DNA of 64,000 nt from Limosilactobacillus panis (GTDB lineage Bacteria; Bacillota; Bacilli; Lactobacillales; Lactobacillaceae), in assembly GCF_019797825.1 (NCBI RefSeq), contig NZ_CP081855.1:1240001-1304000 (forward strand), given 5' to 3'. Under the pieces are notes generated by a model. The model saw only the letters and a program-made list of their open reading frames with translations. It was not told where the DNA came from and searched no databases. Shown one piece after another: positions 1 through 64,000 of this stretch (the first letter of the stretch is position 1; the number at the start of each line of letters is the position of its first letter). The position numbers and the translations under genes are program-made.

Positions 1-739
1 CATCACCATTGGCAATATTATATACTGTTGGCTCATTCGTCTCAGTTGAGATCTTAATTAATGCATCAACTACGTCTTCAACATAAACAAAGTCTCGCGT
101 CTGCGATCCATTGCCATAAAGAGTAAATGGTTTGTTTTCCTTAAGGCACTTTGTCACAATTGACAGTACACCAGAATATTCGGAATTAGGATTCTGGCGT
201 GGACCGTACACATTAAAGAACCGAACTGCAACCGTCGGAATATTGTAAAGGTGACCATAATCAATGGTATACCGCTCAGAAGCATACTTATCAATTGCAT
301 AAGGAGTTAATGGATCGATATGTGAGTCTTCCGTTTTAGGAAAGTCTGCAGCATTACCATATACCGCAGCTGAAGAGGTAAATAGGAACTTCTTAATAGG
401 CAATTCATTAGTTCGAATAAACTCAAGAGTATTAACAACTGATTCTTGATTAACTAAATGAGTGTACCAAGGCCGAACTACTGAATCGGCAACACTAGAT
501 ACCGCAGCCAAATAATAAATATAATCAAACTTTTCTTTTAAAAGTAAGTCATGCATAAAGTCTTCGTCACAAACTGTATGCTTATAAAAAGTAACTTTAT
601 CTTGAATGTCTGCAATATTTTCAAGTCGACCCGTAGAGAGATCGTCTACAATAACAACCTCGTCTTCATTAGCAACTAATTTGTGAGCCAAAAATGATCC
701 TATAAAACCGGCTCCACCAGTAATTAATGCTTTAGACAT
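1..739 (-). CDS. NAD-dependent sugar epimerase/dehydratase (UDP-glucose 4-epimerase-like), 3' end outside window
   Basis: Partial gene: the start is inside the window, the stop lies beyond base 1. The translated N-terminus (246 codons visible) carries the extended-SDR nucleotide-binding motif TGGAGFIGS at residues 7-15, the SSAAVYG strand and the YAIDK (Tyr-x3-Lys) catalytic pair, followed by RFFNVYGPRQ, all typical of UDP-sugar 4-epimerases acting in the cytoplasm on nucleotide sugars. An AGGAGG ribosome site at 748-753 sits 8 bases before the ATG at 739 and overlaps the stop codon of the upstream phosphatase gene, so the genes are translationally close and co-transcribed. Context (exopolysaccharide regulators upstream) says it supplies a sugar nucleotide for surface polysaccharide. 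Exact substrate (Glc/Gal, GlcNAc/GalNAc or GlcA) cannot be read from the sequence. Confidence 0.9.
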   Translation of the reverse strand, partial: MSKALITGGAGFIGSFLAHKLVANEDEVVIVDDLSTGRLENIADIQDKVTFYKHTVCDEDFMHDLLLKEKFDYIYYLAAVSSVADSVVRPWYTHLVNQESVVNTLEFIRTNELPIKKFLFTSSAAVYGNAADFPKTEDSHIDPLTPYAIDKYASERYTIDYGHLYNIPTVAVRFFNVYGPRQNPNSEYSGVLSIVTKCLKENKPFTLYGNGSQTRDFVYVEDVVDALIKISTETNEPTVYNIANGD

Positions 740-751
740 TTCATTTTCCTC

Positions 752-1528
752 CTAAAACAACCAAAAACGTTTTCTTTTCTTTTTTAGCACTTGTAAATTA
801 TTTAATGGTACATTCTCACCATTAATAATGGACTTAGCATTCTGCTGATACTGGCCGGCCAAGCTTTCCCCAAATTCATGTCGTAGCTTATCAAAGGCTT
901 GTCGCATTTCATACTTCCGACCTGGTAGGTTATGAGCATCTGATGCAAAAAGGTAACCTTGTCCGGCTCCAATTAACTGCCGACTGAAGTGCTCCACTTT
1001 CTTACCAAATGTTCCCACATATGAACTTGCTGTAATCTGAGATAGACAGCCCTTTTCTAACAGTCCATATAGCAGCTCCGGTTTTGACATAATCATCGTG
1101 TTTCGCTCGGGATGCACAATTACCGGTATAATTCCACGCTGTTGCAGGTTAAAAATCATTCGATTCGTATAATGTGGTACATCATCGTCTGGAAATTCCA
1201 GCATTAGGTAGCGACCACCTTCATCCGCAAATAGTATGTCATCATTATCCAATGCCTCTAATAAGTTACCATTAATTCTTACTTCCTGCCCAGGAAAAAC
1301 GGTTAACGGAATATCGTGCTCCTGCAGCTGCTTTTGAAATTCTGCCGTCTCCCGAATTACGTCTTGCTTATGGTTAACATATCGACCATTCATGTGGTGA
1401 GGCGTCAAAAGAGCATGGGTCACCCCATTCTCCGTTGCCTCCCGCGCTAAACGAAGTGAGATTGCCATGCTCTTAGAACCATCATCAATTCCTGGTAAAA
1501 GGTGACAATGGAGATCAACCATGACCAT
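752..1528 (-). CDS. CpsB/Wzb-type PHP-domain protein-tyrosine phosphatase
   Basis: 258-residue cytoplasmic metal-dependent phosphatase of the CpsB/CapC (YwqE) family, which dephosphorylates the tyrosine tail of the cognate BY-kinase and so tunes polysaccharide assembly. Visible metal-binding PHP motifs: DLHCHLLPGIDDG at residues 5-17, the HH pair near residue 43, HPERN near 140 and SDAHN near 195. Length is normal for the family. It follows the kinase gene by 18 bases and precedes the epimerase by 12, so it belongs to the same transcript. The start is either the ATG at 1528 or the in-frame ATG two codons later; neither has a strong ribosome site. Confidence 0.92.
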   Translation of the reverse strand: MVMVDLHCHLLPGIDDGSKSMAISLRLAREATENGVTHALLTPHHMNGRYVNHKQDVIRETAEFQKQLQEHDIPLTVFPGQEVRINGNLLEALDNDDILFADEGGRYLMLEFPDDDVPHYTNRMIFNLQQRGIIPVIVHPERNTMIMSKPELLYGLLEKGCLSQITASSYVGTFGKKVEHFSRQLIGAGQGYLFASDAHNLPGRKYEMRQAFDKLRHEFGESLAGQYQQNAKSIINGENVPLNNLQVLKKKRKRFWLF

Positions 1529-1546
1529 TATTTGTCATCCCCATCA

Positions 1547-2290
1547 TCACCTATAGCCATAACCATAGCCGTATCCGTAGCCATAACCGTATCCGGCACT
1601 ACCATCGCTAACCACATCATTCATGACGTAGCCCAGCAGGTTAGCATGGGCCATCTTCAGAAGTTCAACCGACCGCCGCGCGGCCATCTTTTGAGTACTT
1701 CCCTGCCGAATGACCATCACAACGGCATCCAGGCTATGGGAAATCACTTGGGTATCCGCAACTTCCAGCATTGGTGGCACATCCAGAATTACCAGGTCAT
1801 AATTTCCCCGGACGGCTTTCAAGAAGGTCTGCATCCGGTGAGAGCCTAACAATTCCGCCGGGTTCGGTGGGATTGGCCCACTTGGCAAGAGGTCGAGGCC
1901 TTCAATCTCACTTGGCTTAATAATCCCCGCTAAGTCAATCGAGTGTTCCTGGCTGTTTAGGATTGAAGTCAAGCCTTCCCGACCATCAATCCCGAAGGTC
2001 CGGCTCAACGTCGGCTGCCGCAAGTCAGTGTCCACTAGCAGAACATGCTTCCCACTTTGGGCAAAAACCACGGCGATATTATCAGTGACCGTCGACTTCC
2101 CTTCAGAAACATTGGCCGAGGTAAATGCTAAGGTCTTGATTGTTTTATCAATCGACATGAAACTAATGTTAGTCCGAATTGTCCGGAACTGTTCGGAAAT
2201 AACACTCTTCGGGTGGACAGCAGTAATTAGCTTAACCCCGTTATCCATTGTGTCGGTTGAATTCTTATTTTTGCGGTGAAATAAAGACAT
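1547..2290 (-). CDS. CpsD/CapB-type tyrosine autokinase (BY-kinase)
   Basis: 247-residue bacterial tyrosine kinase. The Walker A region SANVSEGKST lies at residues 58-67, the A' motif VLLVDTDLRQP at 83-93 and Walker B VILDVPP at 167-173. The C-terminus (233-247) is a run of alternating Gly and Tyr with seven tyrosines, the autophosphorylation cluster of this family. As usual in Gram-positives the membrane-spanning activator is a separate protein, encoded directly upstream (12 bases away). The phosphatase gene follows. Kinase, modulator and phosphatase together control chain length and export of exopolysaccharide at the membrane. The tail is unusually regular, see findings. Confidence 0.95.
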   Translation of the reverse strand: MSLFHRKNKNSTDTMDNGVKLITAVHPKSVISEQFRTIRTNISFMSIDKTIKTLAFTSANVSEGKSTVTDNIAVVFAQSGKHVLLVDTDLRQPTLSRTFGIDGREGLTSILNSQEHSIDLAGIIKPSEIEGLDLLPSGPIPPNPAELLGSHRMQTFLKAVRGNYDLVILDVPPMLEVADTQVISHSLDAVVMVIRQGSTQKMAARRSVELLKMAHANLLGYVMNDVVSDGSAGYGYGYGYGYGYGYR

Positions 2291-2302
2291 TTTCTGACCT
2301 CC

Positions 2303-3094
2303 TTAAACCCGACGCCTTGCGCTTGTATTTGAACGCTGTTTACTGTTAAGTGTTTCCTTTTTCCGGTCAAGATGAATGTGATCGATGTGCCCCAGGTTCG
2401 TTAACCCTAACTCATCAACCATGAATTCATCAGAGTTAACCGCGGTATCCATCAGTTCCTTGATAATCAAGTAAATAAAGGAAGCTAAAAGTCCCAAGAT
2501 TGCCCCGGCCAGGGTGAACAACTTAACGTTCGGGAAGGACGGCGCAGATGGTGCCGATGCCCGCGACACAATCGTGACGTTGTTGACACTCATCATCTTC
2601 TTGATCCGCTTCTTGAAGACGGACGCAATCGTGTTGGCGGTTGCTGCTGACTTCTGTGGGTCATCGGTCGTTACCGCTACTGAAAAGACTTGCGAATTCT
2701 GTTCGTTACTGATCTTGATGCCCTTTTTCAGTTGACTAGCGGGAACATTGTAATTGCGACCATATTCCTTAGCCACCTGACTACTACTATTCAGCTCATT
2801 ACTGGTCTGCTCCAAGATCACGTTATTCGTGATGATGTCCTTGTAGGTATTGATGATCTGGACATCGGCCTGCTGGTCGTTATATGCCTGACCGTTGCTA
2901 TTACTGTGCTTTTGGTTAACCAGTATTTCTGTATTAGCCGTATATTTCGGAATTACCGCAAACTTTGCCACGGCAAAGCCTAACACGGCAATCAAGACTG
3001 TCCATAAAATCAGCATCAGGTAATTATTGCGAATAATCACCAGTAACCGGTGAAGGTCAATCGTATTCGTTGCTTCGCTTTGTGAATCCGTCAT
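2303..3094 (-). CDS. Wzz/CpsC-type chain-length determinant, BY-kinase activator
   Basis: 263-residue membrane protein with the Wzz topology: a short cytoplasmic N-terminus, transmembrane helix about residues 26-50, an extracellular region of about 130 residues, a proline-bearing segment (SAPSAPSFPN) and a second helix about 190-213, then a cytoplasmic tail of about 50 residues that would contact the kinase ATP site. This split modulator/kinase arrangement is the Gram-positive form. It lies 10 bases after the LCP gene and 12 before the kinase in one operon. Confidence 0.93.
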   Translation of the reverse strand: MTDSQSEATNTIDLHRLLVIIRNNYLMLILWTVLIAVLGFAVAKFAVIPKYTANTEILVNQKHSNSNGQAYNDQQADVQIINTYKDIITNNVILEQTSNELNSSSQVAKEYGRNYNVPASQLKKGIKISNEQNSQVFSVAVTTDDPQKSAATANTIASVFKKRIKKMMSVNNVTIVSRASAPSAPSFPNVKLFTLAGAILGLLASFIYLIIKELMDTAVNSDEFMVDELGLTNLGHIDHIHLDRKKETLNSKQRSNTSARRRV

Positions 3095-3104
3095 TGTCTA
3101 CTCC

Positions 3105-4124
3105 TTAATTATTCAAACTATTCTGAAGCAGGGTCGTTACCCGCTCCTGTTCGGAACTTGGTACTACTTCAAAGTCCTGGCCATCATCGTTTTGGCCCCG
3201 TCCTTGGGCGTGGTCTTGGACCACCTTGGCATTTGCCTGGCGGTAGTCCTTGGCCAGTGTGACCATATTCTTAAAAGTCAGGTCCGTCTGTGAACTGTCA
3301 GCAATTGACTTTAAAAATTGTCGGTTGAGGACCGTCTTATAAGAAATGGACTTCTTCAATAAAGCAGTGATGATCAACCGTTGCCGTTGTTGCCGTCCGT
3401 AGTCACCCTGCGGATCGTCATAACGCATCCGGCTAAACTTCAACGCGTTCTTCCCATTCAGATGATAGGTCGTTCCCTTCTTGAAGGAAACACCACCGTA
3501 TGTGAAGGTCAGTGGTGACTTGACATCGACCCCGCCAACCTGGTTGATTGCCTTTTCCAGGCCGCCCATATTGACCAGGACGTAGTAATCGATTGGGATA
3601 TTGAAATGCTGGTGAACAACCTTGACACTCTCTTTTACCCCGCCAAATGTGTAGGCGGCGTTGATCTTAGCCGGTGACTCATCAGGGTAACCGGGGAGGT
3701 CGACCTTCATGTCCCGCGGCAGGCTGACAATCGTGGTCGTCTTCTTCTTGGGGTTAAGGGTCATTACCATCATGGTATCTGTCCGCCCCTTGTAGTTTCG
3801 CCCAAGGGCCCCAGTATCGGTCCCCAGTAAGAGGATCGATACCGGCCGCCGCTTTGCAAGCACCTTATCGGCATCACGCTGTTTAGTGATGCCGGCGCTG
3901 TTGTACATGTCATTCGTCGTGACTTTCAGGTTTCGCCATGCAATTGTTGCAAAGAAAATTGCAAAAAGCAGGAGAATCCCCACGGCCCACCAAAAGATAT
4001 TCTTCAATATCCGTCGCCGGTGGTGGTGACGATGATGGCGGTGGTGGTGGTGATGACGAACAACTTGTTCATTCAACGACTGCTGACCCGCTAATTCATC
4101 TTTAGTATCATTGTTCTCTGACAT
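3105..4124 (-). CDS. LytR-CpsA-Psr (LCP) family polysaccharide-peptidoglycan ligase, first gene of the EPS operon
   Basis: 339 residues: cytoplasmic N-terminus, one transmembrane helix about 41-62 and an extracellular LCP domain. Conserved LCP stretches are visible: LLLGTDTG (about 98-105), RTDTMMV (114-120), SLPRDMKV (134-141) and the Arg-rich SRMRYDDPQGDYGRQQRQR segment (about 235-253) that binds the polyprenyl pyrophosphate. Such enzymes transfer polyprenyl-linked glycopolymers to peptidoglycan and are commonly the first gene of lactobacillar eps clusters. The ATG at 4124 is preceded by AGGAGAAG 6 bases away. Oddity: residues 24-38 are His/Arg only (ten His), see findings. Confidence 0.92.
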   Translation of the reverse strand: MSENNDTKDELAGQQSLNEQVVRHHHHHRHHRHHHRRRILKNIFWWAVGILLLFAIFFATIAWRNLKVTTNDMYNSAGITKQRDADKVLAKRRPVSILLLGTDTGALGRNYKGRTDTMMVMTLNPKKKTTTIVSLPRDMKVDLPGYPDESPAKINAAYTFGGVKESVKVVHQHFNIPIDYYVLVNMGGLEKAINQVGGVDVKSPLTFTYGGVSFKKGTTYHLNGKNALKFSRMRYDDPQGDYGRQQRQRLIITALLKKSISYKTVLNRQFLKSIADSSQTDLTFKNMVTLAKDYRQANAKVVQDHAQGRGQNDDGQDFEVVPSSEQERVTTLLQNSLNN

Positions 4125-4189
4125 CGACTGTCTTCTCCTAATTTCTTCGTATACGTAAAAACACTTTTAATAATTTTTTAACAACTTAT

Positions 4190-4218
4190 ATTTTATTCCT
4201 CCTGGTCACGACTTACAA
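4190..4218 (-). promoter_or_regulatory. Candidate promoter of the EPS operon
   Basis: On the minus strand TTGTAA (4213-4218) is followed after 17 bases by TAAAAT (4190-4195), about 60 bases before the LCP start codon. Spacing is ideal; the -35 matches 4 of 6 and the -10 5 of 6 consensus bases. The region is very AT-rich, so chance matches are possible. Confidence 0.45.
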
Positions 4219-4298
4219 ATCACCAATAATTTAAAGTTTGGGTATTTTGAAATTCAATTTCAGTTGATAATTAAATTACTTTACCTATTTAAGTGGGT

Positions 4299-4333
4299 GC
4301 AATATCATGCTAACGGGCTTAAAATGATATTGC
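4299..4333. repeat. 10-bp perfect inverted repeat upstream of the EPS operon
   Basis: GCAATATCAT (4299-4308) is exactly repeated in inverse at 4324-4333 with a 15-base spacer. It lies in the 434-base gene-free stretch 4125-4558, about 80-110 bases upstream of the candidate EPS promoter. No T-run follows it on either strand, so it is not an ordinary terminator; an operator or transcript hairpin is possible. Nothing else gene-like was seen in that stretch apart from the promoter and the terminator at 4488-4513. Confidence 0.5.
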
Positions 4334-4487
4334 TACGGTGCCAAAATTAATTTCTCGCCACTGATAAGAAAAGGCAAAATTTTTTAAAATTCATTTAATT
4401 TAACGTCCGATAAGGAGGCTTTCTAGGCAAAAATTACTCCTTCAATATGCCAATTTATGTCTTACCACGTAATCTTTTGGTGCATAC

Positions 4488-4513
4488 AAAAAAGCCAGCC
4501 GTTAAGCTAACTT
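4488..4513 (-). terminator. Rho-independent terminator of the rlmL-like gene
   Basis: On the minus strand AAGTTAGC pairs with GCTGGCTT (two G-U pairs) around the 6-base loop TTAACG, and a T-run follows. It starts 46 bases after the stop codon at 4559. Confidence 0.8.
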
Positions 4514-4558
4514 AAAATAATTATTCCATATTTTCTAACCGGTTTTCCTATTTGTATA

Positions 4559-5719
4559 TCATCTCACTGTCCTAAACTTACTCCGGTCCTTATGACCCCA
4601 GAATTGGAAAAGGTCGGTCCGCAAAGCACCATTATACAGCTTCCGCCGCTTGGTTGCCTTTGCCCCGTAGTACTTCTCAAATTCCAAATCAGCGGTCAAA
4701 ATGTACTTGCTCCAGGTCGTCAGTGGTCGGTAGAGCTCCCCCATCTGCCGGTACAATTCGTGGACAGCCGCATGGTCACTCAGCCGTTCCCCGTATGGCG
4801 GGTTGGCCACGATGACCCCGTTGCACTTGTCAGTCCGCCAGTCCTTTAGCGCCAATTGCTTAAAGGTAATGTCATGGGTCAATCCAGCGGCCCGACAGTT
4901 CTCTTCAGCAATCTCCACCATGTTTTGGTCAATATCATAACCATGGATGTCGAGTTTGACATCATAATCCGCCTTATCATCAGCCTCATCACGGACGTCA
5001 TCAAATAAGCCCGCTGGCGTTAAGTTAACCCACTGCTCACACGCAAAGGCCCGGTTGATCCCCGGAGCAATGTTATGTCCCAGTAAAGCGGCCTCGATTG
5101 GAATCGTTCCTGAACCACAAACCGGATCCACAAACGGGTTATCAGGAAACCAGTGGGCAAGCATCACCAACGCTGCCGCCATGTTTTCCTTCAAGGGAGC
5201 GCCCCCTTTATTCTTCCGGTAGCCCCGCTTGAACAGGCTCTCTCCCGTCGTATCCAGGGTCAACATTACCTGGTCCTTGTTAATTACAACTTCTAGCGGG
5301 TACAGGTTCCCTGTTTCTGGCAACCGTGTCCGCCGGTGGTACACCTTACTCAGCCGTTGGACAATCGCCTTTTTCACAATTGCCTGAACGCTGGGAACAT
5401 TATGGAGCTGAGAATGGTGACTGCGGCCCTCCACCGGGAATTCGGCATCGACCGGGAGGAATTCTTCCCAGGGCAACGCCGTCGTGTTTTCAAAGAGCTC
5501 ATCAAAGGTCCGGGCAGGAAACTCGCCGACAATAATCTTGATCCGGTCCGCCGTCCGGAGCCACAGGTTGGTGGTTAAAATGTCCCGCATGTCGCCGGTA
5601 AAGCGCACCCGGCCGTTTTCAACCTTGGCTTCGTAACCTAACTGGCGGAGTTCCTTGCCGACCAGGGCCTCAATCCCGGCCGCCGCCGTTGCCATTAATT
5701 GATATTTTTGCAAAATCAA
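4559..5719 (-). CDS. THUMP-domain class I rRNA methyltransferase (RlmL/YpsC-type, 23S rRNA m2G)
   Basis: 386 residues. An N-terminal ferredoxin-like/THUMP RNA-binding part (about 1-160, with VENGRVRFTGD near 34-44) is followed by a SAM-dependent methyltransferase domain: DPVCGSGTIPIEAA at about 198-211 is the SAM loop and VANPPYGERL near 304-313 is the N-methyltransferase catalytic NPPY motif. Members methylate guanine N2 in 23S rRNA. The length matches the single-domain Firmicute YpsC form rather than the fused enterobacterial RlmKL. Its own terminator follows at 4488-4513. Site specificity (G2445 equivalent) is by homology only. Confidence 0.9.
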   Translation of the reverse strand: MILQKYQLMATAAAGIEALVGKELRQLGYEAKVENGRVRFTGDMRDILTTNLWLRTADRIKIIVGEFPARTFDELFENTTALPWEEFLPVDAEFPVEGRSHHSQLHNVPSVQAIVKKAIVQRLSKVYHRRTRLPETGNLYPLEVVINKDQVMLTLDTTGESLFKRGYRKNKGGAPLKENMAAALVMLAHWFPDNPFVDPVCGSGTIPIEAALLGHNIAPGINRAFACEQWVNLTPAGLFDDVRDEADDKADYDVKLDIHGYDIDQNMVEIAEENCRAAGLTHDITFKQLALKDWRTDKCNGVIVANPPYGERLSDHAAVHELYRQMGELYRPLTTWSKYILTADLEFEKYYGAKATKRRKLYNGALRTDLFQFWGHKDRSKFRTVR

Positions 5720-5772
5720 ATCTCCTCGTTATTCAATGTTAACCCTATTTTACCCGATGAGCATAAAGAATG

Positions 5773-6590
5773 CTAATACTGGTCCTTCTGCATCGTTGCT
5801 GGCCAGCCGACAATTGCCTGCCGCTTATCCAAGCTTTCCAGCAGCCGCACATCAGCCGGGGCTAAGGTAAAATCAAAAATCGCTAAGTTATCTGCCATAT
5901 GCTGCGGGTCCAGGGTCTTTGGAATCACAACGATCCCTTCCTGGTTTAAGAAGCGCAGGGTAACCTGGGCCGGTGTCCTATGGTAACGCGCCGCCACCTT
6001 CTGCAAAACCGGCTGATTCAAAAAGCCGGGCTGGTTCTCACCCAGTGGTGCATAAGACTCGTGAACCATCCCCCTGCTCATCAAATAGGCGTGCATCCGC
6101 TTTTGCTGCCAGAGCAGGTGGGTTTCAATCTGGTCAATCGCCGGGGCCACGGTTGCTCCATCGATAATCGCTTGGCCCTGGGAAGCGTTGAAGTTACTGA
6201 GGCCGATTGCCGCACCTTGCCGTCCTGGTAAGCGTCTTCTAGTGCCCGGTAGGTCTCGTCATCGTTCCCGGTCGGCCAGTGGATGATCACCAGGTCAAAG
6301 TAGTCATGGTTAAACCGTCGCAACGATTCGTCTAAGCCTGCCTTGGTGGCCGCGTAGCCACTAGTCTGCACCTTGGTGGTGACAAAGACCTGGTCTCTGG
6401 CCAGCCCACTCTCAGTCAAGGCCTCGCCGACCTCAGCCTCGTTGCCATAATACTGGGCCGTGTCAATTAGGCGGTACCCCGTCTGCAGGGCCAAGAGGAC
6501 ATTTTTCGTTGTCTCCTCCGGTGCCGTTTGGTAGGTTCCGTACCCCACTGCGGGCATGATAATCCCGTTATTTAGTTTAACCTCCTTCAT
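5773..6590 (-). pseudogene. Aldo/keto reductase, interrupted by a single-base frameshift
   Basis: Two overlapping reading frames together make one aldo/keto reductase. The first part has GYGTYQT, the catalytic Asp/Tyr in DTAQYYGNE, the catalytic Lys in VTTKV and the catalytic His in IIHWP. The second part has the family segments AIGLSNF, PAQVTLRFLNQ and VIPKT and a normal C-terminus. The frames join at about 6210, where codons for GKVR lead into AIGLSNFN only if one G is restored in a GG run. Restored length is about 272 residues, normal for the family, with no other damage. The start chosen is the ATG at 6590 (MKEVKLNN), just after the hesB-like stop. Either a recent inactivating deletion or a sequencing error in a short G run. 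Confidence 0.85.
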
Positions 6591-6600
6591 TATTACCATC

Positions 6601-6966
6601 CTATTCCCAAAAATCTTCAAAGTCCCGTGACGCCGCCGTCGTGCTATCCGCCTGAACTACGTTGCCCTTGACAATCTTCAAATCATCATTTTCCGCCGCA
6701 AAGTGGTAGCTAATCCCCCTTTGCTTTTCATAATCGACGGTGGTCACCTTTCCAGAAAAGTACCACTCATCACTAAAATCGATGTAGTAGGTGACCCCAG
6801 CTTTGACCACCTTTGCGACTGCCTGACCCGGTTCAGTTGGCACTTGGTATTTGACCTTGACACCCGTCGGCCCTTTCTCCGCCACAAAGGCTAGTTGGTC
6901 TCCTTCATGGAGGCCCAGGTGGCCTTTCAACCAGTTTGCCGCATGATCAGTTACTTCTAATTTCAT
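6601..6966 (-). CDS. HesB/IscA-superfamily protein without cluster cysteines
   Basis: 121 residues, small acidic cytosolic protein. The opening (MKLEVTDHAANWLK), the GVKVKYQVP strand and the VTYYIDFSDEWYFSG segment resemble the HesB/YneR-like family of lactobacilli that is annotated as iron-sulfur cluster biosynthesis. No cysteine is present in the whole protein, so it cannot hold a cluster in the way of IscA; its function is unknown. It directly precedes the aldo/keto reductase gene (their ends lie about 10 bases apart), suggesting co-transcription. Confidence 0.6.
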   Translation of the reverse strand: MKLEVTDHAANWLKGHLGLHEGDQLAFVAEKGPTGVKVKYQVPTEPGQAVAKVVKAGVTYYIDFSDEWYFSGKVTTVDYEKQRGISYHFAAENDDLKIVKGNVVQADSTTAASRDFEDFWE

Positions 6967-7101
6967 TTTCGTCCCACCTTTTTTATTAAATTTAACATAT
7001 CCGGTCAGTAATCGGAAACAATTCCCACTAGACGCAAAAGGCCTTCAGCATTCGAATGAATTCGGACCGTACAATACCCCTTAGGGTTTACACTCCTGAA
7101 A

Positions 7102-8149
7102 TGTCAATTTAAATTAGAAAAATGTTGAAAGCTGTTCATCTGTGATATTCTTCATGAATACTTCAACAGGTGTGCGATAGTGAAGCGATTTCCGTGAAAT
7201 TCGATTACGGTATGACATGAGTTGGGTAATTAATTCATCAGGTAGGTTGCGGAAGTCTAATCGTTTACTGAGACCGTCACGGCTTAAAATGCCATTATTA
7301 TTCTCGTTAAGTCCACGTTGATTGGGTGCCCCGACTTCCGCAAAATAAGTATGAATGTCATGCTTATTAGCGATGTCACGCCAACCAGCGAATTCTTTAC
7401 CGTTGTCAAAGGTAATTGACTTAACCAAGTGACGGGGCATTTTTGAAAGCCATTTATCTAAGTGACAATTAACTGCTTCATCAGTTTTGCGATGAACATT
7501 GAGAACAAACATGACTTTGGATTGACGTTCTACCAAGGTCATGACAGCTCCACGATGGGCTTTGCCTTGAACAGTATCGGCTTCAAAGTGACCGAACTCA
7601 TCCTGGTCATGAGGGAAGTCTTGATAACGTTGATAGATACTGCGTCCAAGCTGACCAGCCTTACCACGTCGTTCGACATAGCCATTGGGGTGACGTTTAT
7701 CCTTCATCGGTAACTGTTGAGCATTGAAATTATACTGTCCTCGAGCAAACATCCGATAAAGAGTCCGCATACTACAGCTAATGGCATGTTCCTTACGACC
7801 AATAATGGTATCCGGTGTCCAGCCAGCTTTAATTTGGTCGTTAATATACTCAACTTCATTTTGGGGCAACTGAGCTTGTTTTCGACCACAGTGACGTTTA
7901 TTACGCTGGTATTTTTCAAGATATTGTTCAATGGTTTTACCGCCATTAAGGAAACGATAAATTCGATAAATCGTTTCCTGACTACGCTTGAGAAGTTTGG
8001 CGGTTTGATAGGTTTTAGTTCCAAATCAGCTATGAGGGTTAATTCACGTGTGGTAAGATGTCTATAGGTCATTTGTGATGTTTCTTTACTTTTGTTTGTG
8101 GTTATTCAAAAGTCTATCACAAATGGCCTTTTTCTAACTTAATTTTACA
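7102..8149 (-). mobile_element. IS30-family insertion sequence (defective)
   Basis: About 1.05 kb. Its ends form imperfect terminal inverted repeats: 7102-7124 against the complement of 8127-8149 (19 of 23 identical, including the TTAGAAAAA core). The transposase stop codon lies within the left end, as is usual for compact IS30 elements. No target duplication is obvious at either flank. It lies between the hesB-like gene and a HicB antitoxin remnant. Confidence 0.8.
7114..8072 (-). pseudogene. IS30-family transposase, frameshifted near the N-terminus
   Basis: Starts MTYRHLTTRELTLIADL, typical of IS30 transposases, then leaves frame near 8022-8030; the rest, including KTYQTAKLLKRSQETIYRI and a normal C-terminus, lies in another frame. 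The total length is 2 modulo 3, so the lost segment is 1 modulo 3 (from memory of intact relatives about 10 bases, lost between short repeats). The catalytic DDE residues are intact: FEADTVQG, ITFDNGKEF and NENNNG. The C-terminal 251 codons remain open, but without the N-terminal helix-turn-helix the product should not bind the ends. Confidence 0.85.
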
Positions 8150-8212
8150 AACAGCGAGTATTAACATTGAACTCCCAACCGTGAGCCCAATGTGTTTATT
8201 CAGCAGATTATA

Positions 8213-8260
8213 AAAAGCAGCCCGCACCGAATTCACCGGCGCGAGCTGCTTAAATTTTTT
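8213..8260. terminator. Bidirectional terminator hairpin
   Basis: AAGCAGC (8216-8222) pairs with GCTGCTT (8246-8252), with further pairs inside the stem (CGC/GCG and CCG/CGG). T-runs follow on both strands (TTTTTTT on plus, TTTTT on minus). It lies 1-10 bases after the HicB remnant stop at 8261, so it ends that transcript and probably tpx too. Confidence 0.75.
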
Positions 8261-8416
8261 TCAGTTAACTTGTATTAAGTTCTCAATGGCAGTCGTTACT
8301 GCCGCATTTAACGTTTCCTCATTATCGTCAGCATATTTAACTAAATCTCTATGAAGTTCTGGTGTTATCCGAACATTGAATGTACCTTTATATGAGCTTG
8401 CCTTTATCAGGTGCTT
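8261..8416 (-). pseudogene. HicB-type antitoxin C-terminal (ribbon-helix-helix) remnant
   Basis: A 51-codon open stretch reads SYKGTFNVRITPELHRDLV then KYADDNEETLNAAV and AIENLIQVN before TGA. The YKGTFNVRI-PELHR pattern is the DNA-binding ribbon-helix-helix tail of HicB antitoxins. The N-terminal RNase-H-like antitoxin half and any HicA toxin are missing: upstream the frame is closed by TGA at 8417-8419, four bases from the tpx stop. No start codon with a ribosome site is visible, so it is best read as a fragment. A short stand-alone regulator using a non-ATG start is a weaker alternative. Confidence 0.6.
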
Positions 8417-8422
8417 TCATTG

Positions 8423-8917
8423 TCAGACTAACTTTTTCAACTCAGATAACGCTTGATCATAGTTTGGTTCATCAGTGAGTTCCTTCAAAATTTCGCGGTA
8501 AACGATTTTGCCATTCTGATCGAGGATCCAGACCGACCGGGCAAGGATTCCTTCATCTGGGATCAACAGTTTGGACTCATAGCCAAAGGACTCGTCCTTA
8601 TCAGAAGCCAGCTGCATGTGTTTGACACCTTCGGCAGCGCACCACTTTTGCTGGTCTTCAATCGTGTTGGTCGAGATCGTTAAAAAGTTAACGTCTGGGA
8701 ACTGGTCCATCGTTGAATTAAAGTGCTTAGTTTGAATACTGCAAACGGGGGTATTAATGTTTGGCACAACGCTTAGTAACGTGACCTTTCCCAGCAGTTG
8801 CCGCGTTTTGATCTTCTCATCATTTTTGTCATAAACCTTGAAGTGGGGAAATTCTTCACCAACTGCTGGCGGGTTGCCAACTAATTGTCTTGCTTCACCA
8901 TTAATTGTAATTTCCAT
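8423..8917 (-). CDS. tpx: Thiol peroxidase (atypical 2-Cys peroxiredoxin)
   Basis: 164 residues, cytosolic. Reduces hydroperoxides using a peroxidatic Cys59 in NTPVCSIQT and a resolving Cys93 in KWCAAEG, the Tpx arrangement. The opening (VGEEFPHFKVYDKND) and length fit the family. GAGGAGTGA precedes the ATG at 8917. A candidate promoter lies at about 8945-8975 (TATACT -10), and a 14-bp palindrome lies further upstream at 9037-9050. Works with thioredoxin; the AhpC/AhpF pair at the other end of the window is the second peroxidase system. Confidence 0.95.
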   Translation of the reverse strand: MEITINGEARQLVGNPPAVGEEFPHFKVYDKNDEKIKTRQLLGKVTLLSVVPNINTPVCSIQTKHFNSTMDQFPDVNFLTISTNTIEDQQKWCAAEGVKHMQLASDKDESFGYESKLLIPDEGILARSVWILDQNGKIVYREILKELTDEPNYDQALSELKKLV

Positions 8918-9036
8918 GAAAAAGTCACTCCTCTATTAGGTTTAATCCAGTATAACTAAAATCGGCGCAAAAATCATTAATTTTAACTGGGGTTAACCCG
9001 GCCTTCCTCATGATCCTAAAAGCCACCTTAAAGTTA

Positions 9037-9050
9037 TTAGACATGTCTAA
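9037..9050. promoter_or_regulatory. 14-bp perfect palindrome upstream of tpx (possible operator)
   Basis: TTAGACATGTCTAA is its own reverse complement. It lies 120 bases before the tpx start and about 60 bases before the candidate -35, and about 20 bases from the carB terminator. Shape and size resemble dimeric winged-helix operators, but no known regulator consensus is matched. Confidence 0.4.
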
Positions 9051-9058
9051 CAATAAAG

Positions 9059-9086
9059 TAAAAAAGCCCCACTGAGGACTTTTTTA
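9059..9086 (-). terminator. Terminator after carB
   Basis: On the minus strand AAAAAAG and CTTTTTT close a stem with inner CC/GG pairs around CTCAGTG-like loop sequence, 60 bases after the carB stop. Ends the pyrimidine operon; it also has an A-run before it and so may act both ways. Confidence 0.65.
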
Positions 9087-9144
9087 TTTATGAAGGCTTT
9101 CGTTAATGACCCCTTGAAGTCCGGTGACACCACTTTTAATTATT

Positions 9145-12100
9145 TTAAAGGGCGGTTGCGGAGAATGACCGGTTTTCCAAAGCCCAAAGAAGGGCCCCCA
9201 CCGTGTCTAGCGCCGTCAGCAGAGGAATATTATGCTCGATTGCCGTCTGCCGGATGATAAAGCCATCGGAATTCTTGGCATAGTTGTGACCCATCGTGTT
9301 GATCACCAGGTCAACCTTGTTATCCTTGATGACCCGGATAATGTTTTTGTCACCATCATCTTCACCAATCTTACCAACGGTTTCAACATGTAGGCCGTTG
9401 TCCTTCAAGAAATCTGCCGTCCCCTTAGTGGCCAAAAGACGGTAGCCAATCAGGGCAAAGCGCTTGGCCAGTGGCAGGATGGTCTGCTTGTCGTTATCTT
9501 CGATGGTTAACAAGACGCTCCCGTTGTCCGGCAGCTTCATCTTGGCCCCGGCAAAGGCTTTGTAGAGGGCCTTGGCAAAGGTCTGGTCGGACCCCATGAC
9601 CTCACCGGTGGACTTCATCTCGGGTCCCAGGTAAGCGTCAACGTCATCCAGCTTATTGAAGCTAAATACCGGCGCCTTGACGTGGATCATCTTGCTCTCC
9701 GGGTAGAGGCCATCGTGGTAACCCTGGTCAGCCAGGCTCTTACCGAGGATTACCCGGGTAGCGACTTGGGCCATCTCAATTCCGGTGATTTTAGAAAGGA
9801 ACGGTACGGTCCGGCTAGCTCGTGGATTGACTTCCAGAACATAGGCCTCGTGGTTATGGATGATGAACTGAATGTTCATGATTCCCTTGCACTTGAGGGC
9901 AATTGCCAACTTCTTAGTGGCCGAAACAATCTGGTGCTTGATGTCGTCGTCAAAGCTTTGTGGTGGGTAAACCGCCATCGAGTCCCCCGAGTGGACCCCA
10001 GCATGCTCGATATGCTCCATGATCCCCGGCAGCAAGACGTCGGTCCCGTCACAAATGGCGTCGACTTCACATTCGCGGCCTTCCAGGTAGGCATCAATCA
10101 AGATTGGGTGGTCAGCGGCCACGTCAGCATTCTCCTTCAGGTACTGGCGCAGTTCGTCCTCGTTGTATACGATTTCCATTGCCTTGCCCCCCAGGACATA
10201 ACTTGGCCGTACCAATACCGGGTAGCCGATCTTTTCGGCTGCCTCAATCACTCCCTGGTGGGTCGTGGCGGTCAGGCCAACTGGTTGCTTCAGTTCAAGC
10301 TTCTTAATAATCTCATCAAAGATTCGCCGGTCTTCCGCCGCGTCAAGGTCCTTAACACTGGTTCCCAGGATCTGGACCCCGTTCTTGTCCAATCCGGCCG
10401 CCAGGTTAATTGCCGTCTGGCCACCGAACTGAACGATTACGCCTACTGGTTGTTCGAGGTCGATTACATTCATAACGTCCTCTAAGGTGAGCGGTTCGAA
10501 GTAGAGCTTGTCAGAAACGGAGAAATCAGTTGAAACCGTCTCCGGGTTCGAATTCATGACGATTGCCTCGTAGCCCATTGACTGGAGGGCCTTAACACAG
10601 TGGACAGTCGCGTAATCAAATTCGACTCCTTGGCCAATCCGAATCGGGCCAGAGCCAATGACGAGCACTGACTTCTTGCCAGTTCGGTGACTCTCGTTTT
10701 CCCGGTCGTAAGTACTGTAAAAGTACGGGGTGGATGAGTCAAACTCTGCCGCGCAGGTGTCAACCATCTTATAAACTGGGATGATTCCATTATCCTTCCG
10801 CATTGCTCGAACCTTATCTGCCGTCGTCTTCCACAGGTTGGCAATCGTCTGGTCACTAAAGCCGTACTTCTTGGCTAACCGCAAAGTTGCCAGGCCCGCC
10901 GGCTTGTCCTGAATTTGTTTTTCAAGTTGGACCAGGTGGAGAACGATGTCCAAGAAGTAGTCGTTAATCTTAGTCAGCTCGTGGACATCGTCAATCGTGT
11001 AACCGCGACGGAAAGCTTCCGCAATGTAGAAGAGTCGGTCGTCTTCGGCGTGCACCAACTTGTCTTCTAGGGCCGTATCCGTGGCCTTGTGGGCTGGAAC
11101 AGAGAAGAGGCCCTTCTGGTTGATTTCTAGGGACCGCACGGCCTTTTGCAGGGTCTCTTCGGCGGCCCGGCCAATCGCCATGACTTCCCCGGTGGCCTTC
11201 ATCTGACTGCCCAGCCGGCGGTCGGCCAGGGTGAACTTGTCAAACGGCCAGCGCGGAATCTTGCAAACGACATAGTCGAGGGCCGGTTCAAACTCGGCAT
11301 AGGTTGTTCCGGTAACCGGGTTCTTGATCTCGTCTAAAGTCAGGCCAACCGCAATCTTAGCGGCCATCTTGGCAATTGGGTAACCAGTGGCCTTAGAAGC
11401 CAGTGCCGAGGACCGGGATACCCGGGGGTTAACCTCGATTACGTTGTAGTGGTAGGAATTCGGGTCCAACGCTAATTGAACGTTACAGCCCCCTTCAATC
11501 TTGAGGGCCCGGATCAATTTCAAGGCACAGTCCCGCAGCATCTGGTATTCCCGGTCCGAAAGGGTCTGGCTCGGGGCAAAGACGATTGAGTCCCCAGTGT
11601 GGATGCCGACCGGGTCGAAGTTTTCCATGCAGCAAACCACCATTGCGTTATCGCTGGCGTCGCGCATCACTTCGAACTCGATTTCCTTGTAACCGGCAAT
11701 CGACTTTTCAATCAGACATTGGGTAGCTGGTGAAAGGTCTAACCCGTTGGCAGCAATCGTCTTCAGTTCCTCGTCATTGTGGCACATTCCACCACCGGTA
11801 CCACCCATGGTGAAGGCCGGCCGAACAATTACCGGGTAGCCAATCTCGTGGGCAAACTTCAGGGCACCGTCAACCGTCTCCACGGTTTGGGAGGCCGGCA
11901 CGGGTTCGTGGAGCCGTTGCATCAGTTCCTTGAACTTTTCCCGGTCTTCCGCCTCATCGATGGAGTCTAACTTGGTCCCCAAGAGCTCAATGTGCAATTC
12001 ATCTAGCAGCCCCGTCTTGGAAAGGGCCACGGCCAGGTTCAGGCCAATCTGACCTCCCAGAGTTGGCAAAATAGCGTCCGGGTATTCCTTCCGAATAATC

Positions 12101-12327
12101 CGGGAGACAGATTCAACCGTTAAGGGTTCGATATAAACGTGGTCAGCGATTTCATTATCCGTCATGATTGTTGCCGGGTTGGAGTTAACGAGAACGGTCT
12201 CGTACCCCTCTTCCCGTAATGCTAAGCAGGCCTGGGTTCCAGAATAATCAAACTCAGCCGCCTGACCAATGATGATCGGTCCAGACCCGATTACTAAAAT
12301 CTTGTGAATATCTGTCCGTTTAGGCAT
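9145..12327 (-). CDS. carB: Carbamoyl-phosphate synthase, large subunit
   Basis: About 1060 residues. Makes carbamoyl phosphate from ammonia (delivered by CarA), bicarbonate and two ATP. The internal duplication is plain: [21 protein letters not shown] near residue 15-35 and [20 protein letters not shown] near 555-574 begin the two ATP-grasp halves, each followed by its NSNPxTxxTD motif; a C-terminal MGS-like allosteric domain (about 930 on, [15 protein letters not shown]) follows. The ATG at 12327 (MPKRTDIH) is preferred to the GTG four codons earlier, which overlaps the AAAGGAG ribosome site. Its start overlaps the end of carA by 8 bases, a translational-coupling arrangement. Last gene of the pyr operon. 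Confidence 0.97.
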
Positions 12328-13411
12328 TCGTTCGTGCACTCCTTTGCTGGTCTACCATGCTAATAAAGTCATCAAATAAGCCGTCAGCATCGTGGGGGCC
12401 CGGTGCAGCGTCCGGGTGGAACTGAACTGAAAAGGCCGGGTACTGCTTGTGACGTAGCCCTTCAATCGTGCCATCATTTACTTCGACATGGGTCACCAGC
12501 AGCTTGTCCTGGTCAATTAACTGCGGATCAACCGCGTACCCGTGGTTCTGGGAGGTAAAGTCAATCTCACCGGTAGCAATGTTTCTAACCGGGTGGTTAA
12601 AGCCCCGGTGGCCGAACTTCATCTTGTAGGTCTTCGCACCGTTAGCGAGGGCAAAGACTTGGTGCCCCATGCAGATGCCAAACAGCGGCAGGTGTTTTTC
12701 TACCTCGGCAACCATCTTTGCGGCGTCCGTCATCTCCTCCGGGTCACCAGGACCGTTGGACAAGAGAATACCGTCGGGCTTGAGGTTCAAGATTTCCTCC
12801 GCCGTGGCGGTGTACGGCAGGACAATGACGTTGCATTCCCGTTCCGCCAGTTCGCGCAGAATGCTGTGCTTGATTCCAAAGTCAATCACGACGATATTCC
12901 GCTTCGTCCCGGGGTTCGGGTACGGTGACTTGGTTGAAACCTGGCTGATGATCCCTGCGGTTGGGTGGGCAGTTTGGATCTTCTTCAAGAGCTTGTCCGG
13001 GTCGGCCACGTTGTCAACGATTGCCCCGTGCAATGTCCCGTGTTGGCGAAGCTTGCGCACCAGTTCCCGGGTGTCAATGCCTTGAATTCCCGGTACCTTT
13101 CGTTGAGTTAAGAAATTTGGCAAGGTATCTTGCATTCGCCAGTTGGTGGGGCGCCGGGCGACCCGGTGACAAACTACTCCTTTGATTTGGGGCTGCAATG
13201 ACTCGTAGTCATCCAGGTTGACCCCATAGTTACCAATCAAGGGGTTGGTAAATACCAGGATCTGGTTAGCGTAGGACTGGTCAGTGATTGCCTCTTGGTA
13301 ACCAGTCATCCCCGTCGTAAAGACCACTTCACCAAGCGTTGAGCAGTCCGCGCCAAATGCCTCACCAGCGTAGACGCTGCCGTCTTCTAGTACAAGGTAG
13401 CGTTCCATCAT
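12320..13411 (-). CDS. carA: Carbamoyl-phosphate synthase, small (glutaminase) subunit
   Basis: 363 residues. The N-terminal CarA domain starts [18 protein letters not shown]; the class I glutamine amidotransferase domain follows with [10 protein letters not shown], the nucleophile Cys in FGICMGHQ and the His/Glu of [13 protein letters not shown]. Feeds ammonia to CarB. The start overlaps the pyrC stop (TAATG); a second ATG one codon on has slightly better spacing from GGAAG. Located in the PyrR-controlled operon, so this carAB is the pyrimidine-dedicated copy. Confidence 0.97.
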
Positions 13412-14697
13412 TAATCTTCCTTTCGTTCGTAAACCACTTTGCCGTCGACCATCGTCAAGACGGTCTCACCATAGACCTTGTCACCAGTAAAGGGATTATT
13501 GATCCCCTTGGATTGGTAATCTTCTTGCTTGATCTCAAATTGGTGGTCAAGGTCAAAGATTGCAATGTCAGCCGGCTTACCGGGTTCTAAATGTCCCGCA
13601 TCCTTCAAGCCAAAGAGGTCGGCCGGCTTGGCTGTCATCCAGTCGAGCAGCTGCGTAAGGCGGCAGATTCCGGTCTTGACCAGTTTCGTGTAGAGCTCAC
13701 AGAAAGCCGTCTCGCTTCCCGTGATGCCGTTAGCTGCCTTAGTAAAGTCATTCGGCTTATCACTAACGGTGTGGGGAGCGTGGTCCGTTGCAACCATGTC
13801 GACCGTCCCATCAAGCAGGCCCGCAATTAACGCCTGCTGGTCTTCTTCATGCCGCAGCGGCGGGTTCATCTTGTAGTTGGTGTTACCTGCTGGAATATCC
13901 TTGTCGGCTAACAAGAGGTGGTGCGGAGTGGCTTCACAGGTTACATTGACCCCCTGCTGCTTTGCGAAGCGGACCATTTCAATACTTTCCTTAGTTGAAA
14001 CGTGACAGATATGGTAGTGGACCCCCGTTGCCTTAGCCAGCACCAGGTCACGCGCAACCTGAGCTGATTCAGACACGCTCGGTGCGCCGGGCAAGCCTAA
14101 TTCCTTTGCCCGCTGACTTTCGTTCATTACGCCGCCAAAAAGGAGGGAGTTGTCTTCCACGTGAGCAGCTAACGGGAGACCCGCCTTAGCGGCACCTTCC
14201 ATCGCCTTGTACATGGTGCCCGCAGTTTGCACCCCACTCCCGTCGTTGGAAACAGCAAAGGCACCGGCGCGCTTGACGCCTGCAAAGTCGACCAGCTGGT
14301 CACCCTGCCGCCCGGTTGTGATCGTTGCAAACTGGGCAATGTGGACCAGGCCCTCCTCCTGGTTACGTTTGACCATGTGGGCCACCCGTTCAGGGGTATC
14401 AGGGGTGGGGTCAACATTTGGCATTGCCCCGACCGTGGTAAAACCACCATGGATGGCAGCTGCTGTCCCGGTCTTGATTGTTTCCCTTTGCGTTTGGCCA
14501 GGGTCGCGATAGTGAACGTGAACGTCCACCAGGCCAGGTGTTACCAGCTTTCCGCTGGCGTTAATGATGTGACCAACCTCGTCAGCGAGGTCGGGAAGAT
14601 TGCCAATGGCTTCGATAATGTTATCGTCAACTAAGACATCGGCGCAAATCAGCCGACCGTTGACGTAGACGGTGCCGTTTTGAATTAAAGTTTTCAT
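13411..14697 (-). CDS. pyrC: Dihydroorotase
   Basis: 428 residues, class I dihydroorotase of the amidohydrolase superfamily. Cyclises carbamoyl aspartate to dihydroorotate, the third pyrimidine step. Metal ligands are visible in [12 protein letters not shown] (about 57-68), [15 protein letters not shown] and the catalytic ATDHAPHT (about 301-308). A ribosome site (GGGAGG) lies at the end of pyrB, and the ATG follows the pyrB stop directly. Operon: pyrR-pyrB-pyrC-carA-carB. Confidence 0.97.
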
Positions 14698-15648
14698 CTA
14701 TTCCAAACCTCCCAGGTGACGACCACGGACAACTGCTTCCAACATTGCCATCCGCATGAAGACGCCGTTTTGCATTTGTTTAAAGAAGGCACACTTGGGT
14801 GCTTCAACCAGGTTACCGGCAAGTTCGACGTCGTGGTTGATCGGACCGGGGTGCATAATCAGGCATTGGTCCTTCAGCCGGTTATAACGGTCATGGTTGA
14901 TTCCGTATTTCTCATGGTACTTAGCCGCGTCAAACTTGCTTTCGTTAGCGTCACCGGCATGCCGTTCGTGCTGCACCCGCAAAAGCATCATCACGTCAAC
15001 CTTGTCCACCAAGTCGTCTAGCGGGCAGAACTTACCGTACTTGTCAAAGGCATGGTCGTACCAGTAGTCGGGACCAGAGAAGTAAACTTCAGCCCCCAGC
15101 CGCGTCAGGATTTCCATATTGGACCGGGCAACCCGGGAGTTGGTAATGTCACCAACAATGGCAATCTTTAAGCCCTTGAAACTACCGAAGTGCTCGTGGA
15201 TGGTCATCATATCTAAGAGGCTTTGGGATGGGTGTTGGCCGCTCCCGTCACCGGCATTGACAATCCCCAAGTTGAGGTGCTGGTCGGCACGGTGGTTAAT
15301 CAGCGGTTCATAGTAGGCGTTTTGACTTGCCCGAATGACGGACAGGTTAACGCCCAGCGCATTCATCACCAGGCAAGTGTCGTAAAGGGTCTCGCCCTTG
15401 CTCATCGAACTGTGGGCGGCGTCAAAGGGGATTTCGGTAAGGCCCAGCTTCTTTTCGGCCATTGCAAAGCTGGTATGCGTCCGGGTTGAGTTCTCAAAGA
15501 ACATGTTCGTGACGTAGACGGGCGTTTTTAGCTGGGGCCTTGCACCACCGTTCTTAAAATATTCAGCCCGCTTGATCAGGGTATTAATCCGGTCAACACC
15601 CAAATTTTCAACACTTACAAAGTGTGGTAACTTAACAAATTCAGTCAT
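14698..15648 (-). CDS. pyrB: Aspartate carbamoyltransferase, catalytic subunit
   Basis: 316 residues from the chosen start. Joins carbamoyl phosphate to aspartate. The carbamoyl-phosphate loop [12 protein letters not shown], the [14 protein letters not shown] segment, the [13 protein letters not shown] region and [11 protein letters not shown] are all present. The frame stays open 21 codons further upstream, but that part is the attenuator hairpin; the ATG at 15648 has AAGGAG 10 bases ahead and gives the normal length. No pyrI regulatory subunit is present, as in Bacillus. Confidence 0.97.
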
Positions 15649-15659
15649 GATTTGATTCT

Positions 15660-15766
15660 CCTTAATAAAAAAGCCTGGGGCTCTTGCTCCGGGCAGTCTG
15701 GTCTTCTCCACCTATATTAAGGAGAAGTAACCATGCTGCCCTCTCTGGAGCAAAATTAATGGTTAC
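15660..15766 (-). promoter_or_regulatory. PyrR-dependent attenuator between pyrR and pyrB
   Basis: Minus-strand RNA. GTAACCAT (15759-15766) pairs perfectly with ATGGTTAC (15727-15734) and encloses the PyrR-binding loop TCCAGAGAGG (15740-15749), matching the conserved UCCnGnGAGG. Downstream, GCCCGGAGC and GCCCCAGGC form a terminator (15673-15694) followed by TTTTTT (15667-15672). TTGCTCC...GGGCAG can instead pair with CTGCCCGGAGCAA, giving the antiterminator. UMP-bound PyrR stabilises the first hairpin and so allows termination before pyrB. The upstream arm reaches into the pyrR stop codon. Confidence 0.92.
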
Positions 15767-16302
15767 TTATTCAAGTTAATTAGTTCAACGTCATCCTGGT
15801 CGTCAACTTCGGTCATGTTGACCTTAACCTTTTCCTCACTGGATGTTGGAACGTTTTTGCCAACAAAGTCAGGCCGGATTGGCATTTCCCGGTGGCCGCG
15901 GTCAATCAAAACCGCCACCCGGATGCTTTGGGGCCGTCCCTGGTCCATCAGGGCATCCATTGCCGCCCGCACTGTCCGGCCGGTGAAAAAGACATCATCA
16001 ACCAAAACGACTTGTTTGTCATCAATGTTGACCGGCAATTTCGTGGTGACTTTACTTTCTTTTGCCACCTGGTCATTTTGCAAGTCGTCACGGTAACCGG
16101 TGATATCAAGGGGAACCACTAGAATCTGGGCATTCTCGAGTTTGGCCATCTGTTCCGCAATCCGCCGGGCAAGAAATTCACCGCGGGTCTTAATCCCAAT
16201 CAGGATCAGGTCGTCAAAGCCCTTGTTCCGTTCAATGATTTCATAAGTAATTCGGGTCAAAGCTCGCTTCATTGCCATTGCGTCAATAATCTGTTTGTTC
16301 AT
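15763..16302 (-). CDS. pyrR: Bifunctional pyr operon attenuator / uracil phosphoribosyltransferase
   Basis: 179 residues from the chosen start. Binds the pyr leader RNAs when UMP is high and has weak uracil phosphoribosyltransferase activity. The PRPP loop VVLVDDVFFTGRTVRAA (about 100-116) and GIKTRGEFLARR are visible. Of three possible starts (16323, 16305, 16302), ATG 16302 (MNKQIIDAMAMKRAL) is best spaced from AGAGG. First gene of the operon; an attenuator lies on each side of it. Confidence 0.95.
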   Translation of the reverse strand: MNKQIIDAMAMKRALTRITYEIIERNKGFDDLILIGIKTRGEFLARRIAEQMAKLENAQILVVPLDITGYRDDLQNDQVAKESKVTTKLPVNIDDKQVVLVDDVFFTGRTVRAAMDALMDQGRPQSIRVAVLIDRGHREMPIRPDFVGKNVPTSSEEKVKVNMTEVDDQDDVELINLNK

Positions 16303-16334
16303 CATTACACCTCTTTTGATCATGCCCCAAAAGA

Positions 16335-16489
16335 AAAGCCCCTAGACAAAGCCGTTTCGTCTAGGGGTTCACTAATACCAGGGTCTTATCTGGTACTCGC
16401 GTTATTATAGCCGAACCTTACTAGCCTCACGGGACTAACTTAAAGGACATTGATTGACTATAAGATACCAGTTTTGTGAAAAAAGTCAA
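16335..16489 (-). promoter_or_regulatory. Promoter and PyrR attenuator leader of the pyr operon
   Basis: Minus strand. TTGACT (16484-16489) and TATCTT (16462-16467) are 16 bases apart, with an extended -10 TGG just before. The leader contains AGTCCCGTGAGGCT (16423-16436), which fits the PyrR site ARUCCnGnGAGGYU at every position. The terminator is CCCCTAGAC (16359-16367) pairing with GTCTAGGGG (16339-16347), followed by CTTTTCTTTT. The segment between them (ACCAG...CTGGT) can form the competing antiterminator. Confidence 0.92.
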
Positions 16490-16518
16490 GGACTGGCAGA
16501 AATTTAAAACTAAAAAAA

Positions 16519-16690
16519 GAAGCTGGAAAAAAGCATCAGAGCGCGCCTTTGGCTAGTATGGGACGATCATTGGCACGGAACGGGCCGGCGATTGTCCGTA
16601 ATCAATGGACTTGCTGCGCGGCGGTAGACACTAGGAGCGCGCTTCGAAGCGGAGCAAGCCTATTGGTTTTTCCGCGATTACTGTGTAACA
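16519..16690. repeat. Dispersed intergenic repeat, copy 1 (structured)
   Basis: Shares with 24815-24941 (other strand) the ordered blocks GAAGCTGG-AAAAAG, GGCTAGTAT-GG, TTGGCACGGAA, GCCGGCGATTGTCC and GATTA-TGTGTAA. Its core 16561-16597 folds as a 37-base hairpin: GGACGATC with GATTGTCC and TTGGC with GCCGG. Copy 1 has about 45 extra bases (16600-16660) not found in copy 2. No open frame. Together with the pyr leader and rnpB this accounts for the gene-free span 16324-17162. Confidence 0.75.
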
Positions 16691-16700
16691 CTCGGATATG

Positions 16701-16741
16701 AAAAAGAGGCTGGTGAGAAAACAAAGTCTTCTCCCAGCCTC
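16701..16741 (-). terminator. Terminator of rnpB
   Basis: On the minus strand GAGGCTGG pairs with CCAGCCTC, continued by GAGAA/TTCTC, then TTTTT. It starts directly after the RNase P RNA 3' end. Confidence 0.85.
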
Positions 16742-16743
16742 AC

Positions 16744-17137
16744 CTGTTTGCAAGCATCTGTAGGCCATGTTTTGTCGTAGCCCAACCACCAGGCAATGGT
16801 TGGACCGAGGTAATCATCTATCTCAGAGTTAAAAAACTCTCCCCTGGAATCGCTTCAATTTGCTATCCAAAGCTCCCCTACCGTAGTTTGGGTTTACCGC
16901 TTGAGGGGTTTACCGCGTTCCACCAGCAAGGTTTCCCCTGCTGTATCGTCACTGTGGCACTTTTCAGGAATACTCGGGCATAGTAAAACCTTAGCCGTTT
17001 TTTCCGCCGTCACCGGACAAGCCGGTGCCCCGCCTTATTTTTTCAGCGAGCACAAACACTACAGGCATCGCAGCCTGTGCGAGCATGGACCTTCCTAACG
17101 CAACAAAAGCTGCGCTCAATTACCCAAAGCTTGCAAA
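16744..17137 (-). ncRNA. rnpB: RNase P RNA, type B
   Basis: About 394 nt catalytic RNA that trims tRNA 5' leaders. Recognised by AGGAAGGTCCATGCTCGCAC, GTGCCACAGTGACGA, GGAACGCGGTAAACCC, GTAGGGGAGC, AGATAGATGATTACC and the 3' ACAAAACATGGCCTACAGA in the order and spacing of Bacillus rnpB. The 5' end TTTGCAAGC pairs with GCTTGCAAA at the 3' end (P1 helix), which sets the limits. TATAAT (17143-17148) and TTGCTT (17166-17171) with 17-base spacing form the promoter, embedded in the last codons of gpsB. Conserved ypsA-gpsB-rnpB order. Confidence 0.95.
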
Positions 17138-17142
17138 ATCTT

Positions 17143-17171
17143 ATTATATTTGATAACGCACACTAAAGCAA
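17143..17171 (-). promoter_or_regulatory. rnpB promoter
   Basis: TTGCTT, 17-base spacer, perfect TATAAT on the minus strand. The predicted start is within a base or two of the P1 helix of RNase P RNA. The -35 lies inside the gpsB reading frame. Confidence 0.8.
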
Positions 17172-17528
17172 GTGTGAATCGTCGTTGCCGTTGTTGTCAC
17201 CCAGTTGGGAACCAAATACCCGGCGTTCCAGGTTGGAAAGCCGCTTTAAGATATCCATATTGGTGGCGTTAGAAACGGGTTGCTGGTTAGCTGACCGGGT
17301 ATTCATCGTGGCGCCAACTTCAACTTGCCGGTTGAGTTCGTCAACCTTAGCTTTTAACCGCTCGTTTTCATCGTTTAAACGGTCGATTTCCTTGTTGTAG
17401 GTGTCGTAGTCCTTGATAACATTATCAAGAAACTCATCAACATCAGCCATATCGTAACCCTTACCGATGCTGTGTTCTTTAAATTGCTTATGCAAAATAT
17501 CTTGTGGAGTATAATTTATGTTACCCAA
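17163..17528 (-). CDS. gpsB: Cell-cycle adaptor protein GpsB
   Basis: 121 residues. DivIVA-like membrane-associated coiled coil that recruits penicillin-binding proteins to the septum. The N-terminal lipid/PBP-binding part reads [11 protein letters not shown] and [12 protein letters not shown], followed by a coiled coil (about 45-75) and a C-terminal trimerisation stretch ([14 protein letters not shown]). The start is TTG at 17528, seven bases after GAGGTG; the TTG further upstream would overlap that site. The close PBP1A gene is a known type of GpsB client. Sits between ypsA and rnpB. Confidence 0.93.
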
Positions 17529-17605
17529 CTTTGAACACCTCAATTGTTTAGTTTGCGTAATACATAACTATCTTACCAAAACCTGCCTTGATTGCAAGGA
17601 TTTTT

Positions 17606-18190
17606 TTAGTACCCCTTCTCCGCCAGTTTCTTTTCACGTTCCTGCTCACCCCATTCAAGGGCCGCTTCCTGAAGCTCATCAAAGTCAATTAGGTCCAGGG
17701 GGTAGTCTTGACTTTCGCCATACTTCTGCGCTAAGCGGTAATCGTACTTAGGCTTCCCCGGGTGGTCAGGGTCATACACCATCAGCATCCGGTCGGTATG
17801 GGTAATCATGAATTGCTGGTACAGGCGGAGTTGCTCCGGTGACTCATACGGTTTTGTGGTGACCTCCTTAGAGAAGTTAACCCGTTCGCGGAGGGTGGCC
17901 AGCTTAGCCTGGTTGGCGGCGTTCCACTTACCAGCGAAGTCAGCAAACGGCAACATAATGGCCACCTTGAGCTGGTGGTAGTCCTTCCGCAAGTCCAGAG
18001 CACACTCTGCTGCCCACTGCTCCGTCCCCAGCTGGGGCCCGGTGATCAGCCAAAATTCGTCCGAGCTTTCATCTAAGTAGCTTTTTAGCCGGGCAGTTAG
18101 GACCCGTTTGACTACCAAAACCTTAGGGTCATCGTCTTTGAAAGTGTTGAGCTCGTAACTACGGTAGCCGGTTACCCACAAGCGGCGCAT
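17606..18190 (-). CDS. ypsA: YpsA family protein (DUF1273, SLOG-fold)
   Basis: 194 residues from ATG 18190, which has GGAGGT 8 bases ahead. It begins RRLWVTGYRSYELNTF, with GPQLGTEQWAAE near 45 and MLPFADFAGKW near 80, typical of the DUF1273/YpsA family (nucleotide-binding Rossmann-like SLOG fold). In Bacillus YpsA affects cell division and oxidative stress tolerance. The gene pair with gpsB is conserved in Firmicutes. Molecular activity is not established. Confidence 0.9.
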   Translation of the reverse strand: MRRLWVTGYRSYELNTFKDDDPKVLVVKRVLTARLKSYLDESSDEFWLITGPQLGTEQWAAECALDLRKDYHQLKVAIMLPFADFAGKWNAANQAKLATLRERVNFSKEVTTKPYESPEQLRLYQQFMITHTDRMLMVYDPDHPGKPKYDYRLAQKYGESQDYPLDLIDFDELQEAALEWGEQEREKKLAEKGY

Positions 18191-18237
18191 AAAATTACCT
18201 CCGTAACAATTCTGTATCAATCAGTTTATCAATATTC

Positions 18238-18246
18238 TGGTATAAT
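18238..18246 (+). promoter_or_regulatory. Extended -10 promoter for recU-pbp1A
   Basis: TGGTATAAT, a perfect -10 with the extended TGn element, 28 bases before the TTG start of recU and divergent from ypsA. No good -35 is seen. Confidence 0.6.
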
Positions 18247-18273
18247 ATATTGCTAGTTAGGAGAGTGAGCACC

Positions 18274-18909
18274 TTGACTATTCACTATCCCAATGGCCAG
18301 CATCCCCATCAATCATATCACGCCCAGCGGGATTTACCGACCCCCCACCAGTCAATTTATGCCAAGCGGGGGATGTCGCTCGAGGATGAAATCAACCATA
18401 GTAATCAGTACTACTTGAGTCGTCACATTGCAGTTATTCATAAAAAGCCGACGCCCATTCAGCTAGTCAAAGTCGACTACCCGAAGCGGAGTGCGGCGGT
18501 TATTCGGGAGGCCTACTTCAGGCGCCCATCGACGACCGATTACAATGGTGTCTACAAGGGGTATTACATCGATTTCGATGCCAAGGAGACCCGCAATAAG
18601 CAGTCCTTTCCTTTGAAGAACTTTCATCCTCACCAGATTCATCATATGCGTGAGTGTGTTAAGCAGGGCGGAATTTGTTTTGCCTTTATTAAGTTCACGG
18701 AGCTTGACCTCGTCTACTTACTGCCGGCAAGCATTCTCTTCCAGTACTGGGATGAACAGGCCAGTGGCAGTCGGAAATCAATCCTGCTGACCGACATTCA
18801 AAAGGCGGGCTTTCAAATTGGCTACCAGTTGAACCCCCGCCTACCATATCTCAAAGCAGTCGATCAGATAATCGCTGCGAAGAACAAAGGAGTCTATCAT
18901 GTCGAATAA
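18274..18909 (+). CDS. recU: Holliday junction resolvase RecU
   Basis: 211 residues. Resolves recombination junctions and helps chromosome segregation. The family opening [24 protein letters not shown] and the nuclease core [20 protein letters not shown] (catalytic Asp, Asp/Glu-x-Lys) are present, followed by [14 protein letters not shown]. The start is TTG 18274, 10 bases after AGGAG; a GTG three codons earlier is only one base from that site. Overlaps pbp1A by 11 bases, the conserved recU-ponA pair. Confidence 0.95.
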
Positions 18910-21226
18910 TGATCAACCGACCCGTGGCGACCGGCATCAACCGAGTCAAGAAGATTTTGATGACGAGCGTAGCGGGGGCTTAATCAAGAAGATCCTGTTA
19001 TGGGTGGCCGGGATAATCGTCTTACTGATTGTCGCCGGTGCGGCCCTCTTCTTCTACTATGCTTCTAGTGCCCCAAAAATCAGCGAGAGTGAACTGGCTA
19101 GTCAAAACGGGACCACGATTTATGATGACCAAAACCGGGTTATCTCCCGCCTTGGTCTGCAAAAACGGGAATACGCCAAAGATGGTCAGGTTCCAGCAAC
19201 GTTGAAGCACGCCGTGGTTTCTATTGAAGACCGGCGCTTCTACAAACACCACGGGATTGACCCGATTCGGATCATGGGAGCGGCCACTTCAAACATCTTT
19301 GGTCACTCCGACGGAATGCAAGGAGGAAGTACCTTAACCCAACAACTGGTTAAACTTTCCGTATTCTCCACTGCGGCCTCGGACCGGACCTTCAAGCGGA
19401 AGGCCCAGGAAGCCTGGCTGGCAATCAACGTTGAGCGCCACTTTAGTAAGAACCAGATCCTCGATTTCTACATTAATAAGGTTTACATGGGTAACGGGGT
19501 CTACGGTATGCAAACGGCGGCTCAATATTACTATGGTAAGAACCTGGACGAGCTGAGCCTGTCTCAGCTGGCCCTGCTTGCCGGGATGCCGCAGTCACCA
19601 ACCTACTATAACCCGTTGTCGACCAACACCCAGGCGGCGACCCAACGGCGAAACGAAGTCCTAAACGCAATGGTGCGGAGTAAGTACATTACCCAATCGC
19701 AGGCCGACAACGCGGCTAAGGACAGCATCACCGCTGACCTGGACCCCCACCATGGAAACACTTCCGGCGGGGACGTTAACGTTAACGAAAAGGTTGTTGA
19801 CCCTTACGTCAAACAGGTCCTGGCTGACCTAGAAGCCAAGGGTTACAACCCGTACAACGATGGTTTACAGGTCCACACCAACCTTGATCTGGATGCCCAG
19901 AAAAAGCTATACGACCTGGCCAACAACACGGTCTCCTTCCAGAGTCCCCAAATGCAGGCCGGGGTGGCCGTTACCGACCCCCACAATGGTCAGATTGTTG
20001 CCATGCTTGGTGGCCGTCACACTGGTAAGGTTATTTACGGCCTTAACCGGGCGGTCCAAACTAACCGGAGTTCCGGTTCGACTGCCAAGCCATTAATGGA
20101 CTACGGTCCGGCAATCGAATACCTGCAGTGGCCAACCTTCAAGTCCGTCTCAGATACCAAGTTCTACTACCCTGGCACCAACATTGCCCTGCATGACTTT
20201 GATAACAAGTACAAGGGAACGATGACGATGCGGGCTGCCCTCGTGCAATCACGGAACGTCCCGGCTATCCGGACCCTGCAACAAGTCGGGATCAAACGGG
20301 CAACGACCTTCTTAAAGGGTCTCGGCATCTCCCAAAAGAAACCGTACACCCTGCAAAGTGGGATTGCCCTGTACATTTCACCACTTCAGGTTTCCGCTGC
20401 TTACGCGGCCTTCGCTAACGGTGGGATTTACCACAAGCCGTTCTACATTTCATCAATCACCACCCAGGATGGCGCGGTCAAGCATTACAGTTCCACCGGC
20501 CACCGGGCAATGAACAAGGCAACGGCCTACATGATGACCGACATGCTCAAGGGGGTCTTCACTAACTCCCAAGGAAGTGCCACGGCTGCTCGTTTGGACG
20601 GGGTCAACCAGGCCGGGAAGACCGGGACAACGAACTACCCAGGTGGTAGCGGCAAATCCGGTGTCATGGACTCCTGGATGGCGGGTTACACCAAGAACTA
20701 CTCGATTGCCGTCTGGACTGGTTATGACCACCCAATGTCGGAAAGCCCAATTGCTGAATCCTCAACAACCGATGCCCAGATTCTTTACAGGGACCTGATG
20801 CAATACCTTGATAGTCAAAACCATGCTAGTGACTGGAAGATGCCAGATACGGTTGAAGCGGTCCGGGTAAATGGTAAACGGCAGCTAGTGATCAAGGACT
20901 CTAAGTGGGCCCTCCAATACGCTGCAATCGATGATGATAGCGGAAGCAGTGATGACGACGACAGCAGTCGCAGCAGTAGCGACCGCAGTGGTTCATCATC
21001 CATTGATTCGATTGTTACTTCGCGTTCCGTCTTTAGCAATGAAGACCAGGATGGTAACAACCGGAACCAGAATACAACCGCTAATAGTAACTCAAGCAAT
21101 GGCAACAGTGGCAACAACAATACCAACAGCAATGCTGGTAAAAGTGGTAATACTAATGGCGGTGGTGCCCAACAGCCAGCCGCTAATCCACAGGCTGCAG
21201 ACGCTCGTTATCCGAAGATTAAATAA
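18899..21226 (+). CDS. Class A penicillin-binding protein 1A (transglycosylase/transpeptidase)
   Basis: 775 residues. Polymerises and cross-links peptidoglycan outside the membrane. Cytoplasmic tail 1-38, transmembrane helix about 39-60, GT51 domain with [12 protein letters not shown] (about 110-121) and [11 protein letters not shown], transpeptidase domain with active-site Ser in GSTAKP (Ser about 394), SRN and KTGTT (about 574). Residues from about 685 form a low-complexity Ser/Asp then Asn/Gly/Ser tail, common in lactobacillar PBP1A and likely flexible in the wall. An IS1182 element begins one base after the stop codon, separating the gene from its terminator at 23053. Confidence 0.96.
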
Positions 21227-21227
21227 T

Positions 21228-23012
21228 GGGGCTGTGACATAAGTCCCAAATAATTAATGGAGTTAGATGAAATCTTCGGATTTCATTTAACTCCATTTTC
21301 CTTTAAAATATTAGTAAAAGAAAAGACATCGACCTGACCGTCGATGCCTCCAAAATACCCTCGAAAGGATACAAAAACATTGGAACCTGATTATAACATG
21401 AATCAACTTAGTTTGAACATACCTACTGCTTATGAACCTGAGTTAAATCATCCAGCACGTTATATTAATCGGCTGGTTGAAAGCTTAGCGCTGCGGCGAC
21501 CCAATATTATGGGTCGACCAAGAGAGTATGATCCACGAATGCTGTTAAAGTTAGTTTTACTGGCTTACAGCTATGGTATCATTTCCTCTAGGAAAATTGA
21601 ACGCTTTGCTCGTGAAAACATTGTTGCGATGTGGTTGACTCAAGAACAGCGCCCAACCTACCGCACCATTGCTCGCTTCATTGTCTCCCAAGAATTGGAA
21701 GATATGATTCAGAGTAGTTTCAAGGAATTTCATGACTATTTAAAGGCTCAGGGAATGATCGATGAGGCTTCATTCATTGATGGCACTAAGATTTTAGCTA
21801 ACGCAAATAAGTATTCCTTTGTTTGGAAGAAACGCACCATTAAGTATCGCGAATTAAACGTTGAAAAGGCTCAAAAACTAATTCGTGAAATTAAGCAAGC
21901 AGAAGTTAAGATTGATGTTGATGAAGATAGCTTTGACATTGATCAACTTGATACGATTATTGCCTTACTTGAACAACGGATTGAAGAGTTAAACCAACGG
22001 GTGGCCGAAACCGCAAAGGTTTCGCCCAATCCGGCCAAGCAGGAACGACGTCATGCCAAAAAGTATCTCCATGCTTTAGACCATTGTCGTCAAAAGCATC
22101 TTGAATACCAAGCCCAATCGCAGATCGCTGGCCAACGTAATAGCTATTCCAAAACCGATCATGACGCTACTTTTATGCGTTTAAAGGAAGATCCGATGCG
22201 TAATGGTCAAACAAAGCCAGCGTATAATCTTCAAATTATGACTAGCTCACAGTACGTGCTGGGTTATGAACTCATGCAGAACCCAACCGATACTAGAACA
22301 TTAATCCCATTCTTATCTCATCTCGCCCAGAACGAAGTTTTGGGGCGAGAAATTGTTGCCGATGCTGGTTACGGATCAGAACGCAATTATAAGTATATCG
22401 AAGATGAGCTACCTGATTGTACAGCTTTAATTCCTTACAGCACCATGATTAAAGAGAATAGCCGTAAGTGGCGTTCTGATGATCGAAAAGTAATGAACTG
22501 GGAATATCATGAGGCTGATGACTTTTATGTAAACCCACAGGGCGTCCGATTCAACTTTAAACGATACGCATACCGAAATGATAAATACAAATTCCGTCGT
22601 GATTTCAAAGTATATCAAGCAGAGAAGTATGATGAGAATCATCAAATTATTTCTCAGGCATTAACACCACATGGGAACACTAAGTACCTTATGGTGAACC
22701 CACAGTGGGAATATTTTAAGTCGAAAGCTCGCGAGTCGCTTTCAAATTCCAACACTTACTCCCGTCGTAAGTACGATGTAGAGACTGTTTTTGGTAACTT
22801 GAAGGCTTATTTGGGTTTTAAAAGGTTCACAGTACGTGGTCTTAAGAAAGCCAAAAGACAAATTGGGATTGCTTTAATGGCATTAAACATGAAGAAAATG
22901 GCCGGAAGGCCGCTCATTTTCTCAAAATATTCAGATAATCAAAAAGCTCCATTCAGAATTTTTGTTAAATTCCGAATGGAGCTTCTGATTCAGAGGCTTT
23001 TGTCACAACCCC
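21228..23012 (+). mobile_element. IS1182-family insertion sequence
   Basis: 1785 bp. The left end GGGGCTGTGACATAAGTCCC (21228-21247) and the inverse of 22993-23012 match at 16 of 20 positions. Just inside the left end a long hairpin (21269-21310: AATGGAGTTA, ATGAAATC against GATTTCAT, TAACTCCATT, loop TTCG) probably blocks read-through into the transposase. The base composition is more AT-rich than the neighbours. Inserted one base after the pbp1A stop codon. Confidence 0.85.
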
Positions 23013-23032
23013 ATTTTGGGTTTAAAGGGTAG
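21380..23032 (+). CDS. IS1182-family transposase
   Basis: About 550 residues with an intact frame. DDE residues are visible: FIDGTKI, IVADAGYGSE and ETVFGNLKAYLGFKRF; the N-terminal DNA-binding region ends in RPREYDPRMLLKLVL. TTG at 21380 is preferred (GAAAGGA ten bases ahead); an ATG 12 codons earlier lacks a ribosome site. Odd: the stop codon (23030-23032) lies about 20 bases outside the apparent right end, so the last six or seven residues come from the flank. Confidence 0.9.
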   Translation: MEPDYNMNQLSLNIPTAYEPELNHPARYINRLVESLALRRPNIMGRPREYDPRMLLKLVLLAYSYGIISSRKIERFARENIVAMWLTQEQRPTYRTIARFIVSQELEDMIQSSFKEFHDYLKAQGMIDEASFIDGTKILANANKYSFVWKKRTIKYRELNVEKAQKLIREIKQAEVKIDVDEDSFDIDQLDTIIALLEQRIEELNQRVAETAKVSPNPAKQERRHAKKYLHALDHCRQKHLEYQAQSQIAGQRNSYSKTDHDATFMRLKEDPMRNGQTKPAYNLQIMTSSQYVLGYELMQNPTDTRTLIPFLSHLAQNEVLGREIVADAGYGSERNYKYIEDELPDCTALIPYSTMIKENSRKWRSDDRKVMNWEYHEADDFYVNPQGVRFNFKRYAYRNDKYKFRRDFKVYQAEKYDENHQIISQALTPHGNTKYLMVNPQWEYFKSKARESLSNSNTYSRRKYDVETVFGNLKAYLGFKRFTVRGLKKAKRQIGIALMALNMKKMAGRPLIFSKYSDNQKAPFRIFVKFRMELLIQRLLSQPHFGFKG

Positions 23033-23052
23033 CTTCCTCCTTACCCACCGTA

Positions 23053-23092
23053 AAGAATAAGCTCCAGCGTCCGAAGGCTGGAGCTTATTCTT
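23053..23092. terminator. Perfect 16-bp stem terminator between convergent genes
   Basis: AAGAATAAGCTCCAGC and its exact complement flank an 8-base loop (GTCCGAAG). Without the IS it would sit about 40 bases after pbp1A and directly before the end of the EamA transporter gene, serving both. Confidence 0.85.
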
Positions 23093-23094
23093 AT

Positions 23095-24009
23095 TTAAAT
23101 TTCTTTACGCCGCCGTCCATCTTGCAGGATGTAGATGGCAACCAACACGATGACAATCCCGGTGATCTCTACCCAGTTCAAATGAAGGTGGAAGAAGATT
23201 ACGCTCAAAACTGACGTAACGATTGGCTGGAGGGCATCCATAATACTGATCACGTCGGATGGGGCAAAGTTAATTGCGTGCAAAAGCAGGCCAAATGGCA
23301 GGATCGTCCCGAAGAGGATCACGGTCCCTACTGACAGGACCAGGGTCGTGGAAATGTGCGGCGGGTTGACCCACATTGGCCGGTAGAGGTTAAAGAGGGC
23401 CCCCGCAATCATGGTCCCCCAACCGAGAACCACCAGGGGCGGATTCTTCGCTGATGCCCGCCGGGGTAAGACAACGTAGAAGGCTGCCGTAATCCCGGAC
23501 CCCAGGCCCCAAAGAACCGAAATAAACGGCAAGGCTAGCGACGTCAGGTTTCCCCGAGTGATGCACATTACCACCCCAATCAACGCTAGGACGAAGGCGA
23601 TGATGTCACTTCGGAAGGGCCGCTGCCGCATGATAAAGATGTTCCCCAAGACGATGAACAGTGGTGAAAGGTACTGAAGAATTGTGGCCGCCGAAGCATT
23701 CCCAGTCTGAACCGCAAAGTAGAATGTCAGTAAGTTCAGCATTAACCCAAAGATGGCATAGGTTACCACCGAGATGGCCGTATCCCGTGACTTGAAGACG
23801 TTAAAGGTCTTCCGGCCGTAAATAATAAAACTCAGGACCAGAAGGATAAACCCGGTGATCAAGGTCCGGGTCGACAACATCCAGGTTGCTGGGATGGCCA
23901 AGTTTTGGGAGATCAGCTGGAGGGTGGTCCCCGAAATCCCCCACATTACTGAGGCTAGTCCGGCCCAGCCCATCCCCTTCATGACCGCATGTGATGACTT
24001 GTGCTCCAT
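23095..24009 (-). CDS. EamA/DMT-family membrane transporter
   Basis: 304 residues, about ten hydrophobic helices in two repeats of five (EamA fold). It starts inside the cytoplasm with GMGWAGLASVMWGISGTTLQ, the usual DMT first helix, and the second repeat starts near residue 150 (LPFISVLWGLGSGITAAFYVVLPRR). Such carriers export amino acids, drugs or metabolites; the substrate cannot be told. The last bases before its stop touch the 23053-23092 hairpin. The dnaD gene lies 22 bases upstream on the same strand. Confidence 0.9.
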   Translation of the reverse strand: MEHKSSHAVMKGMGWAGLASVMWGISGTTLQLISQNLAIPATWMLSTRTLITGFILLVLSFIIYGRKTFNVFKSRDTAISVVTYAIFGLMLNLLTFYFAVQTGNASAATILQYLSPLFIVLGNIFIMRQRPFRSDIIAFVLALIGVVMCITRGNLTSLALPFISVLWGLGSGITAAFYVVLPRRASAKNPPLVVLGWGTMIAGALFNLYRPMWVNPPHISTTLVLSVGTVILFGTILPFGLLLHAINFAPSDVISIMDALQPIVTSVLSVIFFHLHLNWVEITGIVIVLVAIYILQDGRRRKEI

Positions 24010-24031
24010 TATTTTATTCCCCTTTCAAACT

Positions 24032-24742
24032 CTATTCGCCCAACTTGTAGATTGGGATCTTGGGCCCCTTCTTTCGCTGGCGCTTGTTGCTGGTGGCGCT
24101 TTCCTGCTGCCCCCGCCGCTGCTCAAACTGACGCTCGTGTTGCTCGATATCATGGCGGGTTCTTAAACCCTGGCGGTCCCAACTCTGCAAGATCCGTTCC
24201 ATGTAGTTCAGGCTTAGGGCGCTATTCAAGACCGCCTGCTTTAGGGCCAACTTGATCATCTCGGTCGAATAGCCGTCTTTATCCAACCAGTCGTTGACGA
24301 TTTGCATCTCCATCGAAGAAAGTGGCCGACCAAATTCGGCCTCCAGCGAGTTGAAGGTTTTCATCCGGCTATTTGCCGCCGTCGTCTCGACATGTTGGGT
24401 AGCCTGTTGGTCATCAAAGACGGCCAGACGGTTAATCAGCGGTGTAAAGTCGTAGGCCGCTTCTTCCTTACCGTCGTTTGTCTTGCGCATCTGCTGGTCA
24501 ACCAGGCCGCTCATAACCATCTGGTGGAGCTGGTCAAACACCTGGACTTCGGAAGTTGCCAGGTTCTTGGCGATCTGCCGGATATCTGGACTCGCATTGC
24601 CGCGGTCCTGGTAGGACTTAAACTGTAAATAGAGGACCAGCTGGGACGTGGTCAGGCCAATTTCCTTATAGTGGCGAAGCAGGATGTTGCTCACCGAGGT
24701 CTCCCCCGCTTGTAAATACCGCTGCAGAGAATTTTCTGCCAT
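24032..24742 (-). CDS. dnaD: DnaD-type replication initiation protein
   Basis: 236 residues. N-terminal winged-helix oligomerisation domain (about 1-100, with SNILLRHYKEIGLTTSQLVL) and C-terminal DDBH2/DnaB_2 domain (about 125-205) ending in the conserved NYMERILQSWDRQGL (YxxxIxxxW motif), then a basic tail. In low-GC Gram-positives DnaD with DnaB and DnaI loads the DnaC helicase at origins and restart sites. The asnS and aspB genes often found between ypmB and dnaD are absent here. Confidence 0.93.
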   Translation of the reverse strand: MAENSLQRYLQAGETSVSNILLRHYKEIGLTTSQLVLYLQFKSYQDRGNASPDIRQIAKNLATSEVQVFDQLHQMVMSGLVDQQMRKTNDGKEEAAYDFTPLINRLAVFDDQQATQHVETTAANSRMKTFNSLEAEFGRPLSSMEMQIVNDWLDKDGYSTEMIKLALKQAVLNSALSLNYMERILQSWDRQGLRTRHDIEQHERQFEQRRGQQESATSNKRQRKKGPKIPIYKLGE

Positions 24743-24814
24743 AATCTCCCTCCTTAAAGTTATTTCATAAATTAATGAAGAGGATGAAAAAGAACCGCAG
24801 CCTTCCCCCCCTCA

Positions 24815-24941
24815 TTACACAATAATCACGGAAAAAAAGTGCGCTCCAGGTCTAGCTAAGGACAATCGCCGGCTCATTCCGTGCCAACGACCTTCCTATA
24901 CTAGCCAAACGGAACGCTCTAATACTTTTTCCCAACTTCAG
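24815..24941. repeat. Dispersed intergenic repeat, copy 2
   Basis: Inverse copy of the 16519-16690 repeat, without its central insertion. Core hairpin 24860-24896 is the same 37-base size: GGACAATCGCCGGC pairs with GCCAACGACCTTCC-type sequence over 13 of 14 positions. The repeat ends directly at the stop codon of the ypmB-like gene. It fills the gap between dnaD and that gene. Confidence 0.75.
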
Positions 24942-25460
24942 CTACAAATTATTAATTTCTTGAACGTAATGACCAGTCTTAAAGTTGATCAGGTCATAGC
25001 ATAGGTTACCCTTCTTATTACGGTAGGTAACTTCCCAGACGGTCTTATCATTAAACACCCCGGGTGCCACTTTCAAAATTTCTGCTGGGCGTCGGTTGCG
25101 GCTGGTCATTGCCCGAACCTGCTGGGCAGAGAGCCCCGCGTTTTGCTTCAGGACCCGGATATTGCCACCCTTTTGCGGGACAATCACCATAATGGGTTGA
25201 CCACTCCGGTTCTTTCCGGTAACCGTGTAAAAGGTGCTTTCCCGGTTATAGATGTAAAAGTGCTGTGGATGCTGCAAGTGGGCATACTTTTCAGCCATCT
25301 GGGTTGCCTGCCGCTTGGCCTCTGCCCGCGGCTGGTTGCTAACTGCAAAAATGCTCCAGCCGAGCAGGAGGACCAGCAAAATGGCAATGATAATGTTTCG
25401 AAGCGTTCGCAGGGCCGATCCACGATCATGGGCCCGTTGAACTTCGCGCCGACTTTGCAT
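24942..25460 (-). CDS. YpmB-like DUF5590 protein, membrane-anchored
   Basis: 172 residues. Short basic cytoplasmic tail, one transmembrane helix about 20-41 (NIIIAILLVLLLGWSIFAV), then an extracellular domain of about 125 residues with YTVTGKNRSGQPIMVIVPQKGG and VWEVTYRNKKGNLCYDLINF. This matches the YpmB family (PepSY-like fold), which lies next to dinG in many Firmicutes. Function is unknown. It starts 95 bases after dinG ends, on the same strand. Confidence 0.8.
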   Translation of the reverse strand: MQSRREVQRAHDRGSALRTLRNIIIAILLVLLLGWSIFAVSNQPRAEAKRQATQMAEKYAHLQHPQHFYIYNRESTFYTVTGKNRSGQPIMVIVPQKGGNIRVLKQNAGLSAQQVRAMTSRNRRPAEILKVAPGVFNDKTVWEVTYRNKKGNLCYDLINFKTGHYVQEINNL

Positions 25461-25554
25461 ATTATTCTTCCCTTCCTCAATCTAGTATCACTTAACTGCC
25501 ATATTCGATATGTCAATCTTTATGATTATACCAAATAATTTACTTAATCAGGAA

Positions 25555-28443
25555 TTAATGCCCCTTTTTTAAGAAATTATTTGTTGTTTTGACCAGCTGG
25601 TCCGTTGGTAAGACATCGACCGGGTAGTCACGCTTGATGCTCCTCATGATTGTTTCACCATAGCGCCGGGCTACCAGGCGGGGGTCCAGGATGACGGCCA
25701 CCCCGGTGTCCTTTTCCGTCCGAATCAGGCGACCAATTCCCTGCCGCAGGCGCATGGTTGCCTGGGGGAGCTCGGACTGGTAGAAGGGATTCTTCCCCTG
25801 CCGACGAAGTAGGTTGTTATGGGACCGGTTCATGATCTCATCCGGGGCATCGAATGGCAGCCGGGTGATAATCAGTAACTCAAGGGCCGCCTGGGGCAGG
25901 TCGACCCCTTCCCAAAAGGAAGTGGCGCCTAGCAAGACGGCATTCTGTCCCGTCGAGAATTGCTTCAGGATTTTATCGCGGTTGCCGGTAATTCCCTGCG
26001 CCAAGATGTCCCGCTGGTCGAAGAGGTCGGTCTCCCGCAGTTGGCTATAAACTTGTTCAATCATTATCAGCGAGTTAAAGAGGATCATCGTCTGGCAGTT
26101 CGACTGCTTGGTCAGCTTGTAAATCGTTGATGCCAAGTAGTTAATGTAGTCCGCATTCTTCTGGTTACCCGGCAAGGGGGCATCCTTTGCAATCAGGACC
26201 TTCGAATGGTGCTGGTAGTCAAACGGCGAACTAAAGCGCTTGGTAAGGGTCTCCTGCCGCTGAAGATCGAGCTGGTGGTAAAGGTATTGTGACCGGGCCG
26301 AGGTAAAGAGGGTGGCCCCAATGAAGAGCGGCTGGGCAAAGTACGGGTAGACACTCTCCGTCAAAAAGTGGTTGGCAGCCAGCAGTCCCCCACTCAACCG
26401 CATAGAACTTCTTTCCGTTGATTGGCGAATCGTCAACCAGAAGGCCGCTTCATCCCCGTGTTCACGCAGGGTTTCGTTAAACTGATTTAGGGTGGTGTCT
26501 GCGTCCACCAATTTAGCCAACTGGCTTTGGAACTGATTCATCAAGTAACGGTCGCTGAGCAACCAGCGGTCTGCTTGCTGGGTAAAGATGTGCTGGAGGG
26601 CTAAAAAATGCAGTTGAACACTACCGAGCGCCTGCTCAAGCTCCATCATCGTTGGCCCGCTCACGTCTAGTAATTCTTGAAGCTGCTGGTTATCAAGCGG
26701 CTGTTCAATCAGTTCATCCTCAACGTTTCCGGTAACCTGGTTTTTAAACTGCCGGAACAGGGCCTGTTGAAAGTCATTAATGGCCGCTTCAACATGGGTC
26801 AGGTCCTCTCGTAATAGGTCAACGTTATATCCCCCAAGGGCGTGAGTGGCAAAGATGCTCGTTAGGTTACGGTCACTACCATTATTTACCAAACCACTTA
26901 GGACGTGGACCGCTGCCCGGATCTGGGGGAAGTTAAATTGCCGGCGCGATTGACGAAGAATACTACTGCTCAAGTGCTGAGCCTCGTCAATTACCAGGTA
27001 GGGCCGGCGGGTCCCATCGCCAAGTTCTTGAGCATGGGCAACCAAGTAGGCGTGGTTGGTAATGACAATATCTGCCTGGTCAAGACGCTTATCCCGACGG
27101 ACTAAAAAGTCATCCTGGTAAAACTCGTTATGAGGATTTAACGTCCGGACCCCGCGGTGGCGAATTTCCGTAAAGTATGGTGACCGGGCAGTCGTTAGGT
27201 TAAGCTCATCTAAGTCCCCACTCGTGGTTGTCGTCAACCAAACAAGAATCTTGGCTTTCAGCATTTGGACCAGTTTGGAGTCTTCAATAATACTCAGCGA
27301 ATGGACAAACTTACCGAGGTCTAAATAGTGTTGGTTTCCCTTGACCACCACACTGTTAACCGTAAAGGGCAAAACGTTATTTAACTGCTGAACCGCCTGC
27401 GTGGCAATTTGCTCCTGGAGGAGGTTGGTCGCCGTGCTGACTACGATCCTTTTATCCGGGTAAGCCGCGTAAACTAGCGGGAGAAGGTAGCCAAGGGTCT
27501 TCCCACTCCCCGTCCCGGCTTCAACGACCATGTTCTTTGGCTCATCATGGGTATAGTTATTGTAGATGCTGTTCATCATCTTGGCCTGGATTGGGCGAAA
27601 CTCCAGCCGGTCACCATACAGCTTTTGCTTGGCCCGCTTCGTTTTCGGGTAGCGGACCTTTGCGCTTTGCTTTTCAACAGAAAGGGGACGCTGCTTATGG
27701 AGGACAATTCCATGGCTGACGTACAGGTCCTCACTTAGCGGCTGGGGACAATCACCCCGGTGCGCCAGCTCATCACTAAAGACCGTCGCCGTCTGCTGCG
27801 GCAGGGCTAACTTTAGTTGCACCAGGTGGTGGAGAGTAATTGTCGGTAAGTCATGAACCCGTTTTAAAAGGTCCACTAGCAAGTGAGCCGTGGCTTCCGC
27901 ATCGGAAACGGCACTGTGCGGGTGGTCATGCTCGATTCTTAGAGAACTTGTCAGGTCCCGCAAGCGGTAACTCTTGGCAGTTGGTAACAGGATTTGACTA
28001 AGGGTGACCGTGTCGATTGCCTTAATCGGTAGTGAGGGGTAACCCGCCCGCTCTAGTTCCGCGTTTAAAAACGGGAAGTCAAAGTTAACGTTGTGGGCAA
28101 CAAAAACGGTGTTACTAAGGAGACTATAAACGGTCGCGGCAACATCATCGAACAAAGGCGCAGATCTGACGTCCTGGTCATGAATACCTGTCAGCTGAAC
28201 AACGGAACGTGGGATTCGTGTGCGCGGGTTCACCTTGGTCTCAAAGTGATTAATAATCTCACCATCCTGGACTAGTACGCAGCCAATTTGGATAATACGG
28301 TCACCGTGATTAATGCTGGTTCCCGTCGTTTCCAGGTCCACTACGGAATAGATAGGCGCCATCTTATCACGCTTGCGTGACTTTTTTTGGATTTTTTTAT
28401 TCAAACTATCACCGGATTTCTCCATAATTACTAGTATTATCAT
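25555..28443 (-). CDS. dinG: DinG-family helicase with N-terminal 3'-5' exonuclease domain
   Basis: Up to 962 residues. The exonuclease domain shows ExoI DLETTG (about 34-39), ExoII HNVNFDFPF and ExoIII HSAVSDAEATAHL (about 177-189). The XPD-like helicase has Walker A EAGTGSGKT (about 308-316), DEAQ box VIDEAQHLS, and motif VI QGIGRLIRTEKDTGV. The four Fe-S cysteines of the E. coli DinG are not evident, as in Gram-positive exonuclease-type DinG. The true start is uncertain: ATG 28443, ATG 28425 or the ATG before APIYSVVDLETT (28362) are possible and none has a strong ribosome site. Acts in DNA repair; no LexA box was seen. Confidence 0.93.
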   Translation of the reverse strand: MIILVIMEKSGDSLNKKIQKKSRKRDKMAPIYSVVDLETTGTSINHGDRIIQIGCVLVQDGEIINHFETKVNPRTRIPRSVVQLTGIHDQDVRSAPLFDDVAATVYSLLSNTVFVAHNVNFDFPFLNAELERAGYPSLPIKAIDTVTLSQILLPTAKSYRLRDLTSSLRIEHDHPHSAVSDAEATAHLLVDLLKRVHDLPTITLHHLVQLKLALPQQTATVFSDELAHRGDCPQPLSEDLYVSHGIVLHKQRPLSVEKQSAKVRYPKTKRAKQKLYGDRLEFRPIQAKMMNSIYNNYTHDEPKNMVVEAGTGSGKTLGYLLPLVYAAYPDKRIVVSTATNLLQEQIATQAVQQLNNVLPFTVNSVVVKGNQHYLDLGKFVHSLSIIEDSKLVQMLKAKILVWLTTTTSGDLDELNLTTARSPYFTEIRHRGVRTLNPHNEFYQDDFLVRRDKRLDQADIVITNHAYLVAHAQELGDGTRRPYLVIDEAQHLSSSILRQSRRQFNFPQIRAAVHVLSGLVNNGSDRNLTSIFATHALGGYNVDLLREDLTHVEAAINDFQQALFRQFKNQVTGNVEDELIEQPLDNQQLQELLDVSGPTMMELEQALGSVQLHFLALQHIFTQQADRWLLSDRYLMNQFQSQLAKLVDADTTLNQFNETLREHGDEAAFWLTIRQSTERSSMRLSGGLLAANHFLTESVYPYFAQPLFIGATLFTSARSQYLYHQLDLQRQETLTKRFSSPFDYQHHSKVLIAKDAPLPGNQKNADYINYLASTIYKLTKQSNCQTMILFNSLIMIEQVYSQLRETDLFDQRDILAQGITGNRDKILKQFSTGQNAVLLGATSFWEGVDLPQAALELLIITRLPFDAPDEIMNRSHNNLLRRQGKNPFYQSELPQATMRLRQGIGRLIRTEKDTGVAVILDPRLVARRYGETIMRSIKRDYPVDVLPTDQLVKTTNNFLKKGH

Positions 28444-28522
28444 ACACCATTCGTCCCCCAGTTGTCGTGGCCCGCCTCTTTAGCAATTTATTTAGATTTG
28501 GTAACAAGTCGAAGTCAACCCT

Positions 28523-28550
28523 TTTACATTTCTACAATTTAAGTTATGAT
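28523..28550 (+). promoter_or_regulatory. Promoter of the mevalonate operon
   Basis: TTTACA (28523-28528), 16-base spacer, TATGAT (28545-28550), 39 bases before the mvk start. Both hexamers differ from consensus at one position each. Confidence 0.65.
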
Positions 28551-28588
28551 GATGAATGGAATTTCTATCTATAAGAAAGTAGGTTACG

Positions 28589-29539
28589 ATGGTGAAACAA
28601 CAAGGGATTGGAAAGAGCCATGCAAAAATTATTTTGATTGGGGAACACAGTGTCGTTTACGGACAACCAGCAATTGCCCTCCCACTCCCCAACGTTAAAT
28701 TAACGGTAACCATCGATCGGCGGGCTGACCAATTACAGTTGGTCAACAGCCGTTATTTTGACGGACCAGTAAACGAACTCCCGAACAACATGTTAGGGGT
28801 TCAAAAATTAATCAACGCCCTAATAACCAAATTCACCGGTCAAGAAGACGGTTGGCAATTAACGATTGACAGCCAACTTCCGGCAGAACGCGGGATGGGC
28901 TCTTCAGCAGCGACGGCAGTTGCAATCGTGCGCGCTTTTTTTGATTACTACGAAAAAAAGTTAACGCGAAAAGAGCTGCTTAAGTTAGCCGACATCGAAG
29001 AGCAGATCACCCACCGAAGTCCATCCGGCCTCGATGCCGCAACGGTTTCCTCTGCTAATCCCCTTTACTACATTAAGGGCCAGGCGGGTAAAGCAATTGA
29101 AATGAACCTAAGTGCGACAATGGTGATTGCGGACACCGGTATCAAGGGCGCAACCAAAGAAGCCATTGCCAGCGTCCAGCAGTTGTTAAAGGCCCAACCA
29201 GACAAGGCCCAGGCCCACATTGAACACTTGGGTAACTTAGTCAACGCAACACGGGACTTCCTTAAAAATAATGAAGTAATCAAATTAGGGACAGCCCTAA
29301 ATGCGGCCCAGGCAGACCTGCAGGCACTTAACGTGAGTGACAAAAGCCTTGATAATCTGATCACGGTCGCCCGACACAACGGCGCCCTTGGTGCTAAGCT
29401 GACCGGTGGGGGCCGGGGCGGCTGTATGTTTGCCATTATGCAAACGGCCCTGGGTGCCCGGCGACTTGCTAGTATTCTGAAAGAAAGTGGCGCCAAACAT
29501 ACTTGGATTCAGCCGTTTGACCAACGGGGGGAAGAATAA
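28589..29539 (+). CDS. mvk: Mevalonate kinase
   Basis: 316 residues, GHMP kinase fold. Phosphorylates mevalonate to mevalonate 5-phosphate. Motif 1 SHAKIILIGEHSVVYGQPAIA (residues 9-29), ATP loop ERGMGSSAATAVA (about 98-110) and motif 3 KLTGGGRGGCMFAI (about 269-282) are present. The stop overlaps the mvaD start (TAATG), so the two are translationally coupled. First gene of mvk-mvaD-pmk-fni. Confidence 0.96.
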   Translation: MVKQQGIGKSHAKIILIGEHSVVYGQPAIALPLPNVKLTVTIDRRADQLQLVNSRYFDGPVNELPNNMLGVQKLINALITKFTGQEDGWQLTIDSQLPAERGMGSSAATAVAIVRAFFDYYEKKLTRKELLKLADIEEQITHRSPSGLDAATVSSANPLYYIKGQAGKAIEMNLSATMVIADTGIKGATKEAIASVQQLLKAQPDKAQAHIEHLGNLVNATRDFLKNNEVIKLGTALNAAQADLQALNVSDKSLDNLITVARHNGALGAKLTGGGRGGCMFAIMQTALGARRLASILKESGAKHTWIQPFDQRGEE

Positions 29540-30510
29540 TGGCAACGGCGCGAGCACACACAAATATTGCCCTGGTCAAATACTGGGGAAAACGTGACCA
29601 AAAGCTGATTCTCCCGGAAACCGATAGCTTATCACTCACCTTGGACGAGTTCTATACAACCACCACGGTTGAATTTGATGAGCAGTTAACAGCTGACCAG
29701 GTAACAATCAATGACCGCTTGCTGGATAAAAAGAACAGTCAAAAGGTCCGCAACTTTCTTGACCTAGTTCGCCAACGTAGCGGTGAGTCTGCGTACGCCC
29801 GGGTTACGTCACATAACCACGTCCCAACCGCGGTCGGTCTTGCCTCTTCCGCCTCGGCATTTGCCGCCCTCGCTGGAGCAGCCAGCGCGGCGGCCGGGAT
29901 GTCACTTGACCGGCGGGATCTTTCCCGCTTGGCACGGCGCGGTTCCGGTTCCGCCACCCGGTCGATCTACGGGGGATTAGTTGAGTGGCGAAAAGGCGAC
30001 GATGACCTGACCTCTTACGCGAATCCAATCATGGAAGACGTTTCCTTTAACATTGAGATGCTTGCGATCCTAATTGATACCAAGAAAAAGAAAGTCTCAA
30101 GCCGTTACGGGATGCGACAAAGTGTTGCCACTTCCCCCTACTACAAGGTATGGCCAGAAATTGTTGCCCATGATATGGTCGCCATCAAACAGGCCATTTT
30201 GGCCCATGACATTGACGCCATCGGTCAAATTGCCGAAACAAATGCCCTCCGGATGCACGCTCTGACTCTATCAGCGGACCCGGGGTTTACATACTTTAAC
30301 AGTGATACGCTGCGGGCAATGAATGCTGTTCGGACACTTCGCGAAAGTGGTATTAATTGTTACTTCACAATTGATGCGGGTCCAAACGTCAAGGTCATTT
30401 ATGACCAACGCAACCGTCAGCCAATCTATGATGCCCTCGCTAAGCAATTCGGCAAGGAACGGCTAGTGGTTTCTAAGCCGGGCTCCGGTATTAAAATTTG
30501 GAATGATTAA
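29539..30510 (+). CDS. mvaD: Diphosphomevalonate decarboxylase
   Basis: 323 residues, GHMP family. Converts diphosphomevalonate to isopentenyl diphosphate with ATP. It opens with ARAHTNIALVKYWGKRD; the phosphate loop region TAVGLASSASAFAALA is at about 94-109 and the catalytic Asp lies in ITIDAGPNVK-like sequence (YFTIDAGPNVKV, about 273-284). Overlaps mvk by one base; pmk follows 26 bases on. Confidence 0.96.
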   Translation: MATARAHTNIALVKYWGKRDQKLILPETDSLSLTLDEFYTTTTVEFDEQLTADQVTINDRLLDKKNSQKVRNFLDLVRQRSGESAYARVTSHNHVPTAVGLASSASAFAALAGAASAAAGMSLDRRDLSRLARRGSGSATRSIYGGLVEWRKGDDDLTSYANPIMEDVSFNIEMLAILIDTKKKKVSSRYGMRQSVATSPYYKVWPEIVAHDMVAIKQAILAHDIDAIGQIAETNALRMHALTLSADPGFTYFNSDTLRAMNAVRTLRESGINCYFTIDAGPNVKVIYDQRNRQPIYDALAKQFGKERLVVSKPGSGIKIWND

Positions 30511-30536
30511 ATTTGATGAGAAGGGAAATTTAGCAA

Positions 30537-31652
30537 TTGATTACAGAAAAAGCACCTGGAAAACTTTACATCGCCGGTGAATACGCCGTTGTTGAAAATG
30601 GCTACCCGGCAATCTTGGTCGCCCTCGACCAGTTCGTCACCTGCACGATCAAAGAATCCGCCCGTGAGATGGGCCAAATTCTTAGTCGTCAGTACCATAA
30701 TGACCAGTTGTCATGGCGGCGAATGGGTGATCAGATGGTCGTTGATAAACGTGATAACCCATTTTCATACATCCTATCTGCTATCCGGGTAACCGAGGAG
30801 TACGCCCGAACCTTTGAACGGGAACTACGCATTTATGATATCCAGATTGACAGCCAGTTGGATAATAAGAGCGGTCGTAAGTATGGCCTCGGTTCTTCAG
30901 CTGCAGTGACAGTGGCAACTGTGAAGGCCCTCTGCCGCTTCTATAATTTGCCAGTGACTAAGGACACCATCTTCAAGTTAGCGGCAATCGCCCACTTTGA
31001 AGTCCAAGGAAATGGCTCTTTGGGGGACGTGGCGGCCTCCGTTTACGGTGGCTGGATTTCTTACCACTCCTTTGACCGGCAGTGGCTAGCTCAGCAGCGA
31101 AAATACTTAAACATCAAGTCACTGGTTGACCTCCCCTGGCCGGATTTAAGAATCGAGCCCTTGCACGCGCCAAAGAACCTCCAATTGCTGATTGGTTGGA
31201 CGGGTAAGCCGGCATCAACTTCACAGTTAGTTGACAAGATTTCCCTCTTTAAGGCGCGTCAGCAAGATGAGTACCGGCACTTCTTAGAGGAAAGCAAGGC
31301 CTGCATCCAGCAAATGGTTAACGGTTTTCACGACCAGGACCTTGAGGAAATCAAACGTGAGATCCGCTATAATCGTGACCTTTTGAAACAACTAGGCACC
31401 AACTCGGGAGTTAACATTGAAACGCCAGTCCTCCACCAGCTGTGTCAGATTGCAGAACAATTCGGCGGAGCGGCCAAAACTTCTGGTGCTGGTGGCGGTG
31501 ATTGTGGAATCGTGGCAATTGACCGTGACGGCGACAACTTTAAAGGGGTTCTGAAGTCATGGGCAAAGAACCACATCGAACAACTACCGTTAAATGTTCA
31601 CTTCATTGCAGACGTTAAAGAGAAGATTCAAAAACACTTACCATTACACTAA
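30537..31652 (+). CDS. Phosphomevalonate kinase
   Basis: 371 residues, GHMP fold. Makes mevalonate 5-diphosphate. It starts with TTG at 30537, ten bases after GAGAAGGGA, giving ITEKAPGKLYIAGEYAVVE; KYGLGSSAAVTVATVKAL (about 114-131) is the ATP loop and KTSGAGGGDCGI near 315 is motif 3. The order kinase, decarboxylase, kinase, isomerase matches other lactobacilli. A hairpin follows before fni. Confidence 0.95.
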   Translation: MITEKAPGKLYIAGEYAVVENGYPAILVALDQFVTCTIKESAREMGQILSRQYHNDQLSWRRMGDQMVVDKRDNPFSYILSAIRVTEEYARTFERELRIYDIQIDSQLDNKSGRKYGLGSSAAVTVATVKALCRFYNLPVTKDTIFKLAAIAHFEVQGNGSLGDVAASVYGGWISYHSFDRQWLAQQRKYLNIKSLVDLPWPDLRIEPLHAPKNLQLLIGWTGKPASTSQLVDKISLFKARQQDEYRHFLEESKACIQQMVNGFHDQDLEEIKREIRYNRDLLKQLGTNSGVNIETPVLHQLCQIAEQFGGAAKTSGAGGGDCGIVAIDRDGDNFKGVLKSWAKNHIEQLPLNVHFIADVKEKIQKHLPLH

Positions 31653-31657
31653 AGAAT

Positions 31658-31695
31658 AAGAGGCCGGAGATTTTCTCTAGCCTCTTCGTTTTACT
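31658..31695 (+). terminator. Weak terminator/attenuator between pmk and fni
   Basis: AAGAGGC (31658-31664) pairs with GCCTCTT (31680-31686), extended by AGA/TCT, followed by CGTTTT. The T-run is short and fni follows on the same strand, so it probably gives partial termination. Confidence 0.55.
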
Positions 31696-31718
31696 ATTAA
31701 TATAAGGAGCTGGCAATC

Positions 31719-32762
31719 ATGGAATCACAACAAGCGCAACGCAAAAACGAACATCTTTCTCTGGCAACCAAGTATTATCAACAAGCTCATGTTAATCACC
31801 CCTTTGACCAGGTTCGTTTGATTCACACCGCCTTACCAGAAAAGGCAGTTAGCGACATCCACCTTACGACCGCCCTTGCTCCAGGACTAAAGCTGACAAC
31901 TCCCTTTTACATTGAAGCAATGACCGGAGGGAGTAACCAGGCTAAAGAAATCAACCGGCAGTTGGCCTATCTGGCTGCTAAACATCATTTAGCCATGGCA
32001 ACCGGTTCAGTTAGCGTGGCTCTTAAAAATCCACAATATCGCAGCTCTTTTAAAGTTGTCAGGGAAGAAAATCCTGACGGGTTAGTAATTGCTAATCTTA
32101 GCGCAAAGGCAACCATTAGTGAGGCTCAAGATGCTGTTGACTTGCTGGAGGCCAACGCTATTGAAATACACCTTAATGCTGCTCAGGAACTGATAATGCC
32201 GGAAGGTGACAGAGCTTTTTACTGGCTAACCAATATCAGGAATTTAGTTAATACTCTTAATATACCAGTAATTGTCAAAGAAGTTGGCTTCGGTATGAAT
32301 AAAGAGGATGTGGCCCGATTAAGCAAAATTGGTGTCAAAATTATTAACGTCAGTGGTCGGGGTGGTACAAACTTTGCTATGATTGAAAATCGTCGTAACC
32401 ATCAGACAAATTTTAATTCCATGATTGATTGGGGACAAACAACTCCAGAAGCCTTATTAGAAGCCCAAGCAGCAGGAAAAGATACCATAATTATCGCCTC
32501 CGGTGGAATTACTTCGCCGTTAGATGTAATTAAGTCTGGAGTCTTAGGCGCACGGGCTTGTGGAGTTGCGGGATATTTTCTTAATGTCCTGGCACAAGGC
32601 GGCGTTAATGCGCTTGACCATACCATCAATGAATGGAAGGTAGTAACTACCCGCCTTTTGACCTTACTGGGGGTTAACAATTATGCTGCCCTCCGCAAGG
32701 CCAATTACGTGCTCGGTCCACAGTTACTTAGTTACGCGAATCAGCGGCACCTAAAGGCTTAA
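31719..32762 (+). CDS. fni: Type 2 (FMN-dependent) isopentenyl-diphosphate delta-isomerase
   Basis: 347 residues. Interconverts IPP and DMAPP using reduced FMN. It starts with RKNEHLSLATKYYQQ and VNHPFDQVRLIHTALPE; FYIEAMTGGS (about 67-76), the FMN-phosphate region INVSGRGGTNFA and the IIASGGI segment (about 260) identify the type 2 enzyme. AAGGAG lies 10 bases before the ATG. Base composition is visibly more AT-rich than in mvk-mvaD-pmk, and a partial terminator lies before it, so it may have joined the cluster separately. Confidence 0.95.
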   Translation: MESQQAQRKNEHLSLATKYYQQAHVNHPFDQVRLIHTALPEKAVSDIHLTTALAPGLKLTTPFYIEAMTGGSNQAKEINRQLAYLAAKHHLAMATGSVSVALKNPQYRSSFKVVREENPDGLVIANLSAKATISEAQDAVDLLEANAIEIHLNAAQELIMPEGDRAFYWLTNIRNLVNTLNIPVIVKEVGFGMNKEDVARLSKIGVKIINVSGRGGTNFAMIENRRNHQTNFNSMIDWGQTTPEALLEAQAAGKDTIIIASGGITSPLDVIKSGVLGARACGVAGYFLNVLAQGGVNALDHTINEWKVVTTRLLTLLGVNNYAALRKANYVLGPQLLSYANQRHLKA

Positions 32763-32775
32763 AAATAAATAGAGG

Positions 32776-32881
32776 GGGACTGTGACATAATTCTCCTATA
32801 TAATTGAAAATGCTGTAGCACAGTACACAAAGCGGACTCTAGTGTTGGATTCTCCGAACACTAGAGCCCGCTTTGTGCTTT
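32776..32881 (+). repeat. IS1182-like left-end remnant with long hairpin
   Basis: GGGGGACTGTGACATAATTCTC resembles the IS1182 left end at 21228. As in that element a long hairpin follows: 21 bases (32826-32846) pair with 32857-32877 with one mismatch around a 10-base loop, then CTTTTT. No transposase and no matching right end follow. It probably also terminates fni. The rest of the gap to 33027 holds the short repeat block at 32964-32985. Confidence 0.6.
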
Positions 32882-32963
32882 TTAAAGACTTGCTTCGCTT
32901 CGAGGTGAGTTCCCTATAAGCTCGCTCCGCGTCGAAAGACAAACTAGCTCACTTGCTCCCCTT

Positions 32964-32985
32964 TTATCGCCAAATATTACACAGT
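32964..32985. repeat. Partial copy of the dispersed repeat (outer block only)
   Basis: TATTACACAGTAATCGCGGG is the inverse of the GATTACTGTGTAA block that ends copies 1 and 2. The hairpin core is absent, though a CTCGAAGCG-AGCAAG-like block shared with copy 1 lies nearby (32886-32903). Confidence 0.5.
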
Positions 32986-33027
32986 AATCGCGGGAAACAA
33001 GCTTGCCCGATTTTCGCCATTTTAGCT

Positions 33028-33894
33028 TTAATTATTCGTTCCCGTATTGATTATTGGCTGCGTGCCCCGTTCACTAACGATGGCGACCATAATGTTATTG
33101 ATGATCTGCAAACGTTGGGCATCAGTCAAGTCAAGGTCAGTCTCCTTAGCAAGACGGTCAATCGCGTCCTCCGTAATGGAGACCGCTCCTTCAACAATGA
33201 TCTTTCGGGCCGACAGGATTGCCGCTGATTGTTGCTTTTGCAGCATCGCGCTGGCAATCTCCGTTGCGTATGCCAGGTGAGTCAAGCGGGTCTCGATGAT
33301 CTGGACCCCTGCGACATTCAGCCGCTCCTGCAGTTCCGCCGTCAGTTTGTCGGACACCTCCGTTGGGTTGCTCCGCAGGGTCAGCGCCTTTTCGTCCTCA
33401 AACGTGTCATACGGGTACTCACTCGCTACGTGCCGAATTGCCGATTCACTCTGGATCTGGACAAATTGCTCGTAATCATCAACCGCAAAGAGGGCCTTGG
33501 CAGTGTCAACCACCTTGTAGACAATCACCGCCGCAATCTCCACTGGGTTCCCCTTAGAGTCGTTCACTTTGAGGATCTGGCTGTTAAAGTTGAACACCCG
33601 TAGTGATACCCGTTGCTTATCCGTAAAGGGAACCGTTAAAAATAGGCCCGCGTCACGAATCGTCCCGATGTAGTTTCCAAAGAAGGTCAATACCTTGGCT
33701 TCGTTTGGTTGGATAATGGTCAGTGACGTTGCCGCAATCAGGACCACCACCAGGATGATTCCACCAACAATGATTGGACCATAACTACCGTGGTGGGCAC
33801 CGATATAAACCAGCCAAGCCCCTAATAGGGCCCCCACAATCGTCAGCAATAAGGCCAAGTAGCCATTTATATGAAACGCATTTTTCTCTTTCAT
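33028..33894 (-). CDS. SPFH/band 7 membrane protein
   Basis: 288 residues. Two N-terminal hydrophobic segments (about 10-30 and 38-60) anchor a cytoplasmic SPFH domain (QPNEAKVLTFFGNYIGTIRDAGL onward) and a helical C-terminal part (ATEIASAMLQKQQSAAILSARKIIVEGAV). Resembles the QmcA/stomatin-like proteins that scaffold membrane microdomains. The ATG at 33894 is chosen (GAAAGGAAG 12 bases ahead); a GTG one codon earlier is equally possible. No partner NfeD gene is adjacent. Confidence 0.88.
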   Translation of the reverse strand: MKEKNAFHINGYLALLLTIVGALLGAWLVYIGAHHGSYGPIIVGGIILVVVLIAATSLTIIQPNEAKVLTFFGNYIGTIRDAGLFLTVPFTDKQRVSLRVFNFNSQILKVNDSKGNPVEIAAVIVYKVVDTAKALFAVDDYEQFVQIQSESAIRHVASEYPYDTFEDEKALTLRSNPTEVSDKLTAELQERLNVAGVQIIETRLTHLAYATEIASAMLQKQQSAAILSARKIIVEGAVSITEDAIDRLAKETDLDLTDAQRLQIINNIMVAIVSERGTQPIINTGTNN

Positions 33895-33915
33895 CACTAA
33901 CTTCAACTTCCTTTC

Positions 33916-35289
33916 TTAAAACCGTAATCCCTTAGGATAGAAGTTCTTTATCGTCCCGTTGACCAGCTTACCAAAGCCACAGGGCAGGTTCTGACAATAA
34001 AGGAGGTACCAGCCATTCGGCCGCTTTTCTCCTTTTCTTATGACATCCCCGTGAACATATTGGCGCCATTGGTCATGGTCAAGTTCAATTGCCCACTTCG
34101 TTTCCGCCGGCCGCATTGTCAACGCCAAAGCCAGGGCCGGTTCAAAACGCCGTTTTTTAAATGTCCCCAGGTGAAGGCCCGGCCGCAAAACCGTTAACCC
34201 TTCCACTGACGAAATTCCGGCGGGGAGGTCGTACAATTGGTCGCCATAGGTTAAGAGGTGGTTGGGCTGGTAGTCCGGCAATAGCCGTGCACAAAATTCA
34301 GAAAACAGTTGGCGCTCCTCCTTAGACAGCTGACCAGCCGCTTGACGCCGCCGCTTTTGGCGGTGCTGCTGTCTTCTGGGGGTCACTGCTAACGTATCAC
34401 TTTCGGCCTTCTTAAACTTAGCTATAAAGTGCCCTTCCCCTTTAATATGGTGGGGAAAAAGCCGGACCGCCTTCGCCAGTTCTGGATTGTTGTCTGCCCA
34501 TTCTGGTCGACCGCTATCCATTCCCGGATACTTTTTAATATTGACCATCGCCAGGTCCAGGTACGTTTTAAGCAGCCAGGCGGCATTTTGCTCGTCTTCT
34601 TCGGGGGCGAAGGTGCAGGTCGAATATACCAGGATTCCGCCTGGCTTCAGCATCTTTAGTGCAGAGGCGAGAATCTTTTGCTGCCGGTTTGCACACTCAG
34701 CCGGGTAATCGGGGTTCCAGTACTCAATCCCTGCCGGCTCTTTGCGAAACATCCCCTCACCAGAACACGGAGCATCCACTAAAATCCGGTCAAAAAAATG
34801 GGGAAACTGTTTTTCCAACTCAGCCGGGCTCTCGTTCGTGACGATGGTATGACGGGTACCCCACCGTTCGAGATTTTCCGCTAGAACAAGGGCACGCTTG
34901 CGAAAAATCTCGTTAGCGACCAGTAATCCCTGGTCACCCATTTTGGCTACCAGGTGGGTCGTCTTTCCACCGGGAGCCGCACACAGGTCCAAGACCCGCT
35001 CACCAGGCTGGGGATCAACTACTTCCCCCACATACATTGCCGATGGTTCCTGGCTATAGATTGCCCCGCTGGCGTGGTCAAGGGATTTGCCGACCACCGG
35101 CCCCCGGTAACCGGTGGGGACGTATTCCACTTTCCCCGTCGCCTGGGCCAAGGCTTCTTTAGGTGCCGCTTTTAACGGGTTGACCCGGAAACCACCGGTG
35201 CTTGGCTGGTCAAAGGATGCTAAAAAAGCTGGTGCTTCATCCCCTAACAAACGCTGGTACTTTTTTACAAATTCACTCGGTAATTGCAT
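33916..35289 (-). CDS. RsmF-family rRNA (cytosine-C5) methyltransferase
   Basis: 457 residues, NOL1/NOP2/Sun family. SAM-binding LDLCAAPGGKTTHL (about 99-112), catalytic cysteines in DAPCSGEGMFRK (about 171-182) and STCTF (about 222-226) are intact. The C-terminal 120 residues form the RNA-recognition module of RsmF (ending in CGFGKLVNGTIKNFYPKGLRF-like sequence). Modifies 16S rRNA cytosines. The SPFH gene follows 22 bases on, probably co-transcribed. Confidence 0.92.
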   Translation of the reverse strand: MQLPSEFVKKYQRLLGDEAPAFLASFDQPSTGGFRVNPLKAAPKEALAQATGKVEYVPTGYRGPVVGKSLDHASGAIYSQEPSAMYVGEVVDPQPGERVLDLCAAPGGKTTHLVAKMGDQGLLVANEIFRKRALVLAENLERWGTRHTIVTNESPAELEKQFPHFFDRILVDAPCSGEGMFRKEPAGIEYWNPDYPAECANRQQKILASALKMLKPGGILVYSTCTFAPEEDEQNAAWLLKTYLDLAMVNIKKYPGMDSGRPEWADNNPELAKAVRLFPHHIKGEGHFIAKFKKAESDTLAVTPRRQQHRQKRRRQAAGQLSKEERQLFSEFCARLLPDYQPNHLLTYGDQLYDLPAGISSVEGLTVLRPGLHLGTFKKRRFEPALALALTMRPAETKWAIELDHDQWRQYVHGDVIRKGEKRPNGWYLLYCQNLPCGFGKLVNGTIKNFYPKGLRF

Positions 35290-35426
35290 TGCTCACTCCT
35301 CATTTCTTCCGTACATTATACCGTATTTCACTCGCAACCACTAACACACAGAATAAATGGTTCACATTCACAATAATTTTGCGTATAATACGGTGATAAA
35401 GATTTTTGAACGAAGGAGTGAAAGTT

Positions 35427-36239
35427 GTGGACCAACATTTGATCGCCCTTGATTTAGATGGTACCACCCTTAATAATGCTTCCCAGCTGACCACAGAAAC
35501 AATTCGGACACTGCGGGCCTTGGCAAATGACGGCCATATCGTCAGTATTATTACCGGTCGTCCCTACCGAATTGCCCGCCGCATCTACGACCAGATTGGT
35601 ATCAAAACCCCAATGGTCAACTTCAACGGGGCCCTTACCCATATTCCCCACGAAGCATGGAACGGTGAGTATGAGATTGAGCTAACCCGGGAACTGGCCC
35701 TGGACCTTCTTGACCACCAAAAGGAGCTCGGCATCAAGACCATTACCGTTGAAGATAAGTTCCACGTCTGGGCCAACCACCCGACAAAGGACCTCCCAGA
35801 ATTCTTACCGGACCACCTTACCAAAGACCAGTTGCTGACCCACCACAACCTGACTGAGGATCCAATCGCCCTCACAATCGAATATCATCCTGGTGAAGAG
35901 CACAAGATTATCAAGGCCGTTAACCAGAAGTACGGTGATTTTGTCGAGCCCCGGGTCTGGGGTGGTTCCTATAATATCCTAGAGCTGATTCATCGGGGAA
36001 TCCATAAGGAATCCGGGATGTTTTACATCGCAAAGCAGTACAATATCAGTAAGCAAAACATTATTGCTTTCGGGGACGAGCATAACGACCTGGAGATGCT
36101 CGACGCTTCTGGCCGGGGAGTTGCAATGAAGAACGCAGTCCCCGCCGTTTTAAATGTTGCGGACGATGTAACCGCCGTTGATAATGACCACAATGGATTA
36201 GCTAAGTACTTACAAAGCTATTTTAAATTAGCGATTTAA
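35427..36239 (+). CDS. Cof-type HAD-IIB phosphatase
   Basis: 270 residues from GTG 35427, which has GAAGGAG nine bases ahead; the upstream TTG in frame overlaps that site. Haloacid dehalogenase motifs: I LIALDLDGTTLN, II SIITGRPYRIA, III/IV Lys near 205 and FGDEHNDLEML (about 226-236), with a type IIB cap. Family members hydrolyse sugar phosphates, FMN or other small phosphates; no specific substrate can be given. A terminator follows at 36244. Confidence 0.92.
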   Translation: MDQHLIALDLDGTTLNNASQLTTETIRTLRALANDGHIVSIITGRPYRIARRIYDQIGIKTPMVNFNGALTHIPHEAWNGEYEIELTRELALDLLDHQKELGIKTITVEDKFHVWANHPTKDLPEFLPDHLTKDQLLTHHNLTEDPIALTIEYHPGEEHKIIKAVNQKYGDFVEPRVWGGSYNILELIHRGIHKESGMFYIAKQYNISKQNIIAFGDEHNDLEMLDASGRGVAMKNAVPAVLNVADDVTAVDNDHNGLAKYLQSYFKLAI

Positions 36240-36243
36240 ATTG

Positions 36244-36276
36244 GAAGCTGTTTTTTCGGCTTCTTTTTATTTTTCG
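36244..36276 (+). terminator. Terminator after the HAD phosphatase
   Basis: GGAAGC pairs with GGCTTC-side bases (GAAGC/GCTTC), followed by TTTTTATTTTT. Directly after the stop codon. Confidence 0.7.
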
Positions 36277-36283
36277 TTATTTA

Positions 36284-36327
36284 CGAACAGGCGTTCTTAT
36301 GATATATTTTAAACGAACAAATGTTTG
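36284..36327 (+). promoter_or_regulatory. Two LexA (SOS) boxes on the umuC-like promoter
   Basis: CGAACAGGCGTTCT (36284-36297) and CGAACAAATGTTTG (36314-36327) both fit the Gram-positive LexA site CGAAC-n4-GTTYG closely (first box: last base differs). A -10 TATATT lies between them (36303-36308) and the putative -35 overlaps the first box, so bound LexA would cover the promoter. Confidence 0.85.
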
Positions 36328-36338
36328 GAGAAGGTAAC

Positions 36339-37636
36339 ATGGATTATTCAAACGAACCCACGGGAGTTTCCCTGGTAATTGACAACAAATCTTTTTACGC
36401 GACGGTTGAATGTGCAATGCGGGGCCTTGACCCCCTCACAACCCCGCTCGTGGTCATGTCAGAGGCGGCCAACACCGTGGAGGTTTAATACTCGCCTCCT
36501 CTCCCATGGCCAAAAAGCTTTTTCATATTTCGAACGTCAACCGCAAGCGTGACATCCCCAATGATGGACGCCTAATCGTTGTTCCCCCACGGATGAACCT
36601 CTACATTGAAAAGAACCTGGCGGTCAACCATATTTTTAACCAGTACAGTGCCGATGAGGACCTCCTCCCCTATTCCATCGATGAATCAATCCTGGATATT
36701 ACCCACTCTTGGCACCTCTTCGGTAACAATATTCTCCAGGTAATCCGGAAAATCCAGCACCAGGTAAAAGAAGAACAAGGGTTAGTAACTACGGTCGGCC
36801 TCGGTAATAACCCCCTCCAGGCCAAAATTGCCCTTGATATCTACGCCAAGCACAACCAAGAGTTTATCGGCGTCATCACGAACCAGACGGTCAAGCAAAA
36901 GATTTGGACCATCCCCCAAATTACCGACGTTTGGGGAATCAACCGCCGGACCCAGGCGAATCTCGCCCGACTTGGTATCCATAACATGGACCAGCTTGCC
37001 CACTGCAACCAGTATGAATTAAAAAAGGCACTGGGCATCATTGGAACTCAACTGTACGCGACGGCGTGGGGAATCGACCGGACATGCCTCCAGGAAAAAA
37101 TCCTCCATAAGGACAAGTCACTGGGTAATTCTCAGGTACTGCCTCGCGACTACTGTGAGCAGGGTGAAATTGAAGTAGTAATCAAAGAAATTGGTGCCCA
37201 GGTGGCGGCCCGCTTACGTGCCCACAACAAGCAGTGTCACGGTGTCTACCTGCGAATCGGCTATTCATTAGGTGTCGAAGATGCAGATGGGCGAACCGGG
37301 TTTGCCCACGCGCTCAAGTTGAGTGACGCAACGGCGGAGACAACCACCATTAACCGCCAACTTATCTTTATTTTTGAAAAATATTGGAACCAGCAAGCAC
37401 CGGTCCGGACGGTTGCCGTCTCTTGTACGGGCCTTACTTCCCGTTATGGTGAACAATTAAATATCTTCAATGTTCCCAAGCCGTCAGCAATCAGTCTGGA
37501 AAAAACGATGGATACTATTCGAAGAAGGTATGGTAAAACAGCCATCATCCGGGCAAACAATCTGAAGAAGGGTGGGACCTTTATTGAACGTGCAGGACTT
37601 GTTGGCGGCCACAGTGGCGGACAAAGCCTGGAATAG
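36339..37636 (+). pseudogene. Y-family DNA polymerase (UmuC/UvrX-like), interrupted by one frameshift
   Basis: The ATG at 36339 (GGAGAAGG ahead) opens a frame reading VSLVIDNKSFYATVECAMRG, the first catalytic Asp block, and stops after EAANTVEV. If one G is restored at about 36477 it continues NTGGGLILASSPMAKK and on without break through the catalytic YSIDESILDIT (SIDE motif), helix-hairpin-helix WGINRRTQANLARLGI and the little-finger domain to 37636, 432 residues in all, a normal length. Without the repair only the downstream part from ATG 36506 would be made, lacking the first catalytic Asp. SOS-controlled lesion-bypass polymerase by family; recent mutation or base-calling error. Confidence 0.88.
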
Positions 37637-37937
37637 GAAACAGGGCCGCCTAATTATCAGCCGCATTAATAAACTCTTTAAAAATTTTCCGCAAACTGAA
37701 TACCAGGTCGGTATTAACTACTATGCACCTGATAAGGGCTACAGTCTCTTTTTTAGCATCAAGAAAAAGGGTACCTACCAGCGGTCAATTCCTTTAGCAA
37801 GGTACCCCAACCTCAGTTTTACCAACTTACTCGCTATTCTGACGGTAGTTAGGCAAACGTACCACTTTACGTTTACCTACACGAACTTTACGAGCGAACA
37901 ACGAAAGCAACTATATCGAAAGGTCGATCGACAATGA
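37572..37937 (+). CDS. Small protein of unknown function downstream of the umuC-like gene
   Basis: 121 residues if the GTG at 37572 is used; TTG at 37584 after AGGGTGGGA is also possible. Overlaps the end of the polymerase gene by about 60 bases in another frame and the next gene by 4, so it is translated from the same SOS transcript. Basic, aromatic-rich (YQVGINYYAPDKGYSLFFSIKKK, split by family-like strands), no signal or helix for a membrane. I do not recognise a family with certainty. Confidence 0.6.
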   Translation: MGPLLNVQDLLAATVADKAWNRKQGRLIISRINKLFKNFPQTEYQVGINYYAPDKGYSLFFSIKKKGTYQRSIPLARYPNLSFTNLLAILTVVRQTYHFTFTYTNFTSEQRKQLYRKVDRQ

Positions 37938-38131
37938 TTCATATTTATAGTGACATTGAAGCCGATTCGGTAGCAAATAACTTTTTCAAATACGATTATC
38001 ATGACCGCGGCAAGATCAAATGGGACGGCTTTTTCTTGTCGGAGTACACCGCCGCATTAAAAAAGCACCGTCAGTATATCGACGGTGCCCAAAGTTTAGT
38101 GCAGAATCTTAAAAACGTACGCAACAATTAG
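37934..38131 (+). CDS. YolD-like small protein (SOS cassette)
   Basis: 65 residues. The centre DRGKIKWDGFFLSEYTAAL matches the YolD-like pattern (RG-IKW-GF-LSEHT) found beside UmuC/UvrX polymerases in Firmicutes, where it may act as a UmuD-like accessory factor. ATGA overlap with the gene before. Its last 36 bases overlap the end of a convergent gene, and a terminator of that gene lies inside this coding region (38066-38091). Confidence 0.7.
   Translation: MIHIYSDIEADSVANNFFKYDYHDRGKIKWDGFFLSEYTAALKKHRQYIDGAQSLVQNLKNVRNN
38066..38091 (-). terminator. Minus-strand terminator located inside the YolD-like gene
   Basis: GCACCGTC and GACGGTGC form a perfect 8-bp stem with an 8-base loop, followed on the minus strand by TTTTTT. 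It lies 5 bases after the stop codon of the minus-strand small membrane protein gene, yet within plus-strand codons. Confidence 0.8.
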
Positions 38132-38338
38132 GACAACAAACAAGGCCGTGGTAATAATGGTGAAACCGCGGTGACCACGAATAAATTGGTCCTTAAACAG
38201 AATCATTACGCAGCCCCCACAGGCGATGATCAGTCCCAAGACAAGCGTGGCCATTTTCCCCTGCCCACTCATGGTCAGAGAAAAAGCAGCGATAATAATT
38301 CCAATAATTAAAAGCAGCAGTGAAACCTTCGTACGCAT
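38096..38338 (-). CDS. Small three-helix membrane protein (possibly DUF3188-like)
   Basis: 80 residues from ATG 38338, which has GGAGG nine bases ahead. Three hydrophobic segments of about 20 residues each (VSLLLLIIGIIIAAFSL, ATLVLGLIIACGGCVMILF, IITTALFVVLIVAYVF). No catalytic motif. Size and layout recall the DUF3188 family of lactobacilli but this is only a resemblance. Overlaps the convergent YolD-like gene by 36 bases. Confidence 0.65.
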   Translation of the reverse strand: MRTKVSLLLLIIGIIIAAFSLTMSGQGKMATLVLGLIIACGGCVMILFKDQFIRGHRGFTIITTALFVVLIVAYVFKILH

Positions 38339-38425
38339 AGTGTTCGTCCTCCCCCTTATAAGTTGATAACAGCGCCTAATAAGCAATTTTATTTAATTTT
38401 ATGAACTTTTATCTAAAAATTTTGT

Positions 38426-38514
38426 TATAATAATAGCGAAGGTGATAATGCAATCACCTTCGCCAACATACTTCTACTAGGGGAACTATGACGTGGGTGC
38501 CATGGCTCCCTTAG
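38426..38514 (+). ncRNA. Candidate structured RNA or leader with mini-ORF
   Basis: A perfect -10 (TATAAT, 38426-38431) is followed by an 11-bp perfect hairpin (38436-38446 with 38453-38463) and an 8-bp stem (38477-38484 with 38507-38514, one G-U). The second stem encloses an eight-codon frame, MTWVPWLP, 38488-38514, with AGGGG four bases ahead; the stem hides that site. No T-run follows and no known riboswitch consensus is matched. The -35 is poor. Confidence 0.35.
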
Positions 38515-38605
38515 ATATTTTACCATTAAATTTATTTTTTACTTCTAAAAATTTCGGTCAAACTGCTATTTTTCAAATAAACTAACAAAAAGTTAGCAAT
38601 TGCCA

Positions 38606-38634
38606 TTGACATAAAATTAAAAACGGATTAAAAT
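38606..38634 (+). promoter_or_regulatory. Promoter of the Cys leader and ABC importer
   Basis: Perfect TTGACA (38606-38611), 17-base spacer, TAAAAT (38629-38634), 33 bases before the leader-peptide ATG. Confidence 0.88.
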
Positions 38635-38666
38635 ACAAGCAATCATTACGAAAGGGGTACGATTTA

Positions 38667-38765
38667 ATGCTGAACTCTGCTATGCCAGCTCAAGTTTGTT
38701 GTTCATGTTGCTCTTCTTGCAACGTGTCTTTTGGCATAGGGAAAATTCAGTATTCGTACTGCTAG
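38667..38765 (+). CDS. Cysteine-rich leader peptide (attenuation uORF)
   Basis: 32 codons with ATG 38667 and AAAGGGG nine bases ahead. The middle reads QVCCSCCSSCNV: five Cys codons (38697-38720) interleaved with Ser, and a sixth Cys is the last codon before TAG. A small hairpin (CAGTA-TTCG-TACTG, 38748-38761) lies over the final codons. It sits between a near-perfect promoter and two terminator-like hairpins ahead of an amino acid importer, as in classical ribosome-mediated attenuation, with cysteine as the likely sensed amino acid. Read directly from sequence; the regulatory role is inferred. Confidence 0.8.
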   Translation: MLNSAMPAQVCCSCCSSCNVSFGIGKIQYSYC

Positions 38766-38775
38766 TTTAAAGCAT

Positions 38776-38802
38776 AACTGGGTCAGTCCATGCCCGGTTT
38801 TT
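38776..38802 (+). terminator. First hairpin of the Cys attenuator
   Basis: AACTGGG (38776-38782) pairs with CCCGGTT (38793-38799), loop of 10, followed by TTTTT. Starts 10 bases after the leader stop. Confidence 0.6.
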
Positions 38803-38810
38803 CAAAAGCT

Positions 38811-38850
38811 AAGCCCGCGATTCTGGATTGAATTGTAGGCTTTTTTGTTT
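38811..38850 (+). terminator. Second hairpin of the Cys attenuator (strong terminator)
   Basis: AAGCC/GGCTT (38811-38815 with 38838-38842) continued by CGATTC/GAATTG-type pairs after one mismatch, then TTTTTTGTTTTT. It lies 34 bases before the first permease gene, so it must be avoided for expression. Confidence 0.75.
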
Positions 38851-38884
38851 TTAACTAGCTAATGATCAAAGGAGGTTGAAGTAA

Positions 38885-39544
38885 ATGAATTGGACAGTGA
38901 TTCAGCAAAGTCTTCCTGAATTCGCCCAGGGATTCAAATTAACCCTGTGGCTCTCATTTGTCGGGATCATTGGGGCAATCATTGTTGGAATCATCAGCAG
39001 CTTAAGCCAGTACTTCCGGGTTCCGGTTGTTGGAAAGATTGTTGGTGCCTACGTCGAAATCGCCCGGAACACGCCTTTGCTTATCCAGCTATTTTTCTTA
39101 TATTATGCTTTCCCGGTAATGGGAATTAAAATGGCGGCCCAGACCTGTGGGATTATCGGTCTGATATTCCTCGGTGGGGCCTACATGGCAGAAGGTTTTA
39201 CCGGCGGTTTCAACGGGGTTAGTAAAAGCCAACTCGACAGTGGCCGGGCGCTAGGGATGAGCGATTTCCAGCTTGCCCGCTACATCGTCTTCCCCCAAGG
39301 ATTTGCCCTGAGTATGCCGGCCCTGGCAGCCAACATCATTTTCCTAATCAAGGAAACGTCGATTTTCTCGGTGATTGCCATCCCGGAACTGACCAATACC
39401 GCATTGGATTTGATTGGGATGTACTACCAATCCAACGAATACCTATTCGTCCTGGTCGTCGCCTACGCAATCATCTTGATTCCACTAATTGTCTTCTTAA
39501 CCTGGCTCGAAAGGAGGGTTCGCTATGGCACATTCGGGGATTAA
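38885..39544 (+). CDS. Polar amino acid ABC transporter permease 1
   Basis: 219 residues with about five transmembrane helices, HisMQ/GlnP-type inner-membrane subunit. The EAA loop (SQLDSGRALGMSDFQLARYIVFPQ split around GRALGMS, about 118-141) contacts the ATPase. Conserved RNTPLLIQLFFLYYA near 60-74. AAAGGAGG lies ahead. Overlaps the second permease by 20 bases. Controlled by the leader described at 38667; that argues for a cystine/cysteine substrate. Confidence 0.92.
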   Translation: MNWTVIQQSLPEFAQGFKLTLWLSFVGIIGAIIVGIISSLSQYFRVPVVGKIVGAYVEIARNTPLLIQLFFLYYAFPVMGIKMAAQTCGIIGLIFLGGAYMAEGFTGGFNGVSKSQLDSGRALGMSDFQLARYIVFPQGFALSMPALAANIIFLIKETSIFSVIAIPELTNTALDLIGMYYQSNEYLFVLVVAYAIILIPLIVFLTWLERRVRYGTFGD

Positions 39545-40202
39545 CGTTTTATTTGAAGGCACTAACTTCGCCCGCTTGATGGGTGGCCTCTGGACCGCCG
39601 TGTGGATTGCGGCCATTTCACTCATAATCGGCCTGGCCCTCGGCACCATCCTGGGGATGCTGCGAACCCTGCACAACCAGGTCATCCGCTTTATCCTCCT
39701 GATGTACCTGGAGTTTTTCCGGATTGTTCCAACCGTCGTCCTGCTTTTCCTTGCTTATTACATCCTGCCCCGCCAGTTTAACGTTAACTGGCCGGCAACC
39801 TGGATGGCTGTTTTGGCCTTCTCCCTATGGGTATCCGCTGAATTTAGCGATATCGTCCGGGGGGCGCTGGAATCCATCCCCGTCCACCAGCGGGAATCTG
39901 GCTTGGCCCTCGGCTTGAACCAGTGGCAGCTCTTCCGCTACGTCTTGCTTCCCCAAGCAATCCGCCTGGAACTACCGGCAACGATCAACCTGGCAACCCG
40001 GGTCATCAAGACAACCTCCCTACTGTTAATGATCAGCATCATGGACGTGATCAACGTTGGTCAGCAAATCATCGAAGCTAACAACCAGAACTACCCAACG
40101 GGGGTCTTCTGGGTCTACGGTTTAATCTTTATCCTCTACTTTATCATCGACTACCCCCTTTCCCGGTGGGCTAAACACTTAACCGCCAAGCAGAAATACT
40201 AA
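39525..40202 (+). CDS. Polar amino acid ABC transporter permease 2
   Basis: 225 residues, second HisMQ-type permease, forming a heterodimer with the first. EAA loop with ESGLALGLNQWQLFRYVLLPQ (split here around GLALGLN, about 128-148) and EFFRIVPTVVLLFLAYY near 62-78. The start overlaps the preceding gene, with AAAGGAGG just before it inside that gene. Sixteen bases separate it from the ATPase gene. Confidence 0.92.
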   Translation: MAHSGINVLFEGTNFARLMGGLWTAVWIAAISLIIGLALGTILGMLRTLHNQVIRFILLMYLEFFRIVPTVVLLFLAYYILPRQFNVNWPATWMAVLAFSLWVSAEFSDIVRGALESIPVHQRESGLALGLNQWQLFRYVLLPQAIRLELPATINLATRVIKTTSLLLMISIMDVINVGQQIIEANNQNYPTGVFWVYGLIFILYFIIDYPLSRWAKHLTAKQKY

Positions 40203-40218
40203 TTGAGAAGGTGAAACG

Positions 40219-40959
40219 ATGGCAGAAGAAATATTAAAAGTTGAACACCTTGATAAATACTATGGGGACTGGCAAGCCCTCCACGACATTAACTTTTCAA
40301 TCAATAAGGGTGAAGTGGTCACCCTACTGGGGCCTTCAGGTTCTGGTAAAAGTACCCTGATCAGGACCCTCAATGGCCTGGAGTCTTACCGCAAGGGTAC
40401 GATCTACTTCCAAGGGAAAAAGGTTGACCCTAATCCTAAAGAATGGCAGGCCCTCCGTCAAAAGATTGGCATGGTCTTTCAGAGCTACGACCTCTTCCCC
40501 AACCTGACCGTGATGGATAATATCCTCCTGGCCCCCACCAAGGTTCAGGGTCGCGATAAGGAGGAAGTGCGTAAGGAAGCCCTGGCCTTGTTAGACCGGG
40601 TGGAACTGCGAAAACACGCGGATTCATACCCCCGCCAGCTTTCAGGAGGCCAGAAACAGCGGATTGCGATTGTCCGCGCCCTGGCCATGCACCCGGAACT
40701 GATGCTCTTCGATGAGGTTACCGCTTCGCTCGACCCAGAGATGGTCCGCGGCGTCCTCAAGATCATTAAGGAGCTATCAGACCAGGACCACATGACCATG
40801 ATTATTGTCACTCACGAAATGAACTTTGCTGCTAAGATTGCTGACAAGGTTCTCTTCCTTGAAAAGGGCAAGATCTTAGAAGAGACACCGGGAAAGCAAT
40901 TCTTTGACCACCCCCAGACGGACCGGGCAGCCGAGTTCTTGAATAGTATGGATTTCTAA
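40219..40959 (+). CDS. Polar amino acid ABC transporter ATP-binding protein
   Basis: 246 residues. Walker A GPSGSGKST (about 35-43), Q-loop, signature LSGGQKQRIAIVRAL (about 140-154), Walker B LMLFDEVTASLDPEMV (about 160-175) with the catalytic Glu, H-loop VTHEM near 201. Glutamine/polar amino acid importer class. A normal ribosome site (GAGAAGGTG) precedes it. Confidence 0.94.
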   Translation: MAEEILKVEHLDKYYGDWQALHDINFSINKGEVVTLLGPSGSGKSTLIRTLNGLESYRKGTIYFQGKKVDPNPKEWQALRQKIGMVFQSYDLFPNLTVMDNILLAPTKVQGRDKEEVRKEALALLDRVELRKHADSYPRQLSGGQKQRIAIVRALAMHPELMLFDEVTASLDPEMVRGVLKIIKELSDQDHMTMIIVTHEMNFAAKIADKVLFLEKGKILEETPGKQFFDHPQTDRAAEFLNSMDF

Positions 40960-40980
40960 TTAAAAAGGAGATTGATAATT

Positions 40981-41838
40981 ATGAAGTTTAATTGGAAGAA
41001 AATCATTGCCGCTGGTGCCGTGCTCGCCGGCGCCGCAGCCCTCTTTGTGGGCGCTAATGCTGTTAAGCCAACCCACGTTCACGCCGCTGATAACGCCAGT
41101 ACAGTGAGCGCAATCAAGAAGCGGGGCCAACTCCGGGTCGCTGTCTTTGGGGACCTGCCACCATACGGCTGGGTCAACAAGGATGGCAAGCGGGTCGGCT
41201 ATGACGTTGAATTAGCCCGCCGGATGGCCAAGGACCTGGGCGTTAAGCCAAAGTTCGTCCAGGTTAACGCCAACAACCGGGTGGACACTCTAAACTCAAA
41301 CAAGGCTGACATCGTCCTGGCTAACTTCACGGTTACGCCAGAACGGAAGCAGGCCGTTTCATTTGTTAAGCCATACATGAAGGTTTCTGTTGGGGTCGTA
41401 TCACCAAAGAACAAGAAGATCACCAAGATCAGCCAACTGAAGGGCAAGAAGGTCATCGTTACCAAGGGGACTACGGCCGAAAACTACTTCACCACGAAGC
41501 AGCGGGGCGTCCAACTCCTGAAGTTCGACTCCAAGACACAACAGTTTAACGCCCTCAAGAACAACCGGGGTGCGGCCCTGGCCGACGATAACTCCTACCT
41601 TTACGCTTGGGTCAAGAAGAATCCAAAGTACACCGTTGGGATCAAGAGCGTGGGCCCTCACCAATACATCGCCCCGGCAGTTAAGAAGGGCAACACTTCC
41701 CTCCTCAACTGGAGTAACAAGGAAATCACTAAGCTGAACAAGGAAGGCTTCTTCACCCAGGACTACAACCACCAACTGAAGCCATACTTCGGTAGTGAAG
41801 TTAAACCATCCGACATTGTTCTAAAGCAGGGTAAGTAA
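40981..41838 (+). CDS. Extracellular solute-binding protein of the amino acid importer
   Basis: 285 residues. Signal peptide: KFNWKK, hydrophobic stretch about 8-27, then a likely cleavage after VHA. The SBP_bac_3 fold follows: IKKRGQLRVAVFGDLPPYGW, DVELARRMAKDLGV, NSNKADIVLANFTVTPERKQ and SVGPHQY. There is no lipobox cysteine, so it is not a lipoprotein anchored in the usual way and must be held by its permeases or released. AAGGAG lies 10 bases before ATG 40981. A strong terminator follows. Confidence 0.93.
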   Translation: MKFNWKKIIAAGAVLAGAAALFVGANAVKPTHVHAADNASTVSAIKKRGQLRVAVFGDLPPYGWVNKDGKRVGYDVELARRMAKDLGVKPKFVQVNANNRVDTLNSNKADIVLANFTVTPERKQAVSFVKPYMKVSVGVVSPKNKKITKISQLKGKKVIVTKGTTAENYFTTKQRGVQLLKFDSKTQQFNALKNNRGAALADDNSYLYAWVKKNPKYTVGIKSVGPHQYIAPAVKKGNTSLLNWSNKEITKLNKEGFFTQDYNHQLKPYFGSEVKPSDIVLKQGK

Positions 41839-41854
41839 TTAATACTCAAATCTA

Positions 41855-41890
41855 ATAAAAGAGGCTGGAAAATTTCCAGCCTCTTTTTAG
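41855..41890. terminator. Bidirectional terminator after the ABC operon
   Basis: AAAAGAGGCTGGAAA and its complement form an almost loop-free perfect stem (41857-41887) with T-runs on both strands; serves the importer operon and the convergent small gene ending at 41901. Confidence 0.88.
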
Positions 41891-41900
41891 TTTAAACAGT

Positions 41901-42164
41901 TTAATTAAACGCAATCGCCAAAATCTTTGCCTGGGCGCTTTCCAGCTCGTCCGCCGTCAAATTGATGAAGCGGTTGACGACCCGCTGGTCTGCCCCAATA
42001 TCGTCGACCAGGAAATCATGGATAGTCGTGATGGCTACCCCCGCATGGCGCAGGTGCTGAACCGTCATTGCTACAGCAAGCTCCTCGACCTTCGCTGCTG
42101 ATAGTGAAGCCGGTGCCACTTCCACGACTCCCTGATAATAACCAGTCATAAATACCTTGTTCAT
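41901..42164 (-). CDS. Small cytosolic protein of unknown family
   Basis: 87 residues, starting MNKVFMTGYYQGVVEVAPAS, Ala-rich with predicted helices and no membrane segment or signal. GGAGG lies ahead of the ATG (revealed as GCCTCC on the plus strand at 42171-42176). I do not recognise the family. It lies 49 bases after the HxlR-like regulator on the same strand and may share its transcript. Confidence 0.65.
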   Translation of the reverse strand: MNKVFMTGYYQGVVEVAPASLSAAKVEELAVAMTVQHLRHAGVAITTIHDFLVDDIGADQRVVNRFINLTADELESAQAKILAIAFN

Positions 42165-42212
42165 GAACAGGCCTCCTTTAATGGTTATTATAGGTCCTTT
42201 TGCGGTTAAGGA

Positions 42213-42614
42213 CTAACCAAGGTACTTCTCCACGGTATCATTGTACTTAACCAGGTCCCTTAAACTGGCTGTATTCTCCGGTTCAACAACGTTTGCCGAA
42301 ATTAGGTCCTCATTATCGTCTTGCTGCTGAAGTCCCCACAAACTCGACGAAACAATCAACTGTCGTAACTGGTCGCCGTCATCCGTTAGTGAATACTGGT
42401 CCTCGTCATTCTTGACTGGATTTACAATCCGGAGGTTTTGCAGAGTGTGTAACTCTGCCGACAGCTGATCGTTACTTAACTTAGGGAGTAGCATCAACAG
42501 TTCCTTCTTCTTCAATGGCCGAAAGCCTAACCAATAGATCATCGTTGGCTGCCATTGATTGGCCATGATATTAAGAGTGTAGGCCAAACCACTTTCAGTC
42601 TTCCCTTCAGTCAT
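42213..42614 (-). CDS. HxlR-like winged-helix transcriptional regulator
   Basis: 133 residues from ATG 42614; an ATG nine codons earlier also fits but has a ribosome site too close. The sequence has the HxlR layout: TLNIMANQWQPTMIYWL, then KKELLMLLPKLSNDQLSAELHTLQ (recognition region) and the wing YSLTDDGDQLRQLI. The usual N-terminal redox Cys of many HxlR proteins is absent. Neighbouring small gene downstream; target unknown. Confidence 0.7.
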   Translation of the reverse strand: MTEGKTESGLAYTLNIMANQWQPTMIYWLGFRPLKKKELLMLLPKLSNDQLSAELHTLQNLRIVNPVKNDEDQYSLTDDGDQLRQLIVSSSLWGLQQQDDNEDLISANVVEPENTASLRDLVKYNDTVEKYLG

Positions 42615-42698
42615 CTTTCCACTTCCATTCCCAAAATCCATTTCCTTATCTACCCCCTATTATACTTGATTAAAAGACAAATGTTTAATTTTAGTATA

Positions 42699-43421
42699 TT
42701 AGCCACGGAAGCGCCGGTTAACGCTCCGCTCCAGCTGGTGCCGAAAGTCGGCGTCCGGCTCCTCGCCAAAGGTATTGATAAAGGAGGCCCGGGCAGCATT
42801 GAGCAGCATCTGGAAGCGGACATCTTGATTCAAGCGGAGGCCATCCTGCCGGCTGCAGTAAGTATCACTGGCCCGAATTAGGTTGCTTTCCGTCCGCCAC
42901 ATCCCGTAGAGGGCAATCTTATTTTGAATATTCTGCAACTGGAGGACGCTCACCCGGTCCGCCGCATTGACAATTCGCTTGAAGGACTTCAGACTGGCAT
43001 CGATATATATCTGCAGGTGAAAATCTTCAAATGATACCAGCAGGCGGTCGCGCTCGGTCGAGTAACAGTAGTTACCAAGAAAGTGGGCCATGTAGTAAAC
43101 CACCCGGGCGTTGCTGGTCCCCTGGCTGGGCACGAGCCGGTTATGACCCGCGATGAGCCCCTGCGTCCGGCACTTAACCCGAGCATAGTAGGCGTCCATC
43201 TCATACTGGTAAATCCCGTTTTGGATGCAGAAACTCTTCAAACACTCCCGCAGCGGCTGCTTGAGGGCCACTACCTGCCCCTCCGTCGTTAGAATCAAGG
43301 TCTGCTTCTGGTAGGCGGTCATCGCCAACGTATTGTCGAAACGGGGCTGAAAGCACTCCGTTGTCACGTCAACTGTTAATGAAGCTGGGTCACTAAAATC
43401 AAAAACCCGTATTTTATTCAC
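42699..43421 (-). CDS. ComK-like competence transcription factor homologue (tentative)
   Basis: 240 residues. No signal or membrane helix. Residues about 85-165 follow the ComK pattern: an RTQGLIAGHNRLVP block, an aromatic YYMAHFLGN block, then LLVSFEDFHLQIYIDASLKSFKRIV, comparable to TEVTF-NG--MELPISYNSF of Bacillus ComK. It is longer than Bacillus ComK (192) owing to both termini. The gene is divergent from an alternative sigma factor, which makes a regulatory role in competence or stress plausible. Similarity is by eye only. Confidence 0.45.
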   Translation of the reverse strand: MNKIRVFDFSDPASLTVDVTTECFQPRFDNTLAMTAYQKQTLILTTEGQVVALKQPLRECLKSFCIQNGIYQYEMDAYYARVKCRTQGLIAGHNRLVPSQGTSNARVVYYMAHFLGNYCYSTERDRLLVSFEDFHLQIYIDASLKSFKRIVNAADRVSVLQLQNIQNKIALYGMWRTESNLIRASDTYCSRQDGLRLNQDVRFQMLLNAARASFINTFGEEPDADFRHQLERSVNRRFRG

Positions 43422-43594
43422 GTAAATTCCCCCAAGTCAAATTTAAAAATAACGGAATTCTCCCGAAAGCATGAAACCGTTTCCACAAATATTAAGATAT
43501 CAATTGTCTTTATCCCCGTCAACACCTTTTTCCCGGTCTAAACGTCTGTTTTATCGTTCGTTTACCCACCCTCTTTCCAGATAAAATGATGGTA

Positions 43595-43624
43595 CTCAAG
43601 GGCCCCTGAGAATTTATCCTCAGG
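43595..43624 (+). promoter_or_regulatory. Alternative hairpins covering the sigma-factor ribosome site
   Basis: CCTGAG (43605-43610) can pair with CTCAGG (43619-43624), burying the AGG of the ribosome site, or as CCCCTGAG with CTCAAGGG (43595-43602), which frees it. The two pairings exclude each other. The ATG follows at 43638. Confidence 0.4.
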
Positions 43625-43637
43625 AATGATGTAAATA

Positions 43638-44201
43638 ATGAATTGTGAAAAAATTACTAGCGGACTGAATTTCTTGGTTAGCGATAAGCGAATCACCGTT
43701 GTGTACGGTGCCTTGAAGCGTCTGCATGTTTCCTACTACAGCACCTGTTACGATGACCTCTTCCAGGAGGGCTGCTTAGCCTTTGGTGAGGCCTTTGCTG
43801 CCTACCCCGGCTGCCCGCAGTTGGATGACCGTTTCATGGCCTACGCCTACCAGCGAATCTACTGGCGCCTACTCGATATTCTCCAGCAATCTAACCAGCA
43901 CACCCAGCAGGTGGCCCTCAGCGATGCGGACCAGGACCCGGTTGAGCTCGTCGTCGACCCCCGGCCCGCTTGTGAGGAGCAGCACCTCATCAATGCCGAC
44001 TACTTCACTACCCTGGCGGCCCACTGCTCTTTTAACCAGCGGCGCTACCTAAATGCCAAACTCAATCGACAGTGGAGCGATAAGGAGATTGCCGACCATT
44101 ATAAAGTCAGCCCCAGCGCCGTTCACCAGTGGAAGACGGGCTTGATTGCAAAGGCCCGCCGGCTCAGCTACAATGGGAATGAATTTGAGGTGAGAAAATG
44201 A
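43638..44201 (+). CDS. Alternative sigma-70-family factor (SigH/ComX-like)
   Basis: 187 residues. Region 2 core about residues 30-95 (YDDLFQEGCLAFGEAFAAY and MAYAYQRIYWRLLD, the -10 recognition helix) and region 4 helix-turn-helix about 140-175 (WSDKEIADHYKVSPSAVHQW). Regions 1 and 3 are missing, as in the small SigH/ComX factors of lactobacilli linked to competence genes. The ribosome site can be masked by a hairpin. It overlaps a small downstream gene by 4 bases and is divergent from the ComK-like gene. Confidence 0.8.
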   Translation: MNCEKITSGLNFLVSDKRITVVYGALKRLHVSYYSTCYDDLFQEGCLAFGEAFAAYPGCPQLDDRFMAYAYQRIYWRLLDILQQSNQHTQQVALSDADQDPVELVVDPRPACEEQHLINADYFTTLAAHCSFNQRRYLNAKLNRQWSDKEIADHYKVSPSAVHQWKTGLIAKARRLSYNGNEFEVRK

Positions 44202-44443
44202 GTAAACACCAAGTTAATGGGGACCAGGATTGGTTCCACTGTTACTACTGGGGTGAGGACCGGGACGACGGCTGCGCAAACGAGCTCAGTCTGTCCACTG
44301 ATCCCGCAGCGGACCAACTCGACCTGCTCGTTAGCAACCCCGGCTTTAACAACGAAAGCCATGATGACACCTTTGCCCTGCAGAAGGGAGATGTGGAGAA
44401 GCTCAGTGTTTTTTTGCAATCCTGGCTAAAGCGCCATAGTTGA
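44198..44443 (+). CDS. Small acidic protein coupled to the sigma factor
   Basis: 81 residues, strongly acidic (HQVNGDQDWFHCYYWGEDRDD at the start, many Asp), no membrane segment. The ATG overlaps the sigma-factor stop (ATGA) and so the two are translationally coupled. An anti-sigma or accessory role is possible by position only; no family recognised. Confidence 0.65.
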   Translation: MSKHQVNGDQDWFHCYYWGEDRDDGCANELSLSTDPAADQLDLLVSNPGFNNESHDDTFALQKGDVEKLSVFLQSWLKRHS

Positions 44444-44510
44444 AGCAGATTGCTTTGGTAATCGCACGCTTTCCCTTACAATAATCCTAAGATGAAAGTG
44501 AGGGGTAACC

Positions 44511-45488
44511 ATGTGTACAAGCATTTACCAAGTAACTGACGACCGGACCCACCTCCTGGCGCGAACGATGGATTGGCCAGTGCTGGCCGTTTCCCCGCTC
44601 TTTGTTCCCCGGAACTTCCGCTGGCAGTCGGTCTATAACCAGCGGGTGTACCAGAACAAGTATGCCCTAGTCGGTGGCGGCAGCCTCTCTGCCCACCACG
44701 TCGACGTTTCCGATGGGGTCAACGAGTACGGCTTGATGGCCCAGAAGCTGACCTTTGACAACGGGGCCACCCTGGTTGACCAGCCGGATGACTCCCGGGT
44801 GCAGCTGGCAGCGTACGAGTTTGCCTTCTATATTCTGGGCAACTTCAAGTCGGTGGCCGACCTAGCGGACCACATCGGGGAAATCGATCTGATGAGCGAC
44901 GTCCATAACGACATTAAGTTTGGGAAGTCGGAGATGCACTTTGCCGTGGCTGACCGGACTGGGCGAATCGTGGTCGTGGAACCAACCAGCCAACCGATGC
45001 GAATCATTGAGAACCCGTTGGGCGTGGTAACCAATAGTCCCGACTATGACCGCCAGCTCAAGCAGATGGAAAAATACGTTGACTTTACACCCGCCTTCCA
45101 GGCCGGAAAAGTCCCTTTAAACACGCCACGGGTGACCACCGGACGCCTCTCAGGAAAGGCAAACCCACCGGGGTACTATTCACCAAGTGCCCGCTTCATT
45201 CGGGCGGCGTATTTACGTGAGCGTTCCGATGTGCCCGAGGATAAGACTAGTGGGATCACCAGTGAATTTCACCTGCTGGATAGCGTGACTGTCCCCCAGA
45301 ATAGCCGCCACCAGCCGACCTACTCGGTTTACCGGTCCGTGACGGTCTCTGAGGGGCGGGAATACTATTTCCAGTCCTACCACCGGGGCGACACCACCAA
45401 GCTCCAACTGACCGACGACATGTTGGAATGGACCCATCCCAAGATCTACCACGTCCCTGATCGATTAGCGGTGCGGGAGGTTAAATAG
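44511..45488 (+). CDS. Choloylglycine hydrolase-family (Ntn) amidase, bile salt hydrolase or penicillin acylase-like
   Basis: 325 residues. Cys2 (MCTSIY) becomes the N-terminal nucleophile after Met removal. Other active-site positions of the family fit: Arg and Asp in LLARTMDW (about 16-23), Asn in DGVNEYGLM (about 79-87), Asn in VTNSPDYDRQL (about 168-178) and Arg in SARFIRAAY (about 222-230). No signal peptide, so cytoplasmic. Sequence alone cannot separate bile-salt from penicillin V or acyl-homoserine-lactone preference. A terminator follows. Confidence 0.92.
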   Translation: MCTSIYQVTDDRTHLLARTMDWPVLAVSPLFVPRNFRWQSVYNQRVYQNKYALVGGGSLSAHHVDVSDGVNEYGLMAQKLTFDNGATLVDQPDDSRVQLAAYEFAFYILGNFKSVADLADHIGEIDLMSDVHNDIKFGKSEMHFAVADRTGRIVVVEPTSQPMRIIENPLGVVTNSPDYDRQLKQMEKYVDFTPAFQAGKVPLNTPRVTTGRLSGKANPPGYYSPSARFIRAAYLRERSDVPEDKTSGITSEFHLLDSVTVPQNSRHQPTYSVYRSVTVSEGREYYFQSYHRGDTTKLQLTDDMLEWTHPKIYHVPDRLAVREVK

Positions 45489-45492
45489 AATT

Positions 45493-45528
45493 TAAGGCCA
45501 CTAACAATTCGTTAGCGACCTTTTTGTT
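45493..45528 (+). terminator. Terminator after the Ntn amidase
   Basis: CTAAC pairs with GTTAG and AAGG with CCTT (two mismatches between), followed by TTTTTGTTT. Confidence 0.7.
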
Positions 45529-45599
45529 TGCATCGGTAGCGTTTTTAAGTTACTATTTAATTGTAAGTAAATATTGAAGCTTTTTAGGAGGCTTTTGCT

Positions 45600-46841
45600 A
45601 TGGCTAATTTGAATGATGCGCTTACCTTTCCAAACGGGGCAACGGTGGCCAACCGCTTCGTCATGTCACCAATGCTCACCAACAGCGGTGAAGATGGTTA
45701 CGCCACCCAGGACACTCTTGACTACTACAATGCCCGGTCTAAGGCGGGTGGAATGATCATCACCGAATACCACTACGTCAGCGAAAACGGTGGTCCCGCC
45801 ATGACCTGGAAGCGGGGCCGGGAACAACTGGCCGTCTATGACGATAAGTTCATCCCCCAGCTGAAGAAGCTCGCTAAAGCAATCAAGCATTCCGGCAACA
45901 AGGCGATCCTCCAAATTGCCCACACCGGCCGGGAAGCCAACTACCGGGCAATGCAGGATAAGCCGGTTTACGCACCGAGCGCCATCGACTTCCCGTTCCT
46001 GCCGTACAAGGTCCACGAATTCACCGATGAGCAGGTTAAGCAGGTCATCGCCGACTTCGGTGCTGCCGCCAAGCGGGCAATTGAAGCTGGCTTTGACGGT
46101 GTCGAAATCCACGGTGCCAACCACTACCTGATCCAGCAGTTCTTCTCCCAGTATTCTAACCGGCGGACGGACCACTGGGGCGGCAGCCTGGAGAAGCGGA
46201 TGAACTTCCCGGTGGCAGTCGTTAAGTCAGTAACGGATATTGTCAAGAAGTATGCTCCGAAGGACTTCATCGTCGGTTACCGAATCTCTCCCGAAGAAAT
46301 TCACGGCAAGAATATTGGCTACACCTGGCAAGAGGCTACCCAGCTGATTGATCACCTGACTAAGGAATTCAACTTGGATTATATCCACCTATCAATGCTG
46401 AAGTATGACTCCAAGCCAGGGGACGCCCTCCTGATGGACCGAGAACAAGCCGACCAGAAGTTCGACGACTCGGCTAAGCCATATGCAACCCTCTTCAAGC
46501 CATACCTGAACGGTGCTAAGGAAATCATTGTCGGTAGCATCACCAGCAAGGAAGATGCCGAAAAGGCCCTTGCCCTCGCGGACCTGGTTGCCGTCGGACG
46601 GGAAAACCTGATTGACCCCCTGTTTGCCGACAAGGTCTTAAACGGCCATGCTGATGAGGTTATCACCACACTAACCGCTGCCCAGGCCAAGGCAAGCCAC
46701 CTGACCCAAGGGCTGATTGATACCTTCTCAGCCCCGCAACTGGGCATTCCAATTAACCGGTCTGACGACCTCAAGACCCTTCACGAAGGCTTCGGTGCCT
46801 GGACCGAAATGAAGTATCCACAAAACGACCAGATGAAGTAA
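45600..46841 (+). CDS. Old yellow enzyme-family NADH:flavin oxidoreductase
   Basis: 413 residues, single-domain OYE. FMN barrel with NRFVMSPMLTNSGEDGYAT, LQIAHTGREAN, GFDGVEIHGANHYLIQQFFS (split here as GFDGVEIHGANHYL) and the YSNRRTDHWGGSLEKR motif of OYE proteins, VGSITSKEDAE and LVAVGRENLIDP for phosphate binding. Reduces activated C=C bonds or serves as a general NADH oxidoreductase; the substrate is not predictable. GGAGG lies 9 bases before the start. Confidence 0.93.
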   Translation: MANLNDALTFPNGATVANRFVMSPMLTNSGEDGYATQDTLDYYNARSKAGGMIITEYHYVSENGGPAMTWKRGREQLAVYDDKFIPQLKKLAKAIKHSGNKAILQIAHTGREANYRAMQDKPVYAPSAIDFPFLPYKVHEFTDEQVKQVIADFGAAAKRAIEAGFDGVEIHGANHYLIQQFFSQYSNRRTDHWGGSLEKRMNFPVAVVKSVTDIVKKYAPKDFIVGYRISPEEIHGKNIGYTWQEATQLIDHLTKEFNLDYIHLSMLKYDSKPGDALLMDREQADQKFDDSAKPYATLFKPYLNGAKEIIVGSITSKEDAEKALALADLVAVGRENLIDPLFADKVLNGHADEVITTLTAAQAKASHLTQGLIDTFSAPQLGIPINRSDDLKTLHEGFGAWTEMKYPQNDQMK

Positions 46842-46885
46842 GGCAGAAGGCAAGCATCATCTTAGCCACATTCACTAATATCGAA

Positions 46886-48794
46886 ATCGAGTAGGAGGTA
46901 ATTGATTAGTTCAATTACCGACCTCTCACACCACCGTACGTACGGTTCCGTATACGGCGGTTCGACAACTTAATCACTTTGAATTGACTGGAGCGTCTTG
47001 GACATATTTATTAGTCCAAGGTGCTCCAGTTTTCTATTTGTTAGAGAATAACTCAAAGTCTTACTGTGTGCGGTTCGCCAGTAGCCCTTACGGGTACTAG
47101 CGAAGACATATGCATCACGATAAGACAATCCGAGCCTTTGTAAGTTAGTAATCTTAGTTTTGAATTTCTTCCATTGCTTCCAGATATATTGCCTTATTCG
47201 CGCCCTTAACCACTGGTCAAGTCGTTGAATAAAGCCAGTCAGTTTCCCAATTGAGTAATATTGAAGCCAACCCCGCATTTTGCGATGAATTTCCTCAAAC
47301 ATTTGCTCAATGGATACTCCCCGATTGCGCTTTGTTAACAGCTTTAGTGCTTGCTTAACTCGCTTTTGTGATTGCTTGGCCGGTCGGGCATAGGCACCGT
47401 TACGGTCTACACCTAGTGAAAAGCCAAGAAACTTCAATCTTAGGGGACTACCAACTTTAGTTTTATCTGGATTAACTTTAACCTTCAATTGCTTTTCGAA
47501 AAAATGGGTAATACTGCGCATTACTCGTTCTCCCGCCCGTTGACTTTTAACATAAATATTACAATCATCCGCATAGCGTACAAAGTGATGGCCACGTCTG
47601 GTCAACTCTTTATCCAACTCATTTAGGTAAATATTCGCCAGTAATGGTGATAATGGTCCACCTTGCGGCGTTCCTTTGTCACTCCTAGCGAAAAGCCCAT
47701 GATCTAAGACCCCGCTAGTCAAAAACTTGCGGATAAGTCTTAGCGTCCACGGGTCATTAATATATTGTTGGAGGTACTTAATCATCAAATCATGGTTGAC
47801 GTTATCGAAATAGGCCTTCAGGTCTAAGTCGACTACTCTTCGATATCCCTGATTATATAGTTTAACTACCTTTGCGATTGCGTCTTGGGCTCCACGATGA
47901 GGGCGAAAGCCAAAACTATTATCCGAGAAAATACGCTCAAAGATTGGCGTGAGCACTTGGGCAACTGCTTGTTGGACCATGCGGTCCACTACCGTTGGTA
48001 TCCCTAGTTTTCTCACTCCACCGTTGGGCTTGGGAATTTCCACTCGTTTAACCGGTACTGGCTTATAATTGCCTTCACGTAGGTTGGTGATTAACTCCGT
48101 TTTATTTTCTCTAAGATATTGCAGGAGGCCATCGACAGTCATATCATCAATGCCCGCTGCTCCTTTATTTCTCTTAACTCGCAAATAAGCCTGGTTCAGG
48201 TTATTGCGGTCCAAGACTTGGTCTTGGATAGTGACACTCATACCTTTACCTTCACCATAATCGGTACTACGCGCCCTTGTGTACTTTTGGTTTTCCAAAC
48301 CTATCCTCGACAAGCGGTCAGCTTGTGGTTCTGTTTTCTGCGATTGTCGCACCTGATTACACCTCCGATATAAGTTATAAGTTATTATCGTTCGGTCCTT
48401 CATCTAATTAATTAGACTACTATGACCTCGGCTGACTTCTGGCTTACTCAACACAACATCACTGCTATGCTTGCTTCTGTGGAATTTCATTCATTCCTCT
48501 TGTCGGAAACGTGTAGGTCAGATCTCCCCGGGTAAGAATATTAACTTTCGTACCATGTCACCGTTAGCTTTACTGAAAGCAACTTCGAGTAGTATTGGAC
48601 TTTAGTTTGTCTAGCAACCTTATCCAGTTACTCTCAGCCTTATAGCTACTTCTTGTTCATCGGTGCAGCACTTTGCCTTAGACTTCCTTCAGATTCCACC
48701 TCACAGCGGACACCCTTGTCCTCGGCTCATGGTTCCGACTACTACGGCCCATAGTGGACTTTCACCACCTAGCTAATACCCATGCCGGGCGCAC
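46886..48794 (-). mobile_element. Group IIC-type intron with maturase
   Basis: About 1.9 kb. The 5' end is GTGCGCCCGGCATG at 48794; the 3' end is CCTACTCGAT at 46886. Domain V is recognisable just before it as GCCGTATACGGAACCGTACG (about 46930-46962) and domain VI as TAATTGAACTAATCAATTA. The 5' exon is a terminator hairpin plus TTTTTGTTGTA (48795-48833), the usual target of class C introns, which insert after terminators. The maturase lies in domain IV. 48404-48794 holds only the 5' ribozyme domains. Confidence 0.88.
46970..48241 (-). CDS. ltrA: Group II intron reverse transcriptase/maturase
   Basis: 423 residues from ATG 48241 (GAAGG seven bases ahead); the frame is open 54 codons further into the intron RNA. 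RT blocks: NKGAAGIDDM, KRVEIPKPNGGVRKLGIPTV (RT2), the RT3/4 FGFRPHRGAQDAI, GTPQGGPLSPLLANI (RT4) and the catalytic FVRYADD (RT5), followed by maturase X. No HNH endonuclease domain, fitting class C. Intact, so the intron may still be mobile. Confidence 0.95.
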   Translation of the reverse strand: MSVTIQDQVLDRNNLNQAYLRVKRNKGAAGIDDMTVDGLLQYLRENKTELITNLREGNYKPVPVKRVEIPKPNGGVRKLGIPTVVDRMVQQAVAQVLTPIFERIFSDNSFGFRPHRGAQDAIAKVVKLYNQGYRRVVDLDLKAYFDNVNHDLMIKYLQQYINDPWTLRLIRKFLTSGVLDHGLFARSDKGTPQGGPLSPLLANIYLNELDKELTRRGHHFVRYADDCNIYVKSQRAGERVMRSITHFFEKQLKVKVNPDKTKVGSPLRLKFLGFSLGVDRNGAYARPAKQSQKRVKQALKLLTKRNRGVSIEQMFEEIHRKMRGWLQYYSIGKLTGFIQRLDQWLRARIRQYIWKQWKKFKTKITNLQRLGLSYRDAYVFASTRKGYWRTAHSKTLSYSLTNRKLEHLGLINMSKTLQSIQSD

Positions 48795-48800
48795 TACAAC

Positions 48801-48833
48801 AAAAAGCTGGAGGAAAATTTCCTCCAGCTTTTT
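48801..48833 (-). terminator. Terminator used as intron target
   Basis: AAAAAGCTGGAGGAAA and TTTCCTCCAGCTTTTT form a perfect 16-bp stem overlapping the stop codon at 48832; the minus-strand T-run then GTTGTA leads straight into the intron 5' end at 48794. Confidence 0.88.
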
Positions 48834-49344
48834 AATTCACTTCTTCATCTTGCAGCCCGACCAGCTGATAAAGCTCGTGCCAGTATTCCAGCAGGAGCTC
48901 AAAGTCTGCAGGGGTCAAACCGTCCCGGTTCAACTGGTTAAATTCCAGGAGTTCAGTCCGCAGACGGAAGGCAAAGTCATTGATCTTAACCACCGGCTGC
49001 TTGGTCTGACCATCTGGCAACATCAACAGGATATCCATTGCCATTTGCTTAGCCGTCTGGTCAAACAGGTTGAATAGTTCACGGTTATTAAAAGCCTGTG
49101 GTTCTAAGACCTTATCCTGCTGGCGAATGAACTTTTTAAACCATGAGTTCATCCCCCGCCAGTAGTCTTTGGCAAGCCTTTGACTTTTAGGATCCGCCCA
49201 GGCCATGGAATACCTATTCAGGTTTTCCCACTGTTTTAAGATCTCGACATATAACGACTCGTGGGGACCAAACTGGTCCTCCCGATTTTCTTTTACAAAC
49301 GTCCAGAGTGCCGCAATCATCTGGTTAGGTTGTTTTTGTTCCAT
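48832..49344 (-). CDS. Uncharacterised cytosolic protein downstream of glpK
   Basis: 170 residues from ATG 49344 (AGGTG seven bases ahead). Rich in helix-forming, Gln- and Leu-rich segments (NQMIAALWTFVKENRED, RELFNLFDQTAKQMAMDILL); no signal, membrane helix or known motif recognised. It follows glpK by about 20 bases on the same strand and probably shares its transcript. Its terminator has been split from the downstream region by the group II intron. Confidence 0.7.
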   Translation of the reverse strand: MEQKQPNQMIAALWTFVKENREDQFGPHESLYVEILKQWENLNRYSMAWADPKSQRLAKDYWRGMNSWFKKFIRQQDKVLEPQAFNNRELFNLFDQTAKQMAMDILLMLPDGQTKQPVVKINDFAFRLRTELLEFNQLNRDGLTPADFELLLEYWHELYQLVGLQDEEVN

Positions 49345-49364
49345 TAAATTCACCTATTATTAAT

Positions 49365-50870
49365 TTATTTACCGTGACTGAAAAACTGTGCGGCCTTAAT
49401 GGCTTGCTGCCAGCCAGCATATATTTTATCAGCCTGTTCTACAGTCATCTGCGGATCAAATTTATCCCCAATCTTAGAAAGCTGGCGCAATTCATCCTGG
49501 TCAGCCCAAAAGTCAACCGCCAGGCCTGCCAAAAAGGCGGCACCCAGGGCAGTCGTCTCTTCCATGGCCGCCCTCTTGATTGGTGTCTGCAAGATATCTG
49601 CCTGAAACTGCATCATGAAGTTGTTTCGGGATGCCCCACCGTTAACCGTCAGGGCAGTTAACGGGAGCTTGGTGTCCTTGACCATCGTATCAACCACGTC
49701 CCGCGTCTGGAGGGCAATTGACTCTAATGTTGCCCGGACCAGGTGTTTACGGTTCGTCCCCCTAGTTAGGCCAAAGATGGCCCCCCGGACTTCCTGGTCC
49801 CAGTATGGGGCGCCGAGTCCGGTGAAGGATGGGACCACGTAAACGCCACCGGTCGTTTGGGCATCTAAGGCCATCTGTTCGGACTCACTAGCATGTTTAA
49901 ACAGCTGCAAGCCATCACGTAGCCACTGAACAGCGGACCCGGCAACAAAGATACTTCCTTCTAGGGCATAATAAGTCTTGCCGTTGACTCCATAGGCAAT
50001 CGTGGTTAATAAGCCATTATCCGAGAGGGTCGGCTCAAGCCCCGTATTCATTACGATAAAGGCCCCAGTCCCGTAAGTGTTTTTGACTGACCCCTTTTCA
50101 TAGGCGGCCTGGCCAAAGAGGGCGGCCTGCTGGTCACCGGCGATTCCGGCAATTGGAATTTGGACCCCATAGAAGTGGTAGTCACCAGTGTAACCGAAGA
50201 TAGCCGAACTAGGTTTGACTTCCGGCAGGATGGCTCGTGGAATATCCAGCAGGTCCAAAATATCCTGGTCCCACTCCAGCTTGTGAATGTTGAAGAGCAT
50301 CGTCCGGCTGGCGTTCGTCACATCGGTAGCGTGGACCCGGCGTCCACTCAGGTTCCACAAGAGCCAAGTGTCAATGGTCCCAAACATCAACTCACCCTTG
50401 GCAGCCCGCTTCCGGGCTCCCGGAACCCGGTCTAAGATCCACTTGATCTTGGTAGCAGCAAAGTAGGAGTCGATTACCAAGCCGGTCTTCGCATGGATCA
50501 TATCCTTATACCCGTCCTTGATCAGTTGCTCCGCAATCGCACTGGTTTGCTTTGATTGCCAGACAACCGCATGGTAAATAGGTTTCCCAGTCTTTCTATC
50601 CCAGATAACGGTGGTCTCACGCTGGTTGGTAATCCCAATTGCGGCAATCTTATAAGGCTTAATCTGGGTCTTAATCATAACGTCGGAGATAACCGCCTGG
50701 ACACTATCCCAAATCTCCATTGCGTCATGTTCGACCCAGCCAGGCTGTGGAAAGTACTGGGGAAATTCTTTTTGGCTCATGCCAATCTTCTTACCGGCGT
50801 GGTCAAAGATAATTGCCCGGGCACTTGTGGTTCCTTCGTCAATCGCCATTATATACTGTTGCTCATTCAA
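49365..50870 (-). CDS. glpK: Glycerol kinase
   Basis: 501 residues, FGGY family. Phosphorylates glycerol to glycerol 3-phosphate. N-terminal phosphate loop [13 protein letters not shown] (about 11-23), substrate region [10 protein letters not shown] and [17 protein letters not shown] (about 243-252), and [18 protein letters not shown] near 409-426. His near 230 in the HPr-phosphorylation loop region is replaced by DYHFYG-type sequence (YTGDYHFYG), so PTS control through HPr is possible. The following unknown gene is co-directional. Confidence 0.96.
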
Positions 50871-50889
50871 AGTTGTTCATCCTTTCCAG

Positions 50890-50928
50890 CAAAAAAGCCC
50901 CCTAGGCATTACCCCGGGTGGCTTTTAA
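50890..50928 (-). terminator. Terminator after the tautomerase gene
   Basis: On the minus strand AAAAGCC and CCC pair with GGG and GGCTTTT (one bulged A), then TTTT. Located between the tautomerase stop and the glpK start. Confidence 0.75.
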
Positions 50929-50932
50929 TTAG

Positions 50933-51121
50933 TTATTTTTTGTCACTTACCATCGTCCCGCCAACGCTGTAACGGTCCTTACGCATTTCATTTAAGACAA
51001 TGTGCACCCGGTCTGCTGGAACATTGGCGTTCTTTGAAATCGCTGCGGTAACATCTTTAACAAGGCCCTTGAGTTGTTCTTCGCTCCGGCCTTCAATCAG
51101 GTCAATATGAACCAATGGCAT
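50933..51121 (-). CDS. 4-oxalocrotonate tautomerase-family enzyme
   Basis: 62 residues. Pro2 (mature N-terminal Pro1) is the catalytic base of the family; the sequence PLVHIDLIEGRSEEQLKGLV and a C-terminal Arg-bearing segment match the small hexameric tautomerases. AGGAGG lies 8 bases before the ATG. Physiological substrate in lactobacilli unknown. Confidence 0.92.
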   Translation of the reverse strand: MPLVHIDLIEGRSEEQLKGLVKDVTAAISKNANVPADRVHIVLNEMRKDRYSVGGTMVSDKK

Positions 51122-51194
51122 GAGTAATACCCTCCTCGATTAATCTTTCTTCATCTTACCATAAATATAGTAATAAAGACATCCCTGAAAGCGA

Positions 51195-53024
51195 TTAATT
51201 CCGCCGTCGCAACTGCCTACGGGCTTCTTCAGCAGCTGCTCTTTCGCCAGTATAGATCATGTGATCGCCCTCTTCTAAGACCGTATCACCATGGGGCGAG
51301 ATTGCCTGGTGGTTGCGGTAGATCCGGCTAACCGTAATCTGGTCAATGAACGGCAGGGTGTGTAACTCACGTCCAAAAAACCGCTGGTTGCGAACCACAG
51401 CTTCATATAGGCCAGCATCAGTATCCGTTAACATTTCCAGAATCGATGGCGTCTCAATCAGGGAACGGAGGACACTAATCTGGACGTTAAAGGTGTTATA
51501 GATTTCCACCCCGATATCGGCCAAGGCACTAACCTTTTCACGGTTTCGTCCCGGCGCATTTTGTCCAGCAATTACCCGGCTTACGCCGGCCTTCTTGGCC
51601 ATCACTGCCAGTCGGGCATTCTTCTTGTCACTTGGGAAAGCCAGGACCATCACGTCGGTATCAAAGAAGTGGCCCTTTTGTAATGCTTCCTCAGTTAGTT
51701 CTGGCAGGTAGGTCAAGGCACTAACCTCGCTATTATAGGTCTTATAGTTTTCTGCACTATCCGTCAGCATCCGAACTTCGTACCAATTCCTTGAAAGCTG
51801 CTGGGCAACCGGCACACTAAAGGTATTGGTGCCGACAAAGACAACCCGCTGCTTAATTAGGTCGGCTTTTTCTAGCTTGTAAAGTGAGTTGAAAATTACG
51901 GGTGCAATCAAGCAAACCACCACGGCCGCCAAAATGAAGGCATCCGATTGGGTACTAGTGATGGCGTGGAGGTTGCGAGCAACTGTTAACGAAGGCAGGA
52001 CCAGGGTAATTGTGGTTACCACCAGGAAGCTGCCGGCAAAGGAATTGCGGGGTGAAAAGCGCCGCTTATAAATAAACATGATTGGTAACTTAGCAATGAT
52101 AAAGCAAGCAATCAAAACCGGGATCAGTGCTAAAGCTTGCGGGTGAGTAACCAAGGTCCGTAAGTCGAGGCGCACCCCGGTCATGATAAAGAAGAACGGA
52201 ATCAAGAAGCCATAGCCAATCGAGGTCAGCTTATCCTTTGTTGCCTCCGTCGGTTCCAATAGTTTCATGACCATCCCGGCCAAGAAAGCTCCTAGGATGT
52301 TCTCGGCCCCCACAGTCTCCGCAATCGTCACCAGAATAAAAATTAGCGAGAAGGCCAACCGAATATCGAGTTGCGTTGTCGATTTAGAGATTCGGTTGAA
52401 CCAGATATAGGGCTGCTTAAACCGATGTAAGAGGACGATAGCGGCCAAAAACAGGAGGAGAATCAGCCATAACCGGCCAGCGTTGCCACCATTAATGGAA
52501 GCGTAAATGGTAAGGGAAAGCATCGGAACAACTTCCCCCAGCACTGCCGTCAACAGGATAGTCTGCCCTGCTGGCCGGCCAAGGATCTCCTTTTCCTTCA
52601 GGGTAGCGATGACCACCCCGAGGGCCACCGTCGAGAAGAGGATGGTGGCCAAGAAGACGTCCGAAAAGAGGCCGATGAAGTGCAGAATTGAACCCAAGAT
52701 TACTGCAGTAATAATTACTACAAGAAAGGACTGGCTCGCCAGACTAACCGGTGACTTGCTATCGCGCTTTTTCCCCGGCTGACGTTTGAAAAGGTCAAAG
52801 TTGATTTCCATTCCCGAAAGAAACATCAACATGATCACCCCAAAGGTCGACATCATATTTAGGATTGCGTTTGGGGATACAATGTTAAGCACACTTTTAC
52901 CGAGAATGATTCCCATTACGATTTCCGCAACCGCGGTGGGCACGTTTGAAACTTTGAAGCGGGCCATCACGATTGGAATGATCAGCGCCGCTACCATTAC
53001 GATTAATACAGAGATTTGCTCCAT
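51195..53024 (-). CDS. CPA2-family Na+(K+)/H+ antiporter with TrkA-N domain
   Basis: 609 residues. N-terminal antiporter domain of about 12 helices (residues 1-380, with NVPTAVAEIVMGIILGKSVL at about 26-45 and GAFLAGMVMKL), then a Rossmann RCK domain (about 390-510, VVFVGTNTFSVPVAQQLS) and a TrkA-C domain at the end (LHTLPFIDQITVSRIYRN; GDTVLEEGDHMIYTG). KefB/GerN-like, likely for pH or K+ homeostasis. Divergent from pepD, convergent to nothing; the tautomerase follows 73 bases on. Confidence 0.9.
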   Translation of the reverse strand: MEQISVLIVMVAALIIPIVMARFKVSNVPTAVAEIVMGIILGKSVLNIVSPNAILNMMSTFGVIMLMFLSGMEINFDLFKRQPGKKRDSKSPVSLASQSFLVVIITAVILGSILHFIGLFSDVFLATILFSTVALGVVIATLKEKEILGRPAGQTILLTAVLGEVVPMLSLTIYASINGGNAGRLWLILLLFLAAIVLLHRFKQPYIWFNRISKSTTQLDIRLAFSLIFILVTIAETVGAENILGAFLAGMVMKLLEPTEATKDKLTSIGYGFLIPFFFIMTGVRLDLRTLVTHPQALALIPVLIACFIIAKLPIMFIYKRRFSPRNSFAGSFLVVTTITLVLPSLTVARNLHAITSTQSDAFILAAVVVCLIAPVIFNSLYKLEKADLIKQRVVFVGTNTFSVPVAQQLSRNWYEVRMLTDSAENYKTYNSEVSALTYLPELTEEALQKGHFFDTDVMVLAFPSDKKNARLAVMAKKAGVSRVIAGQNAPGRNREKVSALADIGVEIYNTFNVQISVLRSLIETPSILEMLTDTDAGLYEAVVRNQRFFGRELHTLPFIDQITVSRIYRNHQAISPHGDTVLEEGDHMIYTGERAAAEEARRQLRRRN

Positions 53025-53179
53025 AGTGTCTTGCTCCCTTACCTTTTATCTTCACTATTATATTATCGGCGCCTTTAAATGAAAACAATTATTTTGCTAG
53101 CATCCCAGTCGACTTCCGGTGATTTTCAATGTACAATTGATAAACGTTAATAATCACAAAAAAGGAGTTCCTAAATTCC

Positions 53180-54586
53180 ATGACAAATAAGTTAAGTGCC
53201 TGCACAAGCATCTTAATTGGTAAAAACGCAAGTATCGACGGCACAATCATGATTGGGCGAAACGAAGACGCCAAAGCCGCCTGGCCCAAACACATGGTCG
53301 TCCACCAGCACGGGGCCCTTGGCAAACGCTTCATCTCCAAGGACTCGAAGTTTGAACTGGAGCTGCCCACAAACAGCGCTCGCTACACGGCCACCCCGGA
53401 ATGGACGGACAAGGAAGGCCTGTTTGAAGAAGACGGCATTAACGAATACGACGTGGCAATGAGTGCGACCGAAAGTGCCTACGCCAACCCACTGGTCTTG
53501 GGCTACGACCCCTTAGTACCGGATGGGCTGAACGAGGAGGCCATGATCACCGTCGTCCTCCCCTTTGTTAAGACTGCCCGTGAAGGTGTCCAACGGCTCG
53601 GGGACTTGATTGCCAAATATGGGACCGGTGAAACCAACGGGGTCCTCTTCGCCGATAACGATGAAGCCTGGTACTTTGAGAGTGGCAGTGGGCACTACTG
53701 GGTGGCCCAGCGGATCCCGGATGATTCCTACGCGGTGGTCGCTAATCAGCTGGCCATCCAGGAAATTGACTTTAATGACTTGGATAATTTCATGTTCCAC
53801 CCCGGAATCCAGGACTTCGTGGCCGCCAACCACCTCAACCCGGCCAAGGAAGGCTTCAACTTCCGGCAGATCTTCGGCACCGCCGACCGGTCAGACGCCA
53901 TTTACAGTGAACCCCGGGTCTGGGTTGGTCACCAGATGTTCAGCCCTAACGCTGCTAAGGACGAGCACCCTGAGGATACCGACCTCCCCTTCATCATGAA
54001 GCCGGAAAAGAAGCTGTCAGTCTTCGATGCCCAGCAGTACCTGGCCAACCACTTTGAAGGCACCCCTTATGACCCACTAGGTAAGGGCCCGGATGCCCAC
54101 AAGTACCGGCCAATCAGCCTGGCCAAGACCCAAGAGTCCCACGTTCTCCAGATGAACCGGCAGCCGGGAGCTAATATCCACTGGCTGGCAATGGGCGTGG
54201 CGGCACAAAGTACCTACGTGCCCTTCTTCAACGGCATTACCGATGTTCCGGCGCCTTACAAGCGGGGCAAGCTTCCCGCCCAACTTAACTCGGCCTACTG
54301 GATTTTCAAGCACGCCAGCGTCCTCGTTGACAGCCACCTCCATGACTTCTTGCCCCTCTTAGGGGATGTCCAAAAGGAGCGCAAGAGTGCCGCCATTAAG
54401 ATGATCCAGGAAACGGACGCCGTTGTTGCTAAACTGGCGGCCGACAAACGGCCGGCCTACCTGACCCAGCAGAGCAACAACTTTGCGGTCGACACCATGA
54501 ATGCCTACAAGAAGCTGGTCCTGGAACTGATCACCAAGATGACCGATTATTCGCCGTTAAACTTCAATACAGATGAAAACCTTTGA
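53180..54586 (+). CDS. Dipeptidase PepD, peptidase family C69
   Basis: 468 residues, Ntn hydrolase. The nucleophile is Cys8 in SACTSILIGKNAS; the seven residues before it are removed autocatalytically in this family. Other typical parts: DGTIMIGRNEDA, FADNDEAWYFESGSGHYWVA and NYRx-free VGHQMFSP. Cytoplasmic peptide breakdown, important in protein-rich media. AAAAGGAG lies 9-10 bases before the ATG. A terminator follows at 54600. Confidence 0.94.
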   Translation: MTNKLSACTSILIGKNASIDGTIMIGRNEDAKAAWPKHMVVHQHGALGKRFISKDSKFELELPTNSARYTATPEWTDKEGLFEEDGINEYDVAMSATESAYANPLVLGYDPLVPDGLNEEAMITVVLPFVKTAREGVQRLGDLIAKYGTGETNGVLFADNDEAWYFESGSGHYWVAQRIPDDSYAVVANQLAIQEIDFNDLDNFMFHPGIQDFVAANHLNPAKEGFNFRQIFGTADRSDAIYSEPRVWVGHQMFSPNAAKDEHPEDTDLPFIMKPEKKLSVFDAQQYLANHFEGTPYDPLGKGPDAHKYRPISLAKTQESHVLQMNRQPGANIHWLAMGVAAQSTYVPFFNGITDVPAPYKRGKLPAQLNSAYWIFKHASVLVDSHLHDFLPLLGDVQKERKSAAIKMIQETDAVVAKLAADKRPAYLTQQSNNFAVDTMNAYKKLVLELITKMTDYSPLNFNTDENL

Positions 54587-54599
54587 TAATTTTAATTAC

Positions 54600-54648
54600 A
54601 AGGGGGCCGGGAGAAATAATTTTCTCACCAGCCCCTTTTTTTCGAATG
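54600..54648 (+). terminator. Terminator after pepD
   Basis: GGGG...GAGAAA pairs with TTTCTC...CCCC with small internal mismatches, followed by TTTTTTT. Confidence 0.78.
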
Positions 54649-54721
54649 TTAGAAAGTCGTTACAGGAAATAAGTGCTTCGAACTCGCCCGTTTAGAGGTT
54701 AATTCCGGGTGCTAATATTTT

Positions 54722-56182
54722 TCAACCCAATAGTTCTTCCCATTGCCTTACAAAGTCGGTTTCGTTATACTGGCCTGCAATCTGGTAGGCCTTTTTCGAT
54801 AAAGCCGCGTACCCTTGTGAATCACTTAAAGTGGCTACTACCCGCTTTGCGAGGGCTGCTGGGTCCCCGTTTGCGACCAAATTATTATTTGGCAATAAAG
54901 TATTTACGTAAGGAACGTCATAGCTGATCACTGGGACGCCGTGGCTCATACTTTCCACCATGTTCATCCCCAGCCCCTCATTCTCACTGGCGTTAATGAA
55001 GAGGTCGGCATGGTCATAGATGGTTGGCTGCACCTTGTAATTCAGTAAATCGACGCTATCGTTAAGGCCCGACTGCTTAATCAAATTTTCAACCGACGAT
55101 TGATAACCAGCGGTAAAGTAGCCCTGCATGACAAAACGGGCATTTGGTAACTGCTGGTGAATAAGTTGAAAGGCGGAGATGAGGTCCAAAATCCGCTTCA
55201 CTTCCGTTAGCATGCCGCGGTAGACCAGCGTTGGTTTGGCACTTAATTGACGGTCCTTAGTTGTCACTTTGTAATAGCAGTCCATTACATGATGCAAGCA
55301 GTTAGGGTAAGTAACGAACCGGCGAAGGGCCCGTTCCTCCTGCTTAGTAGGTAGGGCCACCTTGTCAAAGTGAGTGGTTGTATTTCCGTTTAACGCCAAC
55401 TGGTAATCGGCATAAATTCCCTGCTTATTTTTGGCTTGACTATGGATTACCGCAATCGTCTGAACGGGTTGATCAACCGCTAAGACATTGGCATCTAAGC
55501 TTCGCCGGTCACTGATAAAGGTTCCTTGCCGTTGACGATTTAACTCGTTTAGAAAGAAGGTAAAAATTGCCGACTCGGAATCAAAAATACGGTTATGTCC
55601 CCCGTAATTAAGGAGCTTCCACATTGACGGCCGGACCTGGCCGTCAATATTCATGTGGGTAATCTCTAAAACGACCTGCCCGTGCGGATCAAGAAAACGC
55701 TGGCTCCCAATTGTCCCGTCTGGATGATAAGATTCAACCATTGATTTGAATCCCCGCCAGTCCCAGTACTCACGGACGGCAGGATGGCCCAGGTCATCGA
55801 GGTATTCAACATCCCCAACCAGGCCGACTGTTGCGGGCATCACGTGAATGTTGGCAATTGTTTTTCCCTGGTAGTGGACTTCTGACCGGTTATTATCAAT
55901 TCCCACAACATGGTAGTCCTGAAGGGGAATGCTCTCGAGGTAGCGAAGACCTTGCTTTTTTCGCGGCTGGTTCAGGGCCTTCTGGAAGAAATTATACATA
56001 TTGATTGAATCTTGTTGGTCAAGGCCGTGCTGCTTTAAGTTCTGACTAAGAAAACGGTTATAGTTCCGGGTGACAATCTTTACCTCATGTCCGGCCCTCT
56101 TTAAGGCATGCAATCGTTGAAACTGGGAAAACTCGGTCCCCGAATTCAGGCTAAATACATTTTCGCCAATCAGATAAATCAT
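54722..56182 (-). CDS. TagE/TarM-like GT4 glycosyltransferase (second of a tandem pair)
   Basis: 486 residues. The GT-B C-terminal domain shows LVYRGMLTEVKRILDLISAF, FVMQGYFTAGYQSSVENLI and the acceptor/donor motif NASENEGLGMNMVESMSHG (E-x7-E, about 395-413), then GVPVISYDV. The N-terminal half holds the extra beta-rich insert (about 80-230) seen in TarM and TagE, enzymes that glucosylate poly(glycerol/ribitol phosphate) teichoic acids. Starts directly after the stop of its paralogue (one base), so the two are coupled. Cytoplasmic; acceptor not provable from sequence. Confidence 0.85.
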   Translation of the reverse strand: MIYLIGENVFSLNSGTEFSQFQRLHALKRAGHEVKIVTRNYNRFLSQNLKQHGLDQQDSINMYNFFQKALNQPRKKQGLRYLESIPLQDYHVVGIDNNRSEVHYQGKTIANIHVMPATVGLVGDVEYLDDLGHPAVREYWDWRGFKSMVESYHPDGTIGSQRFLDPHGQVVLEITHMNIDGQVRPSMWKLLNYGGHNRIFDSESAIFTFFLNELNRQRQGTFISDRRSLDANVLAVDQPVQTIAVIHSQAKNKQGIYADYQLALNGNTTTHFDKVALPTKQEERALRRFVTYPNCLHHVMDCYYKVTTKDRQLSAKPTLVYRGMLTEVKRILDLISAFQLIHQQLPNARFVMQGYFTAGYQSSVENLIKQSGLNDSVDLLNYKVQPTIYDHADLFINASENEGLGMNMVESMSHGVPVISYDVPYVNTLLPNNNLVANGDPAALAKRVVATLSDSQGYAALSKKAYQIAGQYNETDFVRQWEELLG

Positions 56183-57736
56183 CTACTCTACCCCTTTCAA
56201 CCGTTCTTTAGCGGTATCAATCAGTTTTTTCCACCCCTGCCAAACATTATCTGGCGAATAACGACGGGCAGAATCGTACGCACCATCACTAATCTTTTGC
56301 ATTAAGGCGGGGTCCTTGAAAAGGGTGATCAGCCGGGCTCCTAAAGCCTGGTAATCACCATAGTCAACCACGTACCCATTTTGGCCATCTTGAATGATAT
56401 CATTGGGGCCGTAATTAACGTCATAGGTCACACCAACCACACCATGGGAGATGGCTTCCATGATGGAGAGATTAAATCCTTCCATAACCGAGGTCAGGCC
56501 AAATATCTGGGCCCGGTCTTCAACGGCTTCCACATTACTGGTGTAACCTTTAAAGGTCACTACATCTGTCAAGTTCAGTTCGTGAATAAGCTTAGTCAGC
56601 TTGTGCTTTTCCCCATAATTATTGGCTGAATCAGGATAGCCGTACAGGTCAAGGGTCACTTCTGGCACCCGGTCGTGGGCAATCTTAACTGCCTTGATCA
56701 ACGCCCCCAGGTTCTTTTCACGGGCAATCCGGGCAACCGCAATAATCTTGCCAAAGATTCTTTGGCTTTCTGGAACACGGGGGGCTTTTAACTGACTTTC
56801 TGGGACAATCCCCACCGGAATCGTGTACATGTCACAGGTCGGGTGAAAGCGGGTAATGACATCCTTTGTTTGGCGAGCAGTCGCACAGATATAAGCCGAA
56901 TACTTATTGATGTTGACGAGGGCGTATTCGTAATTATCATTAAGAACCGAATGGAGGGGGTCTTGAGCATTGCCCGCTTGAGAATTATGAAGGTGCATAA
57001 CCGTATATGCTGGACGGTCAAGGTGAATTAGGGCATCATCGGCAAGTAAAGAGCGGTCCAGTATAAAGGTGTTTTGCCCCTTTTCATTAACCACATTCAA
57101 GAAGTAGGCAAATAATTGGTCCAGCGTTGCAAACTGGTGGACAAGCTGCTTGTGGTCTTGTAGCCACCAGCCAGTGGTGACCAATTTACCCTGAGCATTG
57201 AACTTATGAAAGGCACGCATCACCACTTGACCATCCGGGGTGACCCATTCCTCGTTGTCAATTTTATTATCAGGTGAATACCACTGCAAAAGGGTCCGGA
57301 AACCCCGGGAATCGTAAATATCGACCCGGTAAAGGTTGCCATAGCCATCAAACAATTCAACCGAGGTTACCTGCTCATTATTTTCCTCATCGTAATTGAC
57401 CCGCGCCAAAAGCCGGCCGTCCGGACGCGACACGAGGTAGCGGTGGTTGGGCCCATCCTTAACCAGTTGTGGATTACTGATACCAAGATCAATATCCGTG
57501 ACCGTTACCCGTTGTTGGGGGACACTAACCGTCTTTTGAAAGTAGTCAAACATAGAGAGCAAGTGCTGGTCATCGACCCCCGCCCGGGCCGCAGTGGCGT
57601 GAAGGTCCCGACTCCAGTCATGAATAATGATCTTGCACGGGTAATCGTGCTGTTCAAACAAACGCAGACGCTTGAGTTCGGCATGCTCAATTCCGGACTT
57701 ATAATCTGGCATTCCAAAGTTAATAAAGTAAAGCAT
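56183..57736 (-). CDS. TagE/TarM-like GT4 glycosyltransferase (first of a tandem pair)
   Basis: 517 residues, same architecture as the following gene: N-terminal Rossmann half with a large beta insert (YLVSRPDGRLLARVNYDEEN and VELFDGYGNLYRVDIYDSRG, split blocks), donor domain with VARIAREKNLGALIKAV, LYGYPDSANNYG and GLTSVMEGFNLSIMEAISHG (E-x7-E). Probably adds hexose to wall teichoic or related glycopolymers. Tandem divergent paralogues of this kind often form a hetero-oligomer, which is inference here. Confidence 0.85.
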   Translation of the reverse strand: MLYFINFGMPDYKSGIEHAELKRLRLFEQHDYPCKIIIHDWSRDLHATAARAGVDDQHLLSMFDYFQKTVSVPQQRVTVTDIDLGISNPQLVKDGPNHRYLVSRPDGRLLARVNYDEENNEQVTSVELFDGYGNLYRVDIYDSRGFRTLLQWYSPDNKIDNEEWVTPDGQVVMRAFHKFNAQGKLVTTGWWLQDHKQLVHQFATLDQLFAYFLNVVNEKGQNTFILDRSLLADDALIHLDRPAYTVMHLHNSQAGNAQDPLHSVLNDNYEYALVNINKYSAYICATARQTKDVITRFHPTCDMYTIPVGIVPESQLKAPRVPESQRIFGKIIAVARIAREKNLGALIKAVKIAHDRVPEVTLDLYGYPDSANNYGEKHKLTKLIHELNLTDVVTFKGYTSNVEAVEDRAQIFGLTSVMEGFNLSIMEAISHGVVGVTYDVNYGPNDIIQDGQNGYVVDYGDYQALGARLITLFKDPALMQKISDGAYDSARRYSPDNVWQGWKKLIDTAKERLKGVE

Positions 57737-57861
57737 TATTTATTTCCCCACTATTTAAAAAGTTGCGTAGCATTTATCTTCAAAATATAATTACGGTCAA
57801 AACAGATAAGGGGCTGGTGAAAGAATCGAAATCAGTTTATCAGCAAATATACGTTTTAAAC

Positions 57862-57902
57862 AAAAAGCTTCACGCACCCGGAAGAATCCGCATGCATGAA
57901 GC
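57862..57902 (-). terminator. Terminator after the ahpF-like gene
   Basis: On the minus strand GCTTCATGCA pairs with TGCGTGAAGC (one G-U), extended by CGGA/TCCG, then TTTTT. The remainder of the 57737-57954 gap shows no gene. Confidence 0.85.
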
Positions 57903-57954
57903 CTTCATATTCAGCAAAGAGCTACAATCTCGCAACTTTTCGCTTTAATTTTAC

Positions 57955-59610
57955 CTATTGATACTTTTCCACAGCCGCAACTAACTGTTCAAGTGATTGG
58001 CTACCAAAGATCACCGGTGAGTCATCAATCATTGTTGCTGGCACACTCATGATCTTCTTATTCTTCCGCAGTTCCGGGAAGTGTTGGAGGTCAATCATTG
58101 TCGCGGTAATGTTTGGATTCAGCGAAGCCATCCGTTGACAAGCCGCGACCACGTCTGGGCAGAAGTGGCAGGTCAAAGAAACCCCAATTCTGATGTTAGC
58201 AGCAGGTAGTTTCTTGATCCGATCCACCATTTCGGGTGCAATCGTCTGGCCCGGACCAGCCACGTTGTAGACCCCAAGAACCAGGGAGTTCAGTTCGTGA
58301 CCGGTTGGAATCCCGACATAGTGCAAGCCGGTGTCGTTACCATCTGCGTCCAGGAGCTTCAACAGTGGCAGGCATTCACCGCTACCCTTCTTTGTCGTTA
58401 CCGTGAAGTGGTCGTTGAGGCCGGCAAACTCGGTCGCAAAGCTGACCAGCTGCTGGCTCAAATCACTGTCATTGGTGTTGACTTCCAGGGTGACATCCTT
58501 GGTCAGGCGGTCAAAGATTGGCTTCAGTTGACTGTCGATATCAGCACTCAGCCAGTTGCCTTCGTGCGGCGTTACCTTTTCCTGCTCTTCCAGGTTGGTG
58601 GTTTGACCAACTGTCTTAGCGGCCTTCTTGGCCACGTCAGCATGGATTGGAATCCCCTGCTTTTGCTTTTGGGTGGTGACGTATTGCTCCGCCGCCGTTG
58701 CTGCTACGGCCCCATCAGAAGCCGCCGTGATAATCTGGCGGAGATTCTTCACAATAACATCCCCAGCAGCATAAACCCCGGCAACGTTGGTTTCACCATT
58801 GGCATTGGCCTTGATGTAACCGCGGTCGTCCAAGTCAACGATGCCTTGCAGGTTCTTGGTGGCTGGCTGGGTCCCGACGTAGATAAAGATGCCAAAGGTA
58901 TTGTCGCCTTCGTCAACGTGGTAGGTTGTCTCCCGACCCGTCTTGTTGTTGACCAGGGTGGCTTCCGTTACGTAGTCATCACCCTTGACTTCCTTGATCT
59001 CGGTATTGTATTCCACCGAGACCTTTGGGTTGTTCAAAGCCCGGGCCGCCATCAATGGTGGGCACTTGAAGTGGTCGCTGCGAACAAGGACGGTAACGTG
59101 CTTACCAAACCGGCTCAGGTAGTCGGCTTCTTCAGCAGCGGCGTAACCGCCACCGACAACGAAAATCTGCAGGCCGGTGAACAATTCACCGTCACAGGTC
59201 GAGCAGTATGCAACACCGCGTCCCCGGAATTCATCTTCACCGGGAAAGCCCACTTTGCGCGGCTTAGCACCGGTGGCGATAATCACGCTGCGGGCGTGGT
59301 ACTTTTTGCCACTATTACCAACCAGGACCTTAACTTCGTCTTTCAGCTGGTACTTTTCAACCTGGTCGTGTTCGATGGTGACACCAAAATCAGCCACCTG
59401 CTTTTGCATCTGGTTCATTAGCTGGGTCCCGTCGACTTTTTCCACGGCGGGGTAGTTGTAAACCACGGAGGTTGTAGTGACCTGGCCGCCGACGGTATCG
59501 CCCTCAAGGACCAAGGTATCTAGGGTCGCCCGACCGGCGTACAGTCCGGCAGACAATCCTGCTGGCCCGGCCCCAACGATGATCAGGTCGTATAAGTGTT
59601 CATCTGCCAT
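57955..59610 (-). CDS. AhpF-like NADH:peroxiredoxin reductase with C-terminal thioredoxin module
   Basis: 551 residues. Residues 1-315 are a thioredoxin-reductase domain: FAD site IIVGAGPAGLSAG (10-22), redox centre CSTC (136-139), NAD site VVGGGYAAAEEA (151-162) and VYAAGDV (279-285). After a linker (315-350) come two thioredoxin-like folds (about 352-550) equivalent to the N-terminal domain of classical AhpF, with CHFC at 481-484. So the AhpF parts are present in swapped order. Encoded 21 bases after ahpC, hence it should reduce AhpC. PerR-type boxes control the pair. Confidence 0.93.
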   Translation of the reverse strand: MADEHLYDLIIVGAGPAGLSAGLYAGRATLDTLVLEGDTVGGQVTTTSVVYNYPAVEKVDGTQLMNQMQKQVADFGVTIEHDQVEKYQLKDEVKVLVGNSGKKYHARSVIIATGAKPRKVGFPGEDEFRGRGVAYCSTCDGELFTGLQIFVVGGGYAAAEEADYLSRFGKHVTVLVRSDHFKCPPLMAARALNNPKVSVEYNTEIKEVKGDDYVTEATLVNNKTGRETTYHVDEGDNTFGIFIYVGTQPATKNLQGIVDLDDRGYIKANANGETNVAGVYAAGDVIVKNLRQIITAASDGAVAATAAEQYVTTQKQKQGIPIHADVAKKAAKTVGQTTNLEEQEKVTPHEGNWLSADIDSQLKPIFDRLTKDVTLEVNTNDSDLSQQLVSFATEFAGLNDHFTVTTKKGSGECLPLLKLLDADGNDTGLHYVGIPTGHELNSLVLGVYNVAGPGQTIAPEMVDRIKKLPAANIRIGVSLTCHFCPDVVAACQRMASLNPNITATMIDLQHFPELRKNKKIMSVPATMIDDSPVIFGSQSLEQLVAAVEKYQ

Positions 59611-59631
59611 AACTAATCACCCATTTTCGGA

Positions 59632-60195
59632 TTAAAGCTTACCAACAAGGTCTAAGCTTGGCTTGATGGAGTCTTGACCTGGCTTCCAGTTAGCTGGGCA
59701 TACCCGGTCACCGTGTTCACGAACGAATTGAGCAGCTTGCAGGGTCCGCAGAATTTCGTCAGCGCTCCGGCCAATACCCATATTGTTGATCGTGTAGGAT
59801 TGGATCTTGCCATCTGGGTCCACGATGAATACACCACGGTAAGCTTGGCCAGCATCTTCGTCTAAGACATCAAACATCCGGGCTAACTTACCAGCAGGGT
59901 CGGCAAGCATGTGGTACTTGATCTTACCAATCTTGTCAGATGCTTCCGCCCATGCTTTGTGGACAAATTCAGTATCTTCAGAAACGGAGTAGATCTCAGC
60001 GTTAGCCTTCTTGAAGTCTTCGTACTTGTCTTGCAAAGCCTCCAATTCGGTTGGGCAAACAAATGAGAAGTCAGCTGGGTAGAAGAAGAAGATGGCCCAC
60101 TTGCCAAGAACATCCTTCTTAGTAACTTCCTTTGTTTCACCGTCTTGGTATGCATTTACCTTGAAGTCTTCAATTTCGTGTCCAACAAAATTCAT
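59632..60195 (-). CDS. ahpC: Alkyl hydroperoxide reductase subunit C (typical 2-Cys peroxiredoxin)
   Basis: 187 residues. Peroxidatic Cys47 in FSFVCPTELEAL and resolving Cys166 in VCPANWKPG, the bacterial AhpC spacing; the length is exact for the family. Reduces H2O2 and organic peroxides in the cytosol. AAGGAGAGG lies 7-8 bases before the ATG. Promoter and two PerR-type boxes lie upstream (60214-60290); the reductase gene follows. Confidence 0.97.
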   Translation of the reverse strand: MNFVGHEIEDFKVNAYQDGETKEVTKKDVLGKWAIFFFYPADFSFVCPTELEALQDKYEDFKKANAEIYSVSEDTEFVHKAWAEASDKIGKIKYHMLADPAGKLARMFDVLDEDAGQAYRGVFIVDPDGKIQSYTINNMGIGRSADEILRTLQAAQFVREHGDRVCPANWKPGQDSIKPSLDLVGKL

Positions 60196-60213
60196 AGATA
60201 TCCTCTCCTTAAA

Positions 60214-60228
60214 TTAGAATCATTCTTA
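60214..60228 (-). promoter_or_regulatory. PerR-type box downstream of the ahpC start site
   Basis: TTAGAAT-C-ATTCTTA, a 7-1-7 inverted repeat with one mismatch, between the promoter and the ribosome site. Confidence 0.7.
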
Positions 60229-60240
60229 ACTACACTTATA

Positions 60241-60268
60241 AGTATAACCAACTTGTGGAATTAATCAA
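60241..60268 (-). promoter_or_regulatory. ahpC promoter
   Basis: TTGATT (60263-60268), 16-base spacer, TATACT (60241-60246) on the minus strand, about 45 bases before the ahpC ATG and flanked by both PerR-type boxes. Confidence 0.75.
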
Positions 60269-60275
60269 GGCCTTT

Positions 60276-60290
60276 TTAGAATTATTCTAA
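60276..60290 (-). promoter_or_regulatory. PerR-type box upstream of the ahpC -35
   Basis: TTAGAATTATTCTAA, a perfect 7-1-7 inverted repeat close to the PerR consensus TTATAATnATTATAA (two symmetric changes). Confidence 0.8.
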
Positions 60291-60301
60291 AAAATTATAG
60301 A

Positions 60302-60347
60302 CAAAAAGCAGGCGTGGTGTTCCATTAACACCCGCCTGCTTTAACTA
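60302..60347 (-). terminator. Terminator after the S14 gene
   Basis: On the minus strand AAAGCAGGCGGGTGT pairs with ACACCACGCCTGCTTT (one mismatch), followed by TTTTT. It lies about 55 bases after the S14 stop and just upstream of the ahpC promoter. Confidence 0.85.
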
Positions 60348-60400
60348 ACTTTAATTGAGGAACTACCGCCCAGGTATGGCTAACGGTAGTTCTCCTTTTT

Positions 60401-60670
60401 CTACCAGCTAGCCTTACGGACACCCGGAATCTGTCCCTTATGGGCAAGGTTCCGGAAATTAATCCGGGACATGCCAAACTTACGCATGTATGCATGTGGT
60501 CGACCATCATACCGGTCACGATTGTGCAGCCGCACCGCACTTGAATTGCGTGGCAGCTTGGATAAGGCAATGTAGTCACCCTTGGCCTTCAACGCCTTCC
60601 GCTTAGCTGCATACTTCTTAACTAACGCTTCTTGGTGGTGTAATTTAGCAATTTTTGACTTTTTTGCCAT
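60401..60670 (-). CDS. rpsN: Ribosomal protein S14, zinc-free (C-minus) paralogue
   Basis: 89 residues. MAKKSKIAK start, [18 protein letters not shown] and [29 protein letters not shown] end: the long S14 form. The zinc-binding CxxC pairs of the short form are absent (no Cys at all), and the gene stands alone rather than in the S10-spc operon. Such copies usually replace zinc S14 when zinc is scarce, often under Zur or AdcR; no clear operator was recognised upstream. Confidence 0.93.
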
Positions 60671-60795
60671 ATAAGTTGCTTTCGCTCCTTTTATTTAGAA
60701 ATTACTTTATGCAACAAACAACTAACATTAAACATCTGCGAATTCATTCATTACCGATTATCTGACATTTATTGACCAAAAGCAACTAAAAGGGC

Positions 60796-61650
60796 TTACT
60801 TCAACTTTTCCTGGGCAAATTGGCGATATTCATCCGCGTAATTATATTTTTTATTGTAACGGGCGAGCAGGTCCTGGTCATGAGTGTAAGCTAAGCCAGT
60901 CTTCATCATCAACTGGTATAACTCGGCATACGGGATGGCATCCGTTTTTGCCCGGTCACTTTCGACCGTCCGGTCATAGGCAACATGACGGAAACTTGTC
61001 TCGGCCATCCCCCGGTCGTCAATCTCTAGAATCAAATAGTGGGCGCGCAGGTCCCTTTGTAAAGGCTGCCAGTGGTTAAAGGGTTCCCCGACCGCCCCCG
61101 GATTGAGGATAATTCGTTCATCATTTGAGTAACGGAGCAACTCGTGGTGAACATGGGCATAAATTGCCACGTCGACTGGCTGGTCAGTTTTGACCTGGAA
61201 AAGCTTGTCAAAATTACTGGTTGACTGGGTCGGGAAGAGGGCCTGGCCCATGTTTAAATTGGGCAAGTTATGAGAAATACCAAAATTCAGTGGCCCCACT
61301 TGCTTGGTAACGTGCATTGGCCAGTTGGCAATACTGTCAATCACCTGGTCAGACGCGTGCCGCGCCACATATTGAGCGAGGCGGGCAAAATAGACGTGGG
61401 AAGGTTTGTCCAGGTCCATCAATCCCCGGGCACCACGGACCACCAAGTCATCCCAATTTCCCCGGACAACAACCGCTGGGTTCATCTTTTCAAAGAGCTT
61501 CCACACCCGGGTAACACTAGGGCCCGGCATCAAGAGGTCACCAATAAACCAATACTGGTCAACACCCTGTTTTAAGCTATCTTGATACATCGCCTGCAAG
61601 GCACTTAGGTTACCGTGGACATCCGAAAAAACGGCAATTCTTGTTTTCAA
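60796..61650 (-). CDS. Calcineurin-like metallophosphoesterase (YfcE/MJ0936-type)
   Basis: 284 residues. Metal-binding motifs in order: FSDVHGNLSALQAM (8-21), GDLLMPGP (37-44), VRGNWDD (61-67), SHNLPN-type His and the AHVHHELL (about 167-174). Two-metal phosphodiesterase or phosphatase in the cytoplasm; the substrate is unknown. AGGAGG lies ahead of the ATG. Single-gene unit, divergent from the MFS pair. Confidence 0.9.
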   Translation of the reverse strand: MKTRIAVFSDVHGNLSALQAMYQDSLKQGVDQYWFIGDLLMPGPSVTRVWKLFEKMNPAVVVRGNWDDLVVRGARGLMDLDKPSHVYFARLAQYVARHASDQVIDSIANWPMHVTKQVGPLNFGISHNLPNLNMGQALFPTQSTSNFDKLFQVKTDQPVDVAIYAHVHHELLRYSNDERIILNPGAVGEPFNHWQPLQRDLRAHYLILEIDDRGMAETSFRHVAYDRTVESDRAKTDAIPYAELYQLMMKTGLAYTHDQDLLARYNKKYNYADEYRQFAQEKLK

Positions 61651-61777
61651 ACCGTGATTCCTCCTTTTTATTCCTATTAATAGTATATTACCTTTTTACC
61701 CCGATTTTCATTAGCGATTTTCGTCGTAAAGGTGCTAAACTGGTTGAGTGAATTATCGTTTTGAAAGGAAGGATACC

Positions 61778-63142
61778 TTGTCATCGTCTAGTCCAACTAT
61801 CTCAACTAAAACCCGCCGCTTAATCACCGCCATCCTCCTCTTATCAGCCTTTGTCAGCCTAGCCAGCCAGACAATGATGATTACGGCACTGCCGGTAATT
61901 GAACATGAGTTACACGTTTCCTTAAATGCTGTGCAGTGGCTAACGACTGGCTATACCCTTATCATTGGGATCGTTACCCCGCTGTCTTCTAATATGTACG
62001 AAAAATTTACTAATCGCCAGGTCTTCTTATGGACAATCGGTGCATTTATCGTTGGTACCACCATCGGTTGCCTGGCCACCAATTTCTATTCTTTATTATT
62101 AGCCCGGTTAATGCAAGCCGCCGCTAGTGGGATGCTGATGTCGTTTCAAATGACAACGATGATCTCCATCTACCCCATTAAGCAGCGCGGGGCAATTCTT
62201 GGCCTTTCTAGCCTGGTTATCTCAACTGCCCCAGCAATTGGCCCGACCCTCTCAGGGTTCTTATTACAAGTTCTCTCCTGGCGTTGGCTTTTCATTGCTG
62301 TCTTACCATTTATGGTCGTCATCTTCATTATTGGTTATTTTAAGCTTCAAAACTTCTCGGCAACCAGGGATATTAAGATTGACTACATATCTGTCCTCAT
62401 TTCCCTCGTTGGTTCAGCCCTGGCCCTCGGTAGTCTAACGGTTTTTGAAATCAACGTTTGGATTGGCTGGGCAATGCTGGCCTGCGGACTGGTCATTATT
62501 GCCTTTTTCGTCAAGCGCCAGCTCCATTTGGCAAACCCAATGCTAAAGGTGCAGATCTTCAGGTACCCGTCCTTTCGCTTGATGACCTTTGTCGGGATCT
62601 TCGCCTTCATGATCCTTCTCGGAACTGAACAGCTAATACCGATCTTCAGTGAAAATGTTCTGGGGATGGGGAGTTTCAAGTCCGGTTTAATCCTCCTCCC
62701 GGGCGCCATTTGTAATGGGGTAGCGGCCTCCTTTATCGGCCGCCTCTACGACGAATATGGTCCCAAGTGGTTGATCATCACTGGTGGGGTCTTGATGCTC
62801 GTTGCCTCTTATCCCTTCGTTACCATTTCTTCGCATTCGTCAATCCTGGTCTTAACGCTGGCCTACACTGTCCGGATGATTGGCAACGCCTTTGTCTTTA
62901 GTCCGGCCTTATCAGAAGCGTTCTCTGGTCTTTCTCAATTAGAGAATAGCCACGGGACTGCCCTTAATAACACGCTTCGTCAGGTTTCCGGAGCCGTTTC
63001 AGTAACGATGCTGGTTGTCATCGCGGGGATTCCGACTAACCTAATCGACGGGATCCGTCTCTCAATGTGGATCACCGTCCTCCTGGTTGTCTTAATGATG
63101 TTTACCTTTGCTCACTATCTAAAAATTAGTAAACGGCGCTAA
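61778..63142 (+). CDS. MFS exporter, DHA2 (EmrB/QacA) family
   Basis: 454 residues from TTG 61778, which has AAGGAAGG seven bases ahead; the in-frame ATG ten codons earlier has none. About 12-14 helices. DHA2 features: ALPVIEHELHVSLNAVQWLTTGY-type first loop (split), motif C-like ISTAPAIGPTLSGFLL (about 155-170). Proton-driven drug or metabolite export. The next MFS gene follows after 46 bases on the same strand. Confidence 0.9.
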   Translation: MSSSSPTISTKTRRLITAILLLSAFVSLASQTMMITALPVIEHELHVSLNAVQWLTTGYTLIIGIVTPLSSNMYEKFTNRQVFLWTIGAFIVGTTIGCLATNFYSLLLARLMQAAASGMLMSFQMTTMISIYPIKQRGAILGLSSLVISTAPAIGPTLSGFLLQVLSWRWLFIAVLPFMVVIFIIGYFKLQNFSATRDIKIDYISVLISLVGSALALGSLTVFEINVWIGWAMLACGLVIIAFFVKRQLHLANPMLKVQIFRYPSFRLMTFVGIFAFMILLGTEQLIPIFSENVLGMGSFKSGLILLPGAICNGVAASFIGRLYDEYGPKWLIITGGVLMLVASYPFVTISSHSSILVLTLAYTVRMIGNAFVFSPALSEAFSGLSQLENSHGTALNNTLRQVSGAVSVTMLVVIAGIPTNLIDGIRLSMWITVLLVVLMMFTFAHYLKISKRR

Positions 63143-63187
63143 TTCCTGTTACAATAACTAATTGTTAACTTCAAAAGGAGATGAAAA

Positions 63188-64000
63188 ATGGGAACAAGTA
63201 GTGATGACCAGTACCCCCAGGGCCGGCACCGCACCTTTTACACTCTCTGGCTAGGAGCCTTCATTACCGGGGCTGGCTACTCAATGACCATGCCCTTTAT
63301 TTCGTTGTTTATCAACGAACTTGGTAACTTCAGTCACTTTCAGTTGAACATCTTCTCCGGGCTAGCATTTGGGGCCACCTTCGTCAGCCAGGCAATTGTC
63401 TCACCTCTGTGGGGCAACTTGGCGGACCGGAAAGGGCGGAAATTAATGTGTATGCGGGCGGCCGGGGTGATGGCCTGTACAATTTTCTGTATTGGCCTGG
63501 CACAAAATGTCTGGATGATCATTGCCCTCCGTTTCCTCCAGGGGGCCTTTTCCGGGTACATCAATAACGCAACCGCACTGATGGCCGGTGAAACCCCGCG
63601 GTCCCACTCTGGCTGGGTAATGACGGCGATGACCACGGCAGGGGTAGCTGGCAACCTGGTGGGGCCCCTCCTCGGGGGTGTTCTTTCGGGAGCGTTTGGT
63701 TACCGAATCCCGTTCTTTATCACCGGTATCTTGATGTTCCTCAACTTCTTGGGGACGACCTTTTTAACGACGGAACATTTTACCCCAATCAAGAAAGGGA
63801 AGATGAAGCCCCTTGGCCAGATCTTTCAGGAACTGGACAACCCAGCAACCATCATCACAATGTTTTTCACGACGATGGTAGTCATTTCATCATCAATGTC
63901 CATTACGCCAATCATCAGTCTGTACGTTAAGTCTCTGATGCATAACCAAGGAAACGTGACCCTAGTTGCGGGAATCGTGGCTGCGACCCCGGGACTGGGG
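63188..64000 (+). CDS. MFS exporter, DHA1 family (PmrA/NorA-like), 3' end outside window
   Basis: Partial: 271 codons to the window end with no stop. ATG 63188 has AAAAGGAGATG just ahead. TMs begin at WLGAFITGAGYSMTMPF; the MFS motif A GNLADRKGRK is at about 79-88 and the antiporter motif C region GNLVGPLLGGVLSGAFGY at about 156-173. About seven helices are visible, with the central cytoplasmic loop (TPIKKGKMKPL) near 200. Multidrug-type efflux by family. Confidence 0.9.
   Translation, partial: MGTSSDDQYPQGRHRTFYTLWLGAFITGAGYSMTMPFISLFINELGNFSHFQLNIFSGLAFGATFVSQAIVSPLWGNLADRKGRKLMCMRAAGVMACTIFCIGLAQNVWMIIALRFLQGAFSGYINNATALMAGETPRSHSGWVMTAMTTAGVAGNLVGPLLGGVLSGAFGYRIPFFITGILMFLNFLGTTFLTTEHFTPIKKGKMKPLGQIFQELDNPATIITMFFTTMVVISSSMSITPIISLYVKSLMHNQGNVTLVAGIVAATPGLG

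Follow-up and report, generated by a model that had tools for sequence, protein, structure and literature searches.

A predicted cysteine-codon attenuator ahead of an amino acid ABC importer in Limosilactobacillus panis, with related leaders in the Lactobacillaceae

The leader region and the importer genes

In the stretch of Limosilactobacillus panis DNA analysed here (64,000 nt in all, hereafter the window), a promoter, a short cysteine-rich frame and a predicted intrinsic terminator precede four genes of an amino acid ABC importer. All of these features lie on the forward strand and are as follows.

38606-38634, + strand: sigma-70 type promoter, TTGACA-17-TAAAAT (11/12 matches)
38651-38657, + strand: leader ribosome-binding site AAAGGGG, overlapping segment 1
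38654-38688, + strand: segment 1 (ribosome site, AUG and codons 2-7), partner of segment 2
38667-38765, + strand: leader frame MLNSAMPAQVCCSCCSSCNVSFGIGKIQYSYC, 32 codons with six Cys codons (11, 12, 14, 15, 18 and 32)
38697-38720, + strand: putative regulatory Cys codons 11, 12, 14, 15 and 18 (UGU UGU. UGU UGC .. UGC)
38704-38726, + strand: inner hairpin over the Cys codons (CAUGUUGC...GCAACGUG), paired in 96.8% of cells across the 14 aligned leaders
38731-38766, + strand: segment 2, the end of the leader frame; partner of segment 1 or, as putative antiterminator, of segment 3
38776-38799, + strand: hairpin in the spacer with a U run at its end, terminator-like in the window, not conserved on the 14-leader alignment
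38808-38827, + strand: segment 3, the terminator 5' arm and loop, complementary to segment 2
38811-38846, + strand: predicted intrinsic terminator (3:4), a hairpin at 38811-38842 and a U run to 38846, 96.2% of cells paired
38870-38876, + strand: importer ribosome-binding site AGGAGGT
38885-39544, + strand: ABC amino acid importer, permease 1
39525-40202, + strand: ABC amino acid importer, permease 2
40219-40959, + strand: ABC amino acid importer, ATPase
40972-41838, + strand: substrate-binding protein

A short predicted frame with a ribosome site is thus found directly 3' of a promoter, which is the arrangement of a leader-peptide attenuator. The initial annotation of this region had described a consensus promoter, a good ribosome site and a 32-codon Cys-rich frame with a terminal Cys, and these three elements are all confirmed, the ribosome site starting at 38651 and the frame including Cys codon 32. 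The terminal Cys codon was seen in the window and in its panis relatives (L002 and L054), and these three sequences carry UAU in the frame where UAA is usual. The initial annotation had also placed a UUCG hairpin over the last codons; this hairpin is present (CAGUA-UUCG-UACUG), but it is weak when folded in the window (-2.7 kcal/mol), as opposed to the long hairpin in which the same stretch pairs with the leader ribosome site and first codons (-38.2 kcal/mol, z -4.9). Similarly, the two terminator-like hairpins that it had named both exist, with folding energies of -10.4 and -14.8 kcal/mol in the window, but on the alignment of 14 leaders only the second is conserved, the first falling in the variable spacer.

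The four genes 3' of the attenuator encode two permeases, an ATPase and a binding protein, in agreement with the importer that had been annotated there. By NCBIfam, the importer belongs among the polar amino acid importers, with no equivalog above its cut-off. The nearest solved relatives of the binding protein are 2yjp (E 1.5e-80) and 1xt8 (E 3.1e-71), with the next one far behind (E 2e-40). The titles of the two structures speak of amino acid binding proteins only; we take them to be the L-cysteine receptors of Neisseria gonorrhoeae and Campylobacter jejuni, respectively. The substrate of the importer is probably L-cysteine or cystine, as had been proposed initially and in agreement with these two relatives. 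Among the matches listed, the nearest named relative is Limosilactobacillus panis DSM 6035 (L054), in which permease 1 is 100% identical.

Several other features of the window were observed. A segment 5' of the promoter, at 38471-38528 (CTACTAGGGGAACT...GGCTCCCTTAGATATTTTACCAT), has close counterparts in two other loci (L004 and L005). A Y-family DNA polymerase-like gene at 36321-37636 appears to be interrupted, its front (36321-36488) and the rest (36506-37636) lying in separate frames, and group II intron domains are found at 46886-48710 on the minus strand.

Conservation of the leader and T-boxes in its place

An orthologous permease was found in 24 of the 50 Limosilactobacillus genomes at 71-100% identity (in L025 over residues 50-219 only), and adjacent Cys codons are present in a short upstream frame at all 24, among which L002/L003, L009/L012 and L010/L014 are near-identical pairs. 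In the 14 leaders that were aligned, codons 11, 14 and 15 encode Cys without exception and codon 18 does so in 12, with UGU/UGC exchange at codons 11, 15 and 18; conserved Cys codons with synonymous changes, which the initial annotation had set as a test, are therefore what the relatives display. Thirteen of these leaders have their first Cys at codon 11, and the remaining one has it at codon 10. In two leaders (L011 and L015), a one-base gap after the Cys codons shifts the frame, so that the end of the peptide is altered while the RNA arm is kept. The genus harbors leaders of 28-37 codons like that of the window, leaders with two Cys codons directly before the stop (L010, L014, L018 and L019) and further types (L016 and L020-L025). 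The leaders of the second type end in ...ACC-stop, and in L010, L014 and L019 CCTGTTGT resembles by eye the complement of the 3' side of the terminator, so the Cys codons there may form part of the terminator 5' arm.

A control was performed on the best 80 of 162 relatives (the named loci), with a Cys-rich frame defined as one with at least three Cys, including CC, behind a ribosome site. Where the upstream intergenic DNA of an importer gene is 100 nt or longer, such a frame lies ahead of it in 33 of 78 cases, versus 3 of 264 other genes of the same loci, one of these three matches (L068) being itself a leader of the same class. Across 30 of these 80 loci, Cys makes up 0.46% of the long-frame residues. 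The Cys codons of the predicted leader peptide are both conserved and over-represented.

The initial annotation had held that loss of the Cys codons in close relatives would speak against its proposal. No loss occurs among the 24 orthologs of the genus, but outside it some Lactobacillus have the importer with fewer Cys codons or with no Cys leader found. The importer is preceded there by two Cys codons in L076, L083 (by eye) and L096 and by three in L080, and a scan of the upstream DNA found no Cys leader ahead of it in, for example, L055-L057 and L063. Our own scans found no Cys-rich frame and no T-box pattern at many of the named loci (the best 80 of 162 relatives). Outside the Lactobacillaceae, Cys-rich frames also precede related permeases in records that bear the names Lacrimispora, Hungatella, Herbinix, Paenibacillaceae and others. 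Such frames (e.g., ...NACCCSCCKFYMCHIE and ...RLCCFCCRCFARRDTVF...) were seen upstream of clostridial and other relatives of the permease in L119, L121, L122, L123, L125, L126, L128, L129, L130 and L132. A script detected a clear terminator in just some of the loci outside the family (L121, L123, L129 and L132), and we therefore claim less for them.

In Lentilactobacillus, Secundilactobacillus and Lactiplantibacillus, loci with a T-box-like leader ahead of the same importer were found. All six match RF00230 under an E-value threshold, at 49-71 bits and thus below the gathering score of 93, and at gathering RF00230 was found at none of seven related loci (L064 is among the seven and outside the later six). 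Six loci from related genera thus hold a T-box-like leader where the window has its Cys leader, which bears out the earlier suggestion that the Cys leader replaces a T-box. Within 500 nt upstream, the T-box sequence pattern occurs at 8 of the named loci (the best 80 of 162 relatives) and is absent from L054, the nearest relative among the matches listed; a search of the window leader against Rfam returned no family at gathering, RF00230 included. The specifier is UGC in L090 by alignment and in L105, L061 and L072 by our own reading. In the T-box-like leaders of L082 and L102, our reading of the alignment gave the specifier AUG (Met), not UGC (Cys). In addition, G267, a genome of the same genus as Lactiplantibacillus songbeiensis, carries a Cys leader, not a T-box, ahead of the importer (L191).

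The conservation of the RNA itself was assessed with 500 shuffles on the 14 aligned leaders, all of the type found in the window. In helix 1:2 together with the inner hairpin, 89.4% of cells are paired, both sides have changed in 13 of 38 pairs, and the covariation score is 0.276 versus 0.187 in shuffles, none of the 500 being as good. For the terminator (3:4), 96.2% of cells are paired and 6 of 13 pairs have changed on both sides (covariation 0.351 versus 0.216 shuffled; 0/500). Hairpins with compensatory changes in relatives, the other test set initially, were thus found for both helices. The putative antiterminator (2:3) is paired in 89.8% of cells, versus at most 45.5% when the segments are slid; just 2 of its 19 pairs have changed on both sides and its covariation score falls within the shuffles (141/500), with 9 cells changed on both sides versus 3.4 shuffled (4/500). 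Columns 18-114-184-201, one from each segment, change together as a chain: in 11 of 14 rows the pair in each of the three helices is a standard one, even as the columns switch between A-U and G-C types. When partners were swapped among 11 of the 14 leaders (three near-duplicates having been dropped) with 20000 permutations, cognate partners were better than swapped ones for 1:2 (0/20000), 3:4 (0/20000) and 2:3 (323/20000), while no cognate advantage was seen in the controls 1:3 (11202/20000) and 1:4 (8023/20000). A comparison of the 2:3 duplex with mononucleotide shuffles at single loci gave p<0.05 in 3 of 29; as the terminator finder missed the terminators of many loci, we do not lean on this test. 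Of the three helices, 2:3 is the least supported, its complementarity being conserved and its covariation weak. Judged by these alignments, the leader is a predicted four-segment attenuator with the alternatives 1:2, 2:3 (antiterminator) and 3:4 (terminator), and a predicted intrinsic terminator lies between the leader frame and the importer genes.

Proposed mechanism and competing explanations

We consider it very likely that the leader is a ribosome-mediated attenuator of transcription that senses charged tRNA-Cys and controls an ABC importer of L-cysteine (or cystine). The switch would most likely turn the importer on when cysteine-charged tRNA is scarce. With ample Cys-tRNA, ribosomes would enter segment 2, or would depart and allow 1:2 to close; with segment 2 occupied or held in 1:2, the terminator 3:4 would form and transcription would stop at about 38846. 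With scarce Cys-tRNA, a ribosome would stall at codons 11-15 and segment 1 would be kept busy, so that segment 2 would join segment 3, no terminator would form and the importer genes would be transcribed. The default state without translation would be OFF.

Fourteen transcripts, taken to the end of segment 3, were folded at minimum free energy under ribosome-sized masks, which is a crude model of this process. Without ribosomes, 1:2 is dominant in the 14 leaders, and with a ribosome at the stop codon, 2:3 retains 0-5 pairs in all 14. A single ribosome at codon 11 favours the full antiterminator (18 or 19 pairs) in 8 of the 14; in the leader of the window, a single stalled ribosome favours it at none of the stalls. 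The view of the initial annotation, that a ribosome stalled in the Cys run changes the folding downstream, needs a correction here: a single stall does not free the antiterminator of the window in this folding. With a second ribosome stacked behind the first, 2:3 (14-19 pairs) is favoured in all 14 leaders for stalls at Cys codons 10-15, and it fails for stalls at codons 17 and 18 (L013 and L017), at codon 18 (L107) and at the terminal Cys codon of the window. The distance from the AUG to the first Cys codon is about one ribosome length. Segment 1 coincides with the ribosome site of the leader itself and lies 5' of the Cys codons, so that a trailing ribosome on the start site would usually be needed to keep segment 1 open. 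Taken together, the outcomes of mask folding and the position of the first Cys codon point to a switch that usually requires a queue of two ribosomes, and the model suggests that antitermination depends on a second ribosome queued on the leader start site.

Attenuation might instead act on translation, with stalling altering access to a ribosome site, which we regard as very unlikely. Helix 1:2 does sequester such a site, and mycobacterial cysteine genes are said, in a passage citing Canestrari 2020, to be attenuated at the level of translation. However, the sequestered site is that of the leader, not of the importer, and in the window the conserved last hairpin and its U run end 38 nt before the importer start codon.

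Equally improbable, in our judgement, is a ribosome-arresting nascent peptide that responds to free cysteine or to the oxidation of thiols and not to tRNA charging. Arrest peptides exist and oxidation of nascent thiols is conceivable; however, by eye the leader types have little in common beyond the Cys codons, and at six loci of related genera the same place is taken by T-box-like leaders, members of a family that reads tRNA.

It is extremely unlikely that the frame encodes a working Cys-rich micropeptide, binding metals or thiols, and that the hairpins are merely a terminator with read-through. CCxxCC patterns resemble metal-binding motifs, and Asn19 and Phe22 are also invariant (14/14), but the Asn19 codon belongs to the stem of the inner hairpin, and that of Phe22 sits where helix 1:2 has its foot. 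Moreover, it is the Cys codons that the leader types share when compared by eye, the frameshifted peptide ends of L011 and L015 leave the RNA arm intact, and compensatory change in the RNA is strong. Finally, a chance frame over an ordinary terminator is almost certainly not the answer, given the adjacent Cys codons of 24/24 genus orthologs, the excess of Cys-rich frames ahead of importer genes over other genes (33/78 versus 3/264) and the covariation of the RNA helices.

A wider class of leaders and its relation to known systems

Two covariance models were used to search other genomes: R1, of the leader hairpin, and a second model, R2. In searches of more than 40 genomes, the filters were stricter and weak matches were lost. 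R1 matched in 14 of 50 genomes of the genus and in 26 of 397 genomes of the family, from 6 of 40 genera; a Cys-rich frame accompanies 20 of the 21 matches outside the genus. The match at L159 has no Cys frame and looks false. R2 matched 55 places in 52 of the 397 family genomes (the window's included), from 7 of 40 genera, four of which are Limosilactobacillus, Lactobacillus, Lactiplantibacillus and Liquorilactobacillus, and among 295 genomes of the order it matched 9, all of them Lactobacillaceae. A Cys-rich frame is present at all 55 places (in L191 with a weak ribosome site only), a count that, like that for R1, is partly circular, as both models hold sequence along with structure and include the stem that covers the Cys codons. 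On an alignment of 33 leaders fitted to R1 at an E-value of 0.005, with L005 (an antisense match) and L091 left out, 30 of 38 pairs have changed on both sides, with 193 such cells versus 69.9 shuffled, and covariation is 0.446 versus 0.199 shuffled and at most 0.101 when slid; the pair counts lean towards the R1 structure, as the alignment was fitted to it.

The genes 3' of the R2 places include an importer of the window's type at 9 of the 55 (five in the genus, and L152, L154, L184 and L191) and OppA-like binding proteins, judged by their first residues, at 43. A family search of three of the latter (L148, L151 and L161) placed them below NCBIfam cut-offs, with L148 above that of Pfam. In L158, which is the same place as L185, the leader is followed by a permease whose best model, below cut-off, is a cystine permease; in L164 it is followed by MetA, above the Pfam and below the NCBIfam cut-off, and in L190 by OsmC, above the Pfam cut-off. 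The same kind of predicted switch is found again before other genes, probably for Cys or Met supply, in several genera of lactobacilli. As far as the available text goes, an OppA-annotated protein of Listeria, CtaP, has been tied to cysteine uptake (PMC10269559). By eye, a second short stretch, MSPGCPC... or MSPGCCPC..., was seen between the attenuator and the binding-protein gene in at least L148, L149 and L153, and a stretch similar to MSPGCPC... lies 3' of the leader terminator and before the OppA-like gene in L155 and L157.

Whether all of this forms one system is a matter on which we stop somewhat short of even confidence: the structured Cys-leader RNAs of the Lactobacillaceae would be a class that defines a cysteine regulon, each a queue-gated attenuator trading places with T-boxes on the same operon in sister genera. 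Queue-gated here means that a stall would switch the genes ON only with another ribosome loaded behind, since segment 1 doubles as the ribosome site of the leader. If this joint reading is true, the regulon would comprise the cysteine importer, a cystine-type permease, OppA-like binding proteins, MetA and an OsmC protein; the OppA-like proteins would be predicted to take up cysteine or Cys peptides, and the switch would read Cys-tRNA charging and ribosome traffic together.

The E. coli trp, his and leu attenuators have leader peptides with codons for the sensed amino acid, mutually exclusive hairpins and a terminator before the genes. The leader described here resembles them in its short frame with sensed codons, its predicted exclusive hairpins and its predicted intrinsic terminator upstream of the genes. 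In trpL, segment 1 is covered by a single ribosome that has halted at the Trp codons. In the present leader, in contrast, segment 1 is formed by the ribosome site of the leader itself, and since it lies upstream of the Cys codons, a trailing ribosome seems to be needed.

Cys leaders, and leader peptides in Firmicutes, have already been published. According to the available text, cys operons of Mycobacterium have polycysteine leaders, and the Cys leaders of Actinobacteria lack conserved terminator hairpins, for which Rho has been suggested (Seliverstov 2005, PMC1262725); a later title calls the mycobacterial polycysteine frames leaderless (Canestrari 2020). As far as these accounts go, the mycobacterial leaders share with the present one the runs of Cys codons in short upstream frames with cysteine genes 3', whereas the leader of the window has a ribosome site and a conserved terminator and so does not fall into their class. 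Ahead of cysS, uORFC-8-2, reported in the accessible text only from Rhodobacterales (Brewer 2021, PMC8632094), likewise combines tandem Cys codons in a uORF with hairpins, a U run and a proposed ribosome-mediated attenuation; unlike here, and comparing by description, it has two prominent stems, the first of which holds the Cys codons (PMC8632094). Among the matches listed, which were titles and abstract starts with subscription papers mostly outside, none dealt with Cys leaders in Lactobacillaceae.

Our analyses thus offer a candidate cysteine-sensing RNA switch and a candidate cysteine regulon for lactobacilli, and they predict substrates for importers whose recognition so far stops at the level of amino acid or oligopeptide transport. 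A need for ribosome queueing, if real, would be a new and testable step in attenuation. Within the Firmicutes, rli60 of Listeria is likewise a ribosome-mediated transcription attenuator, but, from what is available of a review, it concerns branched-chain amino acids and a biosynthesis operon, ilv-leu (PMC11236296). Ahead of the hisS*/hisZ genes of bacilli, His leader peptides replace T-boxes, according to the available text of the report (PMC2965389). There, as here, a Firmicute leader peptide stands in for a T-box within an attenuated gene family; unlike that system, which concerns histidine and hisS paralogs in bacilli, the present one would concern cysteine, importers and probable sulfur supply in Lactobacillaceae, where T-box and leader-peptide control can be compared naturally on one orthologous operon.
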